The notes under the pieces: generated by a model
Databases searched by the model: none
What the model was told of the DNA's origin: nothing
What the model saw: only the letters and a program-made list of their open reading frames with translations
Program-made: the position numbers and the translations under genes
From: Desulfohalovibrio reitneri
Lineage (GTDB): Bacteria > Desulfobacterota > Desulfovibrionia > Desulfovibrionales > Desulfovibrionaceae
Length of the DNA: 64,000 nucleotides
Direction of reading: 5' to 3'
Assembly: GCF_000711295.1 (NCBI RefSeq)
Contig: NZ_JOMJ01000003.1
Span: 1,499,501-1,563,500 of the forward strand
In this document: in pieces, positions 1 to 64,000 of the stretch
Layout of the letters: every line of letters starts with the position of its first letter
How positions within the stretch are numbered: the first letter of the stretch is position 1

Positions 1-501
1 CAGGATGGCCGCTTCGGACCCGGGGTCGTTGATGTCGCCGAAGACACGGGCCTTGGTGGGGCAGGTGTCCACGCAGGCCGGGGCCAGGCCGGCGGCCCGG
101 CGCTCCGAGCAGTAGTTGCACTTGTCGGCCACGTTGAGCCGGGGGTGGCGGTAGCGCGCACCATAGGGGCAGGCCGGGATGCAGCTGCCGCAGCCGATGC
201 ACAACCCCCGGTCGATCTTGACGATGCCGTCGGCCTCGTCGCGGTAGGTGGCCCCGGTGGGGCAGGCGGTCACGCAGGTGGGCTCGGAGCAGTGCATGCA
301 GCCGCCGGGCTGGAACTGGCGCCCGGAGGCCGGGCCCTGGGCGTAGCTGGCCTCGCTCTGCTTGATCCAGTTGCGCCAGAAACCCCGGGGGACGCCGTTG
401 GCCACCTTGCAGGAGGCCATGCAGCCCTTGCAGTCAATGCACTTGGCCGCGTCCACGACCATGGCGTACTGTTTCTTTCGGGTCTTGGTGGTGGCGCTCA
501 T
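1..501 (-). CDS. 4Fe-4S ferredoxin-type electron-transfer subunit of a molybdopterin oxidoreductase (partial)
   Basis: Reading the minus strand from the ATG at 501 gives an open frame to the left edge, so the C-terminus is missing. The visible 167 residues carry cysteine clusters typical of DmsB/PhsB/TtrB subunits: CIDCKGCMASC near residue 21, CMHCSEPTC near 68, CIGCGSCIPACP near 101 and CNYC near 128. Such subunits hold four [4Fe-4S] clusters and pass electrons between a membrane anchor and the molybdenum subunit. Its start overlaps the stop of the catalytic gene by 4 nt (ATGA), indicating translational coupling. A membrane anchor gene (NrfD or similar) would be expected beyond the window; that is inference. 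Confidence 0.9.
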   Translation of the reverse strand, partial: MSATTKTRKKQYAMVVDAAKCIDCKGCMASCKVANGVPRGFWRNWIKQSEASYAQGPASGRQFQPGGCMHCSEPTCVTACPTGATYRDEADGIVKIDRGLCIGCGSCIPACPYGARYRHPRLNVADKCNYCSERRAAGLAPACVDTCPTKARVFGDINDPGSEAAIL

Positions 502-2699
502 GCCGCCTCCTTCCTCGTCACGGTGACGAAGGTCTCATGCATGGCCGCGTTGCCGGTCATCTCGTCCCAGCCGTCCTCCAGCAGGGCGGCGATGGAGGCG
601 CCGTTGCCGTGCACCAGGCTCAATCCCGTGGAAAGCGCTCCGTACCCGGTGAGGGTATAGACCGTATCCTCGCGTATGGCCTCGGTGACTTCGGCCCGCA
701 GCTCGCCCGTGCCCGCCTTGCTGGAGACCTCCACCAGGTCGCCGTCGGCGATGCCCAGGCGCTTGGCCGTATGGGGGTGCATCCAGAGGGTGTTGGTGGA
801 CACGAACTCGTTGAGCAGGGGGTTGTCCTGGGTGGCCGAGTGGGTGTGCACCGCGCTGCGGCCCACCACCAGGCGCAGGCCGCCGCCCTTGGGATGGGCG
901 GGTGGCTGGTACACGGGCAGGGGGTCCAGCCCCATGTCCTGGTAGCGCTGGTTGAAGAGCTCGATCTTCTTGGACAGGGTCTTGAAGATGCGCCCCTCGT
1001 AGATGCCGTACACCTTGGAGGCGTTGTAATAGACCCCGTCGCGGCGCAGGATGTCCTCGGCTTCGGGCAGTCCCTCCAGCTGGGCCGTGCGGTACTCCTC
1101 GACGGTGAAGTCGAAATACTGGCCCAGGTCCAGCCGCTCGGCCAGCCCCTTGCAGATGTCGAACATGGGACGGGTGTCGTAGAGCGGCTCGGTCACGGGG
1201 TCGCGCTGCACCACGCAGGCGCAGGCGCTGGAGCCCTGCAATCCGGCCGCCGGGTCGGCGCGCTCCAGGTAGGTGGGAGCGGGCAGCACCAGGTCGGACA
1301 TCCAGGCCGTGTCCGTCATGAGGATGTCGGTGGTGACCACGAAGTCCATGGCCTCGAACATCTTCATGGTCTTGGCCCGGTTGGGTCCGGTGCCCATGGG
1401 GTTGGTCTTGTAGATGAACCAGCCCTTGACCGGGTACGGCTTGCCCGAGAGCACGGCCTCGCGCATGAGGGTGAAGGCCCCCTCCTCCTCGAACATCATG
1501 GGCACACGCCCGGCGTCCGCGCGGTCAAAGGGGTTGTCGTCGTACCAGGGTGGTGAATAGGGGATGCCGCCCTTGAGCCCCACCTGGCGCGCGCCCAGCA
1601 GGCCGCCGGGCCGGTCCCAGTTGCCCAGCAGCGCGTTGACGATGGCGAAGCTGCGGCGGATCTGGGTGGAGTTGGAGTAGTCGGAGCTGCGGCGTCCCGG
1701 GTAGACCATGGCGCGCGGCGCGGCACGGGCCATTTCCCGGGCCATGCGCACGATGGCCTGGGCCTCGACGCCCGTCTCGTGGGCGGCCCAGCGCGGGTCG
1801 TAGCGGCGCACGTGCTCGCGCAGCTCGTCGATGCCGTAGCAGCGCTCGGTCACGAACCGCTTGTCGTACAAGTCCTCGAAAACGAGGACGTGGGCGATGG
1901 CCAGCATCAGGGCCATATCCGTGCCCGGGCGGATGGCGTACCATTCGTTGGCCAGGGCCGCGGTCTTGGTGAAGCGGGGGTCCAGGACCACCAGCTTGCA
2001 GCCCTCCTTCATGGCGGATACGAGGTCCATGGAGTCCGGCGTGACCAGCGCCTCGAAGCGGTTGGCCCCGGCCATGAGCACGTACTTGGAATGGAGCACG
2101 TCGGCGAAGGGCACCTCGCCGTAGGTGTCCAGGAAGGCCCGGTTGTTGGAGACCAGGCAAAGGGACTCGTGGCTGGTGATGTTGAAGGATCCGTAGACCT
2201 CTGCGAAGCGGTGGACGAACTTGGACTGCAGGTCGCTGCCCGCAGTGAACAGGGTGCCGCAGCGGGTGTACTTCCCGCCAAGCTCCTTGAGCTTGTCCGC
2301 GGCCATGTCCAGGGCCTCGTCCCAGGGAATGCGCTTGAACTTGCCCTCGCCCCGCTTGCCGTCGCGCAGCAGCGGATGCTTGAGGCGGTCGGGGTTGTAG
2401 AGCTGGGCTACCCCGGCGTTGCCTTTGGCGCAGAGCATGCCCCGGGACTTGAGGAACTTGGGGTTGGGGTCCAGCTTCCGAACCACGCCCTCCTGGTCCA
2501 CCCGGGCGATGAGGCCGCACTTGTTGAAGCACATGTCGCACACGGAGTAGCGGGAATCCCAGTCCGGGGCCTTGGCTTCGGGCACCCGGGCCGAGGCCCG
2601 GCCGGGTCCGGCTACGGACCCGGCCGTGGCGGCCGCGGCGGTAAGGCCGGCCGCCTTGAGGAAGCCGCGCCTGGTGAAACGGGGGGAGTCACTCGTCAT
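498..2699 (-). CDS. Tat-exported molybdopterin oxidoreductase, thiosulfate/polysulfide reductase (PhsA/PsrA)-like
   Basis: 733 residues. The N-terminus has a twin-arginine signal (TRRGFLKAAG, about residues 9-18) followed by an Ala-rich stretch, so the enzyme is periplasmic. Residues about 53-95 hold the CxxCxxxC...C cluster site (CDMCFNKCG, then MLCAKGNAG). HESLC near residue 180 offers a cysteine as the likely molybdenum ligand, as in thiosulfate, polysulfide and tetrathionate reductases. The C-terminal quarter is the usual molydopterin dinucleotide-binding barrel (THSATQDNPLLNEF region). The substrate cannot be fixed from sequence; a sulfur oxyanion or polysulfide is the family-based guess. 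It lies between a cytochrome c gene and the 4Fe-4S subunit, in one operon. Confidence 0.9.
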   Translation of the reverse strand: MTSDSPRFTRRGFLKAAGLTAAAATAGSVAGPGRASARVPEAKAPDWDSRYSVCDMCFNKCGLIARVDQEGVVRKLDPNPKFLKSRGMLCAKGNAGVAQLYNPDRLKHPLLRDGKRGEGKFKRIPWDEALDMAADKLKELGGKYTRCGTLFTAGSDLQSKFVHRFAEVYGSFNITSHESLCLVSNNRAFLDTYGEVPFADVLHSKYVLMAGANRFEALVTPDSMDLVSAMKEGCKLVVLDPRFTKTAALANEWYAIRPGTDMALMLAIAHVLVFEDLYDKRFVTERCYGIDELREHVRRYDPRWAAHETGVEAQAIVRMAREMARAAPRAMVYPGRRSSDYSNSTQIRRSFAIVNALLGNWDRPGGLLGARQVGLKGGIPYSPPWYDDNPFDRADAGRVPMMFEEEGAFTLMREAVLSGKPYPVKGWFIYKTNPMGTGPNRAKTMKMFEAMDFVVTTDILMTDTAWMSDLVLPAPTYLERADPAAGLQGSSACACVVQRDPVTEPLYDTRPMFDICKGLAERLDLGQYFDFTVEEYRTAQLEGLPEAEDILRRDGVYYNASKVYGIYEGRIFKTLSKKIELFNQRYQDMGLDPLPVYQPPAHPKGGGLRLVVGRSAVHTHSATQDNPLLNEFVSTNTLWMHPHTAKRLGIADGDLVEVSSKAGTGELRAEVTEAIREDTVYTLTGYGALSTGLSLVHGNGASIAALLEDGWDEMTGNAAMHETFVTVTRKEAA

Positions 2700-2723
2700 G
2701 ACCTGCTCCCTTGACCTGACGGT

Positions 2724-3062
2724 CTAGCTGCACTTGGCCGGAGTGGGGGAATCCTTGGCGAAGTCGTGCATGTAGGTGAAGATGTCCTTGCGGTCGGAGT
2801 CGGACAGGCCGCCCCAGGAATCCACGCAGGGAATCTCCTGCCAATTGGTGAAGGTCTCGATCCACTTGGCCTGGGTCATGGTTGCGGGGCTGAGGTCGCC
2901 GCCGTCACCTCCCGCCACGTGGCACCCGGCGGTGCGGCAGTTCTTGCGGAAGAGATATTTGCCCTTGCGGAAGTTGCCGTCCGGCTCAGCGGCCAGGGCG
3001 ACACCCACCAGTGAAGTGACCAGAAGGACCAGGGACAGCAGAGCGATGATCTTGCGGGACAT
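2724..3062 (-). CDS. periplasmic mono-heme cytochrome c with a CX4CH site
   Basis: 112 residues from the ATG at 3062, which is preceded by a strong Shine-Dalgarno (GAGGAGGG on the minus strand). An in-frame upstream start at 3122 would lie at the predicted transcription start and is rejected. Residues 1-24 are a Sec signal (hydrophobic core, cleavage after VALA). The only heme motif is CRTAGCH, a CX4CH spacing known from some hemes of cytochrome c3 rather than the common CXXCH. A possible distal ligand is the Met of YMHDFAKD near the C-terminus. It is the first gene of the operon with the molybdenum enzyme and probably exchanges electrons with it; that link is inference. Confidence 0.85.
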   Translation of the reverse strand: MSRKIIALLSLVLLVTSLVGVALAAEPDGNFRKGKYLFRKNCRTAGCHVAGGDGGDLSPATMTQAKWIETFTNWQEIPCVDSWGGLSDSDRKDIFTYMHDFAKDSPTPAKCS

Positions 3063-3128
3063 GATAACCCTCCTCAGGTTGTTGTCTCGCCCGGACGCAT
3101 GCGCTCCGGGCGTGGCATCCATGGCCCT

Positions 3129-3157
3129 TAAATACCCATAGGGGGTATGGGTGTCAA
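3129..3157 (-). promoter_or_regulatory. sigma70-type promoter with a palindromic operator in the spacer
   Basis: On the minus strand TTGACA (3157-3152) is separated by exactly 17 nt from TATTTA (3134-3129). The spacer region is palindromic: ATACCC, 5 nt, GGGTAT at 3132-3148, nested in ACCCATA/TATGGGT at 3134-3152. A G/C-tract palindrome flanked by AT between the promoter boxes is what CsoR/CstR-family repressors use, but assigning that family is inference. The first gene starts about 60 nt downstream. Confidence 0.7.
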
Positions 3158-3655
3158 CGAGATTGTCACACTTTTCATCCTCCCGTCACCGGCCATAATC
3201 GGAAAACTAAATCCTGTCGGAATCTTGCTGCCGAATATTTTTTTCCCTCGCCATACGAGCAATTCCGGGCGAATGCGAATGAGGGGACGGCAACCATATG
3301 GCCGCTTGGCGACCAGCGGCGGTACGCTGACGAGAAACCAACGCTATACGCTACGGGGGTATGGGAAACAGGAACGACCATGGGACAGCAAAGCCGGAAA
3401 GGCGCACGGCTCGGAACGGTCGAGAGTCGGGGGCACCAGTGGAAATGCGATGATATGTATCGGACAGGCAGGCGAGGCGTCCCCTCGGCTCCGTACCACC
3501 ACTCGCTACACGTGGCACCGGATCGCGGGCGGAAACAGCCCCCGGGAATCAGATGCGAAACCCGGCGGGAAGCAACCCGCCAAACCAGGAAGCGCCCGCC
3601 CAGGACAACCACCCGATTGACTGCCGCCCTCCCCGATTATAGGAACAACCCACCC
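3158..3655. other. intergenic region without recognised gene
   Basis: About 500 nt between the cytochrome promoter and tRNA-Leu. Both strands contain only short open frames of biased composition and no recognisable protein or RNA. A run of seven Ts near 3238 is visible but has no clear stem before it. Confidence 0.5.
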
Positions 3656-3740
3656 GCCCGGGTGGTGGAACTGGCAGACACAGGGGACTTAAAATCCCTG
3701 GGCTACGGCCATGCGGGTTCAAGTCCCGCCCCGGGCACCA
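3656..3740 (+). tRNA. tRNA-Leu (anticodon TAA)
   Basis: 85 nt including an encoded CCA. The acceptor arms GCCCGGG and CCCGGGC pair, the anticodon stem-loop GGGGA-CTTAAAA-TCCCT gives anticodon TAA, a long class II variable arm follows, and the T-loop TTCAAGT is in place. Confidence 0.95.
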
Positions 3741-3780
3741 TCTTTTCTTCCCTTCTTCCCATTTCTTCCTTTTTCAATTG

Positions 3781-3822
3781 AAGCCTGGGCGAGTAGCGGC
3801 ACGTCGCTGCCCTCCCAGGCTT
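3781..3822. terminator. hairpin downstream of tRNA-Leu, possible terminator
   Basis: AAGCCTGGG at 3781-3789 pairs with CCCAGGCTT at 3814-3822, with an inner AGCG/CGCT stem. Only three Ts and then CCCG follow, so intrinsic termination would be weak. Confidence 0.45.
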
Positions 3823-3895
3823 TCCCGTTATGCTGTTCGTGAAATTTTTTCCCGAATTCGGCACTTCCGCAGGGTAGAACCGGCCAGACCGGTTC

Positions 3896-3922
3896 TTGTC
3901 AATTCGCTTTTCATGCTATACT
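3896..3922 (+). promoter_or_regulatory. extended -10 promoter of the acetyltransferase gene
   Basis: TTGTCA (3896-3901) and TGCTATACT (3914-3922), an extended -10 element, with a 15-nt spacer. Because the promoter overlaps a possible TTG start at 3896, it argues that translation begins at ATG 3962. Confidence 0.5.
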
Positions 3923-3961
3923 CATTTGCTTTCCGTATCATTTGCCTTTGAAAAACCGCTC

Positions 3962-4828
3962 ATGGAACCCAGGAACGCAAAAACCGTACACCCCCCTTTT
4001 CCGGGCCCGTCCGCGCATCGCGCCCTTGACGGCGAGTCGCTCTCCCGGAATTTCGACATTCGTCCGGTGACTTCGCCGAGCGGGCTGCGGGAGTGCATCG
4101 ATTTGCAGCGGGAAATCTGGGGGCTGGACGAGGCCGGGGCCACCTCGCCCATCACCCTGGGGGCGCTGGCCATGGAGCCCTCCCCCGCCGGCCTGGTGCT
4201 GAGCGCATACCGCGACGGGCGCATGGTGGGGATGGCCGTTGTGCTGGCCACGATGGACGAGCGCACCGCCTACGGGCACATGCTGGGCGTGCTGCCCGGC
4301 GAGCGGAACACGGGCCTGGGTTCCGAGCTGAAGCGTGTGGTTTTCGAGGTTTTGCGGCGGAAAGGGATGCGCCGCTTCCGCTGGACCTTCGAGCCCATGG
4401 AGAGCCGCAACGCCCACCTGTACGTCAACCGGTTCGGCGCGCGCTGCCTGGCCTACAAGGTGGACTGCTTCCAGGTGGAGAGCGGGATGCACCAGGGTTT
4501 GCCCCTGGACAGGCTGCTCGCCGAGTGCGGATTGGACGCGCGGCCCGAACGCAAACCCCGTCCGCCCCGGAGCGGCCTGAAGGGAGCCCCGGTGGCCGCC
4601 CCCGGGCGGATGCCGTTCGCCGAGGCCGTGCTGCTGCCGATCCCGTCCGACCTGAACAGCCTGAAGGAGCGGGACATGGGCGCGGCGATGGCCTTCCGGC
4701 TGGCCACCCGCGAGGTGCTGCTTGAGTACCTGAACCGGCGGGGGTACGCCGTCTCCGCCTTCTTTCCCCCCGATCCGCCGGAATCGGACAGGGCGCACTA
4801 CCTGCTGACCAGGGAGAGCCCCTCGTGA
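3962..4828 (+). CDS. GNAT-superfamily acetyltransferase (COG3375-like)
   Basis: 288 residues from ATG 3962; an in-frame TTG at 3896 lies inside the putative promoter. The N-terminal half holds the GNAT fold with the acyl-CoA loop region MLGVLPGERNTGLGSELKR and the typical following segment RWTFEPMESRNAHLY, where a W-x-F-(D/E)-P motif and the Asn-Ala pair mark the predicted acetyltransferases of COG3375. The C-terminal 110 residues are less conserved. The substrate is unknown. The stop overlaps the GTG of the next gene (GTGA), so the two are coupled, which suggests a shared amino-acid or small-molecule modification role; that is inference. Confidence 0.75.
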   Translation: MEPRNAKTVHPPFPGPSAHRALDGESLSRNFDIRPVTSPSGLRECIDLQREIWGLDEAGATSPITLGALAMEPSPAGLVLSAYRDGRMVGMAVVLATMDERTAYGHMLGVLPGERNTGLGSELKRVVFEVLRRKGMRRFRWTFEPMESRNAHLYVNRFGARCLAYKVDCFQVESGMHQGLPLDRLLAECGLDARPERKPRPPRSGLKGAPVAAPGRMPFAEAVLLPIPSDLNSLKERDMGAAMAFRLATREVLLEYLNRRGYAVSAFFPPDPPESDRAHYLLTRESPS

Positions 4829-5999
4829 GCAGCGGGGTGGCCGTCTCCAGCCTGACGCGCGCCGCCCTGGACGCCGGGAGCAAAGACTACCTGCGCAAGG
4901 ACCAGGACGGCGGCGGCACCATCCACCGGCCCGGACATCCCGCGCCGCACCGGTTCGACATCGGCAGGAACACCGACGGCTTCTCCCCCCTGGTGGACCG
5001 CGCCCTGCGCTCGCCCGAGCTTTCCGGGCTGCTGGCCGGGAGCCTGAGGCACTATCCGGAAAAACATCCCCCGGGCCTGCGCCGCCTGCTGGCCGCCCCC
5101 ACGGCGTGCCGCCGGACTGGCTGCTTTTCGGCGCAGGTCTGGAGCAGCTCATCGACCAGATCAGCCGGGCCCTGCTGGAGCCCGGCGCGCGGGTCCTGCT
5201 GCCCGTGCCCAACTTCGACCCCTTCGAGACCTTCTCCCGCCGCATGGGCGCGGAGGTGGACCCGCTGCACCCGCCCGGCCTGCGCTGGGACCGGGCTGTC
5301 ACCCGCGAGGCGGCCGAACGGCTGCGGCACGGCCGGTTCCGGCTGCTCTGGCTGAGCAACCCGGTCAACCCCACGGGCCAGCACATCCCCGTGGCGGAGA
5401 TAGGCCGGATGGTGAAGGCGGCTCGCCTCGCAGGGACAGCCGTGGTGGTGGACGAGGCCTACGGCGAATACACGGACCGCCCCGAAGGCGTGGTCAGCGC
5501 GTCCCGCTTCCTGGCCGAGGCGCCCAACCTGCTGGTGCTGCGCACCTTCTCCAAGGCGCACTGCCTGCCGGGCGGCCGGGTGGGCTACCTGCTCTGCGCC
5601 AGCGGCGGACTGCGGAAAGCGGTGGACGCCTACCGCCCCATGTTCCCCGCGCCCTGGATATCCCTGCACCTGGCCAAGCTGGCCGCCAGCGACCCGGACC
5701 ACGCAACCCGCGCGCGGGAAATGGCGGCCGGGCGGCGGACCCGCTTCCTGGCCAACGCTTCCAGACTCCCCGGCTTCCAGTTCCTGGCCTCGGACACCAA
5801 CACCATCATGTTCCGCCACCACCAAGCGGACGCCGACACCCTCCACGCCGCCCTGGCCGCGCGCGGCTTCCTCACCGCCAACCTGAATAGCCTGACCGGC
5901 ATCCAGGGCCACAACTGGCTCCGCCTGACCCTGCACCGCGACGAACTGAACGATGCCTTTCTGCAAGCCTGCCGCAAGGCTGTGCAGTACTTGGGCTGA
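4825..5999 (+). CDS. class I/II PLP-dependent aminotransferase (HisC/CobD-like), interrupted by a one-base frameshift
   Basis: The N-terminus is read from GTG 4825 (MSSGVAVSS...LRRLLAAP) and the remainder from the frame starting near 5100 (HGVPPDWLLFG...). Joined, they give about 391 residues, the normal length for histidinol-phosphate-type aminotransferases. Landmarks: GAGLEQLID cofactor loop, NPVNPTGQ, VVVDEAYGEY with the Asp that contacts the PLP nitrogen, and RTFSKAHCLPGGRVGY with the Schiff-base Lys. The break lies in a C5 run at 5096-5100; one more C would restore frame exactly. Sequencing error, a real inactivating deletion, or -1 ribosomal slippage are all possible. The substrate is not determinable. 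Confidence 0.75.
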
Positions 6000-6180
6000 G
6001 GAGAGGGTAGGATCAGAAAAGCTGGGGAAGGCCCTGCCTGATGGCAGGGAGGAGAGGTCCTACGCCATCGACTTTTGCCCATTCAAGGCCGGGGGCAAAT
6101 CATCAATGTATCTTGTTAATACAGGCAAGCCCTATGGACCGTAGCACCCGTTATCGCGTCTCTTTTCAGAAATCCATTTT

Positions 6181-6594
6181 TCAACTACAGGGCTTTGGCT
6201 GGATTCGGTCCCAGGCTTCCTGAAAGGCAAACGTACTATACGATTTCGGTTGCAGCCAGAACGATACCTTTCCGTTCTTCTCGCCTCGATGGGCCATTTC
6301 CCTGACCTCTCCAGGCTTCAGGATGTAGCAGACGGGGTCATGGCGGACCTTGGTGACAAAGACCCAGTAGTCCCCCATTATTTTCTCTAGTGAAGTTCCC
6401 AGCGGCACCGGATTTTTCTTGCTTAACGCCTTCACCTGAATACCGAGAAAACTACTGCCGTCACTGGTATACATAACGAGATCGATTCCTCTGGCATTGC
6501 GTGCAGTTGGCATCACGTTCCATCCAAGCTGAGAAAGGCGATAGCTCGCATAGTACATGCCGATATTCCCCACTACCTGACTATTCAACTTCAT
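6181..6594 (-). CDS. hypothetical protein, PD-(D/E)XK nuclease-like fold
   Basis: 137 residues. The segment GIDLVMYTSDGSSFLGIQVKAL has the spacing D...(I)QVK seen in PD-(D/E)XK folds, with an upstream helix GNIGMYYASYRLSQLGWNV, so a restriction-endonuclease-like fold is plausible, but I cannot name a family. The gene is clearly richer in A+T than its neighbours and stands alone between convergent or co-directional genes, which suggests horizontal acquisition. No methyltransferase or specificity subunit lies nearby, so a full restriction system is not indicated. Confidence 0.6.
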   Translation of the reverse strand: MKLNSQVVGNIGMYYASYRLSQLGWNVMPTARNARGIDLVMYTSDGSSFLGIQVKALSKKNPVPLGTSLEKIMGDYWVFVTKVRHDPVCYILKPGEVREMAHRGEKNGKVSFWLQPKSYSTFAFQEAWDRIQPKPCS

Positions 6595-6700
6595 AAATCC
6601 CTCGCATATCTTTCATCACTAGTATTCAGTTGGATTGAGCAATAGCTGGTTGACTGGCAAGGGGCAAGGTGAAGGGAATTATCCTGCCATATGGACCACA

Positions 6701-7480
6701 TCAATAGTCCCCCCCCTTGTCTACCCATACGTCCCAGCCGCCGCGTGGACCCGGTCGGTGAGGTGGATGAAGTCGGGGGGGGACGCGGTCGGTGGTTTCC
6801 CGCCGGATGGCCTCGGGCAGGCCGTGCATGGCCTCGGCGGCGGCCGCGGCCATGGAGGCCACGGTGTCGGTGTCGCCGCCCGCGGAAACCGCCTTGCGCA
6901 CCACGCCCTCGAAATCCTCCGCCGCCAGGAAGGCCGCCAGGGCCACGGGAACCGACTCCTCCGCCAGGGCCGTGGGCGTGCGGGCTGGCGGCCAGCCCAG
7001 GTGGTAGCGCGGCAGGAGCCGGTTGATCCCGGCGCGGATGTCCGCCTTGCTCCGCCCCTGTCTGGCCCAGTACACGGCCGCGGCCACCGCCCTGGCCCCG
7101 TCCACGCCCTCGGGCGTGTCGTGGGAGACGCGGGCCTGCTCTCCGGCCGCGCGCAGCAGGTACGCCTCGTCTCCAGCCAGCCAGGCCAGGGGGCTGACCC
7201 GCATGGCCGCGCCGTTGCCCTTGCTGGGCATGGCCCGGCCCGGGTCGTCCACCCAGGTCAGGAAGTTGGGGCCGAAGCCTGCGCGCGGGAAACGGCGCAC
7301 CCATTTGCGCAGGGTCGCGGCCGGGTCCAGGCCGTCCAGCCAGGCCTCGGCCACGGCGCAGGTCAGCACCGTGTCGTCGGTGAAGCGCGACCCCGGCGTG
7401 AACAGCTTGAATCCCGGCGCGGGCGCGCCGCCGCCCTCGAACCGGCTGCCGATGATGTCGCCCGCCATGGCTCCCAGCAT
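6701..7480 (-). CDS. ADP-ribosylglycohydrolase (DraG-like) family protein, C-terminus frameshifted
   Basis: Start ATG 7480 is preceded by AAGGAG at good spacing; an upstream in-frame start at 7525 is less likely. The two metal-binding signatures of the family are present: FTDDT near residue 33 and GGDTDTVASM near residue 190, with the N-terminal GDIIGSRFE glycine motif. These enzymes remove ADP-ribose from modified protein or small molecules using two Mg2+ ions. After RVPP the frame turns to low-complexity residues; shortening the G8 tract at 6775-6782 by one base gives RVPPDFIHLTDRVHAAAG and a stop at 6721, which looks like the native end. No DraT partner is seen. Confidence 0.8.
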   Translation of the reverse strand: MLGAMAGDIIGSRFEGGGAPAPGFKLFTPGSRFTDDTVLTCAVAEAWLDGLDPAATLRKWVRRFPRAGFGPNFLTWVDDPGRAMPSKGNGAAMRVSPLAWLAGDEAYLLRAAGEQARVSHDTPEGVDGARAVAAAVYWARQGRSKADIRAGINRLLPRYHLGWPPARTPTALAEESVPVALAAFLAAEDFEGVVRKAVSAGGDTDTVASMAAAAAEAMHGLPEAIRRETTDRVPPRLHPPHRPGPRGGWDVWVDKGGDY

Positions 7481-7566
7481 GCTCCGCTCCTTGGCCGGGG
7501 TTGCTCCCCCGTCAGCCTGCAGCATAGCGCGGCCCGCACCAGGAAAAGCGCGGCGCGGAACCGCCC

Positions 7567-8736
7567 CTACAATATCTCGATGATCCGGATGGTATTCTTG
7601 AGGTTGAGGTAGCCCGCGTAGCTCTGGATGTATTCCAGACCCATGGCGTTGATTTCGTGGCCCTGGGCCATGATTTTTGTCTTCTGGCCCTTGCGCTCGG
7701 AGTAAAGGTCCTCGCCCAGAATCATGCCCACCTTGAGGTCGGAGAGGGGGACTTCGCGGATGCGGTAGGGCTTCTCCTCGTCCAGGGCGGCCTGCAGGGA
7801 CTCCAGCACCTTGGGGTCGTAGCGGGGGTCGCCTCGCATCTTCTCCACCACGGCCGCCCTTTCCCTGTCACCGGTCTTGGCCGGTTCGGCCGTTTCGGAC
7901 AGGGCGCGGTCGTAGTCCATGAGCGTCTTGACGATGCGCGAACCCAGCGGGATGGAATCGCCCGCCACGCCGTCCTCGGGAATGCCGGAGCCGTCGTAGT
8001 TCTTCTCCGCGTACCGGGCTATCTGGGCCACGTTTTCCAGTCGGGGGATATGGGAGATGAGCTTGCCCGAGACCTCCGGGTACTGCTTGTACAGCTCGCG
8101 GTCCCCGCTCTTGAGGTCCTTGCCCCATTCCACACGCTCCCGCACCTCTTCCGGCAGCAGCACATAGCCCAGTTGGGAGAGGATGGCCGCGGACTCCGTG
8201 GCCCACACGCTCCTGTCGCCGAGGTCCTTTCCCACGAAGCGCAGCAGCGGCAGGATGCGGCCTATGCGCTCCGAGGCCTCTGCGTTGAGCATGTGCATCA
8301 TCTCGCCCATGAGTTTCATGGCCCCCGCCACAGTCTGCTCCAGCAGGTCCTTCTCGCTGCGCAGGAGTTGGTACTGCCGCAGCCCGGCCTTGATGACCTC
8401 GGCCAGGGTCTCCTTGGGGCAGGGCTTGGTCAGCAGCCGGAAGATGTTGCCCGTGTTCACGGCGTCCACCGCCACCTGCAGGTTGGCGTAGGCGGTCAGC
8501 AGCACGCGTACCGTGTCCGGACTCACGCGCCCCACCTCGGCCAAAAACTCCACGCCGTCCATGCCGGGCATCTTGTAGTCGGAGATGACCACGGCGTACG
8601 GCCCGCCGGTGCGCACCTTCTCCAGCCCGGTCTTGCCGTCCGTCGCGGTGTCCACCAGGAGGCGGCGCGACAGCACGCGCTTGAAGGAACGCAGCAGGTT
8701 CTCGTCGTCGTCCACCAGCAGCAGCTTGTATTCCAT
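7567..8736 (-). CDS. response regulator: receiver domain plus degenerate HD-GYP domain
   Basis: 389 residues. Residues 1-120 are an intact receiver (LLLVDDDE, phospho-acceptor Asp in VVISDYKMPGMDG, LLTAY, TKPC). The rest aligns with RpfG-type HD-GYP phosphodiesterases, but the metal ligands are lost: the expected H-D of LHDIGK is SQ (ILSQLGYVLLP), the paired histidines before the GYP loop are Ala-Glu (YAEKNYDGSGIP), and GYP is GIP. A catalytically dead, c-di-GMP- or partner-binding output is therefore likely. It follows the giant sensor kinase with a 3-nt gap and is the obvious recipient of its phosphoryl group. Confidence 0.85.
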   Translation of the reverse strand: MEYKLLLVDDDENLLRSFKRVLSRRLLVDTATDGKTGLEKVRTGGPYAVVISDYKMPGMDGVEFLAEVGRVSPDTVRVLLTAYANLQVAVDAVNTGNIFRLLTKPCPKETLAEVIKAGLRQYQLLRSEKDLLEQTVAGAMKLMGEMMHMLNAEASERIGRILPLLRFVGKDLGDRSVWATESAAILSQLGYVLLPEEVRERVEWGKDLKSGDRELYKQYPEVSGKLISHIPRLENVAQIARYAEKNYDGSGIPEDGVAGDSIPLGSRIVKTLMDYDRALSETAEPAKTGDRERAAVVEKMRGDPRYDPKVLESLQAALDEEKPYRIREVPLSDLKVGMILGEDLYSERKGQKTKIMAQGHEINAMGLEYIQSYAGYLNLKNTIRIIEIL

Positions 8737-8739
8737 GGG

Positions 8740-11700
8740 TCAGTTCCCGTTTCGCTCCCCGCCGGGCGGTTCCATGGGGAGGCGGATGAAGAAGGTCGTC
8801 CCCTTGCCCGGAGTTGAGTTGAAATCGATTTCCCCGCCGTGCTTTTCCACCACCACTGCGTGGGTGATGGCCAGCCCCTGGCCCGTTCCCTTGCCCACCT
8901 CCTTGGTGGTGAAGAAGGGATCGAATATCCTGGGTTGATCCTCCTCGGCGATACCCGTGCCCGTGTCCTTGACCTCGAGCACCGCGTTGGCCCCCTCCGC
9001 GTAGGTCCGGACGGTTATCCGCCCCATTTCCCCGCTGCCCCCATACCGCTCGGTGACGGCGTGGGCGGCGTTGACCACCAGGTTGAGGATGGCTTGGTTG
9101 AGGTCCGCGGGGTAGCCCTCGATGACGGGCAGCCCCTCCTCCAGGTCCGAGACCAGTTCCGCGTCGTACTTCCACTCGTTGCGGCAGACGTTGACCGTGC
9201 TCTCCACCGCCTCGTTGAGGTCCACTTTTTCCCTCCGCTTGCCGCCCGGGTGGGAGAAATGCTTCATGGAGCCGATGATGCTGGAGATGCGCTCCACCCC
9301 CTGCACCGATTCCTCCAGGGCCTCGCGCGATTCCTCCATGTAGAAGTCCAGCCTGTCGCGCAGGCCGGGCGCCAGCTCGCCACGCACGGCCCCGGCCGCA
9401 TCGCCGCCGCGCTCCACCGCCTCCCTGGCCCGCTCGCAGGCGCGGATGTAGTTGGTGTAGTATTCGCAACTTTCCTTGAGGAAATCCAGGTTGTTGGCGA
9501 TGAATTGCACCGGGGTGTTGATCTCGTGGGCGATGCCCGCCGCCAACTGCCCTACTGACTCCAGCCGCTGCGAGATGGCCAGTTGCCGCTCCAGATCCTT
9601 GCGCTGACTGATGTCGAAACAGACGAATACGTAATACGGGTGGGCCTTGATGGTCACTTCCAGCACGGACAGCGAAACCGGCACGAGCCTGTCGTCGGGC
9701 CGCCGCAGCACGTGCTCCTGGCTGATGATGCGCCGTCCCCCCAGGCTCTTGCCGTCGCCGTAGCCCAGGTCCTGGAAGGCCAGCACCTCCCGGGAGGACC
9801 GCCCCACCACCTCCTCGCGCCCCCGTCCCAGCAGGTCCAGCCCCATCTGGTTGGCCTCAACCACTTCCAGGTCCCGCCGGTCCACGATGAAGAATGCCGC
9901 GCGGATGCCCTGGATGAGCGACTTGAGCAGCTGCTCGCGCTCCCGCACCGCCTCTTCCGCCCGCTTGCGCTCGGTGATGTTCCTGGCCGTGGCGAGAATT
10001 GCCGGACGCCCCTGGTATTCGATGATCTTGGCCGTGATCTCGGTGGGCACCGTGGTGCCGTCGGAGCGAACGTGCTCGGTCTCGAAAAAGGTGTATTCCT
10101 TTTCACGGATTTGCTTGATGCGCTCCCCGACCCTGTCCGCGAACTCTGGGCTGTCGATGTCCGCCGGGCTCATGCGCAGCAGTTCCTGGCGGGTGTAGCC
10201 CAGCCGCTCGCAGGCCCGCCTGTTCACGTCCAGAAAGCGCCCCTCGAGATCGTGCACGAAGATGGCGTCGCCCGAGGAATCGAACAGGCTGCGGAACTTT
10301 TCCTCGGAGCTGCGCAGGGCCTCCTCGGCCAGGCTGTCCGCGGTCACGTCGCGCAGCAGCAGCATCCACCCTCCGGCGTAGGGGCCGTGGCGCAGCGGCG
10401 TGCTCCACACCTCGTACACGGCCTGCTCGTCCACGGCGCGCAGCTCCACCCGTCCGCCGTGGTCCATGCCTTCTCCCACCACCCGCATCAGCGGCGTATC
10501 CAGAATGGTCTCGAACCGACCTGCCCGTCCCGTGACGCGGCGCAGGATGTGTTGGGCGTTGCCGTTGGAGACTTCCACGTGGAGGTGCTTGTCCAGCAGG
10601 AACACTCCTTCGGGCAGTGCGCCCAGGAACTGGCTGAGGCCCTTGCGCTCCTCGGCCATGAGCTCCCGCAGCCGCTCCACCGACTCCGAGGCCTGTCCGG
10701 CCAGGGCGTAGAGCATCCTGACCTGCCCCAGGTTGAAGGCGTTGACCGTTCCGGACCCGACCAGGATGACCCCGGCCACCTCCCGGTTTCGGGTAAACAA
10801 TGGCACCTGGAAGGACGACCGCAGCGCGTCCAGGCTCCCCATCCCCTCCATGGCCGCGCAGTCCGCCACCCGTGCGGAGGGAGCGGCCTCCCTGGCGGCC
10901 CCGCCCGTGAACCGCTCGACGGTCCTGGCCAGCCTGCCCGCCACATACTCCTTGATGCCGTCCGAGGCGGGCACGGCGCACTGGATGCTGACGTCCAGGC
11001 CGTCCTCCCTGACCAGGGCGCCGGCCACCACGTCGTAGTTCATGACCTGGTGCAGGTTGTTCATCAAAAGCCGCAGCAGCTCGCCGTAGTCCAGGGTGTA
11101 ACCCAGCTTGCCGGAAAGCTGGTTGAGGATTTCCAATTCGAAGGACCGGTGGCGCAGTTCCTCGGCCGACCGCTTGCTCTCGTCAATGTCGGTGACGATG
11201 CCCTCCAGGGCCACGGGGTTCCCGTCCGCGTCCCGCACCAGCACGTTGCGCTGGCTGAGCCACTTCTGTGCGCCGTCCGGGGTGACGATCCTGTACTCGG
11301 AGACCGGCTCCACTTCCCCGCGCATCAAACCCTTCCACTTCCGCCGGAAGTACTCCCCGAAATCCGGGGCCAGAATACCACCGATGAAGGCCGGGCTGGC
11401 GTAGAAATCCTCCGGCGGGTAGCCCATGACCGCCTCGCAGGCCGGGCTGACGTACTCGTACTTGCCTTCTGGCAAGGACATGCGGAAGATCATGTCCCGG
11501 GCGTTCTCCGCCAGCCTGCGGAAACGCTCCTCGCTGGTCCGCAGGGCCTCCACCGCCTGCTCGTGCTTCCGCCCCCGGCGCAGAGTGACGAGCCCGTGGG
11601 CCAGCTGTCCGGCCAAATGCCGCAGCAGCTCGACCTCCTCGTCGTCAAAGGCGTCGGTCTCGTAGGCGTAGATGTTCAGTACGCCCAGACAGGAGTCCTC

Positions 11701-13641
11701 GGAGCACAGGGGCAGGGAAAGGCAGGAGGCGAAGCCCCGGTCCATGGCCGCCTGGCGCCAGGGCTTGAAAAAGGGATCCGTGGCGATGTCCCGGGCCATC
11801 TGGGGCTTACGCAGACGGATGGCCCGTCCCCCCGGTCCCTGCCCCGTGGCCGACTCGTCCCAGGTCAGGCGGATGTTCTCCACGTAATCGTCCCGCATTC
11901 CCCAATGGGCCACGGGCCGCACGGTCTTTGCCGGGTCGTCCATGGCGAATCCCACCCAGGCCATGCTGTAACCGCCCGTTTCCACCACGATGCGGCAGAC
12001 GTCGCCCAGCAGGGTGTCCTCCTCCCCGGCGCGCAGCAGGGCGTCGCTGGAGTCGCGCAGCACCTTCAATGCCCGGTTGGACCGCCGCAGCGCCTTCTCG
12101 GCGCGCTTGCGTTCGCTGATGTCGCGGTAGAACCAGACCCGGCCCCAGTAGGTGCCGTCCGGGTCGCGCACGGCCCGGGAATGCCGCTCCAGCACCCGCC
12201 CCCCGGTCAACTGGATTTCGCGGCCCGTCTCGTTCTCGTCCGGTGCGCCCATTAAACGCTTGGCCTCGGCGATAAAGCCGTCCGGGTCAGCCAACTCCCG
12301 CCGCACGGCCTCAAGGGCGCGGTTGCCGTCGGCGGTGTCCATGACCTCGCCGCTCACCCCCCAGATATCCATGAATCGGCGGTTCCAGGAGAGCAGGCGC
12401 GAGTCCGGGGCGCTGAGCACCACCCCGTCCGGCGAGGCCTCCATCTGGGCCTGGAGCAGCGCGAGGTTGTAGCCCAAGCGCCGCTCCGCCTCCCGGTGTT
12501 CGGTGAGATCCTGGGACACGCCCACCATGCGCGACGGCCGGCCGTCCTCGTCGTATTCCATCTCCCCGCGCACCTTGAGGTGGCGCACCTCCCCGTCGTT
12601 CTCGCGCACCACGCGGTGCTCCAGGTCGTAGGCAACGCCCTCGGTCCTGGCCGTCTGGAAGGCCCGGCGGATTTCCCCCGCGTCGTCGGGATGAGCCAGT
12701 TCCAGCAGTTCCCCGGTGCGAAGGCCGTTGCGCGAGGTGCCGTGAATCACTTGCCAGTTGCGGGAGAACCACCAGGTGTCCTCGACCAGATTCCACTCCC
12801 AGGCCCCGACGCCCGCCAGCCCCTCCGCCGTGGTCAGCAGGTCCCGCTGGCGGCGGATTTTCCTGGCCGCCTCCTTGTGCAGAGTGACGTCCTGGAACAT
12901 GACCAGCCAGACCCCGGCCTCTCCGCCGAAACCTCCCGCCTCGGCCGCATCGATGCGGTACCAGCCCACCGACCCGTCACTGGCCGCGAGCCGGACCTCG
13001 AACCCCCGGTCCTCAACATCCTTTTCCGGGGACAGCATCTTCACAAAGGCGTCAAAGTCATCACTGGAGGTGAAAAGGCCCCGCAGTCCGTCGGCCAGTT
13101 GGGCGTCGTCGTAGCCGAACGACTCCCTGAAAGCGGGGTTGCCCACCAAGAGCCGTCCCCGGGAGTCGACAAAGACCTCGCACACGGCCGACTTCTCGAA
13201 CACCAGCCGGAAGCGCCGCTCCTGGTCCACCAGGAACCGGTTCAGGGAGTCGCGCTTGATCTCCTCGATGCTCTCGTCCAGCCGGTCCAGTCCGGCCAAC
13301 AGGCCAGGGTCGAGCCGGCAGTCCTCCAGCAGCAGGCCACGCAGGCTCCGCCTGAGGCCATCCAGGCATCGCATGAGTTCCGAGTGCGGAATGGACCAGC
13401 CGCCCCGCCGGAAAACCCGATCCACATGCGATTCCCCGGTCGGGCCACCGTCATCGGACAGGGACGCCTCCACAGCCGCCAGCAGGCCGCCGCAGACCTC
13501 GTCCAGGGCCTCGCCCGTCAGCGCGGCCGCGTGGAGGCTTTCGCTTCTGGCATCCTCGCGGCATTGCCGCAGACAGTTCTCGCGATTGTCGCCAATGAGG
13601 CGGAGCAGCTGTTCCCGGGGCTGGCTGTCCGCGGCGCTCAT
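8740..13641 (-). CDS. very large multi-PAS/GAF sensor histidine kinase
   Basis: 1633 residues from ATG 13641, which has GGGGAGG upstream; the frame stays open further upstream but across a different gene. Order, approximate residues: helical N-terminal region 1-120 (unrecognised), PAS 125-240, PAS 255-370, PAS 385-505, GAF 515-680, PAS 700-820, GAF 825-990, PAS 1000-1110, PAS 1120-1245, PAS 1250-1365, HisKA with GIAHEINTPVQF near 1370, and HATPase with NLVVNAAHAV, DTGTGI and GTGQGLAI. I see no transmembrane segment, so it probably senses cytoplasmic signals through several bound ligands. It lies in one unit with the upstream EAL gene and the downstream response regulator. Confidence 0.9.
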   Translation of the reverse strand: MSAADSQPREQLLRLIGDNRENCLRQCREDARSESLHAAALTGEALDEVCGGLLAAVEASLSDDGGPTGESHVDRVFRRGGWSIPHSELMRCLDGLRRSLRGLLLEDCRLDPGLLAGLDRLDESIEEIKRDSLNRFLVDQERRFRLVFEKSAVCEVFVDSRGRLLVGNPAFRESFGYDDAQLADGLRGLFTSSDDFDAFVKMLSPEKDVEDRGFEVRLAASDGSVGWYRIDAAEAGGFGGEAGVWLVMFQDVTLHKEAARKIRRQRDLLTTAEGLAGVGAWEWNLVEDTWWFSRNWQVIHGTSRNGLRTGELLELAHPDDAGEIRRAFQTARTEGVAYDLEHRVVRENDGEVRHLKVRGEMEYDEDGRPSRMVGVSQDLTEHREAERRLGYNLALLQAQMEASPDGVVLSAPDSRLLSWNRRFMDIWGVSGEVMDTADGNRALEAVRRELADPDGFIAEAKRLMGAPDENETGREIQLTGGRVLERHSRAVRDPDGTYWGRVWFYRDISERKRAEKALRRSNRALKVLRDSSDALLRAGEEDTLLGDVCRIVVETGGYSMAWVGFAMDDPAKTVRPVAHWGMRDDYVENIRLTWDESATGQGPGGRAIRLRKPQMARDIATDPFFKPWRQAAMDRGFASCLSLPLCSEDSCLGVLNIYAYETDAFDDEEVELLRHLAGQLAHGLVTLRRGRKHEQAVEALRTSEERFRRLAENARDMIFRMSLPEGKYEYVSPACEAVMGYPPEDFYASPAFIGGILAPDFGEYFRRKWKGLMRGEVEPVSEYRIVTPDGAQKWLSQRNVLVRDADGNPVALEGIVTDIDESKRSAEELRHRSFELEILNQLSGKLGYTLDYGELLRLLMNNLHQVMNYDVVAGALVREDGLDVSIQCAVPASDGIKEYVAGRLARTVERFTGGAAREAAPSARVADCAAMEGMGSLDALRSSFQVPLFTRNREVAGVILVGSGTVNAFNLGQVRMLYALAGQASESVERLRELMAEERKGLSQFLGALPEGVFLLDKHLHVEVSNGNAQHILRRVTGRAGRFETILDTPLMRVVGEGMDHGGRVELRAVDEQAVYEVWSTPLRHGPYAGGWMLLLRDVTADSLAEEALRSSEEKFRSLFDSSGDAIFVHDLEGRFLDVNRRACERLGYTRQELLRMSPADIDSPEFADRVGERIKQIREKEYTFFETEHVRSDGTTVPTEITAKIIEYQGRPAILATARNITERKRAEEAVREREQLLKSLIQGIRAAFFIVDRRDLEVVEANQMGLDLLGRGREEVVGRSSREVLAFQDLGYGDGKSLGGRRIISQEHVLRRPDDRLVPVSLSVLEVTIKAHPYYVFVCFDISQRKDLERQLAISQRLESVGQLAAGIAHEINTPVQFIANNLDFLKESCEYYTNYIRACERAREAVERGGDAAGAVRGELAPGLRDRLDFYMEESREALEESVQGVERISSIIGSMKHFSHPGGKRREKVDLNEAVESTVNVCRNEWKYDAELVSDLEEGLPVIEGYPADLNQAILNLVVNAAHAVTERYGGSGEMGRITVRTYAEGANAVLEVKDTGTGIAEEDQPRIFDPFFTTKEVGKGTGQGLAITHAVVVEKHGGEIDFNSTPGKGTTFFIRLPMEPPGGERNGN

Positions 13642-13735
13642 GACCGGCCTCCCCGCCCCCGGGGACCTGGCTCTCCAACCGTGAACGCTCCGCCCCGGCC
13701 AACGTCGCTGACGAACGCCTCCTGGCGGACAGGCA

Positions 13736-14128
13736 TCACCGCCCCTCCCCCGGCCGCAGGCTCGAGCCCGTGCCCTCCAGCAGCGGCCCCAGGCGCGGCA
13801 AAAGCATGCCGCCGGTAAGTTCCACCAGCAGTTCCACGAGGTTGCGGCGGAAGTCGTCCAGTCCGTCCTCCAGTTCCCCCGCCAGTTCCGGATCGCCGGC
13901 AGCGGCGGAGAGGTCCAGGCCGCCCTCGACCACCCGTATCCGGCCGAAGGCGGGACGGCCCGCGGCCGTGGCGCGGCGCGCGTGCTCCAGCAGGGCCTCG
14001 GCGGCCTTGCCCCCCAGCACTTCGGCCAGCCGCTCCCGGGCCGTGTCCCCGGCTTCGCGAATACGCCGCGGCTCCGGCGACGCGCCGGTCCCCGCTTCGG
14101 CCCCGGTGTCGCTCCGTTCTCCAGCCAT
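13736..14128 (-). CDS. small hypothetical protein of the sensor operon
   Basis: 130 residues from ATG 14128, preceded by GGAGGGG. Predicted mostly helical, with LAEVLGGKAAEALLEHARRA and a hydrophobic heptad-like stretch LVELLVELTGGMLLPRLGPLL near the C-terminus; no signal peptide or known motif. It sits 21 nt after the GGDEF/EAL gene and 94 nt before the giant kinase, on the same strand. A small partner or adaptor in that pathway is a guess. The alternative that it is a chance frame is weakened by the good ribosome site and operon position. Confidence 0.55.
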   Translation of the reverse strand: MAGERSDTGAEAGTGASPEPRRIREAGDTARERLAEVLGGKAAEALLEHARRATAAGRPAFGRIRVVEGGLDLSAAAGDPELAGELEDGLDDFRRNLVELLVELTGGMLLPRLGPLLEGTGSSLRPGEGR

Positions 14129-14149
14129 GGTCCCCTCCGTTCCGCCGGG

Positions 14150-16681
14150 CTACCCTTCTCCCTTGAAGTACGCGAGGGCCTCGCTCGGCTCCATGGGTTT
14201 GGCGAAATAGAAGCCTTGCGCCTGGTGGCAGCCCAATTCCTTGAGCATGTCCACCTGCTCCCGGGTCTCGGCCCCCTCGGCGATGATCCGGAAGTCCATG
14301 TTCCGGGCCAGGTCCACGATGGTCTTGATGATCTGGCGGCCGCCCGCGCTGGCCTCTCCGCTGACGAAGGACCTGTCCACCTTGAGGGAGTCCACCGGGA
14401 AACGTCGCAGGTAGCCCAGGGAGGAATAGCCCGTTCCGAAATCATCGATGGCCATGCGCACCCCTTTGCCGCGCATGCCCTCGAAGAAGCGCATGGCCGC
14501 CTTTGTGTCCCGCATGATCAGGCTTTCCGTGATCTCGATGTTGAGGCATTCCGGCGGCAGGCCGGACTCCCGCAGCACCCGGTCGATGAGCGCGGCCATA
14601 CGCTGCTCCTCCAGCTGCCTAGGCGAGATGTTGAGGCTGACGACAAGCCCCCGGGCCTCGGGAACCTCCCGGTGCCACCTGGCCATCTGGGCGCAGGCCG
14701 CCCGCAGCACGAAGGCGCCCAGCCGGTTGATGAGCCCCGTGCTCTCGGCCACGGGGATAAACTCCTCTGGCGAAATCTCGCCCCGCTCGGGGTGAATCCA
14801 GCGCAGCAGGGCCTCGAAACCGACCACGCGTTCGTCTTGCAGGGAGATAACAGGCTGGTAGTGCACCCGGAACTGCTTGCCGCGAATGGCCCGGCGGATT
14901 TCGTTCTCCAGGGAGACTGCGTCGGCGACCTCCTGGAACATCTCCTCCCGAAAGACCTTCAGGCGGTCCTCGCCGCCCTCCAGCTTGGCCCTGTCCAGGG
15001 CCACGGCCGCGTCCCGCAGCACCTCCTCGGCCCCCGCGCGGGTATGGATGTCCATGACGATGCCCTGGGCGCACTCCACGTGGACCTCGGCATCGCCAAC
15101 CCTGTACGCGCTGTTCAGGGAACGGCCGATCTCGGTCACTTTGGCCAGCAGGTTCCACCTGGACTCCATGCCGTCCAGCAGAATGCCGAACTGGTCCCCG
15201 GTGAGCCGGGCCAAGCTGTCCTCGGGAGAGGCGAGTTCGGCCAGGCGTGCGGCCACCTCCCGGAGTATGGCGTCCCCGGCTTCGTGGCCGTAGGTCTCGT
15301 TGACCCGCCGGAAGCGGTCCAGATCCAGCATGACCACGCCGCACTCCGTGTCCGCGTGGTCGCCCCGGTGCATAGCCTTGTGCACGTACTCCTTGAACAG
15401 GGCGCGGTTGGGCAGGCCGGTGAGGGGGTCGTGCAACGCGCTGTGGGCCAGTTGCTCCTCGTATTCCTTGCGCTGGGAAATGTCCTGGTAGATGGCGAAG
15501 ATGCCGCCGATCTCGTCTTCCAGATAGAAGGGGTAGGCCTGAAACTGCACCGGGATCTCGCGGCCGTTCCTGGCGGTGCGCCGGGTCTCCCGCTGCACAG
15601 TCTTGCCCGCCAGCACGCTCTGGTGGATGGCTCCCCCCTCTTCCAGCAGGTCCTTGGGCACCAGGAAGTGCCGGCTCTGCCACTTGCGCACGTCCTCCAG
15701 GGCATAGCCGAACATGGCGGTGTAGCCCGGGTTGATGTCCATGACCCGGCCTTCCTCGTCCAGGATGGCGATGCCCAGGGGGGAGTTGTGGAAGAGTTGG
15801 CGGAAGTAGAGCCGTTGGACGTCCGCCGCCTCCTGCATCAGGCGCAGTTCGGGCAGGTCAAGCACCGTCAACACGCTGACCCGTTTCTCCGGCACCGGGC
15901 ACATGAAGATGTAGACCGGCTTGATGGCCCCCTTGCGGTCCTGGAAGTCGGCGCCGAAGCCGCGCGGCACCACGTCGGGCTGGACCATGGCCAGGGCGTT
16001 GTAGCGCTTGAACTTGGCTGCCGAGCTTTCGTCCAGAAACTCGTCGAAGCGGGCCTTGCCCTGGACGCGCTCCAGGTCCGCGGCGCAGAAGGCGGCGAAG
16101 GCGTCGTTGGCCCGGGGCACCCTGCCCTCCTCGTCCACCATGGCCGTGGCCAGGCCGGAGGCGGAAAAGAAAATCCGGTATGTCTCGGCCGAGTCGCGCA
16201 GGCTTTCACGGGCCTGCCTCTCGCGCGTCACGTCCGAAATGATGCCCTCCACGGCCCGCACCCGCCCGGCCGCCCCCTCGCGGATGAGCACGTTGCGCAT
16301 CTTCACCCAGGACCTCTGCCCGTCCTTGCGCGTGATGGCGAAAGTGGGGTTTTTTCTGGCCCCCTGGATGAGCATGGCTTTCAAGCTGTGCGGGTCGAAT
16401 TCCTCATCGTGAACGGCGATGCGGTACAGAAGCTCGGGATTCCCCATCAACTCCTTGGCATGGTAGCCGGTGACGTCCACGGCCGCGGTGTTGATGAACT
16501 CGAACCGCCCCCCGCCGGACATGTCGTACCGGAACACCATGTCCTTGATTTCGTCGCTGATGCTGGCGAAGCGGCGCTGGGCCTCACCCGCCGCGCCCGC
16601 ACGCGCGCGGGCTAAAAGAAACCCGGCTCCCAGGCCGAGTCCCAGCCCAGCCAGGGCGATGATGAGTGTTTCAGACGGCAT
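14150..16681 (-). CDS. PAS-GGDEF-EAL protein, probable c-di-GMP phosphodiesterase with degenerate GGDEF
   Basis: 843 residues. A single N-terminal membrane helix (about 5-25) is followed by three PAS-like domains (about 35-415), a GGDEF domain (about 420-580) and an EAL domain (590-835). The cyclase signature is TGDQF instead of GGDEF, so synthesis is unlikely. The phosphodiesterase residues look intact: FEALLRW, NIEITES, DDFGTGYSSL, SLKVDRSFV, EGAET and QGFYFAKPM. It should therefore hydrolyse c-di-GMP, with the GGDEF remnant possibly binding GTP as an activator, as described for other such proteins. It starts the minus-strand signalling operon that ends with the response regulator at 7567. 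Confidence 0.88.
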   Translation of the reverse strand: MPSETLIIALAGLGLGLGAGFLLARARAGAAGEAQRRFASISDEIKDMVFRYDMSGGGRFEFINTAAVDVTGYHAKELMGNPELLYRIAVHDEEFDPHSLKAMLIQGARKNPTFAITRKDGQRSWVKMRNVLIREGAAGRVRAVEGIISDVTRERQARESLRDSAETYRIFFSASGLATAMVDEEGRVPRANDAFAAFCAADLERVQGKARFDEFLDESSAAKFKRYNALAMVQPDVVPRGFGADFQDRKGAIKPVYIFMCPVPEKRVSVLTVLDLPELRLMQEAADVQRLYFRQLFHNSPLGIAILDEEGRVMDINPGYTAMFGYALEDVRKWQSRHFLVPKDLLEEGGAIHQSVLAGKTVQRETRRTARNGREIPVQFQAYPFYLEDEIGGIFAIYQDISQRKEYEEQLAHSALHDPLTGLPNRALFKEYVHKAMHRGDHADTECGVVMLDLDRFRRVNETYGHEAGDAILREVAARLAELASPEDSLARLTGDQFGILLDGMESRWNLLAKVTEIGRSLNSAYRVGDAEVHVECAQGIVMDIHTRAGAEEVLRDAAVALDRAKLEGGEDRLKVFREEMFQEVADAVSLENEIRRAIRGKQFRVHYQPVISLQDERVVGFEALLRWIHPERGEISPEEFIPVAESTGLINRLGAFVLRAACAQMARWHREVPEARGLVVSLNISPRQLEEQRMAALIDRVLRESGLPPECLNIEITESLIMRDTKAAMRFFEGMRGKGVRMAIDDFGTGYSSLGYLRRFPVDSLKVDRSFVSGEASAGGRQIIKTIVDLARNMDFRIIAEGAETREQVDMLKELGCHQAQGFYFAKPMEPSEALAYFKGEG

Positions 16682-16710
16682 GCTCCCCTCGGGTTTTGCT
16701 TCTAGTTAAT

Positions 16711-16739
16711 CAGTTATTCGACTTGGAATATGCTGTCAA
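16711..16739 (-). promoter_or_regulatory. probable sigma70 promoter of the GGDEF/EAL operon
   Basis: Minus strand TTGACA (16739-16734), 17-nt spacer, then TAACTG (16716-16711). The local sequence is AT-rich within a GC-rich region. The -10 box is only a moderate match. Confidence 0.45.
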
Positions 16740-17016
16740 TGTAACGATATTTTAACTGGATACCACGCCCCAGCCTTAGCCATGGCGGCACCCTGCCCGC
16801 CCGTGCCGGACCTGAAAACTGAACAGGGGAACCGGAACAGGCCGCCGGGCAGGCGCACGCGGGCAAGGCGAGACCTCGCTGCCGCACGCACGCCTCGAAC
16901 GGCAACGGGTCGCGCGGACGCGGCCGGTGGTGAGCAAAAGCCGGATAAAATGGGAACTGAGGCGAAGGACCGGCGGGCGGCCAGGAAAAGGCGGACGCGG
17001 CCTTCTGAAGACGGAA
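16740..17016. other. intergenic region upstream of the GGDEF/EAL promoter
   Basis: Between the promoter at 16711-16739 and the 3' end of cheZ. No hairpin with a T-run and no protein-like frame is seen, so where cheZ transcription ends is unclear. Confidence 0.4.
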
Positions 17017-17703
17017 TCAGCCCAGGCCGAACTGGGAAAGCAGGTCGTCGCAGCCTTCCTGGCCGTCCACCAGCTTGGCCCGACTTTCCCGCTTGACCGC
17101 CTCGGGGGCCTTTTCCGGGTCGCGCTCGTGCTCTTCCAGCATCAGTCCGGTGGAGACGTAAAGGTCCGTGACCAGTCCCTCCACTCGCTTGAGCGTTTCG
17201 ATGGCGTGGCGGATGCGCTGCCCGGTGAGATCCTGGAAGGAAAGTGCGGTCATGATCTCCATGAGCTGCTCGTTCATGCCCGAGGCCAGTTCCCTGGCCC
17301 CCTCCGGCCCATCGGCCAGCATTTTCTCCAGCCTGGAGGCGGCCTCCATCTGCTTTTCCACGATATCCATGATCTTGAGGGAGGCTTCCTCGGTGGCCTG
17401 GATGACCGAGTCCAGCTCGCCGGTGGCCTGGTTGAGCAGCTCCTGTTCGTCGCCCGCGCCCTCGGCCAGCTTCTCCTGGCCCTGCCGGGCCTGGGAAATC
17501 TCGCGGTAGATGTCGGAGAGGCCCTGGCGCATGTCCTGGTTCATGGTCCGCAGGAAGTCGCCCTCGGAAACGGCCCGGGAGAGCGCCCTGGCCACTTCCT
17601 TCTCCACAAGCTCACCCAGTTCCGCCTTGACGATGCCCGCCACCTCGTTTGTCACCGCCTGCACCATTTCGCGGAGCAGCTTTTCCTGCAGGTCCGAAGT
17701 CAT
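17017..17703 (-). CDS. cheZ: chemotaxis protein phosphatase CheZ
   Basis: 228 residues, mostly long helices as expected for the CheZ four-helix bundle. The catalytic signature LSFQDLTGQRI is present near residue 155; the Gln of QDLTGQ inserts into the CheY active site to promote dephosphorylation. The extreme C-terminus (DGQEGCDDLLSQFGLG) resembles the CheY-binding tail of CheZ. It acts in the cytoplasm on CheY-P to control flagellar switching. The start overlaps the stop of the upstream GGDEF gene by 4 nt (ATGA), an unusual partnership of c-di-GMP synthesis and chemotaxis in one transcript. No other che gene is in the window. Confidence 0.85.
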   Translation of the reverse strand: MTSDLQEKLLREMVQAVTNEVAGIVKAELGELVEKEVARALSRAVSEGDFLRTMNQDMRQGLSDIYREISQARQGQEKLAEGAGDEQELLNQATGELDSVIQATEEASLKIMDIVEKQMEAASRLEKMLADGPEGARELASGMNEQLMEIMTALSFQDLTGQRIRHAIETLKRVEGLVTDLYVSTGLMLEEHERDPEKAPEAVKRESRAKLVDGQEGCDDLLSQFGLG

Positions 17704-18572
17704 GCCGTCTCCTTGTCGCCCCCGCCCGTCTTGGCGAAGACATACCCCTGCCTGCCCGTACGCTTGAGGGCGTACATGGCCTCGTCCGCGCCCTGCAGCA
17801 GTTCGAGCACGTCCGTACCGTTGTCCGGAAAAACGCTGATGCCCACGCTGGCCCCCACCTCCACCTCGACCCCGCCGCCGATTTCGATGGGGCGGGCCAG
17901 GGCGGCCAAAAGCCGCTTGGCGGCCAGGGAGGCGTGGATGGTCTGGCGCAATCCCGAGGCCACCACCACGAACTCATCCCCGCCCAGGCGCGCGGCCATG
18001 TCGTCGCCGCGCACGCTGGCGGTCAGCCGCTCGCCCACGGTCTTCAGGGCCAAGTCGCCCGCGGCGTGTCCGTGGGTATCGTTGACGGGCTTGAACTTGT
18101 TCAGGTCCACGAAGAGGAAGGCGGTTTTCAGCCCCTTGCCCTCGGCGTCGCGCAGAATCCGCTCCGACCGTTCCAGCAGCATGGCCCGGTTGGGCAGCCC
18201 GGTCAGGGAATCCAGGGTGGCGCTCTCGCCGTCGGCCGAGGTCTCCTCCAGGGAGGCCAGCAGATGGATGCGGCCGCGCTCCGGCTCGGCCGCCATTGTG
18301 AAGGTCAGGGTCACGCCGGTGCGCCCCCGTGAGCGCACCCGGCAGCGCAGTTCGCCGACCTCGCCGCCGCCGGGAAGGGAGTGAAGGATCTCCATCGCCT
18401 TTTCCCGGTCGCCCTGGTGCAGCAGTTCGGGGAACGGCAGGCCAATCACATCCTCCGGCCGCCAGCCCACACCGTGCCAGCGAGGGTTGGCGGAAAGCAC
18501 GCGCAACCCCTCCGCCTCGACCTCGCAAGCGAGGTCGGAGCAGTGGCGGAAATAGAACTCTATGGCTCGCAT
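17700..18572 (-). CDS. PAS-GGDEF diguanylate cyclase
   Basis: 290 residues from ATG 18572, preceded by GGGGGAG. A short PAS-like sensor (about 1-110) is followed by a complete GGDEF domain beginning at LDSLTGLPNRAMLLE. The active site RLGGDEF is intact, and the inhibitory I-site RxxD is present as RGDD five residues before it, so product feedback is expected. It makes c-di-GMP from two GTP. The larger open frame that extends upstream runs through another gene and is not used. It is translationally coupled to cheZ. Confidence 0.88.
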   Translation of the reverse strand: MRAIEFYFRHCSDLACEVEAEGLRVLSANPRWHGVGWRPEDVIGLPFPELLHQGDREKAMEILHSLPGGGEVGELRCRVRSRGRTGVTLTFTMAAEPERGRIHLLASLEETSADGESATLDSLTGLPNRAMLLERSERILRDAEGKGLKTAFLFVDLNKFKPVNDTHGHAAGDLALKTVGERLTASVRGDDMAARLGGDEFVVVASGLRQTIHASLAAKRLLAALARPIEIGGGVEVEVGASVGISVFPDNGTDVLELLQGADEAMYALKRTGRQGYVFAKTGGGDKETA

Positions 18573-18756
18573 GCTGGGCTCCCCCGGGCGCTGCCTGGCG
18601 GCGGAAAAAACGATGCTAGGCCAGTCGTTTGACGGCCTCGTGGCGGCGGGAAACGGAAACGCCCCATCCTGTCCCCGAATCCTCATACTCACCGAGTGAA
18701 AAAGAAACGTCAATGCGGCATTGCGAATAGGGACGGCCCCGAATCCCTGGCCGACC

Positions 18757-19644
18757 TCAGACCAGATCCACCCGCTCGAAGCGCATGGCCTCCAGGTCCA
18801 CCAGGAGCATGGCCCCGGAAAGGGAGGAGGTGCCGCCGGACAGCAGGCGCACGGACTCGGCGGCTTGCAAGGAGGCCAGGGTCCAGACGATGGGGCCGGG
18901 GGTGCCCAGGCTTTCCTCCACGGAACGCCCGTCGCCAAGCATCTCCGCCGGGGAGGGGCCGCCCGGCTCCACCACGGCCAGCCAGCCGGTCCAGCCCGCC
19001 ACCCCGGCCGACACCAGCCGCACCCCCTGCCGGGCGCAGGCCGAAGCCAGGGCGCGGCGGTGGGCCAGCCCACCCAGGCAATCCATGGCCAAGTCCGCAC
19101 CGCGCACCAGGTCGTTCATGCCCGCCTCTTCCAGGAAGGAGCCGATGGTCTCCAGGTGGGTGCAGGAGCCCAGCTGCGCGGCCCGCTCCAGGGCCGCACC
19201 GGACTTGGCCCGATTGCGGTTGGCCGTGGTGGCCAGCAGTTGCCGGTTTTCATTGTGCTCGGCGAAGACGTCGCCGTCAGCCGCCCGGATGCGGCCCACC
19301 CCGGCACGGACAAGAAGTTCCAGCACCACTCCGCCCAGGCCGCCCAGCCCGGCCATGGCGCAGGTGGAGCGCACCAGGGCCAGTTGCCCGGCACAATCCA
19401 AGGTCTCGAAGTTGCGCAGCCGGGCCACGGGGACCACTCCGGCCTCCAGGGCCGCCTCCTCGGCCCGGCGGCGGTCGAGGTTCCGCTCGGCGGCCCAGCC
19501 GTCCAACTCCTCGCCGGAGACCACCAGCCGGTCGCCCTCGCGCAGGGAGGCCGGACGGGCCAGAGCGCGCAATTCGTCGCGCCACTCGCCCGACCACTCC
19601 TCCGGACGCTGGGAGGGCCACTCGCTGGACCGGTCCCCGGGCAC
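18757..19644 (-). CDS. E1-like adenylyltransferase (ThiF/MoeB/HesA family)
   Basis: 295 residues from a GTG one base after the MoaD-like stop. The nucleotide-binding loop is MAGLGGLGGVVLELLVRAG near residue 100, followed by the family's acidic DGDVFAEHNENRQLL and a later CLGGLAHR region. Such enzymes adenylate the C-terminal Gly-Gly of a ubiquitin-like sulfur carrier so that sulfur can be loaded. I see no CxxC zinc pairs, unlike classical MoeB. With the carrier and the AOR gene directly upstream it probably serves pterin-dithiolene synthesis for the tungsten enzyme; that is inference from gene order. Confidence 0.82.
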   Translation of the reverse strand: MPGDRSSEWPSQRPEEWSGEWRDELRALARPASLREGDRLVVSGEELDGWAAERNLDRRRAEEAALEAGVVPVARLRNFETLDCAGQLALVRSTCAMAGLGGLGGVVLELLVRAGVGRIRAADGDVFAEHNENRQLLATTANRNRAKSGAALERAAQLGSCTHLETIGSFLEEAGMNDLVRGADLAMDCLGGLAHRRALASACARQGVRLVSAGVAGWTGWLAVVEPGGPSPAEMLGDGRSVEESLGTPGPIVWTLASLQAAESVRLLSGGTSSLSGAMLLVDLEAMRFERVDLV

Positions 19645-19645
19645 G

Positions 19646-19870
19646 CTACCCTCCGCCCACGGCGGGGAACAGCCCCACCCGGTCGCCCTCGGAAAGCTCC
19701 GAGTCCAGGGAGGCCTTTGCCCCGTTGATGAAGATGATCTTCAATTCCTCGGGCGGCAGGCCGAGCTCACCCGCCAGCTGGCCGATGGTTCCGGCCTCCG
19801 TCTCGTACCCCACCGGAGCCTTGGGCTCGTACTTCTTCAGTGTGGCGAAGCAGGTTATGTCTATGCGCAT
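19646..19870 (-). CDS. MoaD/ThiS-like sulfur carrier protein
   Basis: 74 residues from ATG 19870, preceded by a purine-rich AGAAGAAAG. The start at 19960 in the same frame would run through a hairpin and is rejected. The sequence has a beta-grasp pattern (MRIDITCFATLKKY...IGQLAGELGL...IIFINGAKASLDSEL...DRVGLFPAVGGG) and ends in Gly-Gly-Gly, so the reactive C-terminal glycine is available for adenylation and thiocarboxylation. It lies between AOR and its putative activating enzyme, which is a known arrangement for AOR-type enzymes. Confidence 0.85.
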   Translation of the reverse strand: MRIDITCFATLKKYEPKAPVGYETEAGTIGQLAGELGLPPEELKIIFINGAKASLDSELSEGDRVGLFPAVGGG

Positions 19871-19902
19871 GCTTTCTTCTCCCCGATTCCGACCACAAAG
19901 AC

Positions 19903-19932
19903 AAGGGCCGGAACCTCCCGGTCCCGGCCCTT
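19903..19932. terminator. hairpin between aor and the moaD-like gene
   Basis: AAGGGCCGG (19903-19911) pairs with CCGGCCCTT (19924-19932). In the direction of the genes (minus) only TTGTCTTTG follows, so it is more likely a partial terminator or mRNA-stabilising structure that sets the ratio of AOR to its accessory proteins. Confidence 0.45.
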
Positions 19933-19994
19933 TCATTTCTTTCTTTTCAGCGCTCTTCAACCCAGTCTCGCCGGGCTGCGTTTTCTACAATCCG

Positions 19995-21716
19995 CTATGC
20001 CTTAACCGCCTGCATCTCCTGGTACTCGAAGTCCCAGGTGACGTTGTGCGGCGGCAGCTGCTTGCGGAAGAAACGGGGCAGCTGGTCGTCCACCTCGGAG
20101 AACCCGGCGCGGCGGTTGAAGTCCACCTCGTCGTCCAGCACCTGCTTGCCCAGGGCCATAATGTCGTCCGGGGTGAAGTTCACGCCCGCCTTGGCCGCCA
20201 CCATGTCGGCGATGACCTGCAGGGCGTCCTCGGTGTCCAGCACGGCGAAGGCCACGAACAGGCAGAACCCGGCGGAGTCCACGGCGTTGGTGGCGATCTG
20301 CAGGGTCTTGGACAACTCCACCTGGCCTTCCTTGGAGTGCGGGTCCACGTCGCCGCCGCAGGAGAGCACGTTCTGGCAGACGGCGTAGCCGGCGGTGTGG
20401 TCCGCGCCCTGCGGGGTGGTGGAGTAGGTCACGCCGATGCCCTTGACCGCGCGCGGGTCATAGGCGGGCAGGGCCTGGTTCTTGACCACCGGGATGCGGT
20501 CCACGCCGTAAGCGTCGGCCATGTAGGTGGTGCCGTTGCCCACCAGCTTGCCCAGGTAGCCGTACTCGCCCACGGCCTCGATGAGCTTCAGCGCGGCCGG
20601 GCCGTCGCCCCAGGGGATGAGGCCGCCCTCCATGGCCATGGCGATGGTGTTGCCCATCTCGATGGTGTCCAGACCCATGTCGTCGCAGGCGCGGTCCAGG
20701 CGGGCGATGTCGTCCATGTCCGAGATGGTGGTGTTGGGGCCCATGGCCCACAGGGTCTCGTACTCGAAGCCGGAGGTGACGTACTCGCCCTTCTCGTCCA
20801 GGTACTGCTGGGAGCACTGGATGGCGCAGCCCACGTGGCAGCCCTCGCGGGTCTTGCCGCCGCGCGCCTCGATGATTTCGTGCAGTTTCTCGCCGGAGAC
20901 GTCGGCGGCGCGGTCGAAGCGGCCCTCTCGGAAGTTCTTGGTGGGCAGCGCGCCCGCCTCGTTGATGATGTTCACCAGCACGGCCGTACCGTAGGTGGGC
21001 AGGGCCTGGGAGGTGATGGCGTGCTCGCGGATTATCTCGGCCCAGCGCTTGGAGGCCTTGGTGAAGGCATCGGGGTCGGAGTACTCCACATTGCCCGCGC
21101 CGGAGTCGTCGACGATCACGGCCTTGACCCGCTTGGAGCCCATGACCGCGCCCATGCCGCCGCGACCGGCGGAACGGGCCGGACGGCCCTCCATGTCGGT
21201 GAACTGGATGGTGGAGGACTTGAGGCACTGCTCGCCCGCGGGGCCGATGAGGGCGCAGGTGGCCGAGCCGCCGTACTTGGCGTCAAGCTCCTTGGCGTAC
21301 TCGTAGTTACCCTTGCCCACGGCCGGGGCGTCCTCGATGGTCACGCCGTCCTTGTCCACGCGGACGACCATGAAGGGGGCGTCACGCTCGGGCTTGTCCT
21401 CCAGCACGATGGCCGCCAGGTTCAGCTTGGCCAGCTTGCGGGAAACCACGCCACCTGAGTTGGACTCCTTGATGCCGCCGGTGAGGGGCGACTTGGCGCC
21501 CACGGAGATGCGGCCGGAGCTGGAGGCCTTGGTGCCGGTGAGCACCCCGGGAGCGAAGATCAGCTTGTTTTCCGCGGACAGCGGATGGCAGTCGGCGGGG
21601 ACTTCGCGGTTGACGATGCGCGAAGTCAGGGCGCGGCCGCCCAGCCCGGCGTAGTCGCCCGCCTCTTCCAGGGTGAAGGTACGCTCGCGGGTGTTGATGC
21701 GCAAAATCTTGACCAT
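19995..21716 (-). CDS. aor: aldehyde:ferredoxin oxidoreductase (tungsten AOR family)
   Basis: 573 residues, close to the usual length of about 600. The N-terminal domain (INTRERTFTLEEAGDYAGLGGRALTSR) and the pterin-binding glycine-rich segment (SSSGRISVGAKSPLTGGIKESNSGG) match the family. The [4Fe-4S] ligands include CHVGCAIQC near residue 290 and a C-terminal Cys near 490 (AGFCLFVAF). The enzyme oxidises aldehydes to acids with reduction of ferredoxin, or runs in reverse, in the cytoplasm. Start ATG 21716 has AAGGAGG. It heads an operon with the sulfur-carrier and E1-like genes, on the strand opposite to the gene at 21846. Confidence 0.92.
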   Translation of the reverse strand: MVKILRINTRERTFTLEEAGDYAGLGGRALTSRIVNREVPADCHPLSAENKLIFAPGVLTGTKASSSGRISVGAKSPLTGGIKESNSGGVVSRKLAKLNLAAIVLEDKPERDAPFMVVRVDKDGVTIEDAPAVGKGNYEYAKELDAKYGGSATCALIGPAGEQCLKSSTIQFTDMEGRPARSAGRGGMGAVMGSKRVKAVIVDDSGAGNVEYSDPDAFTKASKRWAEIIREHAITSQALPTYGTAVLVNIINEAGALPTKNFREGRFDRAADVSGEKLHEIIEARGGKTREGCHVGCAIQCSQQYLDEKGEYVTSGFEYETLWAMGPNTTISDMDDIARLDRACDDMGLDTIEMGNTIAMAMEGGLIPWGDGPAALKLIEAVGEYGYLGKLVGNGTTYMADAYGVDRIPVVKNQALPAYDPRAVKGIGVTYSTTPQGADHTAGYAVCQNVLSCGGDVDPHSKEGQVELSKTLQIATNAVDSAGFCLFVAFAVLDTEDALQVIADMVAAKAGVNFTPDDIMALGKQVLDDEVDFNRRAGFSEVDDQLPRFFRKQLPPHNVTWDFEYQEMQAVKA

Positions 21717-21845
21717 GCTTTCCTCCTTGTGGCCGCGGTCCTTTTTTTCGCCGCGGACTGGTGACGGAACTGGTCATGATGAAGCAAATAAACTAGAGTA
21801 TGTCCACCACTCAGCAATCAAGAAACCACGCGGTCTGAGGTGCTT

Positions 21846-22442
21846 ATGCCACACGGGGAACAGGACGCCTTGTCCACCTTTCACTCAATCACTGTCCGGG
21901 CCGAGCACAAAACGCTTTTCCCCCTTCTTCGGGAGGGATTCGACATCCTGGCCGGGTCCGGGACCAGCCTGCAGTCGCTTCTCGGCGAGGACCTCGGCTT
22001 GAGCGGGGAGGTACTGGATTCGGCCTGCGCCACCGTCTTTCTGGACGGACATCCGGTGGATGATTTGGAAACGGCCAGGCTTCGGCCGGGCTGCCGCCTT
22101 GCCCTGTCCGGGGCAATGCCGGGAGTATGCGGCATCACCATGCGCCGTCACAGCCCGGTGGGCGGCATGCGTTCGGGCATCGCCCTCGCGGACGAGGCTG
22201 AAGAGGACGATACCCCGGACGCAGGAGAGGGGAGCTGCCGCGTGCTGCTCTTCAACCTGGCCCTGAATCAGGCCGGTCCGGCCTTCCTGGAGCACGGGGT
22301 GCTGGTGGAGGCCGCCAGGCTGCTGCGGGTGGACCCCGCGAACGTGGCCGGGGCCGAGCTGGACGGGGAGGCCGTGGAGTGGTCCGATCTGCTTCGCGGG
22401 CTGGACCCGCAGCGCATCGTGGTCGTCAGGACGGCCGCCTAG
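21846..22442 (+). CDS. conserved-looking hypothetical protein divergent from aor
   Basis: 198 residues from ATG 21846, with GAGGTG upstream; a GTG at 21840 in frame is possible. I do not recognise the family. The N-terminal part (LREGFDILAGSGTSLQSLL...VFLDGHPVDDLETARLRPGCRLALSGAMPG) has the ring of a beta-grasp domain with a 'd.dGkpvddl...l.~gd.l.l~ga.pG' layout like ThiS/MoaD-type folds, and two cysteines follow in GVCGITMRRHSPVGGMR. It could be a partner of the AOR cluster, with which it shares the intergenic promoter region; this is speculative. Confidence 0.55.
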   Translation: MPHGEQDALSTFHSITVRAEHKTLFPLLREGFDILAGSGTSLQSLLGEDLGLSGEVLDSACATVFLDGHPVDDLETARLRPGCRLALSGAMPGVCGITMRRHSPVGGMRSGIALADEAEEDDTPDAGEGSCRVLLFNLALNQAGPAFLEHGVLVEAARLLRVDPANVAGAELDGEAVEWSDLLRGLDPQRIVVVRTAA

Positions 22443-22584
22443 CGGGGCGGGGCGACACGCCGCCGGGCCTCTGGCCGGGCATGCGGACACGTCCCGAGCC
22501 GGCGGCGGCCACGGGCCGGACCGGCGGGTCGGGAGCGCCCGGCCACGCCGCGTTCGGGCTCCGAGCCGCCGCGGGGGACCAGGG

Positions 22585-22920
22585 CTAGTGCTTGGCCCAG
22601 CCCTGGTCCGGCTCCTCGCCCCCGGCGATGTCCACGTCCATGATCTTGCGCGGACGCACGCCCATGCGGTTGTGGTAGCCGGCCCGGCGCACCGAGACCC
22701 GCCCCACCTTCTGATAGAGCAGTTCCAGCGCGCCCCGGATCTCGTCCTGGGCGTGGGAGGTCAAGGCCAGCCCGGTCTTGCCGATGTCGTCCACAAAAAC
22801 CTTGCGCGGCTCCTGATCGTCCACCCCGATGTCGATGAAGGTGGTGAAGTACTTCTCCAGCGGGCCGAGCACGTTCTCGATGAGATCGATAAGGTCTTCC
22901 TCGTAGAGTTCCTGTTCCAT
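22585..22920 (-). CDS. hypothetical protein, 111 residues
   Basis: Start ATG 22920 is preceded by AGGAGG. The protein is acidic at the N-terminus (MEQELYEEDLIDLIENVLGP) and has the stretch VFVDDIGKTGLALTSHAQDEIRGALELLYQKVGRVSVRRAG. No signal peptide, membrane segment or known catalytic motif is visible. I do not recognise it. The good ribosome site and non-random composition support a real gene. It is divergent from the gene at 23080. Confidence 0.65.
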   Translation of the reverse strand: MEQELYEEDLIDLIENVLGPLEKYFTTFIDIGVDDQEPRKVFVDDIGKTGLALTSHAQDEIRGALELLYQKVGRVSVRRAGYHNRMGVRPRKIMDVDIAGGEEPDQGWAKH

Positions 22921-23079
22921 ATCGCCTCCTGGCCCCGTGTCGGGGCGGGATTCGGGCATGGTAGCGGTTGCCCGCTTGATTGCAAGCCCATTGATTCCAG
23001 GGCGGCGTTTACACGATGCTTCGGCTGGTGCATAGTCTGTCCTGAAAACCTTGTCCCGCGAACCGCGACGGAGGACACC

Positions 23080-23319
23080 ATGGAACGATCGGACTGGAGA
23101 TGGGTCGGACGCTGGGTGAAAACTGCCGGCAAGGAGGAGGAACACCGCAAGGCCGCCGAGACCACCCGCGACCACTGGCGCGAGGTGGCCCTGGACGTGG
23201 GCCTGGACCCGGACAAGAACGTCACCCTGGCCGAATCCGAGAAGATGCTGGCCGTGGCCATCACCGAGCAGATGGACACCCTCTTCCGGGAGGAAGGCAC
23301 TTCCTGGCAATATTATTGA
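23080..23319 (+). CDS. small hypothetical protein, 79 residues
   Basis: ATG 23080 follows GGAGGACACC, a good ribosome site; a longer frame on the same strand starts far upstream without one. The product is rich in charged residues and Trp (MERSDWRWVGRWVKTAGKEEEHRK) and predicted helical. Function unknown. It precedes the HEAT-like gene by 25 nt and probably forms an operon with it. Confidence 0.6.
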   Translation: MERSDWRWVGRWVKTAGKEEEHRKAAETTRDHWREVALDVGLDPDKNVTLAESEKMLAVAITEQMDTLFREEGTSWQYY

Positions 23320-23344
23320 TGGGCCACGGGCCGGAGAGGGCGTC

Positions 23345-24112
23345 GTGCCGAAAGTGAGAAAAGCCAAGGACGCGGTGGAGGCCATCCTGGCGGACGCCAA
23401 CTGGAGCGAGCGCCTGGGCGAGTTGGATAGCCTGGGGCTGAAACGCGTTTCAGGGGCGTTGTTCTCCCTCATCCTGAGTCCTTCCCCCGCCCTGCGCTGG
23501 CGGGCGCGAAAGGCCTTCGGCAAGGTGGCCGCCGACCTGGACGCGAGCGAGCCGGAGGCCGGGCGGACCATTGTCCGCAACATGCTCTGGCGGCTCAACG
23601 AGGAGAGCGGGGGCATCGGCTGGGGCGTGCCCGAGGCCATGGGCGAGGTGCTGGCCGCAAGCCCCCGACTGGCCGAGCAGTACCACTCCATTCTGCTGTC
23701 CTATGTGCGCGAGCACGACGGCGTCTGCCACGGCAACTTCCTGGACAACCCCGGCCTGCGCCACGGCGTGCTGCGTGGGCTGGTCCGGCTGGCCGAGGCG
23801 CGGCCGGAACTGGTGGCCCGAGGGGCGGCGCACCTGACCAGGGTGCTGGACCCCGGGCTGGCGGCCGAACGCCACCAGGGATCGCCCGAGCAGCACGAAT
23901 GCCACGACGCCCGCGCCCGGGCCCTGGCCTGCCGCGCCCTGGGGCTGGCCGCCGGGAATCTTTCCGGCCAGGCGCTGGAAACGGCGCGCTCCGCCTTGGA
24001 GGCGATGCTGGACGACCGCTCGGAAACGGAGTTGGAAGGCGAGGACGGCATCGGCGAACAGACCACCGTGGCGGCCGAGGCCCAGCGCGCCCTGGACACC
24101 CTGACCGGATGA
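23345..24112 (+). CDS. HEAT-repeat-like protein upstream of dsrA
   Basis: 255 residues from GTG 23345. The sequence is a series of amphipathic helices in pairs (for example ALRWRARKAFGKVAADLD, TIVRNMLWRLNEESGGIGWGVPEAMGEVL, GVLRGLVRLAEARPELV, ARALACRALGLAAG), the pattern of HEAT or phycobilisome-lyase-type repeats, often protein-binding scaffolds. HECHDARARALACRA carries His and Cys residues that could bind metal. Rho-independent termination just after it (24211-24240) separates it from dsrA. Its role is unknown; closeness to dsr is suggestive only. Confidence 0.65.
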   Translation: MPKVRKAKDAVEAILADANWSERLGELDSLGLKRVSGALFSLILSPSPALRWRARKAFGKVAADLDASEPEAGRTIVRNMLWRLNEESGGIGWGVPEAMGEVLAASPRLAEQYHSILLSYVREHDGVCHGNFLDNPGLRHGVLRGLVRLAEARPELVARGAAHLTRVLDPGLAAERHQGSPEQHECHDARARALACRALGLAAGNLSGQALETARSALEAMLDDRSETELEGEDGIGEQTTVAAEAQRALDTLTG

Positions 24113-24210
24113 GGAGGGATTGTCTTTTCCCTGGGATTCCAGTAGGTGGTTGCCATGGAAACCCCGCCCTGGGAGCGGGCCGGACGCGGTGCCGCCGGAC
24201 GGCCGCGAAG

Positions 24211-24240
24211 GCCCGCAAACTCCCGCGAAGCGGGCTTTTT
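24211..24240 (+). terminator. Rho-independent terminator after the HEAT-like gene
   Basis: GCCCGC (24211-24216) pairs with GCGGGC (24230-24235), followed directly by TTTTT. Confidence 0.65.
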
Positions 24241-24243
24241 GGG

Positions 24244-24303
24244 TTGACAAGGACGTTTACTTTTCACTAGTTTTCGGTCCTGCTTGTCCACTTTTAGACA
24301 AGC
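24244..24303 (+). promoter_or_regulatory. putative dsr promoter with an adjacent inverted repeat
   Basis: TTGACA at 24244-24249, a 17-nt spacer, then CTAGTT as a weak -10. Just downstream GCTTGTC (24282-24288) and GACAAGC (24297-24303) form a perfect 7-bp inverted repeat with an 8-nt centre, which could be an operator or an early leader hairpin. The leader to dsrA would be about 165 nt. Confidence 0.45.
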
Positions 24304-24447
24304 GGGAACTCCATGTTCCTTGAATACACGATCCCGCACGCCGTCCGCCCGCGGCAGCCCATGGCGCGAAACGGGCGGTTTGAAATAGGGATGGCTTCAA
24401 AACAGGGTGCATATGCCCTCAACACCTGACGACGGAGGTACTGGACA

Positions 24448-25761
24448 ATGGCGAAACATGAGACCCCGTTGCTCGACGAGCTGACCAAGGGTCCTTGGCC
24501 GAGCTTCGTTGACGACATCAAGCAGGAGGCCGCCCGCCGCCACGAGAACAAGGACGGCGTGGAGTACCAGATTCCCGAGGATGTCTGCGACGACCTGCTC
24601 GGCGTGCTGGAGCTCTCCTACAAGGACAAGGAGACCCACTGGAAGCACGGCGGCATCGTGGGCGTGTTCGGGTACGGCGGCGGCGTCATCGGACGCTACT
24701 GCGACTCCCCCCAGCAGTTCCCGGGCGTGGCCCACTTCCACACCGTGCGCGTGAACCATCCCTCGGGCAAGTGGTACACCACCGACTACCTGCGCAAGCT
24801 CATCGACATCTGGGACATGCGCGGCTCCGGCCTGACCAACATGCACGGCTCCACCGGCGACCTGGTATGGCTGGGCACCTTCACCGAGCAGCTCGAGGAG
24901 ATCTTCTACGAGCTGACCCACAACATGGAAACCGACCTGGGCGGATCCGGCTCCAACCTCCGTACCCCGGCCGACTGCATGGGCATGAGCCGTTGCGAGT
25001 ACGCCTGCTACGACACGCACGCCCTGTGCTACGCCCTGACGCAGGAGTACCAGGACGAGCTGCACCGCCCCGCGTTCCCCTACAAGTTCAAGTTCAAGTT
25101 CGACGGCTGCCCCAACGGCTGCGTGGCCTCCATCGCCCGTGCGGACATGTCCTTCATCGGCACCTGGAAGGATGACATCAAGATCGACCAGGACGCCGTG
25201 AAGGCCTACGTCGGCGGCGAGCTGAAGCCCAACGCCGGCGCCCACGCCTCCCGCGACTGGGGCAAGTTCGACATCGAGGAAGAGGTCATCAACCGCTGCC
25301 CCACCAACTGCATGAGCTGGGACGGCAGCAAGCTGACCATTGACAACTCCGAGTGCTACCGCTGCATGCACTGCATCAACACCATGCCCCGCGCCCTGCG
25401 CATCGGCGACGAGCGCGGCGCGAGCATCCTCTGCGGCGCCAAGGCCCCGATCCTGGACGGCGCGCAGATGTCCTCCCTGCTGGTGCCCTTCGTGCCCGTC
25501 GAGGACCCCTTCGACGAGGTCAAGGAAGTCATCGAGAACATCTGGGACTGGTGGATGGAAGAAGGCAAAAACCGCGAGCGCCTGGGCGAGACCATGAAGC
25601 GCATGGGCTTCCAGAAGCTGCTCGAGGTGACCGGCACCAAGGCCGACGCCCGGCACGTGCAGTACCCCCGCGAGAACCCCTACATCTTCTGGAAGTCCGA
25701 GGACGTTCCGGGCGGGTTCGAGCGCGACATCCAGGACTTCCGCAGCCGCCACCAGCGGTAG
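24448..25761 (+). CDS. dsrA: dissimilatory sulfite reductase subunit alpha
   Basis: 437 residues, the standard length; ATG 24448 follows GGAGGT. DsrA binds siroheme coupled to a [4Fe-4S] cluster and, with DsrB, reduces sulfite in the cytoplasm, handing the product sulfur to DsrC. Visible ligands are CMGMSRC (CX5C) near residue 176 and CPNGC (CX3C) near 220. The inserted ferredoxin domain has CPTNC near 283 and CYRCMHC near 308. The conserved blocks HWKHGGIVGVFGYGGGVIGRYC and GSGLTNMHGSTGD are intact. It opens the operon dsrA-dsrB-dsrD-dsrN-ycaO. Confidence 0.98.
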   Translation: MAKHETPLLDELTKGPWPSFVDDIKQEAARRHENKDGVEYQIPEDVCDDLLGVLELSYKDKETHWKHGGIVGVFGYGGGVIGRYCDSPQQFPGVAHFHTVRVNHPSGKWYTTDYLRKLIDIWDMRGSGLTNMHGSTGDLVWLGTFTEQLEEIFYELTHNMETDLGGSGSNLRTPADCMGMSRCEYACYDTHALCYALTQEYQDELHRPAFPYKFKFKFDGCPNGCVASIARADMSFIGTWKDDIKIDQDAVKAYVGGELKPNAGAHASRDWGKFDIEEEVINRCPTNCMSWDGSKLTIDNSECYRCMHCINTMPRALRIGDERGASILCGAKAPILDGAQMSSLLVPFVPVEDPFDEVKEVIENIWDWWMEEGKNRERLGETMKRMGFQKLLEVTGTKADARHVQYPRENPYIFWKSEDVPGGFERDIQDFRSRHQR

Positions 25762-25821
25762 CGGACGGTTTATCAGAGGCAGCGTAACAAACTCTAGAAG
25801 ACAACATAGGGAGGAACCCCC

Positions 25822-26967
25822 ATGGCGTTCGTTTCTTCGGGATACAATCCTGACAAGCCGATGGAAAACCGCATCACCGACATCGGCCCCCAAAACTACC
25901 AGAACTTCCTGCCGCCGGTTATCAAGAACAACTACGGCAAGTGGCTGTACCACGAGATCCTGGAGCCCGGCGTGCTCATGCACAAGGCCGAGTCCGGGGA
26001 CGAGGTCTACACCATCCGCGTGGGCACCGCCCGCCTGATGTCCGTCGGCCTCATCCGCGAGATCCTGGACATCGCCGACGCCCACTGCGACGGCTACGTC
26101 CGCTGGACCACCCGCAACAACGTGGAGTTCATCCTGGACTCCAAGGACAAGGTCGAGCCCCTGAAGAAGGACCTTGAGGGCCGCAAGTTCCCCGGCGGCT
26201 CCAACAAGTTCCCCATCGGCGGCACCGGCGCCTCCGTGCCCAACGTGGTCCACACCCAGGGCTGGGTGCACTGCCACACCCCGGCCACCGACGCCTCCGG
26301 CCCGGTTAAGGCCCTCATGGACGAGTTCTACTCCGAATTCCAGTCCATGGAGCTGCCCGCGCCCATCCGCCTGGCCGTGGCCTGCTGCCTGAACATGTGC
26401 GGCGCCTGCCACTGCTCCGACATCGCCGTCGTGGGCATCCACCGCAAGCCGCCGCTCATCGACCACGAGGTCCTGGACGACATCTGCGAGATTCCGCTGG
26501 CCGTCGCTTCCTGCCCCACCGCCGCCATCCGCCCCTCCAAGGTGGAAGTCAACGGCAAGGAAAAGAAGACCGTGGCCATTAAGGAAGAGCGCTGCATGTT
26601 CTGCGGCAACTGCTACACCATGTGCGCCGCCCTGCCCCTGGCCGACGCCGAGGGCGACGGTTGCGCCATCATGGTCGGCGGCAAGGTGTCCAACCGCATC
26701 TCCAACCCCAAGTTCTCCAAGGTCGTGGCCGCCTATGTGCCCAACGAGCCGCCGCGCTGGCCGACCCTGGTGCAGACCATCCGCAAGATCGTGGATGCCT
26801 ACAAGCAGGACGCCAAGAAGTACGAGCGCATCGGCGACTGGGCCGAGCGCATCGGCTGGGAGCGTTTCTTCGAGAAGACCGGCCTGGAGTTCACCGAGCA
26901 CCTGATCGACGACTTCCGCGATCCGGCCTACTACTCCTGGCGCCAGACCACCAACTTCAAGTGGTAG
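25822..26967 (+). CDS. dsrB: dissimilatory sulfite reductase subunit beta
   Basis: 381 residues, preceded by GGGAGG. Partner of DsrA in the alpha2beta2 enzyme. The siroheme/cluster ligands appear in [11 protein letters not shown] near residue 190, with CPTAAIRP near 230, and the ferredoxin domain is [11 protein letters not shown] near 260. The N-terminal part ([26 protein letters not shown]) and the C-terminal [13 protein letters not shown] are typical of the family. It follows dsrA by 60 nt and ends just before a strong hairpin. Confidence 0.98.
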
Positions 26968-26986
26968 TCGCCTGACAGAACGCAAC

Positions 26987-27014
26987 GAGGGCGGGGCCGC
27001 GAGGCCCCGCCCTC
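26987..27014 (+). repeat. perfect 12-bp hairpin with GCGA tetraloop between dsrB and dsrD
   Basis: GAGGGCGGGGCC (26987-26998), loop GCGA, GGCCCCGCCCTC (27003-27014). No T-run follows; the ribosome site of dsrD comes 9 nt later. A GNRA-type tetraloop on a very stable stem suggests 3'-end protection of dsrAB mRNA or partial attenuation, rather than complete termination. Confidence 0.7.
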
Positions 27015-27036
27015 ATCACCAAAAAGGAGCGTGGCC

Positions 27037-27279
27037 ATGCCTCTCGACGCAGATCAAGCCAAACAGGAAATCAAGGACTTTCTGAACAAAAAGTCCGGCT
27101 CCAAATCCAAGTTCTACTTCAACGACTTCACCAAGCTTTTCCCCGACGCCAAGTCCCGCGAGGTCAAGAAGGTCCTGACCACCCTCGTCAACGAGGGCGA
27201 GCTGGTCTTCTGGTCTTCCGGCTCCACCACCATGTACAGCCTCCCCGGCGCCGGCAAGCACGCCGAGGGCGAGGACTAG
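27037..27279 (+). CDS. dsrD: DsrD, activator of dissimilatory sulfite reductase
   Basis: 80 residues from ATG 27037, eight bases after AAGGAG; the in-frame GTG at 27031 is too close to that site. The sequence NKKSGSKSKFYFNDFTKLFPDAK and VLTTLVNEGELVFWSSGSTTMYSL is that of DsrD, a small winged-helix-like protein found in sulfate reducers with reductive DsrAB. It was long thought to bind DNA and is now regarded as an allosteric activator of DsrAB. It is the third gene of the operon. Confidence 0.96.
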   Translation: MPLDADQAKQEIKDFLNKKSGSKSKFYFNDFTKLFPDAKSREVKKVLTTLVNEGELVFWSSGSTTMYSLPGAGKHAEGED

Positions 27280-27363
27280 GCAAACGAAACCTCCCGGCCG
27301 CCGGGCCGGGATTTCATAGAGGCCGGGTCGGCAAGGCGCTCCTTGCGGCCCGGCTCTGTCATT

Positions 27364-28790
27364 ATGCAGCACCTCCCGCGCCTCCTCCTGGCAGGGCTGT
27401 CCGGCGGCTCCGGCAAGACCCTGGTTTCCTTGGGCCTGTGCCGCGCCTGGGCACGGAATGGCCTGTCCGTGGCCCCTTTCAAGAAGGGCCCCGACTACAT
27501 CGACGCGGCCTGGCTCTCCCTGGCCGCGGGCCGTCCGGCCACCAACCTCGACACCTTCCTCATGGAGCCGGACGTGGTCCGCGCCCTCTTCGCCGAACGC
27601 ATGCGCACCGCGGAGGTGGGTGTGGTGGAGGGCAACCGGGGGTTGTTCGACGGCCTGGACGAGCACGGCTCCCTGTCATCGGCCGAACTGGCCCGTCTGC
27701 TGCTCGCGCCCGTGGTGCTGGTGCTGGACGCCACCAAGATGACCCGCACCACCGCGGCCATCATCAAGGGCATCAACAATTTCGAGGAAGGCACCAGGCT
27801 GGCCGCCGTCATCCTCAACCGCACAGCGGGCGAGCGCCACCGCACCGTCCTGCGCCGTTCCATCGAGACACACACCCAGGTGCCCATCGCCGGGTTCCTG
27901 CCCAAGATTTCCGACACCCCCATCCCGGAGCGCCACATGGGCCTGTGGTCCGCCCGCGAGATGGACGCCGCGGCCGTGCTGGATCCGGTGGCCGACCTGC
28001 TCCAGGAGTGGTGCGACCTGGACATGCTCCGCCGCACCGCCGAAGGCGCGCCCTCCCTGGCCGAGTCCTCCACTCCGCTGTGGCCGGAATCCCACGGCGG
28101 GGAGCCGGTGCGCATCGGGGTGGTGCGCGACGACGCCCTGTGGTTCTACTACCCGGAGAACCTGGAGGCCTTGGAACGAGCGGGGGCGGAATTGGTCTTT
28201 CTCTCCATTCTGGATGATGAACCCTGGCCGGACATCCACGGCCTCTACATGGGCGGCGGTTTTCCCGAGACCCTGGCCGAGCGCATCCGCGACTGCCAAA
28301 CCCCCGCGACCACGTGTACGGGCTGTGCCAAGCCGGGGTGCCTGTCTACGCGGAATGCGGCGGCTTCCTCTACCTTTGCCGCACCCTGGAATACGGCGGC
28401 CAGTCATACCCCATGTCCGGCGTGCTCCCCCTGGAGGCCAAGGTCGCCCAGCGGCCCAAGGGCCTGGGCTATGTGCACGCCGAGGCGGTGCGCGACAATC
28501 CCTACCACCCCCTGGGGACCAGTCTGCGCGGCCACGAATTCCATTACTCCTTCTGCCCCGGCTCGGCGGACATCGATCCGGATGCATTCTGCCTGCGGCT
28601 GCACAAGGGCTCGGGCATCGCCCGTTCCCGGGAGGAGGCCTGTCCCGGCTTCCAGGGTTCCCTAGACGGACTGGCGCGGGACAACGTCTTCGCCAGCTAC
28701 ACCCACATCCACGCCCTGGGCGCTCCCCACTGGGCCCCGCGCATGGTGGAGGCCGCCAGGGCATACAAGGCCAGAAGGACCAAGGCGTGA
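27364..28790 (+). CDS. dsrN: DsrN: siroheme amidase of the cobyrinate a,c-diamide synthase family, one-base frameshift
   Basis: The N-terminal part from ATG 27364 carries the P-loop GLSGGSGKTLVSLGL, PFKKGPDYIDAAW and VVEGNRGLFDGLDE of CobB/CbiA amidotransferases. The glutaminase half continues in another frame from about 28300: VYGLCQAGVPVYAECGGFLYLC, with the nucleophile Cys in AECGG, and HEFHYS. One base is missing near the AAACCCCC run at 28298-28305; a sixth C restores frame and yields about 475 residues, normal for the family. Located after dsrD it should make siro(haem)amide for DsrAB from siroheme, glutamine and ATP. Because this cofactor is important here, a sequencing error is more likely than true loss. 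It overlaps the next gene (GTGA). Confidence 0.88.
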
Positions 28791-30475
28791 TCGAATACGT
28801 CCTCCGCCACCACCGCACCCAGGCCGGAACAGGCTTCTTCGCCCCAACTCCGGCCGCCCCCATGCATCCCCAGGAAGCCCTGGACCAACTCAAGGCCGCG
28901 CCCAACGACGTCTTTCTGCGCCGCTTCGTCATCTCCCGCATGGGCGAGATGGAGCCGGAAGACTTCGACCAGCTCTGCGCCGGAGCCATCCAGGAGGCCC
29001 CGCACGCCTTCCAGGCCCTACTCTTCGAAAGCGCTCTCTCCCACGAGCGGTTCACCGGCATCGCCGTGCGCTTCGAGGAAGAGGCAGACCGCGAGGCCCT
29101 GGCCGAGGCCACCCCGCTGCCCCTCATCCGGGCCACGCTCCTGGAGGAGGAGGCTTCACACACCCCCTGGCTCGGCCTGTTGGACCAGGCGCGCGAGACG
29201 TTGACCCCCCTGCCCCGGACCATCGCCCGGGGGCTGCCGCCGCCGGTGGACCCGGACGTGGCCCGCGCGGTCCTGTGCCCGGCGGCCACCCTGCCCGAGG
29301 CCTTCGCCGAGCGGTTCGGCGTGGGCAAGCCCGCCCCGGCGGAGCTTCCCGGCCCGGACGAGGTGGTGCGCATGGGGCTGGACGCCCTGGCCCGCATGGG
29401 CCTTTCGGCCGAGGAGGAACAGCGCCATCAGGCGGCTCTCAGCCCGGTGAACCTGCTGCGCAAGTGGCACATGGAGGTGCGGGTGCGCCAGGGCGGGCTG
29501 GACTACGCCCTCTCCGGCGGCCAGACCAGCTACGGCAAGGGGCTGCGGTTGCCCCAGGCGCGCGCCTCCCTGGTCATGGAAATGGTGGAACGGGCCTCCA
29601 GCTACGCCTCCATCACCGACGACGGCCCCCTGGGCTACACCACCCCCATGGGCCTTGTGCGTGGCAGCTACAACGAACTGGCCGACGCCGGGCGCATCGC
29701 CCTGCGGCCGGACTCCCTGCGGCTGGACACACCTTCAGACCACCTGTCCCTTCTCTGGGTGCTCGGCCGGGACGCGGGCGGCGGTGAAATCCTGCTGCCC
29801 GCCCAACTGATATTCCTCTTCTGCAACCTGGACGAGCCTGAGCTGGCCACGGGGCACGACTCCACCGGCCTGGGCGCGGGCGTGACCATGGCCCAGGCGC
29901 GCTTGCAGGGGGTGTGCGAGACGCTGGAGCGCGACGCCGCCGCCCTGGCAGTGCATGATCCTTCCCGCTGCTTCCTGCCCGTTTCCGACGACCCCGAACT
30001 GGCCACCCACCTGGACGCCCTGCGCCAGGCCGGAGTGCAACCTATTCTGGAGGACATCACCTCCCCCTTCGGCGTGCCCGCCTACCGCTGCGTGGTCCGC
30101 CACCAGGACGGGGAGGAAGTCTCCTGGGCCACGGCCTGCCACCCCTCCGGCCCGCGCGCGGCCGTCTCCGCCCTGCTGGAGACCATGTACCCCTTCCCCG
30201 GCGGCGAGCCCTCCGCCCAGCCGCCCGAGGGCCTTGCCGAGCGGCGGATCGAGGACCTGCCGGACCACTCCACCGGCGACCCGGAACAGGATCTGGCCCT
30301 GCTTGAAGAGGTGCTCACCAAGAGCGGGCACCCGCCGGTCTACTGCGACCTCACCCGCGAGGACCTGGCCCTGCCCGTGGTCCGCTGCCTCATCCCCGGC
30401 CTGGAGAACGGCCAGGAACGGCGCGTGGGCGCGCGGCTGTACGGGGCCATCCTGCGCTCCCTGGACGCGGACTAG
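28787..30475 (+). CDS. YcaO-family ATP-dependent amide-activating protein in the dsr operon
   Basis: 562 residues from GTG 28787, which overlaps the dsrN stop. The N-terminal 150 residues are helical and unassigned. From about residue 225 a YcaO domain is recognisable: ALSGGQTSYGKGL, a SLVMEMVERASSY segment with the Mg-ATP-binding glutamates, and ARLQGVCETLERDAAAL, matching the family's ExxERDA block; it ends with VVRCLIPGLENGQERRVGARL. The proline-rich C-terminus of azoline-forming YcaO enzymes is absent. YcaO proteins phosphorylate peptide amides to form azolines or, in methanogens, a thioamide. A substrate in the Dsr pathway is suggested only by gene order. The bidirectional terminator follows. 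Confidence 0.85.
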   Translation: MIEYVLRHHRTQAGTGFFAPTPAAPMHPQEALDQLKAAPNDVFLRRFVISRMGEMEPEDFDQLCAGAIQEAPHAFQALLFESALSHERFTGIAVRFEEEADREALAEATPLPLIRATLLEEEASHTPWLGLLDQARETLTPLPRTIARGLPPPVDPDVARAVLCPAATLPEAFAERFGVGKPAPAELPGPDEVVRMGLDALARMGLSAEEEQRHQAALSPVNLLRKWHMEVRVRQGGLDYALSGGQTSYGKGLRLPQARASLVMEMVERASSYASITDDGPLGYTTPMGLVRGSYNELADAGRIALRPDSLRLDTPSDHLSLLWVLGRDAGGGEILLPAQLIFLFCNLDEPELATGHDSTGLGAGVTMAQARLQGVCETLERDAAALAVHDPSRCFLPVSDDPELATHLDALRQAGVQPILEDITSPFGVPAYRCVVRHQDGEEVSWATACHPSGPRAAVSALLETMYPFPGGEPSAQPPEGLAERRIEDLPDHSTGDPEQDLALLEEVLTKSGHPPVYCDLTREDLALPVVRCLIPGLENGQERRVGARLYGAILRSLDAD

Positions 30476-30496
30476 CTCAGGCCCGCCATGACGAGA

Positions 30497-30530
30497 AAAG
30501 CCCCGCGCATCGCTTGATGCGCGGGGCTTT
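30497..30530. terminator. strong bidirectional Rho-independent terminator
   Basis: AAAGCCCCGCGCATC (30497-30511), loop GCTT, GATGCGCGGGGCTTT (30516-30530), then more T on the plus strand and a T-run also on the minus strand. It closes the dsr operon and the convergent VTT gene. Confidence 0.9.
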
Positions 30531-30554
30531 TTCGTCGTCGCGGACTCCTTGCGC

Positions 30555-31289
30555 TCAATCGTCGCGCAGGGCGGCCGCGGCGGCGCGGTGGCGGCGGTAG
30601 AGGTACACGCCCAGCACAGCCGCGGCCACAAAGAGCAGCGCCGCCAGGGTGAAGCGGAGTTCCGGGGCCACCCGGGTGCCCTTGCCCGCCAGGGCGAATA
30701 CCAGGGACTGTGGCAGATAGCCCACCAACGATCCGGCCAGAAACGGCAGCAGCGCGGCCGAGGACAGCCCGGCGGCCAGGTTGGTCAGCACGTTGGAGGT
30801 GAAGGGCATGAGCCGCGCCACCACGGCCATGGAAAACGTGTTGCGGCCCAGGAAGTCGTCCACCCGCTTGAGCCGCTTGCCGAACCGGCGGCGCGCCCAG
30901 GAGCGGGCCAGGTAACGGGCGTAGGTGAAGGAGGCCAAACAGCCCAGCCCAGCGCCCAGGGTGGCCAGCAAGGTGCCCTGCAGCGCGCCGAAGGCGTAGC
31001 CGCCCAGGAAGGCGGGAATCTGCCTGGGAAGGCCGAAGCCGGTAAACACGGCCGTTCCCAGCACGTACAGCGCGTAGCCGTACAGGCCGTGGCCCCGGAT
31101 GTTGGCGTCGATCCAGGCCTTGTCGAAGGCTTCTTCCATGCCCAGGGCGCGCGCGGCGAAGGCCGCCCCGCCCAACAGCAGCAGCATGGCCAGCCCCTTA
31201 AGCAGCGCCCTGTATGGATTGCGGCGGGACGCGCCGTTCTCCGCCCCGTCGCCGGGGGTCTTGTCAGTCGATTCCGTACTCTGGTCCAT
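30555..31289 (-). CDS. TVP38/TMEM64 (VTT/SNARE-associated) family membrane protein
   Basis: 244 residues with about six hydrophobic segments. The family core is seen in GLPRQIPAFLGGYAFGALQGTLLATLGAGLGCLASF, the later RLMPFTSNVLTNLAAGLS and GSLVGYLPQSLVFALAG. DedA/VTT proteins are linked to lipid scrambling or polyprenyl-phosphate recycling in the inner membrane, but no individual activity can be assigned. It follows the glycosyltransferase gene by 24 nt on the same strand; a polyprenyl-linked glycan step would fit both. The C-terminus is basic (YLYRRHRAAAAALRDD). Confidence 0.82.
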   Translation of the reverse strand: MDQSTESTDKTPGDGAENGASRRNPYRALLKGLAMLLLLGGAAFAARALGMEEAFDKAWIDANIRGHGLYGYALYVLGTAVFTGFGLPRQIPAFLGGYAFGALQGTLLATLGAGLGCLASFTYARYLARSWARRRFGKRLKRVDDFLGRNTFSMAVVARLMPFTSNVLTNLAAGLSSAALLPFLAGSLVGYLPQSLVFALAGKGTRVAPELRFTLAALLFVAAAVLGVYLYRRHRAAAAALRDD

Positions 31290-31313
31290 GGGAAAGGCGG
31301 GCGGCGCGGGGAA

Positions 31314-32087
31314 TTACTTGCGTTCCTTGATCTCGTACCGCACGAAGCGGGAGAGGAGCCAGCGCATGCCGAAGAGATCGTAGCCCCCTGCGATGGCCCT
31401 GTCCAGAGTGCCGTACTTGGAGGTTCCCGAGGCGCGGGGCCGGTGGTTGACCGGGGTTTCGGCCAGGGTGGCCCCCTGCATGAGCATGAGGTTGGGGAAG
31501 AAGCGGTGCATGCCGTTGAACACGGGCATGGCCCGGGCCATGTCCGCCCGCAGAATCTTCAGGGAGCAGCCGGTGTCGCGCACAGTGCGGCCTGTGAGCC
31601 GGGTGCGCACGGCGTTGCCGATGCGGGAGCCCACGCGCTTCATGAAGGAGTCGCGGCGGCGGGCGCGGATGCCGCAGACCAGGTCGTGCCCCTGGTCGGC
31701 CAGGGCCAGCAGTGCCGGGATGTCCGCGGGGTCGTTCTGCAGGTCGGCGTCCATGGTGGCGATGCGCGGGGCGCGGGCGGCCTGGAACCCGGCCGCGAAG
31801 GCCGCGGACTGGCCCCGGTTGCGGGCGAAAGCCAGGTAGTGCAGGCGCGGCTCCTCCAGGACCAGCTGGCGGATGACCCGCAGGGAGTCGTCCGCCGAGC
31901 CGTCGTCCACAAAGACCGCCTCCCAGTCGATGCCCGCGCCGTCCAGGGCGGCGCGAATCTCGTCCAGCAAGGGGCGGAGGTTGCCTTCCTCGTTGTATAC
32001 CGGCACCACCACGGACAGGTGGGGAGTGTCCGGGGCCTCGTCAGCACCCGCTCGGGGCGCGGCGTTTCGCTCTCTCGACTCGCTCAT
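31314..32087 (-). CDS. family 2 glycosyltransferase (DPM1/ArnC-like, soluble form)
   Basis: 257 residues from ATG 32087. The GT-A fold is evident: LSVVVPVYNEEGNLRPLL, VFVDDGSADDSL, FARNRGQSAAFAAGF, and the metal-binding MDADLQNDPADIP. It lacks the C-terminal membrane helices of ArnC/GtrB, so it most resembles dolichol-phosphate-mannose-synthase-like enzymes that charge polyprenyl phosphate with a sugar. The end (RYEIKERK) is close to the domain end. It is the first gene of a two-gene unit with the VTT protein. Confidence 0.85.
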   Translation of the reverse strand: MSESRERNAAPRAGADEAPDTPHLSVVVPVYNEEGNLRPLLDEIRAALDGAGIDWEAVFVDDGSADDSLRVIRQLVLEEPRLHYLAFARNRGQSAAFAAGFQAARAPRIATMDADLQNDPADIPALLALADQGHDLVCGIRARRRDSFMKRVGSRIGNAVRTRLTGRTVRDTGCSLKILRADMARAMPVFNGMHRFFPNLMLMQGATLAETPVNHRPRASGTSKYGTLDRAIAGGYDLFGMRWLLSRFVRYEIKERK

Positions 32088-32174
32088 GGCGGGGCTTGAA
32101 TACGGAAATTGAACCAATCTGTCCAGAAGGGTTGACACCTTCACCCAACTGCCTTAAATATGCCTCCTTCCTGA

Positions 32175-32251
<77 letters not shown>

Positions 32252-32259
32252 GAAAAATC

Positions 32260-32295
32260 AAGCGGTTACGGCTCAGCTGGTCGTAACCGCTTTTT
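32260..32295 (+). terminator. Rho-independent terminator after tRNA-fMet
   Basis: AAGCGGTTACG (32260-32270) pairs with CGTAACCGCTT (32282-32292), followed by TTTCTTTG. Confidence 0.85.
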
Positions 32296-32557
32296 CTTTG
32301 CGCCACCCGCCGCCGCGCTGCGGCGGCTTGCGCTTTCCGGCGGCCTCAACGCACGTCGGGCCGTTTTTGTGCCGAAGGCTCTCCACTCGCTCTGGAACCC
32401 TCCGCGTATACCCGGCGAACAGGCCGTCTTGCGTGCGCCCCGCGCGCCGCCGCCTTCTCCGCCCCGTCGTCCGCGACCCGTAGACGCGCCCCGGCCCGTC
32501 GCACGCGGTTCGCTGCGCCCTCCAGCAACACGCTCAACCAACGGACCATCACTCTCC

Positions 32558-34048
32558 ATGCTTCGCGACCTGAAGAAAAACTGGCTCCACAACCTGCGCG
32601 GCGACCTTCTGGCGGGTCTTGTCGTGGCTCTGGCCCTGGTGCCCGAGGCCATCGCCTTCTCCATCATCGCCGGGGTGGACCCCAAGGTGGGGCTGTACGC
32701 CTCCTTTTCCATCGCCGTCATCACCGCCATCGCCGGCGGCCGCCCCGGAATGATCTCCGGCGCCACCGGGGCCATGGCTTTGCTCATCGTCACCCTGGTC
32801 CAGCAGCATGGGCTGGAGTACCTTTTCGCCGCCACTCTGCTCACCGGCTTGTTGCAAATACTTGCCGGATTCTTCCGGCTCGGCGACCTGATACGCTTCG
32901 TGGGGCGCTCGGTGGTCACCGGCTTCGTCAACGCCCTGGCCATCCTCATCTTCATGGCCCAGCTGCCGGAGCTCACGGGGGTCACATGGCACGTCTACGC
33001 CATGACCGCCGCCGGGCTGGCCATCATTTACCTTTTTCCGCGCATCCCCAAGGTGGGCGCTGTGGTTCCCTCGCCGCTGGTCTGCATCCTGGTGCTCACC
33101 GCCGTGGCCGTGGCCGCGGGCCTGCCCGTGCGCACGGTGGGCGACATGGGGCAGCTCCCCGACACCCTGCCCGTGTTCCTGTGGCCGGACGTGCCGTTGA
33201 GCTTCGAGACGCTCAGGATCATCTTCCCCTACGCGGCGGGGCTGGCCGTGGTGGGCCTGCTGGAATCCATGATGACCGCCACCATCGTGGACGACCTGAC
33301 CGGCACTACCAGCCGCCGCAATCGCGAGTGCGTCGGCCAGGGGCTGGCCAACATCGGCACGGGATTCCTCGGCGGCATGGCGGGCTGCGCCATGATCGGC
33401 CAATCCGTCATCAACGTGAAGTCCGGCGGGCGCGGGCGGCTCTCCTGCCTTTTCGCGGGGGTGGTGCTGCTCCTCATGGTCGTCTTTCTGGGCGACGTCA
33501 TCCGCCAGATTCCCATGCCCGCGCTGGTGGCGGTGATGATCATGGTCTCCATCGGCACATTCTCCTGGGAATCCCTGCGCAACCTGCGCACCCACCCCAT
33601 GAGCGCCAACCTCGTCATGATCTCCACCGTGGTGGTGGTCGTGGCCACGCACAATCTGGCCATCGGCGTTTTCGTGGGCGTGCTGGTCTCCTCGCTCTTC
33701 TTCGCCAACAAGGTGGGCAGGCTCATGCACCTCACCAGCGACGTGACCCTCGACGGCCTGCACCGCACCTACCGTATCCGGGGGCAGGTCTTCTTCGCCT
33801 CGGCCACGGACTTCATCAACGCCATCGACTTCGGCGAGGTGCTGGAGAGCGTGACCATCGACGTGACGCAGGCCCACTTCTGGGATATCTCCGCCGTGGC
33901 CGCGCTGGACAAGGTGGTGCTCACCTTTCGCCGCAAGGGCACCGAGGTGGAGATACTGGGCTACAACGAGGCCAGCGCCACCCTGGTGGACCGCTACGGC
34001 GTGCACGACAAACCCGGCGAGGCGGACAAGCTCCTCGCCGGACACTAG
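32558..34048 (+). CDS. SulP-family anion transporter with STAS domain
   Basis: 496 residues from ATG 32558; earlier in-frame starts would use Pro/Arg-rich non-membrane sequence. Ten or more transmembrane segments begin at [34 protein letters not shown], the family signature, and [25 protein letters not shown] is the conserved second half. A C-terminal STAS domain (about 400-490) contains the [21 protein letters not shown] segment, where regulation by nucleotides or phosphorylation is thought to occur. Sulfate or bicarbonate import at the inner membrane is the usual role; in this organism sulfate is attractive but unproven. A tandem UspA gene follows by 10 nt. Confidence 0.92.
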
Positions 34049-34058
34049 AGAGGCGGAA

Positions 34059-34925
34059 ATGCAAGACATCATCGCCTGTATCGATGGTTCCAGCGCGGCT
34101 TCCGCCGTGTGCGACGCAGCCGTGTGGGCGCACGGCCGCCTGGGTGCGCCCCTGCGCATGCTCCACGTGCTGGACAAGGACGAGTTCCCCCGGGTGGACG
34201 AATCCGGCCGCTCCGACCTCTCCGGCTCCATCGGCCTGGGCAGCCGCGAGCAGTTGCGCGAGGAACTGGTGGAGCTGGACCGCAAGCGCAGCCGCCTGGC
34301 CCTGCAGCAGGGCAAGCACCTGCTGGAGGCGGCGGGCCAGCGCGTGCAGGACGCCGGAGCCGACGAGGTGAACCTGACCCAGCGCCACGGCACGCTGGTG
34401 GAGTCGCTGGCCGAGCTGGAACCCACCACCCGCATGGTGGTCATCGGCCGCCACGGCGAGGCGCACCAGGAAGTCTCCGGGGCCATCGGCAGCCACCTGG
34501 AGAACGTCATCCGCACGGTGAAACGCCCTGTGTTCGTGGCCCTGCCCGGCTTCAGCGAACCGCAGAGCTACATGATCGCCTACGACGGCTCCCCCACGGC
34601 CAAGAAAGCGCTGGCCGCCGTGGCCAAAAGCGACCTGCTGACTGGCCTGAAGGCGCACGTGGTCATGGTGGGCACGGACAACACCGCCAACCGCGCCGCC
34701 CTGGACGAGGCGCGGCACACGCTCTCCGCGGGAGGACAACACATACGGACCGCCATCATCGGCGGCGACGTGAACCCGGCGCTGCTCGACTACCGCCGCG
34801 AACACGGCCTGGACCTGCTGGTCATGGGGGCCTACGGCCACTCCCGCATCCGCCGCTTCCTGGTGGGCTCCACCACCACGGCCATGCTCACCGCCAGCGA
34901 GTCCCCCCTGTTGCTGCTGCGCTGA
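34059..34925 (+). CDS. tandem-domain universal stress protein (UspA)
   Basis: 288 residues forming two Usp domains. The first (1-150) ends with VVIGRHGEAHQEVSGAIGSHLENVI; the second (165-288) ends with VMGAYGHSRIRRFLVGSTT, a G-2X-G-9X-G-S/T ATP-binding motif. The first motif has ten residues between the glycines, so nucleotide binding there is less certain. Directly after a SulP gene with probable cotranscription, it may modulate transport in response to energy state, as proposed for other SulP-Usp pairs; that is inference. Confidence 0.9.
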   Translation: MQDIIACIDGSSAASAVCDAAVWAHGRLGAPLRMLHVLDKDEFPRVDESGRSDLSGSIGLGSREQLREELVELDRKRSRLALQQGKHLLEAAGQRVQDAGADEVNLTQRHGTLVESLAELEPTTRMVVIGRHGEAHQEVSGAIGSHLENVIRTVKRPVFVALPGFSEPQSYMIAYDGSPTAKKALAAVAKSDLLTGLKAHVVMVGTDNTANRAALDEARHTLSAGGQHIRTAIIGGDVNPALLDYRREHGLDLLVMGAYGHSRIRRFLVGSTTTAMLTASESPLLLLR

Positions 34926-34926
34926 G

Positions 34927-34983
34927 GCGGCGGGCCGGGGGCTGGAATCCGGCGTAGAGGAACGCGACCTGCTGGAGGACGAG
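34927..34983 (+). pseudogene. possible remnant of a YefM-type antitoxin C-terminus
   Basis: Between the usp stop and the toxin start, in the toxin's frame, 19 codons read AAGRGLESGVEERDLLEDE. This resembles the tail of YefM antitoxins (AGKGIEQELIE in E. coli) that neutralises YoeB. No start codon or DNA-binding domain precedes it, so the antitoxin appears deleted. The similarity is short and could be chance. Confidence 0.35.
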
Positions 34984-35250
34984 GTGACGCTGCTCGCCTG
35001 GACACCCCAGGCCCGGGAGGAATACCTCTTTTGGCGGAAGGTGGACAAGGAAGAAGGCCTCAAGCGCGTCAACATGCTGCTCCGCGACGCCCTGCACAGT
35101 CCGTTTGAAGGCCGGGGGAAACCGGAAGCCCTCCGCTTCGACCTCTCAGGCTACTGGTCCCGCCGCATCGACCAGGAGCATCGCCTCGTCTCCAAGTACG
35201 ACGACAAGAAGGACTGCCAGATTGTGGTCCAGTGCCGATACCACTACTGA
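34984..35250 (+). CDS. yoeB: YoeB/Txe-family mRNA interferase toxin without intact antitoxin
   Basis: 88 residues from GTG 34984. It aligns over its full length with YoeB: EEYLFWRKVDKE, SPFEGRGKPEALRFDLSGYWSRRI, EHRLV and the terminal CRYHY. The catalytic residues expected from E. coli YoeB (Glu of PFEGxGKPE region, Arg of SRRI, His-Tyr at the end) are all present; only the usual Tyr after EHRLV is Ser. YoeB is a ribosome-dependent endoribonuclease. No complete yefM gene precedes it; a universal stress protein gene ends 58 nt before. Activity without an antitoxin would be harmful, so either expression is silent, the start is inefficient, or control lies elsewhere. Confidence 0.88.
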   Translation: MTLLAWTPQAREEYLFWRKVDKEEGLKRVNMLLRDALHSPFEGRGKPEALRFDLSGYWSRRIDQEHRLVSKYDDKKDCQIVVQCRYHY

Positions 35251-35276
35251 TTTCCCGCCCCTGCGCGTGACGTGAA

Positions 35277-35309
35277 AAGGCCCCCGGCTTCCAAGAAGCC
35301 GGGGGCCTT
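35277..35309. terminator. bidirectional terminator between yoeB and bfr
   Basis: AAGGCCCCCGGCTT (35277-35290) pairs with AAGCCGGGGGCCTT (35296-35309). On the minus strand TTTT follows, so it serves mainly bfr. Confidence 0.85.
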
Positions 35310-35336
35310 CATCATTTGAATCGACCGGCGAGGCTC

Positions 35337-35888
35337 CTAGGCCTCGTCGCCGCCCATGTTCACAAAGCCCTTGGTGGAGGGGCCGGTGGAGGCGGAGGTG
35401 CCGGCGACCTTGGAGAGATAGGTGTCGCCGAGGTTTTTGATGTGGCCGCCCACGTTGTCGAAGTGGTCGGCGTGTTCCTGTTCCTCCTCGATGATGACCT
35501 CGAAGAGGCGGGCGCTGATGTTGTCGCCCATGTCGCGGCAGGTCTTCAGGAACTGGTTGTAGACGTCCACGGTGTCGTCCTCCACCTCGGCGTCGAAGGT
35601 GAAGATCTGGCCCACTTCCTGGCCCCGGGTGATCTTGTCGGCCAGCTCGGTGGTGGGCTCGCCGTCGAGGTCCTTGATGCGCTCGGCGAACTGTTCAGCG
35701 TGGCGCATCTCGTCGATGGCGATGAGCTTCATGTTCTTGGCCAGCTCGCCGTAGTCCATGGCGTCCAGGGCGTAGTGCTGCACCATGTACTGGGAGATGG
35801 CGTACAGTTCCATGGAGCGGGCCTTGTTCAGCACCTCGATGACCTTCTCGCGGCGTTCCTTCTTGTCCATCTTGGCGGGATCAGACAT
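35337..35888 (-). CDS. bfr: bacterioferritin (Desulfovibrio type)
   Basis: 183 residues, four-helix ferritin fold. MELYAISQYM holds the first ferroxidase Glu; IAIDEMRHAE supplies the bridging Glu, the heme-ligand Met and the His; IIEEEQEH supplies the last Glu and His. Where E. coli Bfr has Glu94, this protein has Asp (DTVDVYNQF). The C-terminal extension SKVAGTSASTGPSTKGFV resembles the D. desulfuricans bacterioferritin, which carries an iron-coproporphyrin. It stores iron and consumes O2 or peroxide in the cytoplasm, useful to an anaerobe under oxygen stress. Monocistronic with its own terminator. Confidence 0.93.
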   Translation of the reverse strand: MSDPAKMDKKERREKVIEVLNKARSMELYAISQYMVQHYALDAMDYGELAKNMKLIAIDEMRHAEQFAERIKDLDGEPTTELADKITRGQEVGQIFTFDAEVEDDTVDVYNQFLKTCRDMGDNISARLFEVIIEEEQEHADHFDNVGGHIKNLGDTYLSKVAGTSASTGPSTKGFVNMGGDEA

Positions 35889-36101
35889 GTCTCTCTCCTG
35901 TGACTATTGGTCGGTTTTCACATATTCCAGTAATCGCCACTCTAGCGAACTTTCCAGTTTACTACGAGTCGGCGGGCATCTCAAGCCTCGACGGCGGCAT
36001 GACACGTCAGTCACAGGGCCGCACCCCGATTGCCGCCACCGCGCCCCCGGCATGGACATTCCGCTCGCCCCCGGTCTATTCTCGACAGAGGATACGCGAT
36101 C

Positions 36102-37436
36102 ATGGATACGTTTTCCCCCCATCTGAACAAGGCGCTGGCCTGGCTGCGGCAAGCCGGAGACTGGGCCGCCCAGCGGCTGCTTTCGGCGGAGACCGCGACC
36201 CAGGCCGGAGTTCTGCTGGCACTCCTTGTTCTGGCCTTCATCCTGGCCGCGCCGCTCAGGCGGACCCTGCAGCGCCGCTTCGACCGCCTCTACCGGGGGG
36301 TGGGGCTGGGTCCCAGGCTGTTCCGCTCCCTTGTCCGGCAGACGCCCTACCTCGCGGCCCTGGCGCTGACCTGGATCGCCTGGGCGGTGAACGCCCGGCT
36401 GGGCGGCGAGGAGACCCTGTTCCGTCTTGCCTCCAGCCTGCTGCTGGCTTGGCTGGCAATCCGCTTCGCCACCGCTTTCGTCCTCTCCCGCTTCTGGGCG
36501 CGCCTCATCGCCGGGTTCGTCTGGGCCCTGGCTGCCCTGAACATCCTCGGCCTCCTGGCTCCGGCCATGGCCCTGCTGGACTCGGTGGCCTTCAACCTGG
36601 GCGAGGTGCGCATCAGCCTGCTGACCCTGTCCAAGGCGACCATCCTGGTCCTGGTCATGCTGCGGGCGGGCTCCTGGCTGTCCAACCTGGCGGAGCACCG
36701 GCTGGCGGCCATGACAGGGCTCACCCCTTCGGCGAGGGTGCTCATCGGCAAGCTCATCAAGGTGGTGGTCATCACCCTGGTGATCATGATCGCCCTGAAC
36801 AGCGTGGGGCTGGACCTGACCACCCTGGCCGTATTCTCCGGCGCGGTGGGCGTGGGCATCGGCTTCGGCTTGCAGAAGGTGGTGGCCAACCTCATCAGCG
36901 GCTTCATCCTGCTCATGGACAAGTCCATCAAGCCGGGCGACGTCATCGAGATAGGCGACGTCTACGGCTGGATCACCACCCTGCGGGCCAGATACGCCTC
37001 GGTGGTCACGCGCGACGGCAAGGAATACCTCATCCCCAACGAGGACCTCATCACCACCCAGGTGGTCAACTGGTCCTTCTCCAACCGCAACATCCGCCTG
37101 AAGCTGCCGGTCGGAGTGTCCTACAACTCGGACATCCGGCTGGCCATGCGCATCATGGCGGACGCCGCCAAGGTCTCCGACAGGGTGCTGACCGACCCGC
37201 CGCCCCTGCCCAGGCTGGTGGGCTTCGGCGACAGTTCCGTGGACCTGGAACTGCGCTTCTGGATAGCCGACCCGCAGAACGGCATCGTCAACGTCAAAAG
37301 CGACATTTATCTCGCGGTGTGGGACGGCTTCAAGGAACACGGCATCGAGATTCCCTTCCCCCAGCGCGACGTACACGTGCGTTCGGGCCTGGAAGGGCTG
37401 TCGGGCAAGAGGGATGGGAGCGGCGGAGAAAACTGA
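36102..37436 (+). CDS. MscS-family mechanosensitive channel
   Basis: 444 residues from ATG 36102, after AGAGGA. Several N-terminal hydrophobic segments (about 35-250) lead into the pore helix and beta domain: LAVFSGAVGVGIGFGLQKVVANLISGF, then LLMDKSIKPGDVIEIGDVYGWI and YLIPNEDLITTQVVNW, all typical of MscS. The alternating Gly/Ala pattern of the pore-lining helix is visible. It releases ions on osmotic downshock in the inner membrane. The larger N-terminal region resembles the YbdG/YnaI-like, multi-helix subfamily. A hairpin at 37452 follows. Confidence 0.9.
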   Translation: MDTFSPHLNKALAWLRQAGDWAAQRLLSAETATQAGVLLALLVLAFILAAPLRRTLQRRFDRLYRGVGLGPRLFRSLVRQTPYLAALALTWIAWAVNARLGGEETLFRLASSLLLAWLAIRFATAFVLSRFWARLIAGFVWALAALNILGLLAPAMALLDSVAFNLGEVRISLLTLSKATILVLVMLRAGSWLSNLAEHRLAAMTGLTPSARVLIGKLIKVVVITLVIMIALNSVGLDLTTLAVFSGAVGVGIGFGLQKVVANLISGFILLMDKSIKPGDVIEIGDVYGWITTLRARYASVVTRDGKEYLIPNEDLITTQVVNWSFSNRNIRLKLPVGVSYNSDIRLAMRIMADAAKVSDRVLTDPPPLPRLVGFGDSSVDLELRFWIADPQNGIVNVKSDIYLAVWDGFKEHGIEIPFPQRDVHVRSGLEGLSGKRDGSGGEN

Positions 37437-37811
37437 CCGCACAGCGCGAAAACCCCTCCGGCACAAAGACCGGAGGGGTAGGAAAGGGAATGCCCAGCGA
37501 TGGGCCATTTACTCCCCCTGTCCACCCATCGCCAAGTCCCCCTACCCGTACTCATAATACGAGTCGCCCATTCCGTTCAAGCTCGCGTGGCCGATTTTCC
37601 TTCCTTTTGGTCGCTTTTTTGTAGAGCCGATCCATGATTACGCGTCCACGATTGCTTGATTCTCGGGCATTTCATGACGATATGAAACAAATCGGGCGGC
37701 TTGACACGAACCGTTGGTCGCTTTTTGACAAGGGACATGCCCGCGTTCGGCTCGACCCCTTCGCGGCTGGAGCGGATTCTGCATGCATTCCATCATCAGG
37801 AGGAGGTATCC
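37437..37811 (+). other. intergenic region with a hairpin, upstream of the envelope sigma unit
   Basis: ACCCCTCCGG (37452-37461) pairs with CCGGAGGGGT (37470-37479) behind the MscS gene, without a T-run. The remainder is locally AT-rich and contains two TTGACA hexamers (37701 and 37725) but no convincing -10 at 16-18 nt from either. Confidence 0.45.
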
Positions 37812-38816
37812 ATGAACCATCGCTTTTGCGCGCGCGGTCCGCTGAGGCTGGCCGCGTGCCTCGTCATGTGCGTTCTGCTGTCCGGGTGTGGCGTGGTGCA
37901 GGACGTGAAGGGGAAGTACTACCTGCAGTCCAAGAGCTTCGAGGCCGGGGCGGAAAGCTTCCGCGCCGAGCTGGCCGAAGACCCGGCCAACCCCCGGGCC
38001 AACTTCTACCTGGGCCGCTTCCTGCTGGCCGAGGACAAGCCGGGCGAGGCGGCCAAGTACCTTAAACGCGCCACCCAGTACGCCCCGGATGACGAGGACT
38101 ACCTCTTCTGGCTGGGCGTTGCCCGGGGCGAGGCGGGAGACACGGAAAAAGAGCGGGACAGCTACCGCCGGGTGCTGCGCATGGAGCCCGGCCACCTGGG
38201 CGCACGACTCCACCTGGCCCACCTGCAGCTCAAGGCTGGCGAGAACGAGCAGGCCCTGGACAACTACCGGAAGGTGTTGGACAAGCGACCCTATTCCACG
38301 CAGGCCCTCTACAACCGCGCCCTCATTCTTGGCAGGCTGGGGCGGACGCCGGAGGAAAAGACCGCCTGGAAGCACTATCTGGCCGCCTGGCCGGACGGCC
38401 CCCTGGCCCGTCTGGCCACCGACCACCTCAACGACCTTGGCGACTTCAGCTACCGCAATCACCTGCTGGGCAAGCGGAAAGTCACCCTGGAAAAACTGGC
38501 CTTTCAGCCCTTCAAGCCGGAGCTTTGGGGCGGCTCCACCGCCTCCCTGGACTTGGTGGGCGAAATTCTGGCAAACGCCGAAAACCTGGACCTGTATGTG
38601 GTCGCCTACCAGCGCAACAACCGCGAACTGGCCAGGGAACGCGCCCTGGCCGTGCGCGACTACCTGCTGGAGAACTTCGACCTGCCGTCCGAGCGTGTGA
38701 AGCCCAGCTGGTTCGGCGTGGCCGAGCGCATCAAGGTTTCGGGCGAGACCTTCGAGGAAGGCCAGTCAGTGAACCTTTTCGCCGTCTCCGCGAATAAATC
38801 CGGTTCCTCCTTGTGA
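37812..38816 (+). CDS. TPR lipoprotein with OmpA-like C-terminal domain
   Basis: 334 residues from ATG 37812, preceded by AGGAGG. The N-terminus is a lipoprotein signal with lipobox LLSGC (Cys near 25). Residues about 40-190 are four TPR-like repeats (ANFYLGRFLLAEDKPGEAAKYLKRA and so on). After LNDLGDFSYRNHLLGKR comes an OmpA-like segment, LDLYVVAYQRNNRELARERALAVRDYLLENF, ending with RVKPSWFGVAERIKV. The next-but-one gene product at 39415 has the same TPR, LNDLGDF, OmpA-like and SWFG order, so the two are paralogs. Location: anchored in the inner or outer membrane, facing the periplasm. Confidence 0.8.
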   Translation: MNHRFCARGPLRLAACLVMCVLLSGCGVVQDVKGKYYLQSKSFEAGAESFRAELAEDPANPRANFYLGRFLLAEDKPGEAAKYLKRATQYAPDDEDYLFWLGVARGEAGDTEKERDSYRRVLRMEPGHLGARLHLAHLQLKAGENEQALDNYRKVLDKRPYSTQALYNRALILGRLGRTPEEKTAWKHYLAAWPDGPLARLATDHLNDLGDFSYRNHLLGKRKVTLEKLAFQPFKPELWGGSTASLDLVGEILANAENLDLYVVAYQRNNRELARERALAVRDYLLENFDLPSERVKPSWFGVAERIKVSGETFEEGQSVNLFAVSANKSGSSL

Positions 38817-38876
38817 CCGTTTCCGGCCGTCTGCGTATATCCTGGTAAACGGGGCCGCCCCCGCCGGGTACACGGG

Positions 38877-39434
38877 ATGAATGACGCGACCGCGATACGG
38901 CTGGTGCTGGCCGGCGACACGGAGGCCTTCGGGAGCTTCGTGCGCCGTTACCAGCGACCCATCTACAATCTCATGTACCGCGCGGCGCGGGACGAGGAAG
39001 CCGCCGCCGACCTGACCCAGGAGGCCTTCGCGCGCGCCTTCAAGGGGCTGGACGGCTTCGACGCCAACAGGCGCTTCTTCCCCTGGCTCTACGCCGTGGG
39101 CGTGAACCTAGCCCGCGACCACGCCCGCAGGAAGCGGGCAGCCCCGGACACCGTGGAGGTCCGCGGGGAGGACCTGCCCGCCTCCGATGACTCGGAGCAG
39201 GAGCTGGCCCTCATCCTAGGCGCGGACGCCCGGGCCGTGCACCACGCCCTGGGCGAGCTGGACCTGGAGCACCGCGAAGCGCTGGTGCTGCGGTTTCAGG
39301 AGGAGATGACCATGCGGGAGATCGCCGACGCTCTGGAGATTTCCCCCAGCGGGGCAAAAATGCGGGTACACCGCGGGCTGGCCAAGATGAAACGGATTCT
39401 CGTGGAGAACGGACATGAGCCCGGAACGGACTGA
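38877..39434 (+). CDS. ECF sigma factor (RpoE-like)
   Basis: 185 residues. Region 2 is clear (FGSFVRRYQRPIYNLMYRAARDEEAAADLTQEAFARAFKGLDGFD...FFPWLYAVGVNLARDHAR), and region 4 is ALGELDLEHREALVLRFQEEMTMREIADALEISPSGAKMRVHRGLAKMK, the helix-turn-helix for the -35 element. No region 3 or C-terminal extension. The last 20 nt overlap the next gene, which encodes a single-pass membrane protein that is the natural anti-sigma candidate. It probably controls genes for envelope functions, including its own neighbours; I could not identify a matching promoter pair by eye. Confidence 0.92.
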   Translation: MNDATAIRLVLAGDTEAFGSFVRRYQRPIYNLMYRAARDEEAAADLTQEAFARAFKGLDGFDANRRFFPWLYAVGVNLARDHARRKRAAPDTVEVRGEDLPASDDSEQELALILGADARAVHHALGELDLEHREALVLRFQEEMTMREIADALEISPSGAKMRVHRGLAKMKRILVENGHEPGTD

Positions 39435-40509
39435 CCTCAATGACGCCCTCGGCAAGCGCATCCGCGATCTGCCGGAAGCCGAGCCGCCGGAGTGGCTTGC
39501 CGACGCGGTCATGCTCCGGGTGGCCGCGAGCCGCCCCTGGTGGCGGCGCTGGCTGGACGGGCTGACCACCCGGCCCGCTCTCGCCCCCGCCCTGGTGGCG
39601 GCCTGCCTGCTGTTGGCCTTCAGCGGGGGGTTCCTGGCCGGGGGCGGCTTGGCTCCGCCCGCCTCGCCGGGCGAGGTGTACCGCGCAGCGGGCGGCAACG
39701 CCGAATCCTCCTTCCTCTTCGGCCGGGGCCTGCTGGCCTCGGGCCATACCGGGGAGGCCGTGGCCATGCTCTCCCGGGCGGTGGAGCGCGAGCCCCTGCG
39801 CGTGGAATACCGCATCTGGCTGGACAAGGCGCTGGGCGAGGCCGGACGGGTGGACGAGGAGCTGCGGCAGTACCGCAAGGCCGCGGCCATCGACGACCGC
39901 TCCTTCCTGCTCCGCCGCCGTCTGGCCCAGGGCTTCCTGCGCACCGGCAAGCCGGAGATGGCGGCCGCGGAGTACGCCCGCATCCTGCAATCCGCCCCGC
40001 GCGACCAGCAGGCCCTGCTGGGCCGGGCCGAGGCCATGGCCAGGCTGGGCCGCAACGGCGAGGCGGCCGCCTCCCTCAAGGAGCTTCTGGCCCAGGACAT
40101 TCCCGGCGGACGGGCCCTGCGGGCGGTCTCCATGCTCAACGACCTTGGCGACTTCACCTACCGCCGGGCCACCGTGGGCAAGCGCAGGCTGGCCATCCGA
40201 GCCCCGTCCTTCGAGGACGGCCGCCTCACCCCGGAGAGCCGCGTCTCCCTGCGCGGCGTGGCCGAGACTCTGCGCCATTCCCCCGGGACGACCCTGCACG
40301 TGGTGGCCTTTGTCGAGGGCAACCGTGAGGTGGCCAAGCAACGCGCCCTGCTGGTCAAGCGGGAGCTGACCCGGCAGGCCCCCGGCCTGCGGGCGAAGCG
40401 CATCCGCACCAGCTGGTTCGGCAGCCCGGAACCGGTGGAAACCGGCTCCGGCGCGGCCTCGCTTTCCCAATCCATCCGAATTTTCGGGGTGCCCGAAACC
40501 ACAACATGA
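39415..40509 (+). CDS. putative anti-sigma factor with periplasmic TPR and OmpA-like domain
   Basis: 364 residues; ATG 39415 lies inside the sigma gene (20-nt overlap). Residues 1-50 are cytoplasmic, charged and Trp-rich (PPEWLADAVMLRVAASRPWWRRW), a plausible sigma-binding segment though without the zinc HxxxCxxC motif. A transmembrane helix follows (about 55-80, LAPALVAACLLLAFSGGFLAGGG). The periplasmic part has TPR-like repeats, MLNDLGDFTYRRATVGKR, an OmpA-like stretch LHVVAFVEGNREVAKQRALLVKREL and RIRTSWFG. It shares this whole region with the lipoprotein at 37812. Anti-sigma function is inferred from overlap, topology and position, not from a known domain. Confidence 0.7.
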   Translation: MSPERTDLNDALGKRIRDLPEAEPPEWLADAVMLRVAASRPWWRRWLDGLTTRPALAPALVAACLLLAFSGGFLAGGGLAPPASPGEVYRAAGGNAESSFLFGRGLLASGHTGEAVAMLSRAVEREPLRVEYRIWLDKALGEAGRVDEELRQYRKAAAIDDRSFLLRRRLAQGFLRTGKPEMAAAEYARILQSAPRDQQALLGRAEAMARLGRNGEAAASLKELLAQDIPGGRALRAVSMLNDLGDFTYRRATVGKRRLAIRAPSFEDGRLTPESRVSLRGVAETLRHSPGTTLHVVAFVEGNREVAKQRALLVKRELTRQAPGLRAKRIRTSWFGSPEPVETGSGAASLSQSIRIFGVPETTT

Positions 40510-40523
40510 GATCGGAGGCGGAC

Positions 40524-41450
40524 ATGCAAAACCGTATTCCTTTTACACGCTTGATCCTGCTGGCCCTGATGCTGCTGGCCCTGCTGGCCGCGCCGGCCCT
40601 GGCCCAGACAACCGACGGCGCCACGGACGGCACGGACACCACCCAGACCGACGACGGAACCACCGGTGACGACAACGTGACCAGCGCCTTCAACAACCCC
40701 ACCGAGGTCACGCGTGCCGAGGCGCTGGCCGAGGCCACGGCCACGGAGACCGACCAGGACACCCAGGCCGCTCTGGACGCCGTGGCCGAGGCCGAAGCCG
40801 ACTTGGCCGCGGCCGTGGAAACAGGCGACGAGGCGGCCATCGCCGAGGCGCAGGCGGAGCTGGACGCCGCCCGGGCAGCGGCCGACGAAAGCATGGCCTC
40901 CACCACCGGCGTCAGCGTGGACACCATCGCCGGCATGCGCGACGAGGGCATGGGCTGGGGCCAGATCGCCCACGACCTGGGCGTGCATCCCAGCGTGCTG
41001 GGCCTCGGCGTTGCCAAGGGCCAGACCCAGCGTTCCCAGACCCAATCCATGGCCCGCTCCCGCGACCGCGCCTCCGCCAAGGGGGAGATGGGCATGGCCA
41101 CCGCGCGCGGCCTGGGCAAGGGAGAATCCAGAGGCCACGGCGTGGGCCGCTCCTCCGACGGCCATCCCGGCAAGGGCGTGGGCCTGGCCGGCAAGAGCGA
41201 CCGCAGCGCCCCGGGCGCCTCCGGCATGTCCGGAGGCAAGGGCCGGGGCAACTCCGGCAACAGCCGCAGCGGCCCCGGCAACTCCGGAGCTCCCGGCAAC
41301 TCCGGCAACGCGGGCGGCCATGGCGGCGGTCCCGGCGGAGGCAACGGCGGGGGCAACGGTGGCGGCCCCGGCGGAGGCAACGGAGGCGGAAACGGCGGCG
41401 GCAATGGTGGTGGAAACGGCGGCGGGAACGGCGGGGGCAACGGCAGGTAG
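40524..41450 (+). CDS. exported protein with helical stalk and Gly/Asn-rich repeat tail
   Basis: 308 residues from ATG 40524, six bases after GGAGG; ATG 40506, which overlaps the previous stop, is an alternative. Residues 1-28 are a Sec signal (cleavage after ALA). A Thr/Asp-rich stretch precedes an Ala/Glu-rich probable coiled coil (about 65-130), then a compact motif GMGWGQIAHDLGVHPSVLG near 150. The last 110 residues are Gly/Ser/Asn-rich and end with about eight GGGN units. Such low-complexity tails suggest a surface or matrix protein. It probably belongs to the sigma-factor unit and may be its main product; function unknown. Confidence 0.75.
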   Translation: MQNRIPFTRLILLALMLLALLAAPALAQTTDGATDGTDTTQTDDGTTGDDNVTSAFNNPTEVTRAEALAEATATETDQDTQAALDAVAEAEADLAAAVETGDEAAIAEAQAELDAARAAADESMASTTGVSVDTIAGMRDEGMGWGQIAHDLGVHPSVLGLGVAKGQTQRSQTQSMARSRDRASAKGEMGMATARGLGKGESRGHGVGRSSDGHPGKGVGLAGKSDRSAPGASGMSGGKGRGNSGNSRSGPGNSGAPGNSGNAGGHGGGPGGGNGGGNGGGPGGGNGGGNGGGNGGGNGGGNGGGNGR

Positions 41451-41477
41451 CCCTTCCCGCCACATTACCAAGACAAC

Positions 41478-41513
41478 AAAGGCGGCCGCACCGGTTTCGG
41501 TGCGGCCGCCTTT
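41478..41513 (+). terminator. strong terminator closing the ECF sigma unit
   Basis: AAAGGCGGCCGCACCG (41478-41493), loop GTTT, CGGTGCGGCCGCCTTT (41498-41513), then CTC. Sixteen perfect pairs. Confidence 0.85.
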
Positions 41514-41697
41514 CTCATTGCCGCCAAATTTTCAGGGGAACTCGATTCGTCGCCTCACTCACCGCATAGCCTCTTCCGCATCCCTCGCCTCGCCAGCCAA
41601 TCGGCCAAGGAGGAGTCCCCCAACTCCGCCACTCCGCAATGGCACATCCGCCAAGGCGCTCCCCTCTCGCGCACCCACAACGCACCAACACGCGAAG

Positions 41698-41773
41698 ACA
41701 CATGCAAAGTTACTTTGCCTCGGGTCCAGGGCCGTGTAGGCCCTGGTCGCCGAAGGCGAAATGCTTTTCCCCG
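41698..41773 (-). repeat. intergenic structured repeat, copy A (short form)
   Basis: Shares ACACATGCAAAGTTACTTTG, GGGTCCAGGG, CCCTGGTCGCCGAAGG and CGAAATGCTT with copies B (52459) and C (57257). On the minus strand it folds into three successive hairpins: CGCC/GGCG around TTC, CCAGGGCC/GGCCCTGG, and GCAAAGT/ACTTTGC. It lies directly behind the stop of the sensor kinase at 41821. No protein is encoded. Confidence 0.75.
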
Positions 41774-41820
41774 CAGGCCCAGGTCGCCGAAGGTGAAATC
41801 TCCTTCCTCTTCCCCTTTCC

Positions 41821-44169
41821 CTACTTGGGCACGGGGCGGAAGGTGACGGTGACGGTGGTTTGTCCGGGGGTGGAGGTGTCCAGGTGGATGTCGCCGCCCA
41901 TGGTGGTGGCGGTGAGGCGGGCCATGTAGGTGCCCAGGCCGGTGCCGTAGCGTTTACCGGAAGTAACGTATTTTTCGAAGAAGGTGTCGCGGATGCCGGG
42001 CGGGACTTCCCCCTTGTTGGTGACGCTGACCGAGGGGTGGGCATCGTCCGCGAGCTGGATGTGGACGGTCCCGTTTTCGGGCGAGGCTTCGGCGGCGTTG
42101 CGCAGCAGGTTGCCGAGAATGGAGTGGCAGAGGAGCCGTTCGCCGAAGGCGGTGGCCCGGTCCGGCCCGGATAGCTCCACCTCGATCTGTTTGGCCCGCA
42201 GCAGCTGCGCTGTCTCGTCGCGGACATCGTCGAGCACGCTGTGGAGGTCGACGGGCGCGGGGTCGAGCCGGTAGGTGCCCTGCTCCATCTTGTAAAGATC
42301 CAGGGAGAGATTGACCATGTTCAGCATGCGGTAGGCGGATTCCTTTGCCGTGCGCAGCATGTCCGCTTGGCGGGGGGTGAGGTTGTCCGCGCTCCGCAGG
42401 GCGTCCGCCAGGGAAATGAAGGAACCCAGGGGCGACTTGAGGTCGTGGCGGGTCATGCGCTCCACGTCCTCGCGCAGCTCCTCGGCGCGTTTGCGCTCGG
42501 TGACGTCCATGTAGATAAAAAGCCGGCCCACCGTTTCCCCGCCCATGCGGAACGGGTGGGCGTGGCGCTCCACGATGCGGCCGCTCTTGAGGTGGATGGT
42601 GTCCACCTCGTCGGTTCCGGGGTTGGCCATGAGCTGCCTGACGCGTTCCAATTGCTGTTCCGGCTCGGCCATCTGCTCCGCCGCAATGGCCTCGCGGCTG
42701 GCCAGATCCGGGGTCTTTGGCCAGGACTCGGGCAGGTTGAGCAAGTGGAGGAAGGCGGGGTTGCAGATGATGATGTTGCGATGGCCGTCCACCACCAGGA
42801 TGCCCGTGGGCGAGGAGTCCAGGGTGGCCCGCAGGAGTTCGTTGGAGCGGTCCAGCTCGCGCTTGGCCTGGATACGCTCGGTAACGTCGGTGATGAGCAT
42901 GACCACTTGCTCGATGTCCCCATCGTCACCGCGCACGGCGGAGACGTATATCTCGCCGACGAACTCGCCGCCGTCCGGCCGCAGCAGCCTGCGGATGGCG
43001 GCGTAGGAGTCCGTCTCCCCGCTCCAGAGTCGTTTCTGGGCTTGGCGGCGGTCCTCCAGGTCGTCGGGGTGGACGAACTCTTCGGGTGAGCGACCCAGCA
43101 GGTCCTCGGGGGAGTCGCACCCGAACATTTTCGCCCCGGCCTCGTTGAGGTGGATCAGCTTCTGCTCGGAGTCGAACACGGCCATGCCCACGATGAGGGC
43201 CTGGAACATGGCCCGGAAACGCGCCTCCGAGGCCCGCAGGGCGGCCTCCACCTGGCGGCGGCGCTGTATTTCCTTGTGCTGGAAGCGGTTCCAGAGCAGC
43301 ACCGCCAGGAGAAGGACCACGCCCACTCCGGCCACGGCCAGGGCCACTCGCACGACACGGCTTGTGTCGCTTTCCACCTCCACCGAGAACCAGTTGGCCT
43401 CGATGCGGTTGTGTTCGGCCGGGCTGATGGAGGCCAAGGCTTTGTCCAGTATGGATCGCAGCATGGGCCAGTCGGAGCGGACGCCCATGGCCAGTTCGAA
43501 CCTGTAGCCGGTGGGTCCGGCCACCTTGATGTTGGTCAGGGAGTTGTTGCGGATGGTCCAGACCCCGGCGGCCAGGTTGCCCACGAAAACGTCAGCCTTG
43601 CCCGTGGCCACGGCCTCCAGGGCGCGGGGAACCGAAGGAAAGAGCGTGGGCGAGAACCACGGGTGGTCCGCCCGGATCATGTCCAGGGTTGCGTAGGCCG
43701 GCACGGCGGCCACGCGCTTGTCGCGCAGGACCTCGATTCCGGGGATGTAGGAGCTTTCCTGGCGGGCAAAGAGGACCAGGGGATAGCTCAGGTAGGGGGA
43801 AGTGAAGTCCAGGTATTCACGGCGAGGCGATGTGGCCACAGCACAGGGGACGAGGTCGATCCGCCTCTCCTCGGCGCCCTCCAGGACCTCCTCCCAACTC
43901 AGCCCGCGCACCGGGGCCACCCGCACCCCGAGCCGCTCTTCCAGCAGGGCGATGTAGTCCGCGGCGATGCCGCTGTAGCGTCCCTGGCTGTCGAAGAACT
44001 CGAAAGGGGGCCAGTTGGGATCCACGCCCAGGCGGATCACCTCGTGCTCGGCCAGCCAAGCCTCCTCCTCGGACGTGAGCGGCAGCGGGTCGGCCAGCGC
44101 CGCGCCCGCGTACAGCAGCAGGGCCAGCAGAAGCGGCGGCAGCGGGAGTACGAGGCGGAAAACGCGCAT
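41821..44169 (-). CDS. sensor histidine kinase with periplasmic solute-binding domain (SBP3-PAS-PAS-HK)
   Basis: 782 residues. Signal peptide (1-26), then a family 3 extracellular solute-binding domain (about 35-265; IRLGVDPNWPPFEFFDSQGRYSGIAADYIALLEERLGV is its signature), a transmembrane helix near 280-300, PAS (about 325-445), PAS (450-570), HisKA with MTRHDLKSPLGSF and HATPase with GNLLRNAAEA and GTGLGTYMARL. The G1 box is atypical (NKGEVPPGI). The periplasmic part would bind a small solute such as an amino acid. Third gene of an operon with the hybrid kinase and the response regulator; it ends at repeat A. Confidence 0.9.
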   Translation of the reverse strand: MRVFRLVLPLPPLLLALLLYAGAALADPLPLTSEEEAWLAEHEVIRLGVDPNWPPFEFFDSQGRYSGIAADYIALLEERLGVRVAPVRGLSWEEVLEGAEERRIDLVPCAVATSPRREYLDFTSPYLSYPLVLFARQESSYIPGIEVLRDKRVAAVPAYATLDMIRADHPWFSPTLFPSVPRALEAVATGKADVFVGNLAAGVWTIRNNSLTNIKVAGPTGYRFELAMGVRSDWPMLRSILDKALASISPAEHNRIEANWFSVEVESDTSRVVRVALAVAGVGVVLLLAVLLWNRFQHKEIQRRRQVEAALRASEARFRAMFQALIVGMAVFDSEQKLIHLNEAGAKMFGCDSPEDLLGRSPEEFVHPDDLEDRRQAQKRLWSGETDSYAAIRRLLRPDGGEFVGEIYVSAVRGDDGDIEQVVMLITDVTERIQAKRELDRSNELLRATLDSSPTGILVVDGHRNIIICNPAFLHLLNLPESWPKTPDLASREAIAAEQMAEPEQQLERVRQLMANPGTDEVDTIHLKSGRIVERHAHPFRMGGETVGRLFIYMDVTERKRAEELREDVERMTRHDLKSPLGSFISLADALRSADNLTPRQADMLRTAKESAYRMLNMVNLSLDLYKMEQGTYRLDPAPVDLHSVLDDVRDETAQLLRAKQIEVELSGPDRATAFGERLLCHSILGNLLRNAAEASPENGTVHIQLADDAHPSVSVTNKGEVPPGIRDTFFEKYVTSGKRYGTGLGTYMARLTATTMGGDIHLDTSTPGQTTVTVTFRPVPK

Positions 44170-44176
44170 AGCCGAG

Positions 44177-46591
44177 TCATCCGGCCGTGCCGGCGCGGTC
44201 CGGGATCAGTTTCGCGACCAGGTCGGCCAGCTCGCCGAGGTCCAGGGGCTTGGCCAGGTATCCGTCCATGCCCATGGCCAGGAAACGGTCGCGGTCGCCG
44301 GGCATGGCGTGGGCGGTCAGGGCGGCGATGGGCACGTCCCCTCCGTTGGGCTCGGCCCGGATGGTCCTGGTCGCGTCCAGGCCGTCCATGACCGGCATCC
44401 GCACGTCCATGAGCACCAGATCCACCGGCTGCCGCCCGAAGGCCTCCACCGCCTGCCGTCCATGGGCCGCTTCCACCACTTCGGCCCCCATGCGCCGCAG
44501 CAGGCGGGACATGGTGGCACGGTTGGCTTGGTGGTCCTCGGCCAAAAGGATGCGTAGGCCGTCAAACCGGCCATTGGAGGGCTCACCCTTGGGATGGCCG
44601 GGCTGGCTGCCCTTGTCCGCGGGCAGGGACAGGCCGAAGGAGCTTCCCCCGGGGCCGCTGTCCAGGCAGACCGAACCGCCCAAAGCGCGCGCCAGCACGC
44701 TGACGATGCTCAACCCCAGACCGACGCCCTGGTGGCTGCGGGTGGGGGAGTCATCCACCTGGGTGAAGGGGTTGAAAACGCGCTCGACCATATCTTCGGG
44801 GATGCCTTGCCCCTGGTCCGAGACCACGAAGGCCAGCCGCAGGCAACCGCCCGCGGGGCGCCCCGAGGCCCACAGGGTTATCTCCCCGTCGCTGGAAAAC
44901 TTGACCGCGTTGTCCAGCAGGTTGCTTAGAATCTGGCGGAGGCGGTGCATGTCGCAATGCACCCAGCGGGGCAGGCCGGAGGCTTTTTCCAGGCGGAAAG
45001 CGAGCCCCTTGCGGCGGCAGACGGGCTGGTAGATGTCCGCCAGCCCCCGCAGCATGGCCGCGAGGTCGAAGGATTCCGGGTAAACCTCAACACTGTCGGC
45101 GTCGAAGGAGGAAAAGTCGAGAATGTCGCCGATGACCCGCTGCAGTGTGCGCCCGGAGGTGAAGGCTGTCTCGGCCAGCTCGTCCTGCTCCGGGCTCAGG
45201 CCGGTGGAGCGGAGCAATTGCAGCATGCCCAGCACGCCGTTGAGGGGGGTGCGCATCTCGTGGCTGACCGTGGCCAGAAAGCGGGACTTGGCCTCGGAGG
45301 CGGCCTCGGCCTCCTCCTTGGCCCGCAGCAATTCCGCCTGGGTGCGGCGGCGTCGGATGTGCTCCCACAAGCCGCGCATGAGCAGGGTCAGCTGGTTCGT
45401 GTCCGTTTCCGTGTAGTCCCTGCGCTTGTTGGCCACGGCCACCACCAGCGGCGGTTCGTCCCCCTGGCGCATGGGGACGGCCAGCAGCCGGTTGATGGGC
45501 GCGTGCCCCTCAGGAAGCTGGCCGCGTTTGGAGTGATCCGGGTAGTTGTTGGCCACCAGCGGGTTCCCCGTCTCCATGGGTTCGCGCCAGATGCCGGAGG
45601 CGGCGATGGAGAATCCATCGCGTGGCATGTGCGCCGCGCTGAGGCGCATGGCCCCGGGAGAGAAAGCAAGCGGAACCAGCCGTTCGCCGTCGGCGCTGGC
45701 CTCGGCCACGAAACCCAGGCCGCTGTCGGTGAGCAGCATGGCCTGTCCCAGGATGAAATCGGCCAATTCCTTGGGCTCGGCCTCGTCCATGGAGGCCAGC
45801 TCCACCAAGGCCCGCAGCCGGGCGCTCTGCAACCGCAGCTCCTCCTCGGCCCGGCGCGACTCGGTCACGTCCTGTGCCGTGGCGTAAATGACGCCCTCGT
45901 CCAGGTCCGGGGCCGTGGACCAGGCCAGACGGATGTAGGAGCCGTCTCCGCACTGGTAGTGGTTCTCGAAGCGGGAAACCACCCTGCCTTTGGACAGGCC
46001 GGCCAGCACAGCCCGAGTGGAATTGCGGTCCTCCGGGTGAACCAGGTCGAGGAAGAAACGGCCGTGAAGGTCCTCCGGCGCATAACCGAGAACGCCGCGC
46101 CAGGCCTCGTTGACCCGGTGGATGCGGCTGTCCATTCCGGCCACCAAGAGCAGGTTCAGCGGCAGGGTGAAGAAGCTCTCCACCTCGCGGCGGGACCGGT
46201 TCTCCTCGGTGCGGTCGCGGATTATGGAGTACAGCAGGTTCTGGTCGCCGAGACTGACCGGCCCGCTGGAGACCTCCACCTCCCGGAGTTCTCCGGAGCG
46301 AAGCCGGTGCGTGAATTGAAGAATCTCCCGGCCCCCAGCGCGCACTTGGCTCATGCGGGCCAGCACCTCGTCGCGGGGGAGGGTGTTGAGGTCGAACACG
46401 GTCATGCCGGAGAACTCCGGCGGGGAGTAGCCGTAGAATGCGCAGGCGGCCCTGTTGGCCCGGACGATGCGGCCGCTGTCGGGATCGACCAGGAAAGCCA
46501 CGGCGCCGCTGTCCAGAAAGAAGGCGCGGTAGGACTCCTCGGCGTCGAGGTTCATCGGTCCGCCTGGGGGATGTGGACTGTGTTCCGGCAT
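44177..46591 (-). CDS. hybrid sensor histidine kinase (PAS-PAS-GAF-HK-REC)
   Basis: 804 residues from ATG 46591; ATG 46555 is an almost equal alternative (AGGCGG upstream). Order: PAS (about 15-135), PAS (140-265), GAF (270-440), HisKA with TVSHEMRTPLNGVLGM near 465, HATPase (570-690; LSNLLDNAVKFS, DQGQGI, GVGLGLSIV) and a C-terminal receiver with LLAEDHQANR, LMDVRMPVMDG and AKPLDL. No membrane segment, so cytoplasmic. It follows the stand-alone response regulator by 56 nt and precedes the solute-binding kinase by 7 nt, forming a three-gene signalling operon. Confidence 0.92.
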   Translation of the reverse strand: MPEHSPHPPGGPMNLDAEESYRAFFLDSGAVAFLVDPDSGRIVRANRAACAFYGYSPPEFSGMTVFDLNTLPRDEVLARMSQVRAGGREILQFTHRLRSGELREVEVSSGPVSLGDQNLLYSIIRDRTEENRSRREVESFFTLPLNLLLVAGMDSRIHRVNEAWRGVLGYAPEDLHGRFFLDLVHPEDRNSTRAVLAGLSKGRVVSRFENHYQCGDGSYIRLAWSTAPDLDEGVIYATAQDVTESRRAEEELRLQSARLRALVELASMDEAEPKELADFILGQAMLLTDSGLGFVAEASADGERLVPLAFSPGAMRLSAAHMPRDGFSIAASGIWREPMETGNPLVANNYPDHSKRGQLPEGHAPINRLLAVPMRQGDEPPLVVAVANKRRDYTETDTNQLTLLMRGLWEHIRRRRTQAELLRAKEEAEAASEAKSRFLATVSHEMRTPLNGVLGMLQLLRSTGLSPEQDELAETAFTSGRTLQRVIGDILDFSSFDADSVEVYPESFDLAAMLRGLADIYQPVCRRKGLAFRLEKASGLPRWVHCDMHRLRQILSNLLDNAVKFSSDGEITLWASGRPAGGCLRLAFVVSDQGQGIPEDMVERVFNPFTQVDDSPTRSHQGVGLGLSIVSVLARALGGSVCLDSGPGGSSFGLSLPADKGSQPGHPKGEPSNGRFDGLRILLAEDHQANRATMSRLLRRMGAEVVEAAHGRQAVEAFGRQPVDLVLMDVRMPVMDGLDATRTIRAEPNGGDVPIAALTAHAMPGDRDRFLAMGMDGYLAKPLDLGELADLVAKLIPDRAGTAG

Positions 46592-46647
46592 GGTCCTGGG
46601 TTCACTCTCGATCTCCGAGTATCACGTCCATGCCGGGAGGAAAAGCG

Positions 46648-47091
46648 TCATCCCCCTGCTGCGGCCACCCGGCGGAGCGTCGCCTCCAGCTTCTCGAAAT
46701 CGATGGGCTTGGTCAGGTACTCGTCCATGCCCGCATCCAGCAGGCGTTCCCGGTCGCCCAGCTGGGCGTGGGCCGTCAGCGCGATGACGGGCAGCCCTGC
46801 GGCCCGCTCGCCCGCCTCGCCCCGGCGCAGGCGCCGCACGCACTCCAGCCCGTCCATGCCGGGCATCTGCACGTCCAGCAGCACAGCGTCCACTTCGCGG
46901 CGGGACAAAAGCTCCAGAGCCTCCAGCCCGTTCTCCACGCTGAACACCCGGTGCCCCAACCTGGTCAACAGGCGGTCGCAGACAAGGGCGCTGACCTTGT
47001 TGTCCTCGGCCAGAAGAACCCGCAACCGAGGCTCCGCGCGCCCGGCCGCACCGTCTCCGGCGGCCGGGTTGTCCTCCACCCGTCCCGTCAT
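46648..47091 (-). CDS. single-domain response regulator
   Basis: 147 residues from ATG 47091, which has GAGGGG nine bases upstream; longer in-frame starts add a hydrophobic, non-receiver leader. Receiver landmarks: VLLAEDNKVSAL, phospho-acceptor in AVLLDVQMPGMDG, ALTAHAQ, and TKPIDF. No output domain follows, so it probably relays phosphate within the operon (for example between the two kinases) or acts by protein contact. First gene of the unit. Confidence 0.88.
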   Translation of the reverse strand: MTGRVEDNPAAGDGAAGRAEPRLRVLLAEDNKVSALVCDRLLTRLGHRVFSVENGLEALELLSRREVDAVLLDVQMPGMDGLECVRRLRRGEAGERAAGLPVIALTAHAQLGDRERLLDAGMDEYLTKPIDFEKLEATLRRVAAAGG

Positions 47092-47382
47092 GCCGTTTTT
47101 CCCCTCTGGTTTGCGCACCGGACCCATCCCCCCCAGGAACCGCTCCCTCTCGACTTTTCGGACATCGGCCGAACAAATATTCAGCATATTTACCAACAGA
47201 AGCCCCTCTCTCAAACCGCAAAGGAACAAGATGCACTTTCAGTAAATTGAACGCCTTACTGCGAATAAACCGAGTTCTCCGATTCCACCTTACACCGTAC
47301 GCCGCCTGGCTGCACAAGCGAACTCCCTTATTTCTGGTATACCCGGCTGACTGCCTGGTCAAGTGAAAGGCTGGTGACAAAA

Positions 47383-47412
47383 AAGCCCGGCGCGAGTCAT
47401 CGCGCCGGGCCT
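47383..47412 (-). terminator. Rho-independent terminator of the usp gene
   Basis: On the minus strand a GCCCGGCGCGA/TCGCGCCGGGC stem with loop TGAC is followed by TTTTTTGTC. Confidence 0.88.
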
Positions 47413-47446
47413 TGTTCCGATTCCGGTCGTGTTGGGGAGTGCGGGA

Positions 47447-47905
47447 CTATTCCCTGCCGGGCTTGAAGTCCGGGCGCACGGTGAGCACCGGACAGCCCGC
47501 GGACTTGACCACCTTCTCCGCCACCGAGCCGAACAGGATGCGGTCGATGCCCTGGCGCCCGTGCGTGCCCATGACGATCAGGTCGGCCCCGCTTTCCTTG
47601 GCCTGGGTGAGAATCTCCTCCCCGGCGTAGCCGGTGACGACCTCGCCCGTGGCCTGCACGTCCTTGAAGTGGTCCTCCAGGAACTGCTCCATGGTCTTTT
47701 CCGCGCCGGAGACGATGTCCTCGACGAAGCTCTCGATGGAGCTGGGCGGCACATGGAAACCCACGTACTGCGACAGGGAAGGCGCCACATACAGCACCCG
47801 CACTTCCGACCCCATGGCCTTGGCAAGCGTGGCGGCGTACTCGGCCACATGGGGGCTGAACTCGGAGAAGTCCACCGCGCAGAGAATCTTCTTCACTTGT
47901 ATCAT
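47447..47905 (-). CDS. single-domain universal stress protein (UspA family)
   Basis: 152 residues. KILCAVDFSEFSPHVAEYAATLAKAM begins the Usp fold, and VMGTHGRQGIDRILFGSVAEKVV contains the G-2X-G-9X-G-S ATP-binding loop, so it should bind ATP. ATG 47905 has AAGGAGTG upstream. Monocistronic, with its own terminator; divergent from the gene at 48200. Confidence 0.93.
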   Translation of the reverse strand: MIQVKKILCAVDFSEFSPHVAEYAATLAKAMGSEVRVLYVAPSLSQYVGFHVPPSSIESFVEDIVSGAEKTMEQFLEDHFKDVQATGEVVTGYAGEEILTQAKESGADLIVMGTHGRQGIDRILFGSVAEKVVKSAGCPVLTVRPDFKPGRE

Positions 47906-48199
47906 GGTTCACTCCTTGTTGCGCTTGGCGGTCGGGTGCGGCCTGCGGCCTCAAGAAATCCGCGAATCCGCCGATACTCTCATTACCAACCCCTGCCAGA
48001 ACCAGGGGCGATAGACAAGCGGCATGTTCTGTCTTACCGTCAATGTCACAACGGTACACGCGAATACCGCCTTGCGCCGGGCAGGAATTGCCGGGAAGGA
48101 ATCAACGGAAAGACACGTTATTTCAAACGCATGACGGCGCCTGACGGGTGGCACGGAAAATGCTTCAACCTTCGCGAACCGTGAACCCTGGAGTTGGAG

Positions 48200-48661
48200 A
48201 TGAAAATTCGTCCCGAAGAAATCCACGGGGCCCAGCAGCAGGAAAACGCGCAACGGACCCGGCAGGAACGGGCCAAGTCCTCCTTTGAGGACATGCTGCG
48301 CGCCCAACAGGACCGAGGCGAAAAACCCGCCGAGGCGGGAACACTGCCGCCGCCGTTGGCCAATCCCCTGCTGGGAGTGGGACAGACCGGGGCGCCCAGC
48401 CAGACGGAGCCCGTCATGAAGCACGTGGAAAACCTGCTGGAGGAATGGGAAAACTACGCCGGGAAACTGGAAAATCCCGGCGAGGGGGACCTCAAGGAGG
48501 CCTACGGCGTGCTCGAGCGCATCGGCTCCGAAGTGCGGCGCATCAAGGAAGAGCGACCCAACCTTGCCCAGGAAAACCCCGACCTCAATTCCCTGGTGGA
48601 CGAGCTGGAAATCATGAGCGTCACCGAAACCATCAAATTCAACCGGGGCGACTACATCTAG
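48200..48661 (+). CDS. hypothetical protein, 153 residues
   Basis: ATG 48200, with TGGAG immediately before it. Charged, helical N-terminus (QQQENAQRTRQERAKSSFEDMLRAQQDR), a Pro-rich middle (LPPPLANPLLGVGQTG) and a helical C-terminus (MKHVENLLEEWENYAGKLENPGEGDLKEAYGVLERIGSEVRRIKEE). This layout resembles small cytoplasmic flagellar or secretion-linked proteins of Desulfovibrio, but I cannot name it. Its end overlaps the stop of convergent thpR by 4 nt. Confidence 0.65.
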   Translation: MKIRPEEIHGAQQQENAQRTRQERAKSSFEDMLRAQQDRGEKPAEAGTLPPPLANPLLGVGQTGAPSQTEPVMKHVENLLEEWENYAGKLENPGEGDLKEAYGVLERIGSEVRRIKEERPNLAQENPDLNSLVDELEIMSVTETIKFNRGDYI

Positions 48662-49239
48662 CCGATCTCGTCAGTCCCAGCCCCGAACTCGGCCAACGGC
48701 GTATGAACCGCCCCCTCCGGCCGCAGTTCGCTCCCGAAGAGAGTAAAGGACCGGACAAGGAAGCCCGGCCAGCTCTCCCGGCCAATCTCCGCCAGCAACT
48801 CCGCGGCGTTTAGCAGACGCCCACCCTTCTTCACCCGCGCCACAGTCAAATGCGGCCTGAACGGCCGTTCCTCAGGCTCGAACCCGGCCGCCACGGAGGC
48901 GTTCTCCACCGCCGAGGCCAGGGCCCGCGCCTCGTCCGCCCCCTCGCGCAGCCCCACCCACAGCACTCGCGGCCGCTGGATGCCGGGAAACGCTCCGTAC
49001 CCGCCCGCGCGCAAAGTGAACGCCCGCCAGTCGATATCCGCCAAAGCCGCCTTGAGCGGCTCGATGCGCTCCTCGGGCGTGTCGCCCAAAAACCGCAGGG
49101 TCAGGTGCCAGGTATCCGGCTTGGTGAACGTCAGCGGCGCGCCCTTGGGCAGACGCTTCCGCAACCGGCCGGTCAGCCCCTCCAGTATTTCCCTGTACTC
49201 CCCGGGCAGGGGCACTGCGATGAACAGCCGCCCGCTCAC
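48658..49239 (-). CDS. thpR: RNA 2',3'-cyclic phosphodiesterase (ThpR/LigT)
   Basis: 193 residues from GTG 49239. The two HxT motifs of the 2H phosphoesterase superfamily are present: WHLTLRFLG near residue 45 and PHLTVARVK near 130. RLFIAVPLP at the start is typical of the family. The enzyme opens 2',3'-cyclic phosphate ends of RNA. The start overlaps the stop of the CinA-type gene (GTGA). A longer frame upstream lies within that gene and is not used. Confidence 0.9.
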   Translation of the reverse strand: MSGRLFIAVPLPGEYREILEGLTGRLRKRLPKGAPLTFTKPDTWHLTLRFLGDTPEERIEPLKAALADIDWRAFTLRAGGYGAFPGIQRPRVLWVGLREGADEARALASAVENASVAAGFEPEERPFRPHLTVARVKKGGRLLNAAELLAEIGRESWPGFLVRSFTLFGSELRPEGAVHTPLAEFGAGTDEIG

Positions 49240-49715
49240 GACGCCTCCAACCTGGACAGGACGCCTTCCACAGCCGCCTCGGCCGAGGCGCGCTTGACCT
49301 CCTCCCGGCCGCCGCCGAACCGGAACGACTCCGCCTCGACACCCCACGGCCCGTAAAACCCTATCCAAACCAGGCCCACCGGCTTGTCCGGCGTGCCGCC
49401 CGTGGGACCGGCCACACCGGACAACGACACCCCCACGTCCGCGCCCAGCAAACCGGCGGCCCCGGAAGCCATGGCCTCCACCACCTCCCGGCTCACCGCG
49501 CCGTGCTGGGCCAGCACGTCCGGCGGCACGCCCAGCACCCCCTCCTTCACGGAGTTGGCATAGGCCACCACGCCGCCCACATACCAAAGCGACGACCCGG
49601 AAACCGACGTCAACACATGCCCCACCAAACCGCCCGTGCACGACTCCGCCGTGCACAGCCACAACCCCCGCGACACCAATACCTCGCCCAAACGGGCCAC
49701 ACGATCTTCAAACAT
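49236..49715 (-). CDS. pncC: CinA C-terminal-type nicotinamide-nucleotide amidohydrolase
   Basis: 159 residues. The family signature is clear: LCTAESCTGGLVGHVLTSVSGSS, YVGGVVAYAN, VKEGVLGV, AVSREVVEAMA and SGVAGPTGGTPDKPVGLVW. It converts NMN to nicotinate mononucleotide and ammonia in pyridine-nucleotide salvage. It lacks the N-terminal MoaB-like domain of full CinA. Cotranscribed with thpR. Confidence 0.92.
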   Translation of the reverse strand: MFEDRVARLGEVLVSRGLWLCTAESCTGGLVGHVLTSVSGSSLWYVGGVVAYANSVKEGVLGVPPDVLAQHGAVSREVVEAMASGAAGLLGADVGVSLSGVAGPTGGTPDKPVGLVWIGFYGPWGVEAESFRFGGGREEVKRASAEAAVEGVLSRLEAS

Positions 49716-49835
49716 GAAGTCATGGTAGCCCGGAACCGGGAGGAATGAAAAGAAGCGGGAAGCGCTGGAGAATGGAGGGCGGTCGGCGGGGGTGATAGTT
49801 CAGGGCAAGGATATCCTCTTTGTACTGCCCCCGGT

Positions 49836-50612
49836 TTAGCAAGCCTTTTTTAAGAGAGTCCGCGAGTTGATCAGTTCCTGCTCGGTTGTCACCGGGGTTT
49901 TATACCCCAGCGCCGAGTGCAGGTAGCCTTGGTTGTATTCTTCGATCCAGGAGCCCAAGGCTTGGCAAAAGGCCGTCGGGCTACGCCATTCATTAATCCA
50001 GACCAGCTCTTCCTTCATGGTGCGCATGAAGCGCTCGGTGTCGGCATTGCCTTTTGGGTTGTTGTAGCTGGTGAAGGCGAGTTTGATGTCCATGACGCGG
50101 CAAGCCTTCATGAAGCTCGCCGAGGTCGGCTGGCAGCCGTTGTCGGCCATGAGATGAAGACCGCCGTCGCGCACGCCTTCGGGGAACTGCCTGCCGACAG
50201 CCGCGTTGAGCGCCGAGAGCCAATGCCACGCCTTGGCCTGGTCGCCGGCGTAATGGCCGACGACCTTCTTGGTGCGCCAATCAAGCACAATGACCACGTA
50301 CAGCCAGCCGTAGCCGTCAATCTTGATTTTGGTCATGTCGATACCCCACCACTCGTTGGGTCGCGTGGGCCGGGGCTTGACGCCGGTCGGCCTGCGTTTG
50401 GCCTTGAGTCGCAGGTTGGGCTTCACCGTGAGGTCATGCTCGCTCATGAGCCGGTAGACGCGATTTTTGCCGACGACTACGCCGTCCACGAAGCGCAGAA
50501 ACGCCCAGACCCGACGGTATCCCCAGAACGGATGGTCGGCCTTGATGCCGCGAATGCGGGCCAGGAGGTCGGCGTTGCGCTCGGCGACCTTTGCATATGG
50601 TCCACGCTTCAT
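49836..50612 (-). CDS. IS3-family transposase OrfB (copy 1)
   Basis: 258 residues, identical in translation to the copy at 56461. The rve/DDE catalytic core shows WGIDMTKIKID (first Asp), HLMADNGCQPTS (second Asp) and TERFMRTMKEEL (Glu). The N-terminal part GYRRVWAFLR is the IS3 HTH_21 segment. In this copy the linked orfA is cut off by the inserted element, so the OrfAB fusion transposase cannot form from it, though OrfB alone could be read from ATG 50612. Confidence 0.93.
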   Translation of the reverse strand: MKRGPYAKVAERNADLLARIRGIKADHPFWGYRRVWAFLRFVDGVVVGKNRVYRLMSEHDLTVKPNLRLKAKRRPTGVKPRPTRPNEWWGIDMTKIKIDGYGWLYVVIVLDWRTKKVVGHYAGDQAKAWHWLSALNAAVGRQFPEGVRDGGLHLMADNGCQPTSASFMKACRVMDIKLAFTSYNNPKGNADTERFMRTMKEELVWINEWRSPTAFCQALGSWIEEYNQGYLHSALGYKTPVTTEQELINSRTLLKKAC

Positions 50613-50634
50613 CCGAACGGCCCGCTTTTTTTTA

Positions 50635-52092
50635 GTCGGTCCTGAAAAAGGCCTTTCAGATTGAATCAGGCGTACTTTAGTCTGCCCCGACTCCAGGTTC
50701 CGAAGCAGAGCCAAGGGGCGAAAAGAGACAAAAAGTGCTTCAGTCCCCGCATCCACTTCTTGAAGTTGAACGCGGCTGCGGCCATCAGCAGGTTGATCGC
50801 ATCACCGAGGGCCCCTTTCAGGAAGTTTTTGGCCATGCGGAAGTCGTGTTTGAGATGTCCGATCACCGGCTCGATGCCAGCGCGTCTGCGAAAACGTTGC
50901 CTGGCCTTTCGTCTCTGGTAGGGCGTGTCGCTTTTCTTCGGCCGGCCCGGAATCAGAATGCTCGTGTCACCGACTTTTTTGCGCCCCCTGTAACCCCGGT
51001 CACAGATGGCCGCCTCGGGGCAGGATTCCGTGATTTGCGAAACTTGCTCCAGAACATCCGGCAGGGTGTGACCGTCGAAAACGTTCTCCTTGAAGGACAT
51101 GGCTCCTACGATCACACCGGTGGTCTTGGTCCAGGCGATGGAGGCCTTGCGTCCGAACTCGTACTTTTTGTGCTCTTTGCCCTTGCCGATGCAAAGCACG
51201 TCCGGTTCGTGCAGGCTGTAGGTCTTGTTCTTGTCGGTACGTTTCTGGTCATGGACCCGGCGGAAGAGCTGCATAGCTTCCCTGTGCCTGGCCAACGAAT
51301 CCTTGGGCAGTTTGCGCTCAAGTTCGCGGATCAGGACGCCAGCCATGGTCCGAATGCGTTTGATGATCTTGCGACTCTTGAATCGCTGGCGCAGGAGGCC
51401 TGGCAATTCACGGCGGAAACTGCGGCGCAAGCTGATTCCTTCGAACTCGGCGATGGCCCTGCATCGCTTGATGACCTTGGTCAGAAGCTTCACGTCAGTG
51501 GGGAAGGTGATGTTCTTCTCCTGGACCGTGGTGTCCACGGCGATCTCCCGCTCCATGGCGTCGTCGCCGTGCAGACCCACCGAGACCTCGAAGATCAAAC
51601 GCGCCCCACCCTCGCCGATGCGTTTGCGGAAATAAACCAAGTCCGTGGGGTCACAAGGAAGCCTCCACCGGAAATGCGTCTCACCGCAGAAGGCCTGATA
51701 GTAGGGGTTCCGGACCCAAGCCTCAATGACACGCTCGTCGCTCAGATTTTCAAGCTGCTTGAGGATCATGAGCCCGACCATGAGTCTGATGGGCTTTGCT
51801 GGACGACCATACTCACTATAGAGGCTAGAAAACTCCTGCTCGAACCTTTCCCAGGGGATGTTCGCTGCAAGCTTGAGCAGCGGGTCCTTGGGATTGAGCT
51901 GATCGATGAGGTCCTCGTAGAGGAAATTGCCCTGATCGCTTTTGGCTGGCTTGGCCTTCATCATCACTCCCGAACCGGTGACGGCGCGACCGGTTTCTTG
52001 CAGAATCACTACAGTTCCTGGTCGAGAATGATACATTGAATGCTACACTTTGTTAATTTTTTTCAGTGGCATGGATGTTTTTCAGGGCCGAC
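50635..52092 (-). mobile_element. IS5/IS1182-family insertion sequence within IS3 copy 1
   Basis: 1458 bp with terminal inverted repeats GTCGGTCCTGAAAAA (50635) and GTCGGCCCTGAAAAA (reversed from 52092), one mismatch. Flanked by TTTTTA on both sides (50629-50634 and 52093-52098), a 6-bp duplication of the target. The target is the T8 (A8 on the coding strand) run where IS3 OrfA/OrfB frameshifting occurs. Confidence 0.92.
50666..51964 (-). CDS. IS5/IS1182-family DDE transposase
   Basis: 432 residues from ATG 51964 (MMKAKPAK; the frame also offers ATG 52036). GNFLYEDLIDQLNPKDPLLKLA, GRPAKPIRLMVGLMILKQLENLSDE and RWRLPCDPTDLVYFRKR are the N-terminal DUF772-type region. Catalytic acids are likely in VDTTVQEKNI, AICDRGYRGRKK and GIEPVIGHLKHDFRM. 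Complete and apparently functional. A Lys/Arg-rich middle contacts DNA. Confidence 0.92.
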   Translation of the reverse strand: MMKAKPAKSDQGNFLYEDLIDQLNPKDPLLKLAANIPWERFEQEFSSLYSEYGRPAKPIRLMVGLMILKQLENLSDERVIEAWVRNPYYQAFCGETHFRWRLPCDPTDLVYFRKRIGEGGARLIFEVSVGLHGDDAMEREIAVDTTVQEKNITFPTDVKLLTKVIKRCRAIAEFEGISLRRSFRRELPGLLRQRFKSRKIIKRIRTMAGVLIRELERKLPKDSLARHREAMQLFRRVHDQKRTDKNKTYSLHEPDVLCIGKGKEHKKYEFGRKASIAWTKTTGVIVGAMSFKENVFDGHTLPDVLEQVSQITESCPEAAICDRGYRGRKKVGDTSILIPGRPKKSDTPYQRRKARQRFRRRAGIEPVIGHLKHDFRMAKNFLKGALGDAINLLMAAAAFNFKKWMRGLKHFLSLFAPWLCFGTWSRGRLKYA

Positions 52093-52345
52093 TTTTTAGC
52101 TCAATGGTCAACTCACCGATCAGGCTTTTGAGCTTCATGTTCTCGCGCTCAAGCTTGGCCGTACGCTGTGCGCCGTGCTCGGTCTCGAACGCTTTGTGCG
52201 CCTGGGCAAGGAATTGATCGCGCCACTTGTAGTACTGGTTCTGCGAGATGGCGTACTCGGCGCACACTTCGCCCACGGGTCGTCCTCGAAGGCCTTCGAG
52301 GACGACCCGTGTCTTCTGCTCCGGGGTCCACTTCCGTCGCTTCAT
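52082..52345 (-). pseudogene. IS3 OrfA (copy 1), 3' end replaced by the inserted element
   Basis: Starts at ATG 52345 as [19 protein letters not shown], identical to the complete OrfA at 56192 until IELK, where the IS5-type insertion changes the last residues to SRP and a stop. The helix-turn-helix is intact, but the frameshift site is destroyed. Confidence 0.88.
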
Positions 52346-52458
52346 GGCAAACCTCCTGCCTGTTGAGAAGCCACGGACTTCCACTTAAATCAAGGCTGTT
52401 TCAAACTGGGGGCAGGATATCTTCCCCCACACCCCCAACTCCTTCAAAAACTCGCTTG

Positions 52459-52721
52459 TCACTCGCTTCGCTCGGGGGCGTGGAGCGTACGTAGTGTAGC
52501 CGGGCGACAACAGCCCAATCCCGCGTTCAACGCATGTGGAGCCAAACTGCCGGGGTGGGATTCTACCGGGTGTTCGAATACCTCAGTCGCAACTACGCCG
52601 GAGTGCTCCCTCGCCGCGCTCCTGCTCGCCCCATCCCGCGAACACACATGCAAAGTTACTTTGCCGCAGGGTCCAGGGGGCGCGCAGCCCCCTGGTCGCC
52701 GAAGGCGAAATGCTTCTCCCC
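52459..52721 (-). repeat. intergenic structured repeat, copy B (long form)
   Basis: Directly downstream of the copB stop. Core 52644-52721 matches copy A. A further 185 nt matches copy C, including CGCGGGATGGGGCGAG, GGGAGCACTCCGGCG, CATGCGTTGAACGCGG and CTACGTACGCTCCACGCCCC (minus strand). Hairpins: GCAAAGT/ACTTTGC, CCAGGGGGC/GCCCCCTGG and CGCC/GGCG. Starts 40 nt from the end of IS3 copy 1. Confidence 0.8.
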
Positions 52722-54800
52722 CTACTCTTCCGGGAAGGTCAGCAACTTGGCGTTGATGGCCACGATGACGGTGGAGAGGGACATGATGACGGCTCCCACG
52801 GCGGGGGAGAGGACGATGCCGGCCCACCAGAGGACGCCCGCGGCCAGGGGGATGGCGAAGGCGTTGTAGCCGGTGGCCCAGAAGAGGTTCTGGATGGTTT
52901 TTTTGCGGACCTCGCCGGAGAGCCGGATCATGTCGGCCACGTCGCGCGGGTCGGAGCGGACGAGGACCACGTCGGCGGTTTCCACGGCCACGTCTGTGCC
53001 CGCGCCGATGGCCACGCCCACGTCGGCCTGGGCCAGTGCGGGGGCGTCGTTGACGCCGTCGCCGGTCATGCACACGGACAGGCCGCGTCCCTGGATTTCC
53101 TTGACCTTGTCGGCCTTGTGGTCGGGCAGGACTTCGGCGAACCAGTCGTCCAGGCCGAGTTCCTTGGCCACTCGCTCGGCCACGTTTTTGCTGTCGCCGG
53201 TGAGCATCATGCACTGGATGCCCATGTCCTTGAGGCGGGAGACGGCTTCCTTGGAGGCCTCGCGCACCTGGTCGTCCAGGGCCACGGCGCCGATGGGGGA
53301 GCCGCCGCGCAGCACGGCCACCACGGTCATGCCCGCGTCCTGGGCCTTGGTGATTTCCTCGGATTGCAGGTCGTGCCCGGCCTCGCCTGCGGCCTTGAGG
53401 GAGAGGATGCGGATTTCCGTTCCGTCCACGGTGGCCTTGGCGCCCTTGCCGGGGATGGAGTCGAAGTCGTCGGCCCGGGGCGGCTGGCCGTGCTTTTCCT
53501 GGTAGCCATCGGCCACGGCCCGGGCGATGGGGTGCTCGCTGCGGCCCTCCACGGCTGCGACCAGCTTCCAGATTTCCTGTTCGTCCGCGTCGGCCAAGGG
53601 GATGACCCGGTCCACGCCAAACTCGCCCTTGGTCAGGGTGCCGGTCTTGTCGAAGAGCACGGCCTGGATGTTGCGGGCAGCCTCGAAGGGGGTGCGGTTA
53701 CGGATGAGCAGGCCGTGCTTGGCCGCCAGGGTGGTGGACACGGCCACCACCAAGGGGATGGCCAGCCCCAGGGCGTGGGGGCAGGTGATGATCATGACCG
53801 TGACGGTGCGTTCCAGGGAAAAGACGAAGTCGCTCCCGGCCAGGGCCAGCCAGGCGATCATGGTCAGGACGCCCGCGGCGAGGGCGATGTAGAAGAGCCA
53901 GCCAGCTGCCTTGTCCGCCAGCCCCTGGGCGCGGGACTTGGACTCGCGGGCCTGCCGCACCATCTCCATGACCTGCGAGAGGAAGGAATCCTCGCCGGTT
54001 TTTTGGACCTCCACGGTGAGGGAGCCCTGGCCGTTGACCGCGCCGCCGATGACCTCGTCGCCCTGGCCCTTCTCCACTGCCTTGGTCTCGCCGGTGAGCA
54101 CGGACTCGTCCACCGAGCTGGAGCCCTCGGCCACCTGGCCGTCGGCCGGGATTTTTTCGCCGGGCTTGACCACCACGCGTTCGCCCCGCTTCAGGTCGGA
54201 GACCGGCACGTCCTCGGTGGAGCCGTCCTCCTTGAGGCGGTGGGCGGTGGAGGGGACGAGCTTGGCCAGTTCCTGCATGGCTCCCTGGGCGGACATGACC
54301 GAGCGCATCTCGATCCAGTGGCCCAGGAGCATGATAATGATCAGGGAGGCCAGCTCCCAGAAGAAGACCTTGCCGGGCAGGCCGAAGGTGACCAGCCCGG
54401 AGTAGACGTAGGCCACCACAATGGCCAGGCCGATGAGCAGCATCATGCCCGGCTGGCCTTTTTTCACCTCGTCCACGCCGCCCTTGAGGAAGGGCCAGCC
54501 GCCGTAGAAGAAGACCACCGTGGACAGGGCGAAAAGCAGCGGCAGCCGCCCCGGGATGTCCAGGGCCTCGCCGTAGCCCAGCAGGCCGCCCAGCATGGGC
54601 GAGAAGGCGGCGATGGGCAGGGTCAGGACCAGGGAAACCCAGAACCGCTTCTTGAAATCCGCCAGCATGGCGGCGTGGTGGCCCTGGTGGTCGTGGCCGC
54701 CGTGGCCTCCATGATCGCCGTGGCCCTGGTGGTCGTTGCCCTGGCCCTGGTGGTCGTCGTGTTTGTGGTGTTCGCCGTGTCCGGAGTTGTCGCGAGTCAA
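52722..54800 (-). CDS. copB: CopB-type P1B-3 copper-transporting ATPase
   Basis: 692 residues if read from TTG 54800, which follows AAGGAGG at ideal spacing; the next Met (near residue 46) would lose the His-rich N-terminus ([20 protein letters not shown]), which is typical of CopB. Eight membrane segments; the metal-site motif in TM6 is CPH ([12 protein letters not shown]), the mark of P1B-3 pumps for Cu(II)/Cu(I)/Ag(I). Other landmarks: [17 protein letters not shown] phosphorylation site, [15 protein letters not shown] and [10 protein letters not shown]. It exports copper from the cytoplasm. It stands alone between two insertion sequences. Confidence 0.93.
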
Positions 54801-54944
54801 GGGAAAGCCTCCTTCGCGTGCATTTCGCGCATGATTCAGGCAACCAACGTACCACGTCTTTCGGAACAGGGGCAACGCGGCGGCCCTCGCGCGCCAAGGA
54901 GCGTGTTTCTGGCCTTCGCGGTGCAGCCGTGGCACAATCGCCAA

Positions 54945-56084
54945 ATGGCGACCGCCCCCAGCCGCTTCGACCGGCTCACACCACTGGATCTGCTGCGCGG
55001 CCTGTGCGTGGCCCTCATGGTCATGGACCACGCCGTCCACTTCCTCTCCGGCGGCCTCTACGCGGGCGGGGAAACCTGGTACGGCCCCTTCCCCGACCCC
55101 GAAACCGGGGTCTTCCTGCTCCGCTTCCTCAGCCATCCGGCCGCGCCCGGATTCGCCATCTGCCTGGGCGCGGGGCTGGTGCTTTTCACCCACAACCGCA
55201 TGTCCCAGGGCTGGACCTCCTTCCGCTGCGCCTCCACCCTGGCCGTGCGCGGCCTCATCCTGGTCCTGGCTCAGTTCCTCCTGGCCAACACCGCCTGGAT
55301 GCTGCCGGACTTCATCGCCGGAACCGCTCCGTCGCCCTTCGCACCCTACTTCGGCGTGCTCTCCATGCTCGGCGTCTGCTTGGCCCTGCTCGGCCCCATG
55401 GCCGTGCTGCCCTCCTTCGCCACCGCGCCGCTGGGAGCCCTCTTCATCTCCACCACCGCCACCCTCACCATCCGCGCGCCCGGCGGCGGTCCGGTGGACT
55501 TGGCCTCCTCCCTGCTTTACCTGCCCGGCCAGATGGGCGAGGCCTTCGTCAACTACCCCATCCTGCCCTGGGCCGGGGTGGTGCTCATCGGCATGGCCCT
55601 GGGACGGGAACTGGCCGCCCGGCCCTTCACCTCCCTGCGCACCCTGCTGCCCACCGGCATCGGCCTGCTGGCCCTCTTCCCCGTGCTGCGGCTGTGGGGC
55701 GGCATGTCCGCCAACCTGCGCACCCTGCCGCCGCTGGAAGACGGGCTCACCGGCTTCCTTCAAGTGGTCAAATACCCCCCCAGCCCAACCTTCCTCTGCC
55801 TCACCCTCGGCCTCTGCGCCCTGCTCCTCTTCACCTTCACCCGCTTCCCGCGCTTCCCCGGCTCCGGCCTGCTCGCCTCCCTGGGACGCGCCCCCTTCCT
55901 GGCCTACATCCTCCACCTCTGGCTCCTGGCCGCGGCCCAGACACTCCTGCAACCGCTCACGGAAACCCTCTGGCTCCCCCTGCTGGCCACCGCCCTCTGC
56001 CTGGCCGCCCTCTACCCCCTGGCCAAAACCTGGGACCGCCTCAAACACACCCGCCCCCCAAACTCGATGTGGAGGCTGTTTTAA
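54945..56084 (+). CDS. DUF1624/heparan-alpha-glucosaminide acetyltransferase-like membrane protein
   Basis: 379 residues from ATG 54945. The opening [28 protein letters not shown], with conserved Asp-Arg and Asp-His, and the following hydrophobic segments (about ten) match the family of membrane acyltransferases related to COG3503. Substrate unknown. Divergent from copB and lying with it between inverted IS3 copies. The distal codons ([12 protein letters not shown]) end 33 nt before IS3 copy 2, so the C-terminus looks complete. Confidence 0.82.
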
Positions 56085-56191
56085 GAGGGAGAGAAGAAGG
56101 AAGAAGGGAAGAATGAGTATCCTGCCCCCAGTTTGAAACAGCCTTGATTTAAGTGGAAGTCCGTGGCTTCTCAACAGGCAGGAGGTTTGCC

Positions 56192-56464
56192 ATGAAGCGA
56201 CGGAAGTGGACCCCGGAGCAGAAGACTCGGGTCGTCCTCGAAGGCCTTCGAGGACGACCCGTGGGCGAAGTGTGCGCCGAGTACGCCATCTCGCAGAACC
56301 AGTACTACAAGTGGCGCGATCAATTCCTTGCCCAGGCGCACAAAGCGTTCGAGACCGAGCACGGCGCACAGCGTACGGCCAAGCTTGAGCGCGAGAACAT
56401 GAAGCTCAAAAGCCTGATCGGTGAGTTGACCATTGAGCTAAAAAAAAGCGGGCCGTTCGGATGA
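56192..56464 (+). CDS. IS3-family transposase OrfA (copy 2)
   Basis: 90 residues from ATG 56192, with GGAGG upstream. HTH_8-type: [43 protein letters not shown], then a leucine-zipper-like helix ([19 protein letters not shown]). An A8-G run at its 3' end is a slippery site, and orfB lies in the -1 frame, so an OrfAB fusion by programmed -1 frameshifting is expected. Confidence 0.95.
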
Positions 56465-57237
56465 AGCGTGGACCATATGCAAAGGTCGCCGAGCGCAACG
56501 CCGACCTCCTGGCCCGCATTCGCGGCATCAAGGCCGACCATCCGTTCTGGGGATACCGTCGGGTCTGGGCGTTTCTGCGCTTCGTGGACGGCGTAGTCGT
56601 CGGCAAAAATCGCGTCTACCGGCTCATGAGCGAGCATGACCTCACGGTGAAGCCCAACCTGCGACTCAAGGCCAAACGCAGGCCGACCGGCGTCAAGCCC
56701 CGGCCCACGCGACCCAACGAGTGGTGGGGTATCGACATGACCAAAATCAAGATTGACGGCTACGGCTGGCTGTACGTGGTCATTGTGCTTGATTGGCGCA
56801 CCAAGAAGGTCGTCGGCCATTACGCCGGCGACCAGGCCAAGGCGTGGCATTGGCTCTCGGCGCTCAACGCGGCTGTCGGCAGGCAGTTCCCCGAAGGCGT
56901 GCGCGACGGCGGTCTTCATCTCATGGCCGACAACGGCTGCCAGCCGACCTCGGCGAGCTTCATGAAGGCTTGCCGCGTCATGGACATCAAACTCGCCTTC
57001 ACCAGCTACAACAACCCAAAAGGCAATGCCGACACCGAGCGCTTCATGCGCACCATGAAGGAAGAGCTGGTCTGGATTAATGAATGGCGTAGCCCGACGG
57101 CCTTTTGCCAAGCCTTGGGCTCCTGGATCGAAGAATACAACCAAGGCTACCTGCACTCGGCGCTGGGGTATAAAACCCCGGTGACAACCGAGCAGGAACT
57201 GATCAACTCGCGGACTCTCTTAAAAAAGGCTTGCTAA
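56461..57237 (+). CDS. IS3-family transposase OrfB (copy 2)
   Basis: 258 residues, same translation as the copy at 49836. rve core with D-D-E: WGIDMTK, MADNGCQ, ERFMRTMKEE. ATG overlaps the orfA stop (ATGA), so independent initiation is also possible. The conserved YNPKGNADTERF-type region (SYNNPKGNADTERFMRT) is intact. Confidence 0.95.
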   Translation: MKRGPYAKVAERNADLLARIRGIKADHPFWGYRRVWAFLRFVDGVVVGKNRVYRLMSEHDLTVKPNLRLKAKRRPTGVKPRPTRPNEWWGIDMTKIKIDGYGWLYVVIVLDWRTKKVVGHYAGDQAKAWHWLSALNAAVGRQFPEGVRDGGLHLMADNGCQPTSASFMKACRVMDIKLAFTSYNNPKGNADTERFMRTMKEELVWINEWRSPTAFCQALGSWIEEYNQGYLHSALGYKTPVTTEQELINSRTLLKKAC

Positions 57238-57256
57238 ACCGGGGGCAGTACATGAG

Positions 57257-57600
57257 GATTTCGCCCTTCGGGCGACCAGGGCATGACTACTCGGGCCCTC
57301 CTTGGCCCTCGCCCTTCGGGCCAAGCGCTCCGCGCTTGCTCCAAATCGCCCTCCGGGGCGATTTAGTCGCGGCCCTGGACCCGCGGCAAACTCACTTTGC
57401 ATGTGTGTTCGCGGGATGGGGCGAGTAGGAGCGCGGCAAGGGAGCACTCCGGCGAATAGGCGAATAGGCCAATGGATTTCCCTCGGCCGGTATATTCCCA
57501 CCCCGGCCGTTTGGTTCAACATGCGTTGAACGCGGAATTGGACTGTTGTCGCCCGGCTGCACTACGTACGCTCCACGCCCCCGAGCGAAGCGAGCGCTAA
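57257..57600 (+). repeat. intergenic structured repeat, copy C (long form)
   Basis: Starts at the edge of IS3 copy 2. Core (57258-57407) again has ATTTCGCC...GGCGACCAGGG, GGCCCTGGACCCGCGGCAAA and CACTTTGCATGTGTGTTCGC; an extra pair of hairpins is inserted (CGCCCTTCGGGC and AAGCGCTCCGCGCTT types). The distal part shares CATGCGTTGAACGCGG and the CTACGTACGCTCCACG block with copy B. Orientation is opposite to copies A and B. Confidence 0.8.
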
Positions 57601-57623
57601 AACGTTTTGTGGAAGGATGGTGG

Positions 57624-57685
57624 GGGCATTGGGGGAGGAAGGAAACCACTTTTGGAAAAGTGGTTTCCTTCCTCCCCCAATGCCC
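57624..57685. repeat. perfect 30-bp inverted repeat (2-nt loop)
   Basis: 57624-57653 is the exact reverse complement of 57656-57685; the centre reads CACTTTTGGAAAAGTG. The arms are purine-rich on one side (GGGGGAGGAAGGAAACC). It extends imperfectly outward (GGTGG/CCACC). Could act as a factor-independent terminator in either direction, a cruciform, or a nuclease-sensitive site. Confidence 0.9.
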
Positions 57686-57735
57686 TGAACCACCACCCCC
57701 GCCAACCACCCCCCATTCTCCCGCTTTCTCAAAAG

Positions 57736-57813
57736 GCGGCGGGTGGTGAGGTGTCACCTCACCACCCGCCGCAAAAAACCCCGAGGGAAACCTGGGCAGA
57801 GCTTCCCTCGGGG
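57736..57813. terminator. two further strong hairpins downstream of ahcY
   Basis: GCGGCGGGTGGTGAGGTG (57736-57753) pairs perfectly with 57755-57772. CCCCGAGGGAA (57779-57789) pairs with TTCCCTCGGGG (57803-57813). For the minus-strand ahcY gene the first stem met after its stop is the latter; no long T-run follows, but TTTTTT comes between the two stems on the minus strand. Confidence 0.7.
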
Positions 57814-57902
57814 CGTGACCGGATGGAGGGAGAGGCGTTCGCGTCAAGCCTCTCTCCGGTGTGAGTCCCCCCTACCCTGGGCGGGGGCGGGGACAACACA
57901 TT

Positions 57903-59333
57903 TTAGTAGCGGTAGTGTTCGGACTTGTAGGGTCCCATGGGGTCCACGCCCAGGTAGCAGGCCTGGTCCGGGGACAGCTTGGTGAGCTTGGCGCCCAGGC
58001 GGTCCAGGTGGAGCCGAGCGACTTCCTCGTCCAGGTGCTTGGGCAGGACCTTGACGTCGATCTTCTGATCGCCCTTGGCCAGTTCCATCTGCGCCAGCAC
58101 TTGGTTGGTGAAGGAGTTGGACATGACGAAGGACGGGTGGCCGGTGGCGCAGCCCAGGTTCACCAGGCGGCCTTCGGCCAGCACGATGATCTCGCGGCCG
58201 GTGTCGGCGAACTTCCACTTGTCCACCTGCGGCTTGACCGTGGTGCAGGTCCACTTGTCGGACTTCTCGATGTGGGCCATCTCGATCTCGTTGTCGAAGT
58301 GACCGATATTGCAGACGATGGCCTGGTCCTTCATGTTTTCCATGTGCTTGCCGGTGATGACCTTGCAGTTGCCGGTGGCGGTCACATAGATGTCTATCTC
58401 GTCGATGGCGTCCTCGATGGTGGTCACCTCAAAGCCTTCCTGGGTGGCCTGCAGGGCGCAGATGGGGTCCACCTCGGCGACCAGCACGCGGGCGCCCATG
58501 CCTCGCAGGGCCTGGGCGCAGCCCTTGCCCACGTCGCCGTAGCCGCAGATCATGCAGACCTTGCCGGCGATCATGACGTCGGTGGCGCGCTTGATGCCGT
58601 CGATGAGGGACTCGCGGCAGCCGTAGAGGTTGTCGAACTTGGATTTGGTGACCGAGTCGTTGACGTTGATGGCCGGGAAGAGCAGCTCGCCCTGGTCCAG
58701 CATGTGGTAGAGGCGGTGCACGCCGGTGGTGGTCTCCTCGGAGACGCCCTTGCAGGCTTCGCCGATCTTGGTCCACTTCTGGGGGTTCTCCTTCATGGAG
58801 GCCTTCAGGCGACCCACCAGGGCCATGTAGTCGGCGGAGTCGGTGTCGCCCTCGTCCAGCACCGCGGCGTTCTTCTCGGCCTTGGCGCCCAGGTGGATCA
58901 TGAGGGTGGCGTCGCCGCCGTCGTCCACGATGAGGTCGGGGCCGGAGCCGTCGGGCCAGGTCAGGCACATCTCGGTGCACCACCAGTACTCTTCAAGGGT
59001 CTCGCCCTTCCAGGCGAATACCTTGGCGGAGCCGGACTTGGCGATGGCGGCGGCGGCGTTGTCCTGCGTGGAGAAAATGTTGCAGGAGGCCCAGCGCACG
59101 TCCGCGCCCAGGGCGGTCAGGGTCTCGATGAGCATGGCCGTCTGGATGGTCATGTGCAGGGAGCCGGCGATCTTGAGGCCCTTGAGGGGCTTCTCCGAGC
59201 CGTACTTCTCGCGCAGGGCCATCAGTCCGGGCATTTCCTTTTCGCTCATCTCCATTTCCATGCGGCCCCAGTCGGCCAGGGAAATGTCGGCGATCTTGTA
59301 ATCCAGGGAAAGGTCGAGGGGTTGCACGCTCAT
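57903..59333 (-). CDS. ahcY: S-adenosylhomocysteine hydrolase
   Basis: 476 residues, the normal bacterial length. [39 protein letters not shown] is the substrate-binding N-terminus; [48 protein letters not shown] is the NAD-binding core; [10 protein letters not shown] and the C-terminal [10 protein letters not shown] (with the Lys and Tyr that reach the neighbouring NAD) are conserved. It cleaves S-adenosylhomocysteine to adenosine and homocysteine, relieving product inhibition of methyltransferases. AAGGAG of its ribosome site lies within the end of the upstream regulator gene, 3 nt away. Confidence 0.97.
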
Positions 59334-59336
59334 GTC

Positions 59337-60263
59337 TTAAGTCTCCTTGTGTTCGTGCGGTTTCCGTGCGGGCTGGAAGAGAAGGCGCAGGCCGGAGGGA
59401 AGTTCCTCGGCCAACGCGGGAAGCGGGGTCAGTCCGGCTTCGCGCAGCAGTTCGGCCAGCTCGTCCTCGGAGAAGCCGAGCCAGCGGTCGCCGTGCCGGG
59501 TCCGCATGTCTTCCTTGCCGTGCTTATCAAAATCGACCACCAGTAGAGTCCCGCCCGGCCGGATGGTGCGGGCCGACTCGGTCAGCCCCTCGGCGGGGTG
59601 GGAAAGGTGGTGCAGGGCCATGCAAATCAGTGCCGCGTCGGCCTCCGCGTCGCGCAGGGGCAGGTGCTCAAGCTCGCCTATGCGCAGGGAGGCCCAGTCC
59701 ACGTCGCCCAGGCGCTGGCGGGCGGCCCGCAGCATGCCCGGCGAGTGGTCCACGCCGATGACGCGCCCGGCCCGCTGGTGCAGCGACGGCAGCAGCGCGC
59801 CGTCCCCGCAGCCCAGGTCGGCGGCGGTGGAGCACTCCGGCAGGAGCGCCTGCACCCGGCCGCCCAGGTCCAGGTCGCCCAGCACCTCGCGTGAGAAGCA
59901 CTCCCAGTCCGTGGCGATGGCGTCGAAGAAACGGCGGGTCTCGTCGCGGCGCCGCTCGGCCACGTGTCGGGCGGCCTCGCGGTCGCGGGCCAGGGGGCCT
60001 TCCTCCAGAAAAGGAGAGACAGCCTCCAGGTACTCCTGCTGGCTGCCCTGGTCGGCGGCCGAGTAAAAAACCCAGAGCCCGTCGCGGCGGGGCTGGACGA
60101 GGCCCACCTCGGCCAGCAGGCCGAGATGGTGGGAAACGCGGGATTGTGGAAGACCCAGGGCCTGGACGATCTCGCCCACGTTCAGTTCGCGCTCCATGAG
60201 CACGGCCAGAATGCGGACGCGGGTCTCGTCGGCCAGCGCCTTGCTGTATCTAAGTATTTCCAT
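59337..60263 (-). CDS. sahR: ArsR-family regulator fused to a SAM-dependent methyltransferase domain (SahR-like)
   Basis: 308 residues. Residues 1-90 are an ArsR winged helix (YSKALADETRVRILAVLMERELNVGEIVQALGLPQSRVSHHLGLLAEVGLVQPRRDG), without the usual metal-binding CxC. Residues 130-300 are a class I methyltransferase fold with the SAM loop AADLGCGDGALLPSL, IGVDHSPGML and FSEDELAELLREAGL. This fusion beside ahcY matches SahR, described in Desulfovibrio as a repressor of methionine/SAM-cycle genes that responds to S-adenosylhomocysteine. The domain may bind SAH rather than catalyse. It is cotranscribed with ahcY and preceded by a likely operator. Confidence 0.88.
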   Translation of the reverse strand: MEILRYSKALADETRVRILAVLMERELNVGEIVQALGLPQSRVSHHLGLLAEVGLVQPRRDGLWVFYSAADQGSQQEYLEAVSPFLEEGPLARDREAARHVAERRRDETRRFFDAIATDWECFSREVLGDLDLGGRVQALLPECSTAADLGCGDGALLPSLHQRAGRVIGVDHSPGMLRAARQRLGDVDWASLRIGELEHLPLRDAEADAALICMALHHLSHPAEGLTESARTIRPGGTLLVVDFDKHGKEDMRTRHGDRWLGFSEDELAELLREAGLTPLPALAEELPSGLRLLFQPARKPHEHKET

Positions 60264-60269
60264 AGTGCA

Positions 60270-60291
60270 ATATCAATCAATGTTGATGTAT
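60270..60291. promoter_or_regulatory. putative SahR operator
   Basis: ATATCAA (60270-60276), 6-nt centre, TTGATGTAT (60283-60291), an AT-rich imperfect palindrome seven bases upstream of the regulator's start codon. Position and symmetry suit autoregulation by the ArsR-type protein. Confidence 0.6.
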
Positions 60292-60516
60292 GGATAAGAG
60301 AGCTACACGCTTCCCCGGCCCTCGTCAAGGGGCCTTTTGGTGGTTGCCTTGGCGGACGGAAGAACATAGGGGGGACGTGCCGCCAGTGGCTGAGATATTT
60401 GCCCCGGGACGGACCGCCGGGATGGCTCGGTCTCGACTCGAGCGCGATCTTATATGATGATGCACCCGGGCGACTCGGCGCGTTGGCAAGCCACCGCGGC
60501 GGATGTGGAGCGACGA

Positions 60517-61002
60517 ATGACCTGGCGCAAACGAACTCGCGACAACTCCGAGGGCCGGGCCGCGGCGGCCGGTGACGAGGTGCGTTCCCTGCTGGAGCGC
60601 ATGGGCGGCTCGGAGCGAACGGACGCTGTGCGCCTGTGGCGTTCCTGGCGCGAGGTGCTGGGCGACGAGCTGGCGGACATGGTCCGCCCCTTGGGAATTC
60701 GCGGCCGCACGCTGGTACTGGGCGCGGAGGGCCCCATGGTCATGCAGGAGCTGTCCTTCCTGGCCCCGGACATCGTCACCAAATGCAACGTTTTCCTGGG
60801 CCGGGAGCTGTTTGACAAGGCCACATTCGAACTGCTACACGACCGGGTTCCGCTCGATGTCGAGCGGGCGGCGAGCCCCCAAAAGGCCCGCCCAGCGCCC
60901 CGGCCGCCGGAGAATCTCGGCGGGCTGGAGCGTCTCAAGGAGTCCGACGATCCGGTGGGCAGGAGCTACCGCGCCTACCTCCGCCGGTTCGGCAAGATAT
61001 AG
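60517..61002 (+). CDS. DUF721 (DciA-like) protein
   Basis: 161 residues from ATG 60517, seven bases after GGAG; ATG 60454 in the same frame lacks a good site. The domain is recognised by VRSLLERMGGSERTDAVRLWRSWREVLGDELADMVRPLGIRGRTLVLGAEGPMVMQELSFLAPDIVTKCNVFLG, the order of DUF721. In many bacteria this family (DciA) recruits the replicative helicase, but that form has extra features I cannot confirm. It is followed 20 nt later by the gene at 61023. Confidence 0.78.
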   Translation: MTWRKRTRDNSEGRAAAAGDEVRSLLERMGGSERTDAVRLWRSWREVLGDELADMVRPLGIRGRTLVLGAEGPMVMQELSFLAPDIVTKCNVFLGRELFDKATFELLHDRVPLDVERAASPQKARPAPRPPENLGGLERLKESDDPVGRSYRAYLRRFGKI

Positions 61003-61022
61003 AGGTTTTACCGGAGGAAGCC

Positions 61023-61460
61023 ATGAGCGAAGAAGAAAAGGTCCAGGAAGAGGCCGTGGAGACCGAGGCCGCCGAAACCGAGGAAAAGAAGGGCATCGGC
61101 GAGGTCAAGGAGGACGGGTCCTACGAGATCAAGTTCGAGGAACTCGGACTGAGCAAGGACCTGGAGAAGATGACGGCCAAGGAGCTTCGCGATCTCTGCA
61201 TCGAGAAGCTGCCCATGATCCAGGGCGTCTCCTCCATGAGCAAGGAGGAGATCATCTCCACCATCAAGGAGATGTTCGGTCTGGAGACCGAGCCCACGGC
61301 CGCCGAGGTGAACAAGGGCAAGATCCTGGAGCTCAAGAGCACCATGCGCGACCTCAAGGCGCAGCGCGACCAGACCGAGGACCCCGCCCAGCGGGACCGC
61401 CTGCGCAAGCGCATCTCCAAGCTCAAGAAGCAGACCCGCCGCCTGGCCAAGTCCGCCTAG
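61023..61460 (+). CDS. Rho N-terminal-like/helical acidic protein
   Basis: 145 residues after GGAGGAAGCC. An acidic N-terminus (MSEEEKVQEEAVETEAAETEEKK) precedes a segment LEKMTAKELRDLCIEKLPMIQGVSSMSKEEIISTIKEMFG that resembles the small helical SAP/Rho-N fold, and a basic coiled helix (LRKRISKLKKQTRRLAKSA) ends the protein. A nucleic-acid-associated role is plausible. It is followed by a terminator. Confidence 0.72.
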   Translation: MSEEEKVQEEAVETEAAETEEKKGIGEVKEDGSYEIKFEELGLSKDLEKMTAKELRDLCIEKLPMIQGVSSMSKEEIISTIKEMFGLETEPTAAEVNKGKILELKSTMRDLKAQRDQTEDPAQRDRLRKRISKLKKQTRRLAKSA

Positions 61461-61503
61461 CGGACCGGACACAGGCCCCGCGGGACGCCTCCGCGAAAAC
61501 GCG

Positions 61504-61547
61504 CCGCCCCTCCGCCTCCGCCACAGGCGGCGGAGGGGCGCGCTTTT
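61504..61547 (+). terminator. terminator after the Rho-N-like gene
   Basis: CGCCCCTCCGCC (61504-61515) pairs with GGCGGAGGGGCG (61529-61540), followed by CGCTTTTC. Confidence 0.75.
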
Positions 61548-61747
61548 CGTGCGTCCACCGTCTTTTTGGGCAGCCTTTGGCCGAGGTGCGGCGAAATCAC
61601 CGCTCTCACCTCTCCTTTCACGGGGCCGACCCCTTGTGCCGGGGACGTTGGAGGCCTTGCAAAGCGGCCCCGGAGCCGGCTGAAAATCTTCCCCAAAAAA
61701 GGGTTGACAGCCAAGGCCAAGGCCCTTACAAGCTTTCTCTCGCGCGC

Positions 61748-61822
61748 TGGGGGATCGTCTAGCTGGCAGGACGACGGGTTCTGGCTCCGTTAACCTAGGT
61801 TCGAATCCTAGTCCCCCAGCCA
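61748..61822 (+). tRNA. tRNA-Gln (anticodon CTG)
   Basis: 75 nt with encoded CCA. Acceptor TGGGGGA/TCCCCCA pairs, anticodon loop TTCTGGC on stem ACGGG/TCCGT gives CTG, T-arm CTAGG-TTCGAAT-CCTAG. Confidence 0.95.
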
Positions 61823-61838
61823 ACTTTTTTTTACCAGC

Positions 61839-61916
61839 GTCCCCATCGTCTAGCCCGGCCCAGGACACCGGCCTTTCACGCCGGCGACGGGGGTTCAAAT
61901 CCCCCTGGGGACGCCA
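61839..61916 (+). tRNA. tRNA-Glu (anticodon TTC)
   Basis: 78 nt with encoded CCA. Acceptor GTCCCCA/TGGGGAC pairs, anticodon stem CCGGC-CTTTCAC-GCCGG gives TTC, T-arm GGGGG-TTCAAAT-CCCCC. It follows tRNA-Gln by 16 nt and is probably cotranscribed. Confidence 0.95.
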
Positions 61917-61927
61917 AAGTAAATCCC

Positions 61928-61960
61928 GAAGGGGCTGCTCACCGAGTAGCCCCTTCTTTT
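61928..61960 (+). terminator. terminator of the tRNA-Gln/tRNA-Glu unit
   Basis: GAAGGGGCT (61928-61936) pairs with AGCCCCTTC (61948-61956), followed by TTTTATTTT. Confidence 0.88.
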
Positions 61961-62769
61961 ATTTTGCCGGGATTGCCGCAGTACTTCGCGGCTCTCTTCA
62001 TCCCGTACGACTCGCTCCGCTCGCCTAACTGCTGGAGGTCCGGCGACGGCTCACAGTTTGCGGGGCGGCACCATTGGACTGCCCTTCATGTTAGCTCGAG
62101 GGGAGGTGCTGGGGAAATTGGAACCTTCGTTGCTTTGGCCGAATGAGTTCGATTGCGGGGTTAAAAAGAGCGGGGTTGGCCTGGGGCCAATGTTTCTTGG
62201 TACGTGGGCGGTAATTCCCGACAGCCTCTCCCTGGAAGCAACACTCCTTTTTCAAGAAAGACTGCTGACCTTCCGACCCGTTTCCCCACTTTGCCGATAA
62301 GCGGCTCTCGGCTTCGCAAACTCCACCGCGCGTGCTATCCTTATTCCGAGTCTTTTGTTCTATCCGCACGTGCCGCGGCAAGGAGGGACAAGTGGGTCAC
62401 GCCCTCACCGCTACTTTCCGCAGGGATGCGCCTGGGGCCCGGCACTTTGCCGCGCCCTGTTTCAGGCAAGAGGGGCTGTTGCCGATGGCCGCTCCGGCAA
62501 GGCAAGGATTCCCACGGGGCCACCCGTCCGGCCCGCCCCACAAAAGCCCCGCGCCCCAGGGTCAACCATCCCGGAACCCTGGGCGGACCGACCATCCCGT
62601 CTCCCCTCTCCCGGACAATTCCTCGTCCTCGTTCACTCGCCTAGCGCATCCCCACCGTTCAGGGCACGACACATGGAGCCAGTGGTTTCCATGCGCGGGA
62701 CACGACATGGCCAAGAGGACTGAACCAGACGCGCATTCGTAGCATCCGATACGCCGTGGAGTGTTGCCC
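61961..62769. other. 809-nt region without recognised gene
   Basis: No frame has a ribosome site and protein-like composition together; the longest frames are short and low in complexity or overlap on both strands. Local AT content is higher than in coding neighbours around 62090-62370. No tRNA-like or other known RNA pattern was seen. It may hold decayed sequence or an unrecognised RNA. Confidence 0.45.
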
Positions 62770-63240
62770 ATGTTTCACCAGGGTCCACAAGCCGCCCGCT
62801 CGCCGCTGCTCATCGCGCTTGCGGTCGCCGCTATCATCTGCTCCGCAAGCCCGGCCGCAGCCCTGCAGGTGCATCCCGCTCCCGAGGGGCTCTACGTCCA
62901 TCAATTTGGGCACTTCCTCTTTTTCCTCACTTCCATTCTGCTGCTGTTTGGCCTGGGGCTAAGCGCGCTTCCCAAGGGCCGGGGCAGGCTCTACCTTCGC
63001 GTTTCCTGCCTGCTGTTCGCGCTGTGGAATGCCGCCACCTTTTCAGCGCATCTGGTGCATCTTTATTTGGATGTTGCCCCTTTTGTTGGAGACAATCCAT
63101 GGACCATGACCATATCCAGCGAGCTCGGCAACATCGCCCTGCTGTATTACTTCCTGTCTTTTGACCATCTTTTGGCTGTTCCCGCCATGCTCTTTTTCGT
63201 TCTCGGCCTCCGCAGTTTCTTGAAGGAAGTTTCGGCATGA
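62770..63240 (+). CDS. small integral membrane protein coupled to a sensor kinase
   Basis: 156 residues from ATG 62770 after GTGGAG; GTG 62761 is an in-frame alternative. A signal-like first segment (cleavage possible after AAA near residue 30) is followed by three or four membrane helices. Histidines sit at helix ends: YVHQFGHFLFF, FSAHLVHLYL and FDHLLAV, a pattern that could bind heme or metal, though this is speculation. The stop overlaps the ATG of the next gene (ATGA), so it probably forms one sensor unit with that kinase. Confidence 0.75.
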   Translation: MFHQGPQAARSPLLIALAVAAIICSASPAAALQVHPAPEGLYVHQFGHFLFFLTSILLLFGLGLSALPKGRGRLYLRVSCLLFALWNAATFSAHLVHLYLDVAPFVGDNPWTMTISSELGNIALLYYFLSFDHLLAVPAMLFFVLGLRSFLKEVSA

Positions 63241-64000
63241 CGGAACCACCCGTATACATGATCTGGATCGTCGATACGCTTGGCTCGACCTGCATGATCC
63301 TGCTCGCCGTGGTCGCTCTCAATTTCGCACTTCGCTTGTCCCGCAAGGAACCGGACAATCTCATGTGGTCCTATCTGGTGGCCCTGACCATGGCACTGGC
63401 CGCCTTTTCCTTGAGTCGCGGGTTCGGCCACCTGGCGCGGATTATACTTCTCAGCACAGGAAGCATGGACACATGGCTTCGCATCGCGCCCATCTCAGGC
63501 ACGGCCAACACGACAACCTTCATCATCATCGCCTCCGTATCCCTCTTCTATAAAAAGGTTGAAGAGGGCGTGGACATCATTCGGCATTACACAAAAGAAC
63601 TTGAACGGTCCTACAACATACTCGGTGACGCGCACCAGCGGCTGAAAATGAACCAGGAACGCATTGTCTCGCTGGAACGAAAAAATTTGGCGTGCAAAAC
63701 AGTCACCAGCATCGCCCACCAAACACGCAACCCGCTGCAAACCATCGGCGGCTTTGCGCGGCTCATTGGGACGGACGACGCGACCCCGGACGAGATACGG
63801 GAAAAAGCGGACATCATTTATTCAGAGGCGGCCTCTCTGGAAGGGCTGATAGGCAGCATCCTGAAAACCCAAGGGCAGATCGAAACCGAATTGCAGTCCA
63901 TGCACGCAGGGGACGTGTTGAGGGAGGCCGTGCGATTAAACTCCGACTACGCCAGAAAGTCCGGCGTGAAGCTGGAGTGTGCCGAAGAGGATGGGCCACT
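63237..64000 (+). CDS. membrane sensor histidine kinase (partial, cut by the right edge)
   Basis: 254 residues are visible. Three membrane helices lie at about 8-30, 42-70 and 82-105, with the second containing SRGFGHLARII. A short coiled segment (LERSYNILGDAHQRLKMNQERIVSLERK) leads to a HisKA domain with the H-box TSIAHQTRNPLQTIGGFARL near 160. The catalytic ATPase domain begins at the edge and continues outside. It is translated from an ATG overlapping the previous stop, so the pair likely senses a membrane signal together. Confidence 0.88.
   Translation, partial: MTEPPVYMIWIVDTLGSTCMILLAVVALNFALRLSRKEPDNLMWSYLVALTMALAAFSLSRGFGHLARIILLSTGSMDTWLRIAPISGTANTTTFIIIASVSLFYKKVEEGVDIIRHYTKELERSYNILGDAHQRLKMNQERIVSLERKNLACKTVTSIAHQTRNPLQTIGGFARLIGTDDATPDEIREKADIIYSEAASLEGLIGSILKTQGQIETELQSMHAGDVLREAVRLNSDYARKSGVKLECAEEDGP

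Follow-up and report, generated by a model that had tools for sequence, protein, structure and literature searches.

The window analysed here, a 64,000-nucleotide stretch of the Desulfohalovibrio reitneri genome, includes genes of the Dsr system, whose DsrAB works together with DsrC and DsrMKJOP at the key step of sulfate respiration. A gene for a YcaO-domain protein follows dsrN, as the original prediction had stated. The features of the locus are the following:

24448..25761, plus strand: dsrA (open reading frame; TIGR02064, 627.8 bits at G000:C3:1523972-1525228)
25822..26967, plus strand: dsrB (open reading frame of 381 aa; the order dsrA-dsrB-dsrD is the same in 20/20 relatives compared)
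27031..27279, plus strand: dsrD (PF08679, E 5.5e-32)
27364..28303, plus strand: 5' part of dsrN, in frame 1 (CbiA domain and the beginning of GATase_3; PF01656, E 4.3e-17)
28301..28305, plus strand: C5 run at the dsrN frameshift, between the end of frame 1 and the start of frame 3 (read from the sequence)
28304..28790, plus strand: 3' part of dsrN, in frame 3 (remaining GATase_3; PF07685, E 4.8e-17; TGA at 28788-28790)
28773..28779, plus strand: Shine-Dalgarno-like AGAAGGA, 7 nt upstream of the ycaO GTG (read from the sequence)
28787..30475, plus strand: ycaO, 562 aa (PF02624, E 9.1e-46; AlphaFold2 pLDDT 93.3; GTG overlapping the dsrN stop)
30496..30531, plus strand: terminator-like hairpin (16-bp perfect inverted repeat; -39.8 kcal/mol, z -8.3)

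The YcaO protein scored 157.1 bits against PF02624 (curated cut-off 25.7), indicating that it is a member of the YcaO superfamily. Its GTG (28787-28789) does overlap the dsrN TGA, and is credible as the start because Tyr4 of the protein is invariant in 41 sequences. The hairpin at 30496-30531 separates ycaO from a convergent VTT-domain gene. Two minus-strand open reading frames, at 24397-26985 (over dsrAB) and 27676-29397 (over dsrN-ycaO), were taken as high-GC shadow frames. The dsrD-dsrN gap holds a G+C-rich hairpin at 27292-27311. Upstream of dsrA (23345-24112, plus strand) lies a gene for a 255-aa protein without Pfam match, which among the genomes compared also precedes dsrA in Desulfovibrio sp. 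UBA6079 (locus L095) and in genome G139 (locus L075).

The dsrN gene of the assembly is not one open frame: blastx against 29 dsrN relatives placed a frameshift near 28301, the matches leaving frame 1 at about 28287 and resuming in frame 3 at about 28305; no other well-supported break came up in the 100-bp bins open to checking, 218 of 640 (34% of the window). A whole-genome search recovered the gene, the only dsrN of the genome, in two separate frames (502 and 190 bits); elsewhere dsrN was found in one piece in 38 genomes, and in two pieces inside one open frame in 4 more. Since both halves score well and the break falls at the C5 run, a one-base assembly error is the likeliest cause, likelier than a pseudogene; possibly the frameshift is a real lesion. 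Reading the letters as they stand, translation from the dsrN start ends at 28665, short of the ycaO start. Consequently, the translational coupling of dsrN and ycaO that had been proposed keeps its overlap and loses its single dsrN frame, and as drawn depends on the frameshift being an assembly error.

The features of the encoded protein are the following:

28787..29398, plus strand: N-terminal domain, residues 1-204 (predicted beta hairpin followed by helices)
29447..30475, plus strand: YcaO catalytic domain, about residues 221-562 (residues 183-559 align to MjYcaO 6pe3 at VIA-align Z 29.8)
29579..29593, plus strand: codons of E265, E268 and R269 (EcYcaO E75, E78 and R79), invariant in the clade
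29861..29935, plus strand: second ATP motif, S359-D383 (E378, E381 and R382 invariant; V366 and Q370 in place of the usual N and E)

The best fold matches of the predicted model (pLDDT 93.3) were MjYcaO (6pe3/6peu) and next MkYcaO. The N-terminal domain matched no Pfam family and, searched alone, no PDB fold at E under 0.4. All six Mg/ATP residues of EcYcaO (E75, E78, R79, E199, E202, R203) are kept, as E265, E268, R269, E378, E381 and R382, and are invariant in an alignment of 22 clade members, so that the catalytic carboxylates are intact in the predicted protein. The window protein departs at EcYcaO N187 (V366) and E191 (Q370); V/T and Q at these positions are already present in short-branch sister lineages. 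The motif Sx6-7Ex3Qx3ExxER, in the form given in PMC7774982, is incomplete (S184 is Ala/Gly clade-wide, and Q370 of the window protein replaces E191), which does not exclude the protein from the superfamily because YcaO proteins do not keep the motif strictly. The window protein is fast-evolving (end branch of 1.05 in the tree vs about 0.2 in its sisters), has lost most of the usual C-terminal DFDRFSRVSPRLF motif, and has a pI of 4.8 (clade median 5.6). As first noted from the window, the proline-rich azoline C-terminus and a TfuA partner are missing, the former from all clade C-termini examined and the latter (PF07812) from the whole genome.

In YcaO catalysis a nucleophile attacks a backbone amide, which ATP then activates; which product forms depends on the nucleophile, and the substrates of the characterised ones are peptide amides (PMC13063428); folded proteins are among them, namely McrA (PMC5589413) and uL16 (PMC13063428). 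The closest solved fold is that of the methanogen enzyme acting on the McrA glycine (MJ1094; TIGR03266; Z 29.8), which has the same catalytic carboxylates. Methanocaldococcus jannaschii and Methanopyrus kandleri make the McrA thioglycine without TfuA (PMC5589413), and TfuA is likewise absent from the genome analysed here; methanogens also make an amidated tetrapyrrole, via the DsrN homologue CfbB (PMC10504309). TIGR03266 matched 22/22 clade members, the window protein reaching 78.5 bits, below the equivalog cut-off of 365; unlike the methanogen enzyme, it is bacterial, has the extra N-terminal domain and occurs without MCR. The E. coli YcaO has the same fold and is also TfuA-free; in vitro it thioamidates the folded protein uL16 when supplied with sulfide, ATP and Mg (PMC13063428). 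It is a weaker match to the window model (Z 19.7), places its YcaO domain first with an extra C-terminal part, whereas the extra domain of the clade is N-terminal (1-204), and has a pI of 4.4 (PMC13063428). Given these TfuA-free thioamidations in Methanocaldococcus, Methanopyrus and E. coli, the missing TfuA is no argument against thioamidation. The DVU2210-type YcaO-TPR protein of Desulfovibrio, linked to molybdate sensitivity in D. vulgaris (PMC7774982), shares the YcaO domain and the lineage; a paralogue of this type (YcaO domain plus C-terminal TPR repeats) is encoded in the same genome at C3:485249-486172 (locus L001, 907-2640, minus strand). In that type the YcaO domain comes first, followed by C-terminal TPR, with the canonical SAGN..E motif, whereas the window protein has no TPR. 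Azoline-forming RiPP enzymes (SagD, LynD, TruD) share the catalytic domain; against the SagD model (TIGR03604) the window protein scored 86.7 bits, below the cut-off of 219.25, and it lacks their proline-rich C-terminus; no precursor peptide or partner came to light in the searches made for other purposes. By the tests run, the window protein is a YcaO that falls short of the McrA and SagD models, lacks a TfuA partner, reverses the EcYcaO domain order and differs from the DVU2210 type.

In the order to which the organism belongs, the protein was matched in 127/199 genomes, nearly all matches including the clade-specific N-terminal domain (the clade was found at E below 1e-42, other YcaO genes at about 1e-9), and dsrD in 187/199. 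A second order had the clade in 46/184 genomes. Outside the own order, 15/15 ycaO-bearing genomes carry dsrD, vs a phylum-wide background of 39% (p 4e-7 unadjusted; about 1e-3 with the seven families as units). Four genomes without dsrA and aprA (G103, G170, G181, G188) are also without ycaO. Two genomes of the own order (G053, G174) have ycaO without dsrD; they were rejected as true dsrD-less bearers, assembly gaps being the best explanation since both have aprA, and one also has a partial dsrA where a contig ends. By these searches, the clade is widespread in Desulfobacterota and, in the genomes sampled, confined to sulfate reducers. Many dsrD-bearing genomes (e.g. groups g4 and g7) have no ycaO, which is therefore not essential for sulfate reduction. 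The phylogenetic profile against Dsr thus agrees with a link in one direction, every bearer outside the order having dsrD, and not in the other. Four genomes (G092, G118, G163, G167) have dsrD twice, at a spacing of about 5.4-6.2 kb, which suggests a tandem duplication of a dsrABD unit in some Desulfovibrio.

Linkage of ycaO to dsr is mixed. Nearly all ycaO bearers of the own order have the gene at a distance from dsrD. In most Desulfovibrionaceae ycaO is far from dsr, which makes the dsrN-ycaO junction of the window unusual: ycaO follows dsrN in 0/20 relatives compared, where other genes stand at that place or there is no dsrN. A fixed dsr operon gene was consequently rejected, ycaO being elsewhere in these relatives. 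In Desulfovibrio sp. UBA6079, which belongs to the same subclade, the order is dsrA-B-D-N-ycaO, and about 46 nt separate dsrN from ycaO. In the second order ycaO lies less than 10 kb from dsrD in 11/46 bearers, always convergent with dsrABDN; about 0.2/46 would be expected by chance under independence of the genomes, an assumption that does not hold, and this binomial figure does not separate chance from shared descent. Two genomes (G716, G738) with dsrD about 12 kb from ycaO, and divergent, were left out of the 11. Among the sampled loci, ycaO is adjacent to dsrMKJOP as well, being divergent from rsbRD-dsrMKJOP in two lineages: in L097 (3825-11698), with about 219 bp between, and in genome G379 (L200, 3076-18607), where it lies between dsrABDN and dsrMKJO. 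On the tree, the linkage state changes seven times by parsimony. The possibility that other sulfate reducers carry the gene at random positions, which had been named as an outcome against a link, is half borne out, the gene being unlinked to dsr in most Desulfovibrionaceae while adjacency recurs in other genomes; a random position everywhere was rejected after 80 named loci and the second order had been examined. The dsrN overlap in the window does not represent a general rule; ycaO is linked to dsr in several ways, of which this is one.

Other neighbours of ycaO vary by group: rplM-rpsI; an rdgC-esterase block; phoH-ybeY; and tatBC. In about 12 loci of Desulfovibrio and its neighbours (e.g. 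L044, L045, L048, L060, L070) rplM-rpsI is followed by ycaO. In about 13 loci (e.g. L111, L116, L117, L129, L134, L139, L145, L160) tatC directly precedes ycaO, usually with a tatA/B-like gene ahead of tatC. In several Desulfosarcina-like loci ycaO and the convergent dsrN are separated by a gene for a class III cytochrome c (for example L110, 11834-12307, and L129, 11783-12271).

The reading we favour, at a probability of about 0.38, is that the window gene encodes a Dsr-associated protein-modifying YcaO, probably carrying out a sulfide-dependent thioamidation of a Dsr component. Sulfate reducers have ample sulfide. The TfuA-free precedents, the closest folds and this supply of sulfide are what lead to a Dsr-associated, probably thioamidating enzyme; a functional link to Dsr is likelier than the thioamidation chemistry. 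An ATP- and Mg-dependent amide-activating domain would act behind the clade-specific N-terminal domain, which would probably recognise a folded protein. The substrate would most likely be the backbone of one of the proteins of dissimilatory sulfite reduction, be it DsrAB, DsrC or a subunit of DsrMKJOP. Thioamidation is the likeliest modification: sulfide, abundant as the product, could serve as nucleophile, and no TfuA would be required. Our analysis shows the predicted fold, the active site, the restricted occurrence and the repeated dsr adjacency; which protein is modified, that sulfide is used and that a thioamide results are inferences. The functional tie between YcaO and Dsr that was originally proposed thus gains from the dsrD-only occurrence outside the order and from the adjacency to dsrABDN and dsrMKJOP; against it stand the lack of linkage in most Desulfovibrionaceae, the patchy occurrence in sulfate reducers and the rplM-rpsI context of one group. 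The adjacency in Desulfobacterales is not co-transcription, as the genes are convergent, and may be an inherited gene order beside tatBC.

The same facts could come from an ordinary, vertically inherited gene acting on another protein or peptide, with no functional tie and with a dsr adjacency produced by inherited order and rearrangement. We regard this as somewhat unlikely: ycaO is unlinked in most Desulfovibrionaceae, each group has other conserved neighbours (rplM-rpsI, the rdgC block, tatBC, phoH-ybeY) and its presence follows taxonomy in addition to dsr, but adjacency recurs in at least three arrangements, with two different dsr operons, and dsrD is present in all 15 bearers outside the order.

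If the enzyme thioamidated uL16 or some other ribosomal protein, as the E. coli YcaO does, the dsr proximity would be incidental. The genes rplM and rpsI (ribosomal L13 and S9) upstream of ycaO may point to a ribosomal substrate in Desulfovibrio, the E. coli enzyme thioamidates uL16 without TfuA (PMC13063428), and the window protein is acidic (pI 4.8). The domain architecture of the clade is nevertheless unlike that of EcYcaO, its median pI is 5.6 vs 4.4 for that enzyme (PMC13063428), and a universal ribosomal target leaves the dsrD restriction and the adjacency to two dsr operons unexplained, all of which makes this reading unlikely. Taken jointly, a ribosomal target and the lack of any tie are about as likely as the favoured Dsr reading.

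A decaying copy, with dsrN truly frameshifted and a YcaO without normal activity, would account for the dsrN frameshift, the long branch of the window YcaO, V366 and Q370 and the loss of most of the C-terminal motif. This is improbable: the ycaO frame is open at full length with its catalytic carboxylates and arginines kept, the dsrN halves still reach 502 and 190 bits, V/T and Q are found in short-branch sisters, and a break at a C5 run is as expected of an assembly error.

In another version of the original prediction, YcaO would work on the amide that DsrN, a tetrapyrrole amidase (PMC10504309), puts on siroheme, so that the chemistry concerns the cofactor and not a protein. This version draws on the dsrN-ycaO neighbourhood in the window, in UBA6079 and in the convergent arrangement, and is very improbable. 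The characterised YcaO enzymes work on peptide amides (PMC13063428); nearly all sulfate reducers checked have DsrN, even those lacking ycaO, while ycaO is patchy; and in group g3 the genomes with ycaO have their dsrN at a distance from dsrABD. A dependence of ycaO on DsrN was also considered and is uninformative because DsrN is near-universal.

In the open-access literature searched, we found no publication tying YcaO to Dsr or dsrN, the single one that names both YcaO and dsrN being irrelevant, nor one on thioamidation of dissimilatory sulfite reductase. In proteomics, a thioamide is easily mistaken for an oxidation (+15.977 vs +15.995 Da; PMC13063428), and with masses so close a Dsr thioamide could have been overlooked. 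The Dsr-associated reading, if true, would mean that a dedicated modifying enzyme adds a new layer to the heavily studied Dsr system, with a parallel in the thioamide of methyl-coenzyme M reductase. Its most specific form is doubtful: a sulfate-reducer-specific YcaO would place a new modification, probably a backbone thioamide formed with respiratory sulfide, on a catalytic or electron-transfer Dsr protein, as the sulfate-reduction counterpart of the thioamide of methyl-coenzyme M reductase. The clade offers a specific gene to knock out and follow by mass spectrometry, and its dsr adjacency, together with its occurrence only in sulfate reducers in the samples, suggests a chemical fine-tuning of a protein of the respiratory machine.

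Follow-up and report, generated by a model that had tools for sequence, protein, structure and literature searches.

A putative ECF sigma/anti-sigma switch of Desulfohalovibrio reitneri with a sensor paralogous to a neighboring lipoprotein

We describe four adjacent genes of Desulfohalovibrio reitneri that may form an autoregulated ECF sigma/anti-sigma switch. The predicted periplasmic sensor of the candidate anti-sigma factor is an ancient paralog of the lipoprotein encoded next to it, and we modestly favor the view that these two copies work as a matched pair. Comparisons of sequences establish the homology, the layout, its conservation, the exchange of sensor domains, and a promoter placement that would fit autoregulation. 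For the signaling step between the lipoprotein (LP) and the anti-sigma factor, we propose the following. From a promoter at 38812-38839, the sigma factor would transcribe its own gene together with those for the anti-sigma factor and a Gly-rich exported protein. (All positions are those of the window, the whole stretch of 64,000 nucleotides that we analyzed.) LP would be transcribed separately and would probably already be on the outer membrane beforehand, where it would present the same TPR/OmpA-like domain that the anti-sigma factor presents from the inner membrane. As a matched pair, the two copies might contact each other or compete for one common partner, for which role the exported Gly-rich protein is the strongest candidate. 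If the pairing changed, the anti-sigma factor would release the sigma factor, which would lead to more anti-sigma factor and more Gly-rich protein, and the response would shut itself off.

All four genes are on the forward strand. LP (334 amino acids, 37812-38816) comes first and is followed by the ECF sigma factor (185 amino acids, 38877-39434), by the anti-sigma candidate (364 amino acids, 39415-40509), whose gene starts within the end of the sigma gene (39415/39434), and finally by the exported Gly/Asn-rich protein (308 amino acids, 40524-41450). Aligned members of the Gly-rich family have in common a conserved core, VSVDTIAGMRDEGMGWGQIAHDLGVHPSVLGLG (40911-41009, forward strand). A strong intrinsic terminator-like hairpin lies 3' of the unit (41478-41513). 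LP has a signal peptide and the lipobox LLSGC, which fits the bacterial pattern [LVI][ASTVI][GAS]C; its Cys26 (37887-37889) aligns with the lipobox cysteine of its relatives and has Gly at +2. The outer membrane is its presumed location. The sigma factor matches Sigma70_r2 (PF04542, E = 9e-15), Sigma70_r4_2 (PF08281, E = 8e-12), and, above the cut-off, TIGR02937 (E = 3e-29). It has sigma2 and sigma4 regions and no sigma3, and its length is within the range of about 180-200 amino acids for ECF sigma factors.

A sequence-only reading of this DNA had proposed that LP and the membrane protein encoded at 39415 share a region in the same order, with one copy anchored by a lipid and the other by a membrane helix. 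Both parts of this proposal were borne out, the second by the lipobox cysteine and by a predicted helix at residues 57-75. Their BLASTP alignment extends from the TPR region to the C-terminus, taking in LNDLGDF, the OmpA-like part, and SWFG, and has 96 identities in 269 positions (36%, E = 1e-43). In Pfam searches, both match TPR and OmpA (PF00691, E = 3e-6 for LP and 6e-6 for the anti-sigma candidate), so the homology that the sequence-only reading wanted checked with profiles is there; relative to the curated OmpA cut-off of 27.2 bits, LP passes (27.8) and the anti-sigma candidate falls just below (26.9). In a tree of 43 proteins, the anti-sigma copies group together (98/91), apart from the partner lipoproteins, which have a clade of their own (99/95). 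Because the two kinds of copies fall in separate clades, the duplication is ancient as judged from this tree, which rules out a recent local duplication; the view of it as a local event has to be given up.

We consider the product of 39415 to be a candidate anti-sigma factor because of its position, its topology, and the similarity of its N-terminus to those of other putative anti-sigma factors. The AlphaFold2 model (mean pLDDT 89) has N-terminal helices (residues 3-52), a membrane helix (residues 57-75; 39583-39639, forward strand), TPR helices (residues ~96-243), and an OmpA-like alpha/beta end (residues 249-360). The predicted topology is that of a membrane anti-sigma factor: the gene follows the sigma gene, and the protein would have cytoplasmic helices, one membrane helix, and a periplasmic remainder (residues 85-360). 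The TPR and OmpA-like region comprises residues 96-360 (39700-40494, forward strand). The predicted cytoplasmic N-terminal segment (residues 1-53; 39415-39573, forward strand), which would bind the sigma factor, shows homology to the N-terminal parts of "CBM48-type" anti-sigma factors, which are encoded beside sigma genes of the same family and have a CBM48-like domain as their sensor. The gene overlap, the N-terminal helices, and the membrane helix thus back the pairing with the sigma factor that had been suggested, with the protein still a candidate. No curated anti-sigma model matched it, and residues 1-55 contain no His/Cys motif of the form HxxxCxxC. (That zinc-binding motif is known only from the ZAS subgroup of anti-sigma factors.) A Foldseek search with the model gave nothing specific; TPR proteins and designed helical proteins were among the matches listed.

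These four genes recur in the same order in one further genome of the Desulfovibrionaceae, in one deltaproteobacterial MAG, and in about 30 genomes from a second order. The arrangement is therefore present in related genomes, where the sequence-only reading had suggested looking for it, and finding it in about 30 other genomes argues that it is not due to chance. A search of contigs with a single protein as the query found no loci, and an alignment of two fused (TPR/OmpA-type) anti-sigma proteins found six. Among 26 fused loci from the one other order, the lipoprotein is upstream in all 24 that could be checked, and every contig that extends far enough has a Gly-rich gene next. UBA6814 and another MAG have fused loci as well.

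Most Desulfovibrionales instead pair the same sigma family with an anti-sigma factor that has a CBM48-like domain. One sigma clade (100/100) serves both types of anti-sigma factor, and a profile of the N-termini of the CBM48 type recognizes the fused TPR/OmpA ones, so the sensor of the anti-sigma factor has been exchanged. The upstream lipoprotein matches it: in a third layout, from 5 genomes, a CBM48-like lipoprotein precedes the sigma gene and a CBM48-like anti-sigma factor follows it. In the commonest layout, the anti-sigma factor is of the CBM48 type and the TPR/OmpA lipoprotein is a downstream target, so the domains do not match, and not all members of the sigma family can require a match. 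Given the age of the pairing, its recurrence in about 30 other genomes, and its CBM48 counterpart, the matching domains probably contribute to sensing by the switch. Tentatively, and with more doubt than confidence, we suggest a class of ECF systems that encode, directly before the sigma gene, a lipid-anchored and sigma-independent copy of the anti-sigma sensor, so that the sensor (TPR/OmpA-like or CBM48-like) can be exchanged only as a matched pair of lipoprotein and anti-sigma factor.

Across the family, the probable promoter motif is TGTGACC-N15/16-CGTATA. The probable sigma-dependent promoter of our unit, TGTGACC-N15-CGTATA (38812-38839, forward strand), overlaps the stop codon of LP and would provide a -35 and a -10 element upstream of the sigma gene, as expected from its sequence for an autoregulated ECF factor. 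When we searched the 3.39 Mb genome for exact instances of GTGAC-N16-18-CGTATA, this site between LP and the sigma gene was the only one. This placement suggests autoregulation of the sigma, anti-sigma, and Gly-rich genes and not of LP; rather than belonging to a sigma-controlled operon, LP appears to lie beside the autoregulated transcription unit, with the promoter at its 3' end. The motif is present in 24 of 32 gaps between lipoprotein and sigma genes (22 of 30 without duplicates; shuffled mean 0.075) and upstream of 17 of 22 CBM48-type sigma genes (at most 3 in shuffles). It is rare upstream of the lipoprotein itself in the matched TPR/OmpA layout (4/26) and common there where the lipoprotein and Gly-rich genes are downstream targets (17/25; P = 2e-4, Fisher exact test). 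UBA6814 and a few other loci lack the motif, and extra copies in CBM48-type loci did not indicate a clear further target.

The closest precedent is cell-surface signaling (FecA/FecR, FoxA/FoxR, and PupB/PupR), which also combines an ECF sigma factor with an anti-sigma factor that has a short cytoplasmic part, a single membrane helix, and a periplasmic sensor. There, the outer-membrane partner contacts the sensor, and the two share a fold as they do here; in our unit the partner would likewise be at the outer membrane. In FoxA/FoxR and PupB/PupR, contact requires the C-terminal subdomain of the anti-sigma factor, which is homologous to the signaling domain that the outer-membrane partner carries (PMC11637429). 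However, cell-surface signaling uses STN as the shared domain and a TonB-dependent transporter as the partner, whereas here the shared region is TPR plus OmpA-like (or CBM48-like), the partner is a lipoprotein, and there is no transporter gene; in Pfam searches, none of the four proteins matched FecR, STN, or TonB-receptor families. SigI/RsgI, the biomass-sensing system of clostridia, resembles our unit in having an autoregulated operon and an anti-sigma factor built from a cytoplasmic sigma-binding part, a membrane helix, and an extracytoplasmic sensory module (PMC6056542), but it is Gram-positive, SigI is not an ECF factor of this family, and there is no matched lipoprotein. The CBM48-type units (sigma factor, AMPK1_CBM anti-sigma factor, MID, TPR/OmpA lipoprotein, and Gly-rich protein) share the sigma clade, the promoter motif, the anti-sigma N-terminus, and the lipoprotein and Gly-rich families with ours; they differ in their AMPK1_CBM/CBM48-like sensor, in the MID gene, and in placing the lipoprotein downstream, as a target that has a separate copy of the promoter. 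As proposed for our unit, the inner-membrane anti-sigma factor of the RseA/RseB-sigmaE system is read out jointly with a periplasmic partner. To our knowledge, though, RseB is not a paralog of the periplasmic part of RseA, and neither protein has the TPR/OmpA region. We found no description of this layout in the open-access literature on anti-sigma factors with CBM48 or TPR/OmpA domains or on ECF systems of Desulfovibrio.

A narrower explanation is that only direct contact between like domains matters: LP would touch the anti-sigma factor from the outer membrane and protect it from, or expose it to, proteolysis. FoxA/FoxR and PupB/PupR set a precedent for this, and the match of domains persists through the exchange to CBM48, but we know of no case in which TPR, OmpA-like, or CBM48-like domains pair with their own copies, and we consider this explanation somewhat unlikely. 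Just as doubtful is that the anti-sigma factor uses its copy of the LP domain to measure free Gly-rich protein, which its own operon encodes, with LP as the normal receiver of that product. Lipoprotein and Gly-rich genes do occur in pairs with no sigma gene nearby (loci L035, L040, L044, L045, and L090-L092). Also, the TPR/OmpA-type anti-sigma factor goes with the Gly-rich gene and without MID, while the CBM48 type goes with MID, and the D. reitneri genome has neither MID nor a CBM48-type anti-sigma factor. On the other hand, the partner genes are close neighbors, so their association may be historical. (MID has a confident all-helical model, with pLDDT 92, and no PDB match at E below 0.17; homology of the Gly-rich protein to MID is unsupported, with an hhalign probability of 9%.)

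It had also been suggested that both copies bind the same target, in the first place peptidoglycan via the OmpA-like part; the switch would then report damage to the wall. The CBM48/CBM48 layout strengthens the idea of a common target, but peptidoglycan as that target is not supported, and we think wall sensing very improbable. The OmpA-like fold is recognizable in both proteins. However, the aspartate that is critical for binding diaminopimelate in OmpA (PMC6572160) is replaced by Arg in LP and by Glu in the anti-sigma factor, it is Asp in only 2 of 30 relatives, and its loop is about six residues shorter; the arginine that binds diaminopimelate is kept in 20 of the 30. With the diagnostic aspartate and its loop missing, canonical peptidoglycan binding is unsupported. 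The partner lipoproteins have a signature in this loop, Y-Q-K/R-x-N; because the anti-sigma copies diverge quickly and do not share it, a common ligand at this loop is doubtful. Finally, the fusion might have been an accident of evolution that gave the anti-sigma factor a generic periplasmic spacer, with no functional link to LP. Many domains are of this size, and recombination of TPRs is widespread. But the pair has been kept in at least two orders, including at every locus of the second order where this could be checked, and the theme of matched domains recurs with CBM48, which makes an accident improbable.

Few ECF anti-sigma factors have a known signal. In this system, the DNA reveals the partner, the promoter, and the target gene, along with a natural swap of sensor domains, so whether the matched lipoprotein sets the anti-sigma factor can be tested directly, among other places in the cultured strain Desulfogranum mediterraneum DSM 13871. 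A functional match would mean that the logic of cell-surface signaling is not confined to STN domains and transporters but extends to other domains and to lipoproteins.

Four genes on the same strand make up the unit: a lipoprotein (37812-38816), an ECF sigma factor (38877-39434), a membrane protein that is the candidate anti-sigma factor (39415-40509), and a Gly-rich exported protein (40524-41450). The sequence-only reading proposed that the lipoprotein and the membrane protein are colinear homologs, and pairwise alignment confirms this, with the elements in the order that it gave (36% identity across 269 residues, E = 1e-43). By Pfam, each protein has TPRs and an OmpA domain. AlphaFold2 models the membrane protein (pLDDT 89) as N-terminal helices, then one membrane helix at residues 57-75, a set of TPR helices, and an alpha/beta end resembling OmpA; we call this protein the fused anti-sigma. 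The core of the Gly-rich protein (MRxxGMGWGxIAxELG, 40911-41009, + strand) is very conserved and, despite export, has a weak helix-turn-helix-like match (HTH_38). Elsewhere in the window, a YoeB-type toxin gene (34984-35250, + strand; PF06769, E = 5e-27) immediately follows a universal stress protein gene, and the roughly 58 bases directly upstream of it are too few for an antitoxin gene.

We searched 199 genomes from the order and 288 from the family. Relatives of the lipoprotein are common there, but the fused anti-sigma was found in just one further Desulfovibrionaceae genome, UBA6814 (G339, locus L089), with identical gene order. A wider scan of one genome per species, using the two fused proteins as queries, added Desulfocapsa MAGs, Desulfogranum mediterraneum DSM 13871, and one unclassified deltaproteobacterial MAG, each with the lipoprotein, sigma, fused anti-sigma, and Gly-rich genes. 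Of 243 genomes from the order that contains Desulfogranum, 38 gave a match at E = 1e-40. We extracted 26 fused loci from this order (L181-L206). Two are at contig edges, and all 24 of the testable loci have a same-strand lipoprotein upstream; every contig that extends far enough also has the sigma and Gly-rich genes. The arrangement was expected to recur in related genomes, and it does, in about 30 (the one-genome-per-species scan and the search of the Desulfogranum order share some organisms and are not additive). The unit is real and conserved, and it is broader than could be told from the window.

In a tree of 43 proteins, one branch (98/91) sets the six anti-sigma copies apart, another (99/95) the six partner lipoproteins, and no anti-sigma copy clusters with the lipoprotein of its own locus. 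This separation argues that the two are an old pair of paralogues, inherited together. The anti-sigma copies diverge faster (the terminal branch for the window's copy is 1.99), so their exact placement is unsure.

Most Desulfovibrionales units, with sigmas from the same clade, have another layout: sigma, CBM48-type anti-sigma, MID (an exported helical protein), TPR/OmpA lipoprotein, and Gly-rich protein. The periplasmic part of this anti-sigma is AMPK1_CBM/CBM48-like (PF16561, above cut-off). In a third layout, found in five genomes (L100, L103, L142, L144, and L145), a small CBM48-like exported protein precedes the sigma, a CBM48-like anti-sigma, and MID, usually with a Gly-rich tail. The upstream protein has a clear lipobox in 3/5 (LAGC, VGC, TGC; unclear in L144 and L145). 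The sigmas of all three layouts form one clade (100/100), separate from more distant CBM48-anti-sigma units, and an N-terminal profile of CBM48-type anti-sigmas recognizes the fused ones (E = 2e-5 to 1e-22). So the sensor domain was exchanged, and the cytoplasmic part and the membrane helix stayed. In each of the two layouts where a lipoprotein precedes the sigma, its domain matches that of the anti-sigma. Small lipoprotein-like CBM48-like proteins in L160 (4369-4704, - strand) and L161 (4403-4729, - strand), placed after the CBM48-type anti-sigma rather than before the sigma, are a further case in which the sensor domain also exists in free form. MID, which accompanies CBM48-type anti-sigmas (L034:6161-6931, - strand, and relatives), is an all-helical family (AlphaFold2 pLDDT 92) with a Gly-rich tail in some genomes; it has no Pfam match, and a PDB fold search gave no convincing match. 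Neither MID nor a CBM48-type anti-sigma is encoded in the window's genome. Outside the window, that genome encodes a free-standing CBM48-like protein, about 140 amino acids long and not adjacent to the unit (contig C3:655558-655839, + strand).

For 22 CBM48-type sigma genes, we counted spaced word pairs in the upstream DNA and compared the counts to shuffles. GTGAC-N17-CGTA precedes 17 of the genes (best shuffle, 3), and the sites align as TGTGACC-N15/16-CGTATAT. The window has a single site, a probable sigma-dependent promoter at 38812-38839, which overlaps the lipoprotein stop codon and lies 37 bases ahead of the sigma gene; this is the sole occurrence of GTGAC-N16-18-CGTATA in the 3.39 Mb genome. 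In the window's layout, GTGAC-N16-18-CGTA is found in 24/32 lipoprotein-sigma gaps (22/30 with two duplicate records removed; shuffle mean, 0.075). In the 250 bases ahead of the lipoprotein gene, 4/26 loci with the window's layout (one a duplicate record) carry the motif vs. 17/25 with the common layout (P = 2e-4, Fisher exact test, uncorrected for relatedness). This placement suggests that in the window's layout, transcription of the sigma, anti-sigma, and Gly-rich genes depends on the sigma and that of the lipoprotein gene does not, while in the common layout, the lipoprotein and Gly-rich genes would be targets of the sigma.

Peptidoglycan had been suggested as a common ligand, bound via the OmpA-like part. 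This part aligns weakly to structures of YiaD, OmpA, and MotY (best E = 3e-4). Where those proteins carry Y-T-D-S and about six more residues before a helix, the unit's family has a shortened loop. In A. baumannii OmpA, Asp271 and Arg286 are each critical for binding diaminopimelate (PMC6572160). The Arg is retained in 20/30 relatives, but the Asp is replaced by Arg in the window's lipoprotein and by Glu in its anti-sigma, and is present in 2/30 relatives. Thus, with the Asp replaced and the loop shortened, canonical peptidoglycan binding is unsupported. At the shortened loop, Y-Q-K/R-x-N is common to partner lipoproteins of the window's layout and absent from the anti-sigma copies.

The homology, layout, exchange, and promoter are read from sequence; from here we infer mechanism. 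The lipoprotein and the anti-sigma may act as a matched pair, either by mutual contact or via a common partner, which would probably be the Gly-rich protein. The Gly-rich gene accompanies the lipoprotein gene even where no sigma gene is nearby. Two such pairs lie in tandem at L035:4826-9177 (+ strand), in a genome with no sigma gene of the unit's family at E = 1e-20, so lipoprotein and Gly-rich protein also have a role without it.

We found no description of the lipoprotein/sigma/fused anti-sigma layout among the open-access papers that we searched. The closest tested precedent is cell-surface signalling (FoxA/FoxR, PupB/PupR), in which the anti-sigma has a C-terminal subdomain homologous to its outer-membrane partner's signalling domain, and contact runs through this homologous region; for FoxR, this contact shields the anti-sigma from proteolysis (PMC11637429). 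The four proteins have no Pfam match to STN, FecR, or a TonB receptor, so the unit is not a member of that family. It follows the same logic with other parts, and if our model is right, it would work comparably.
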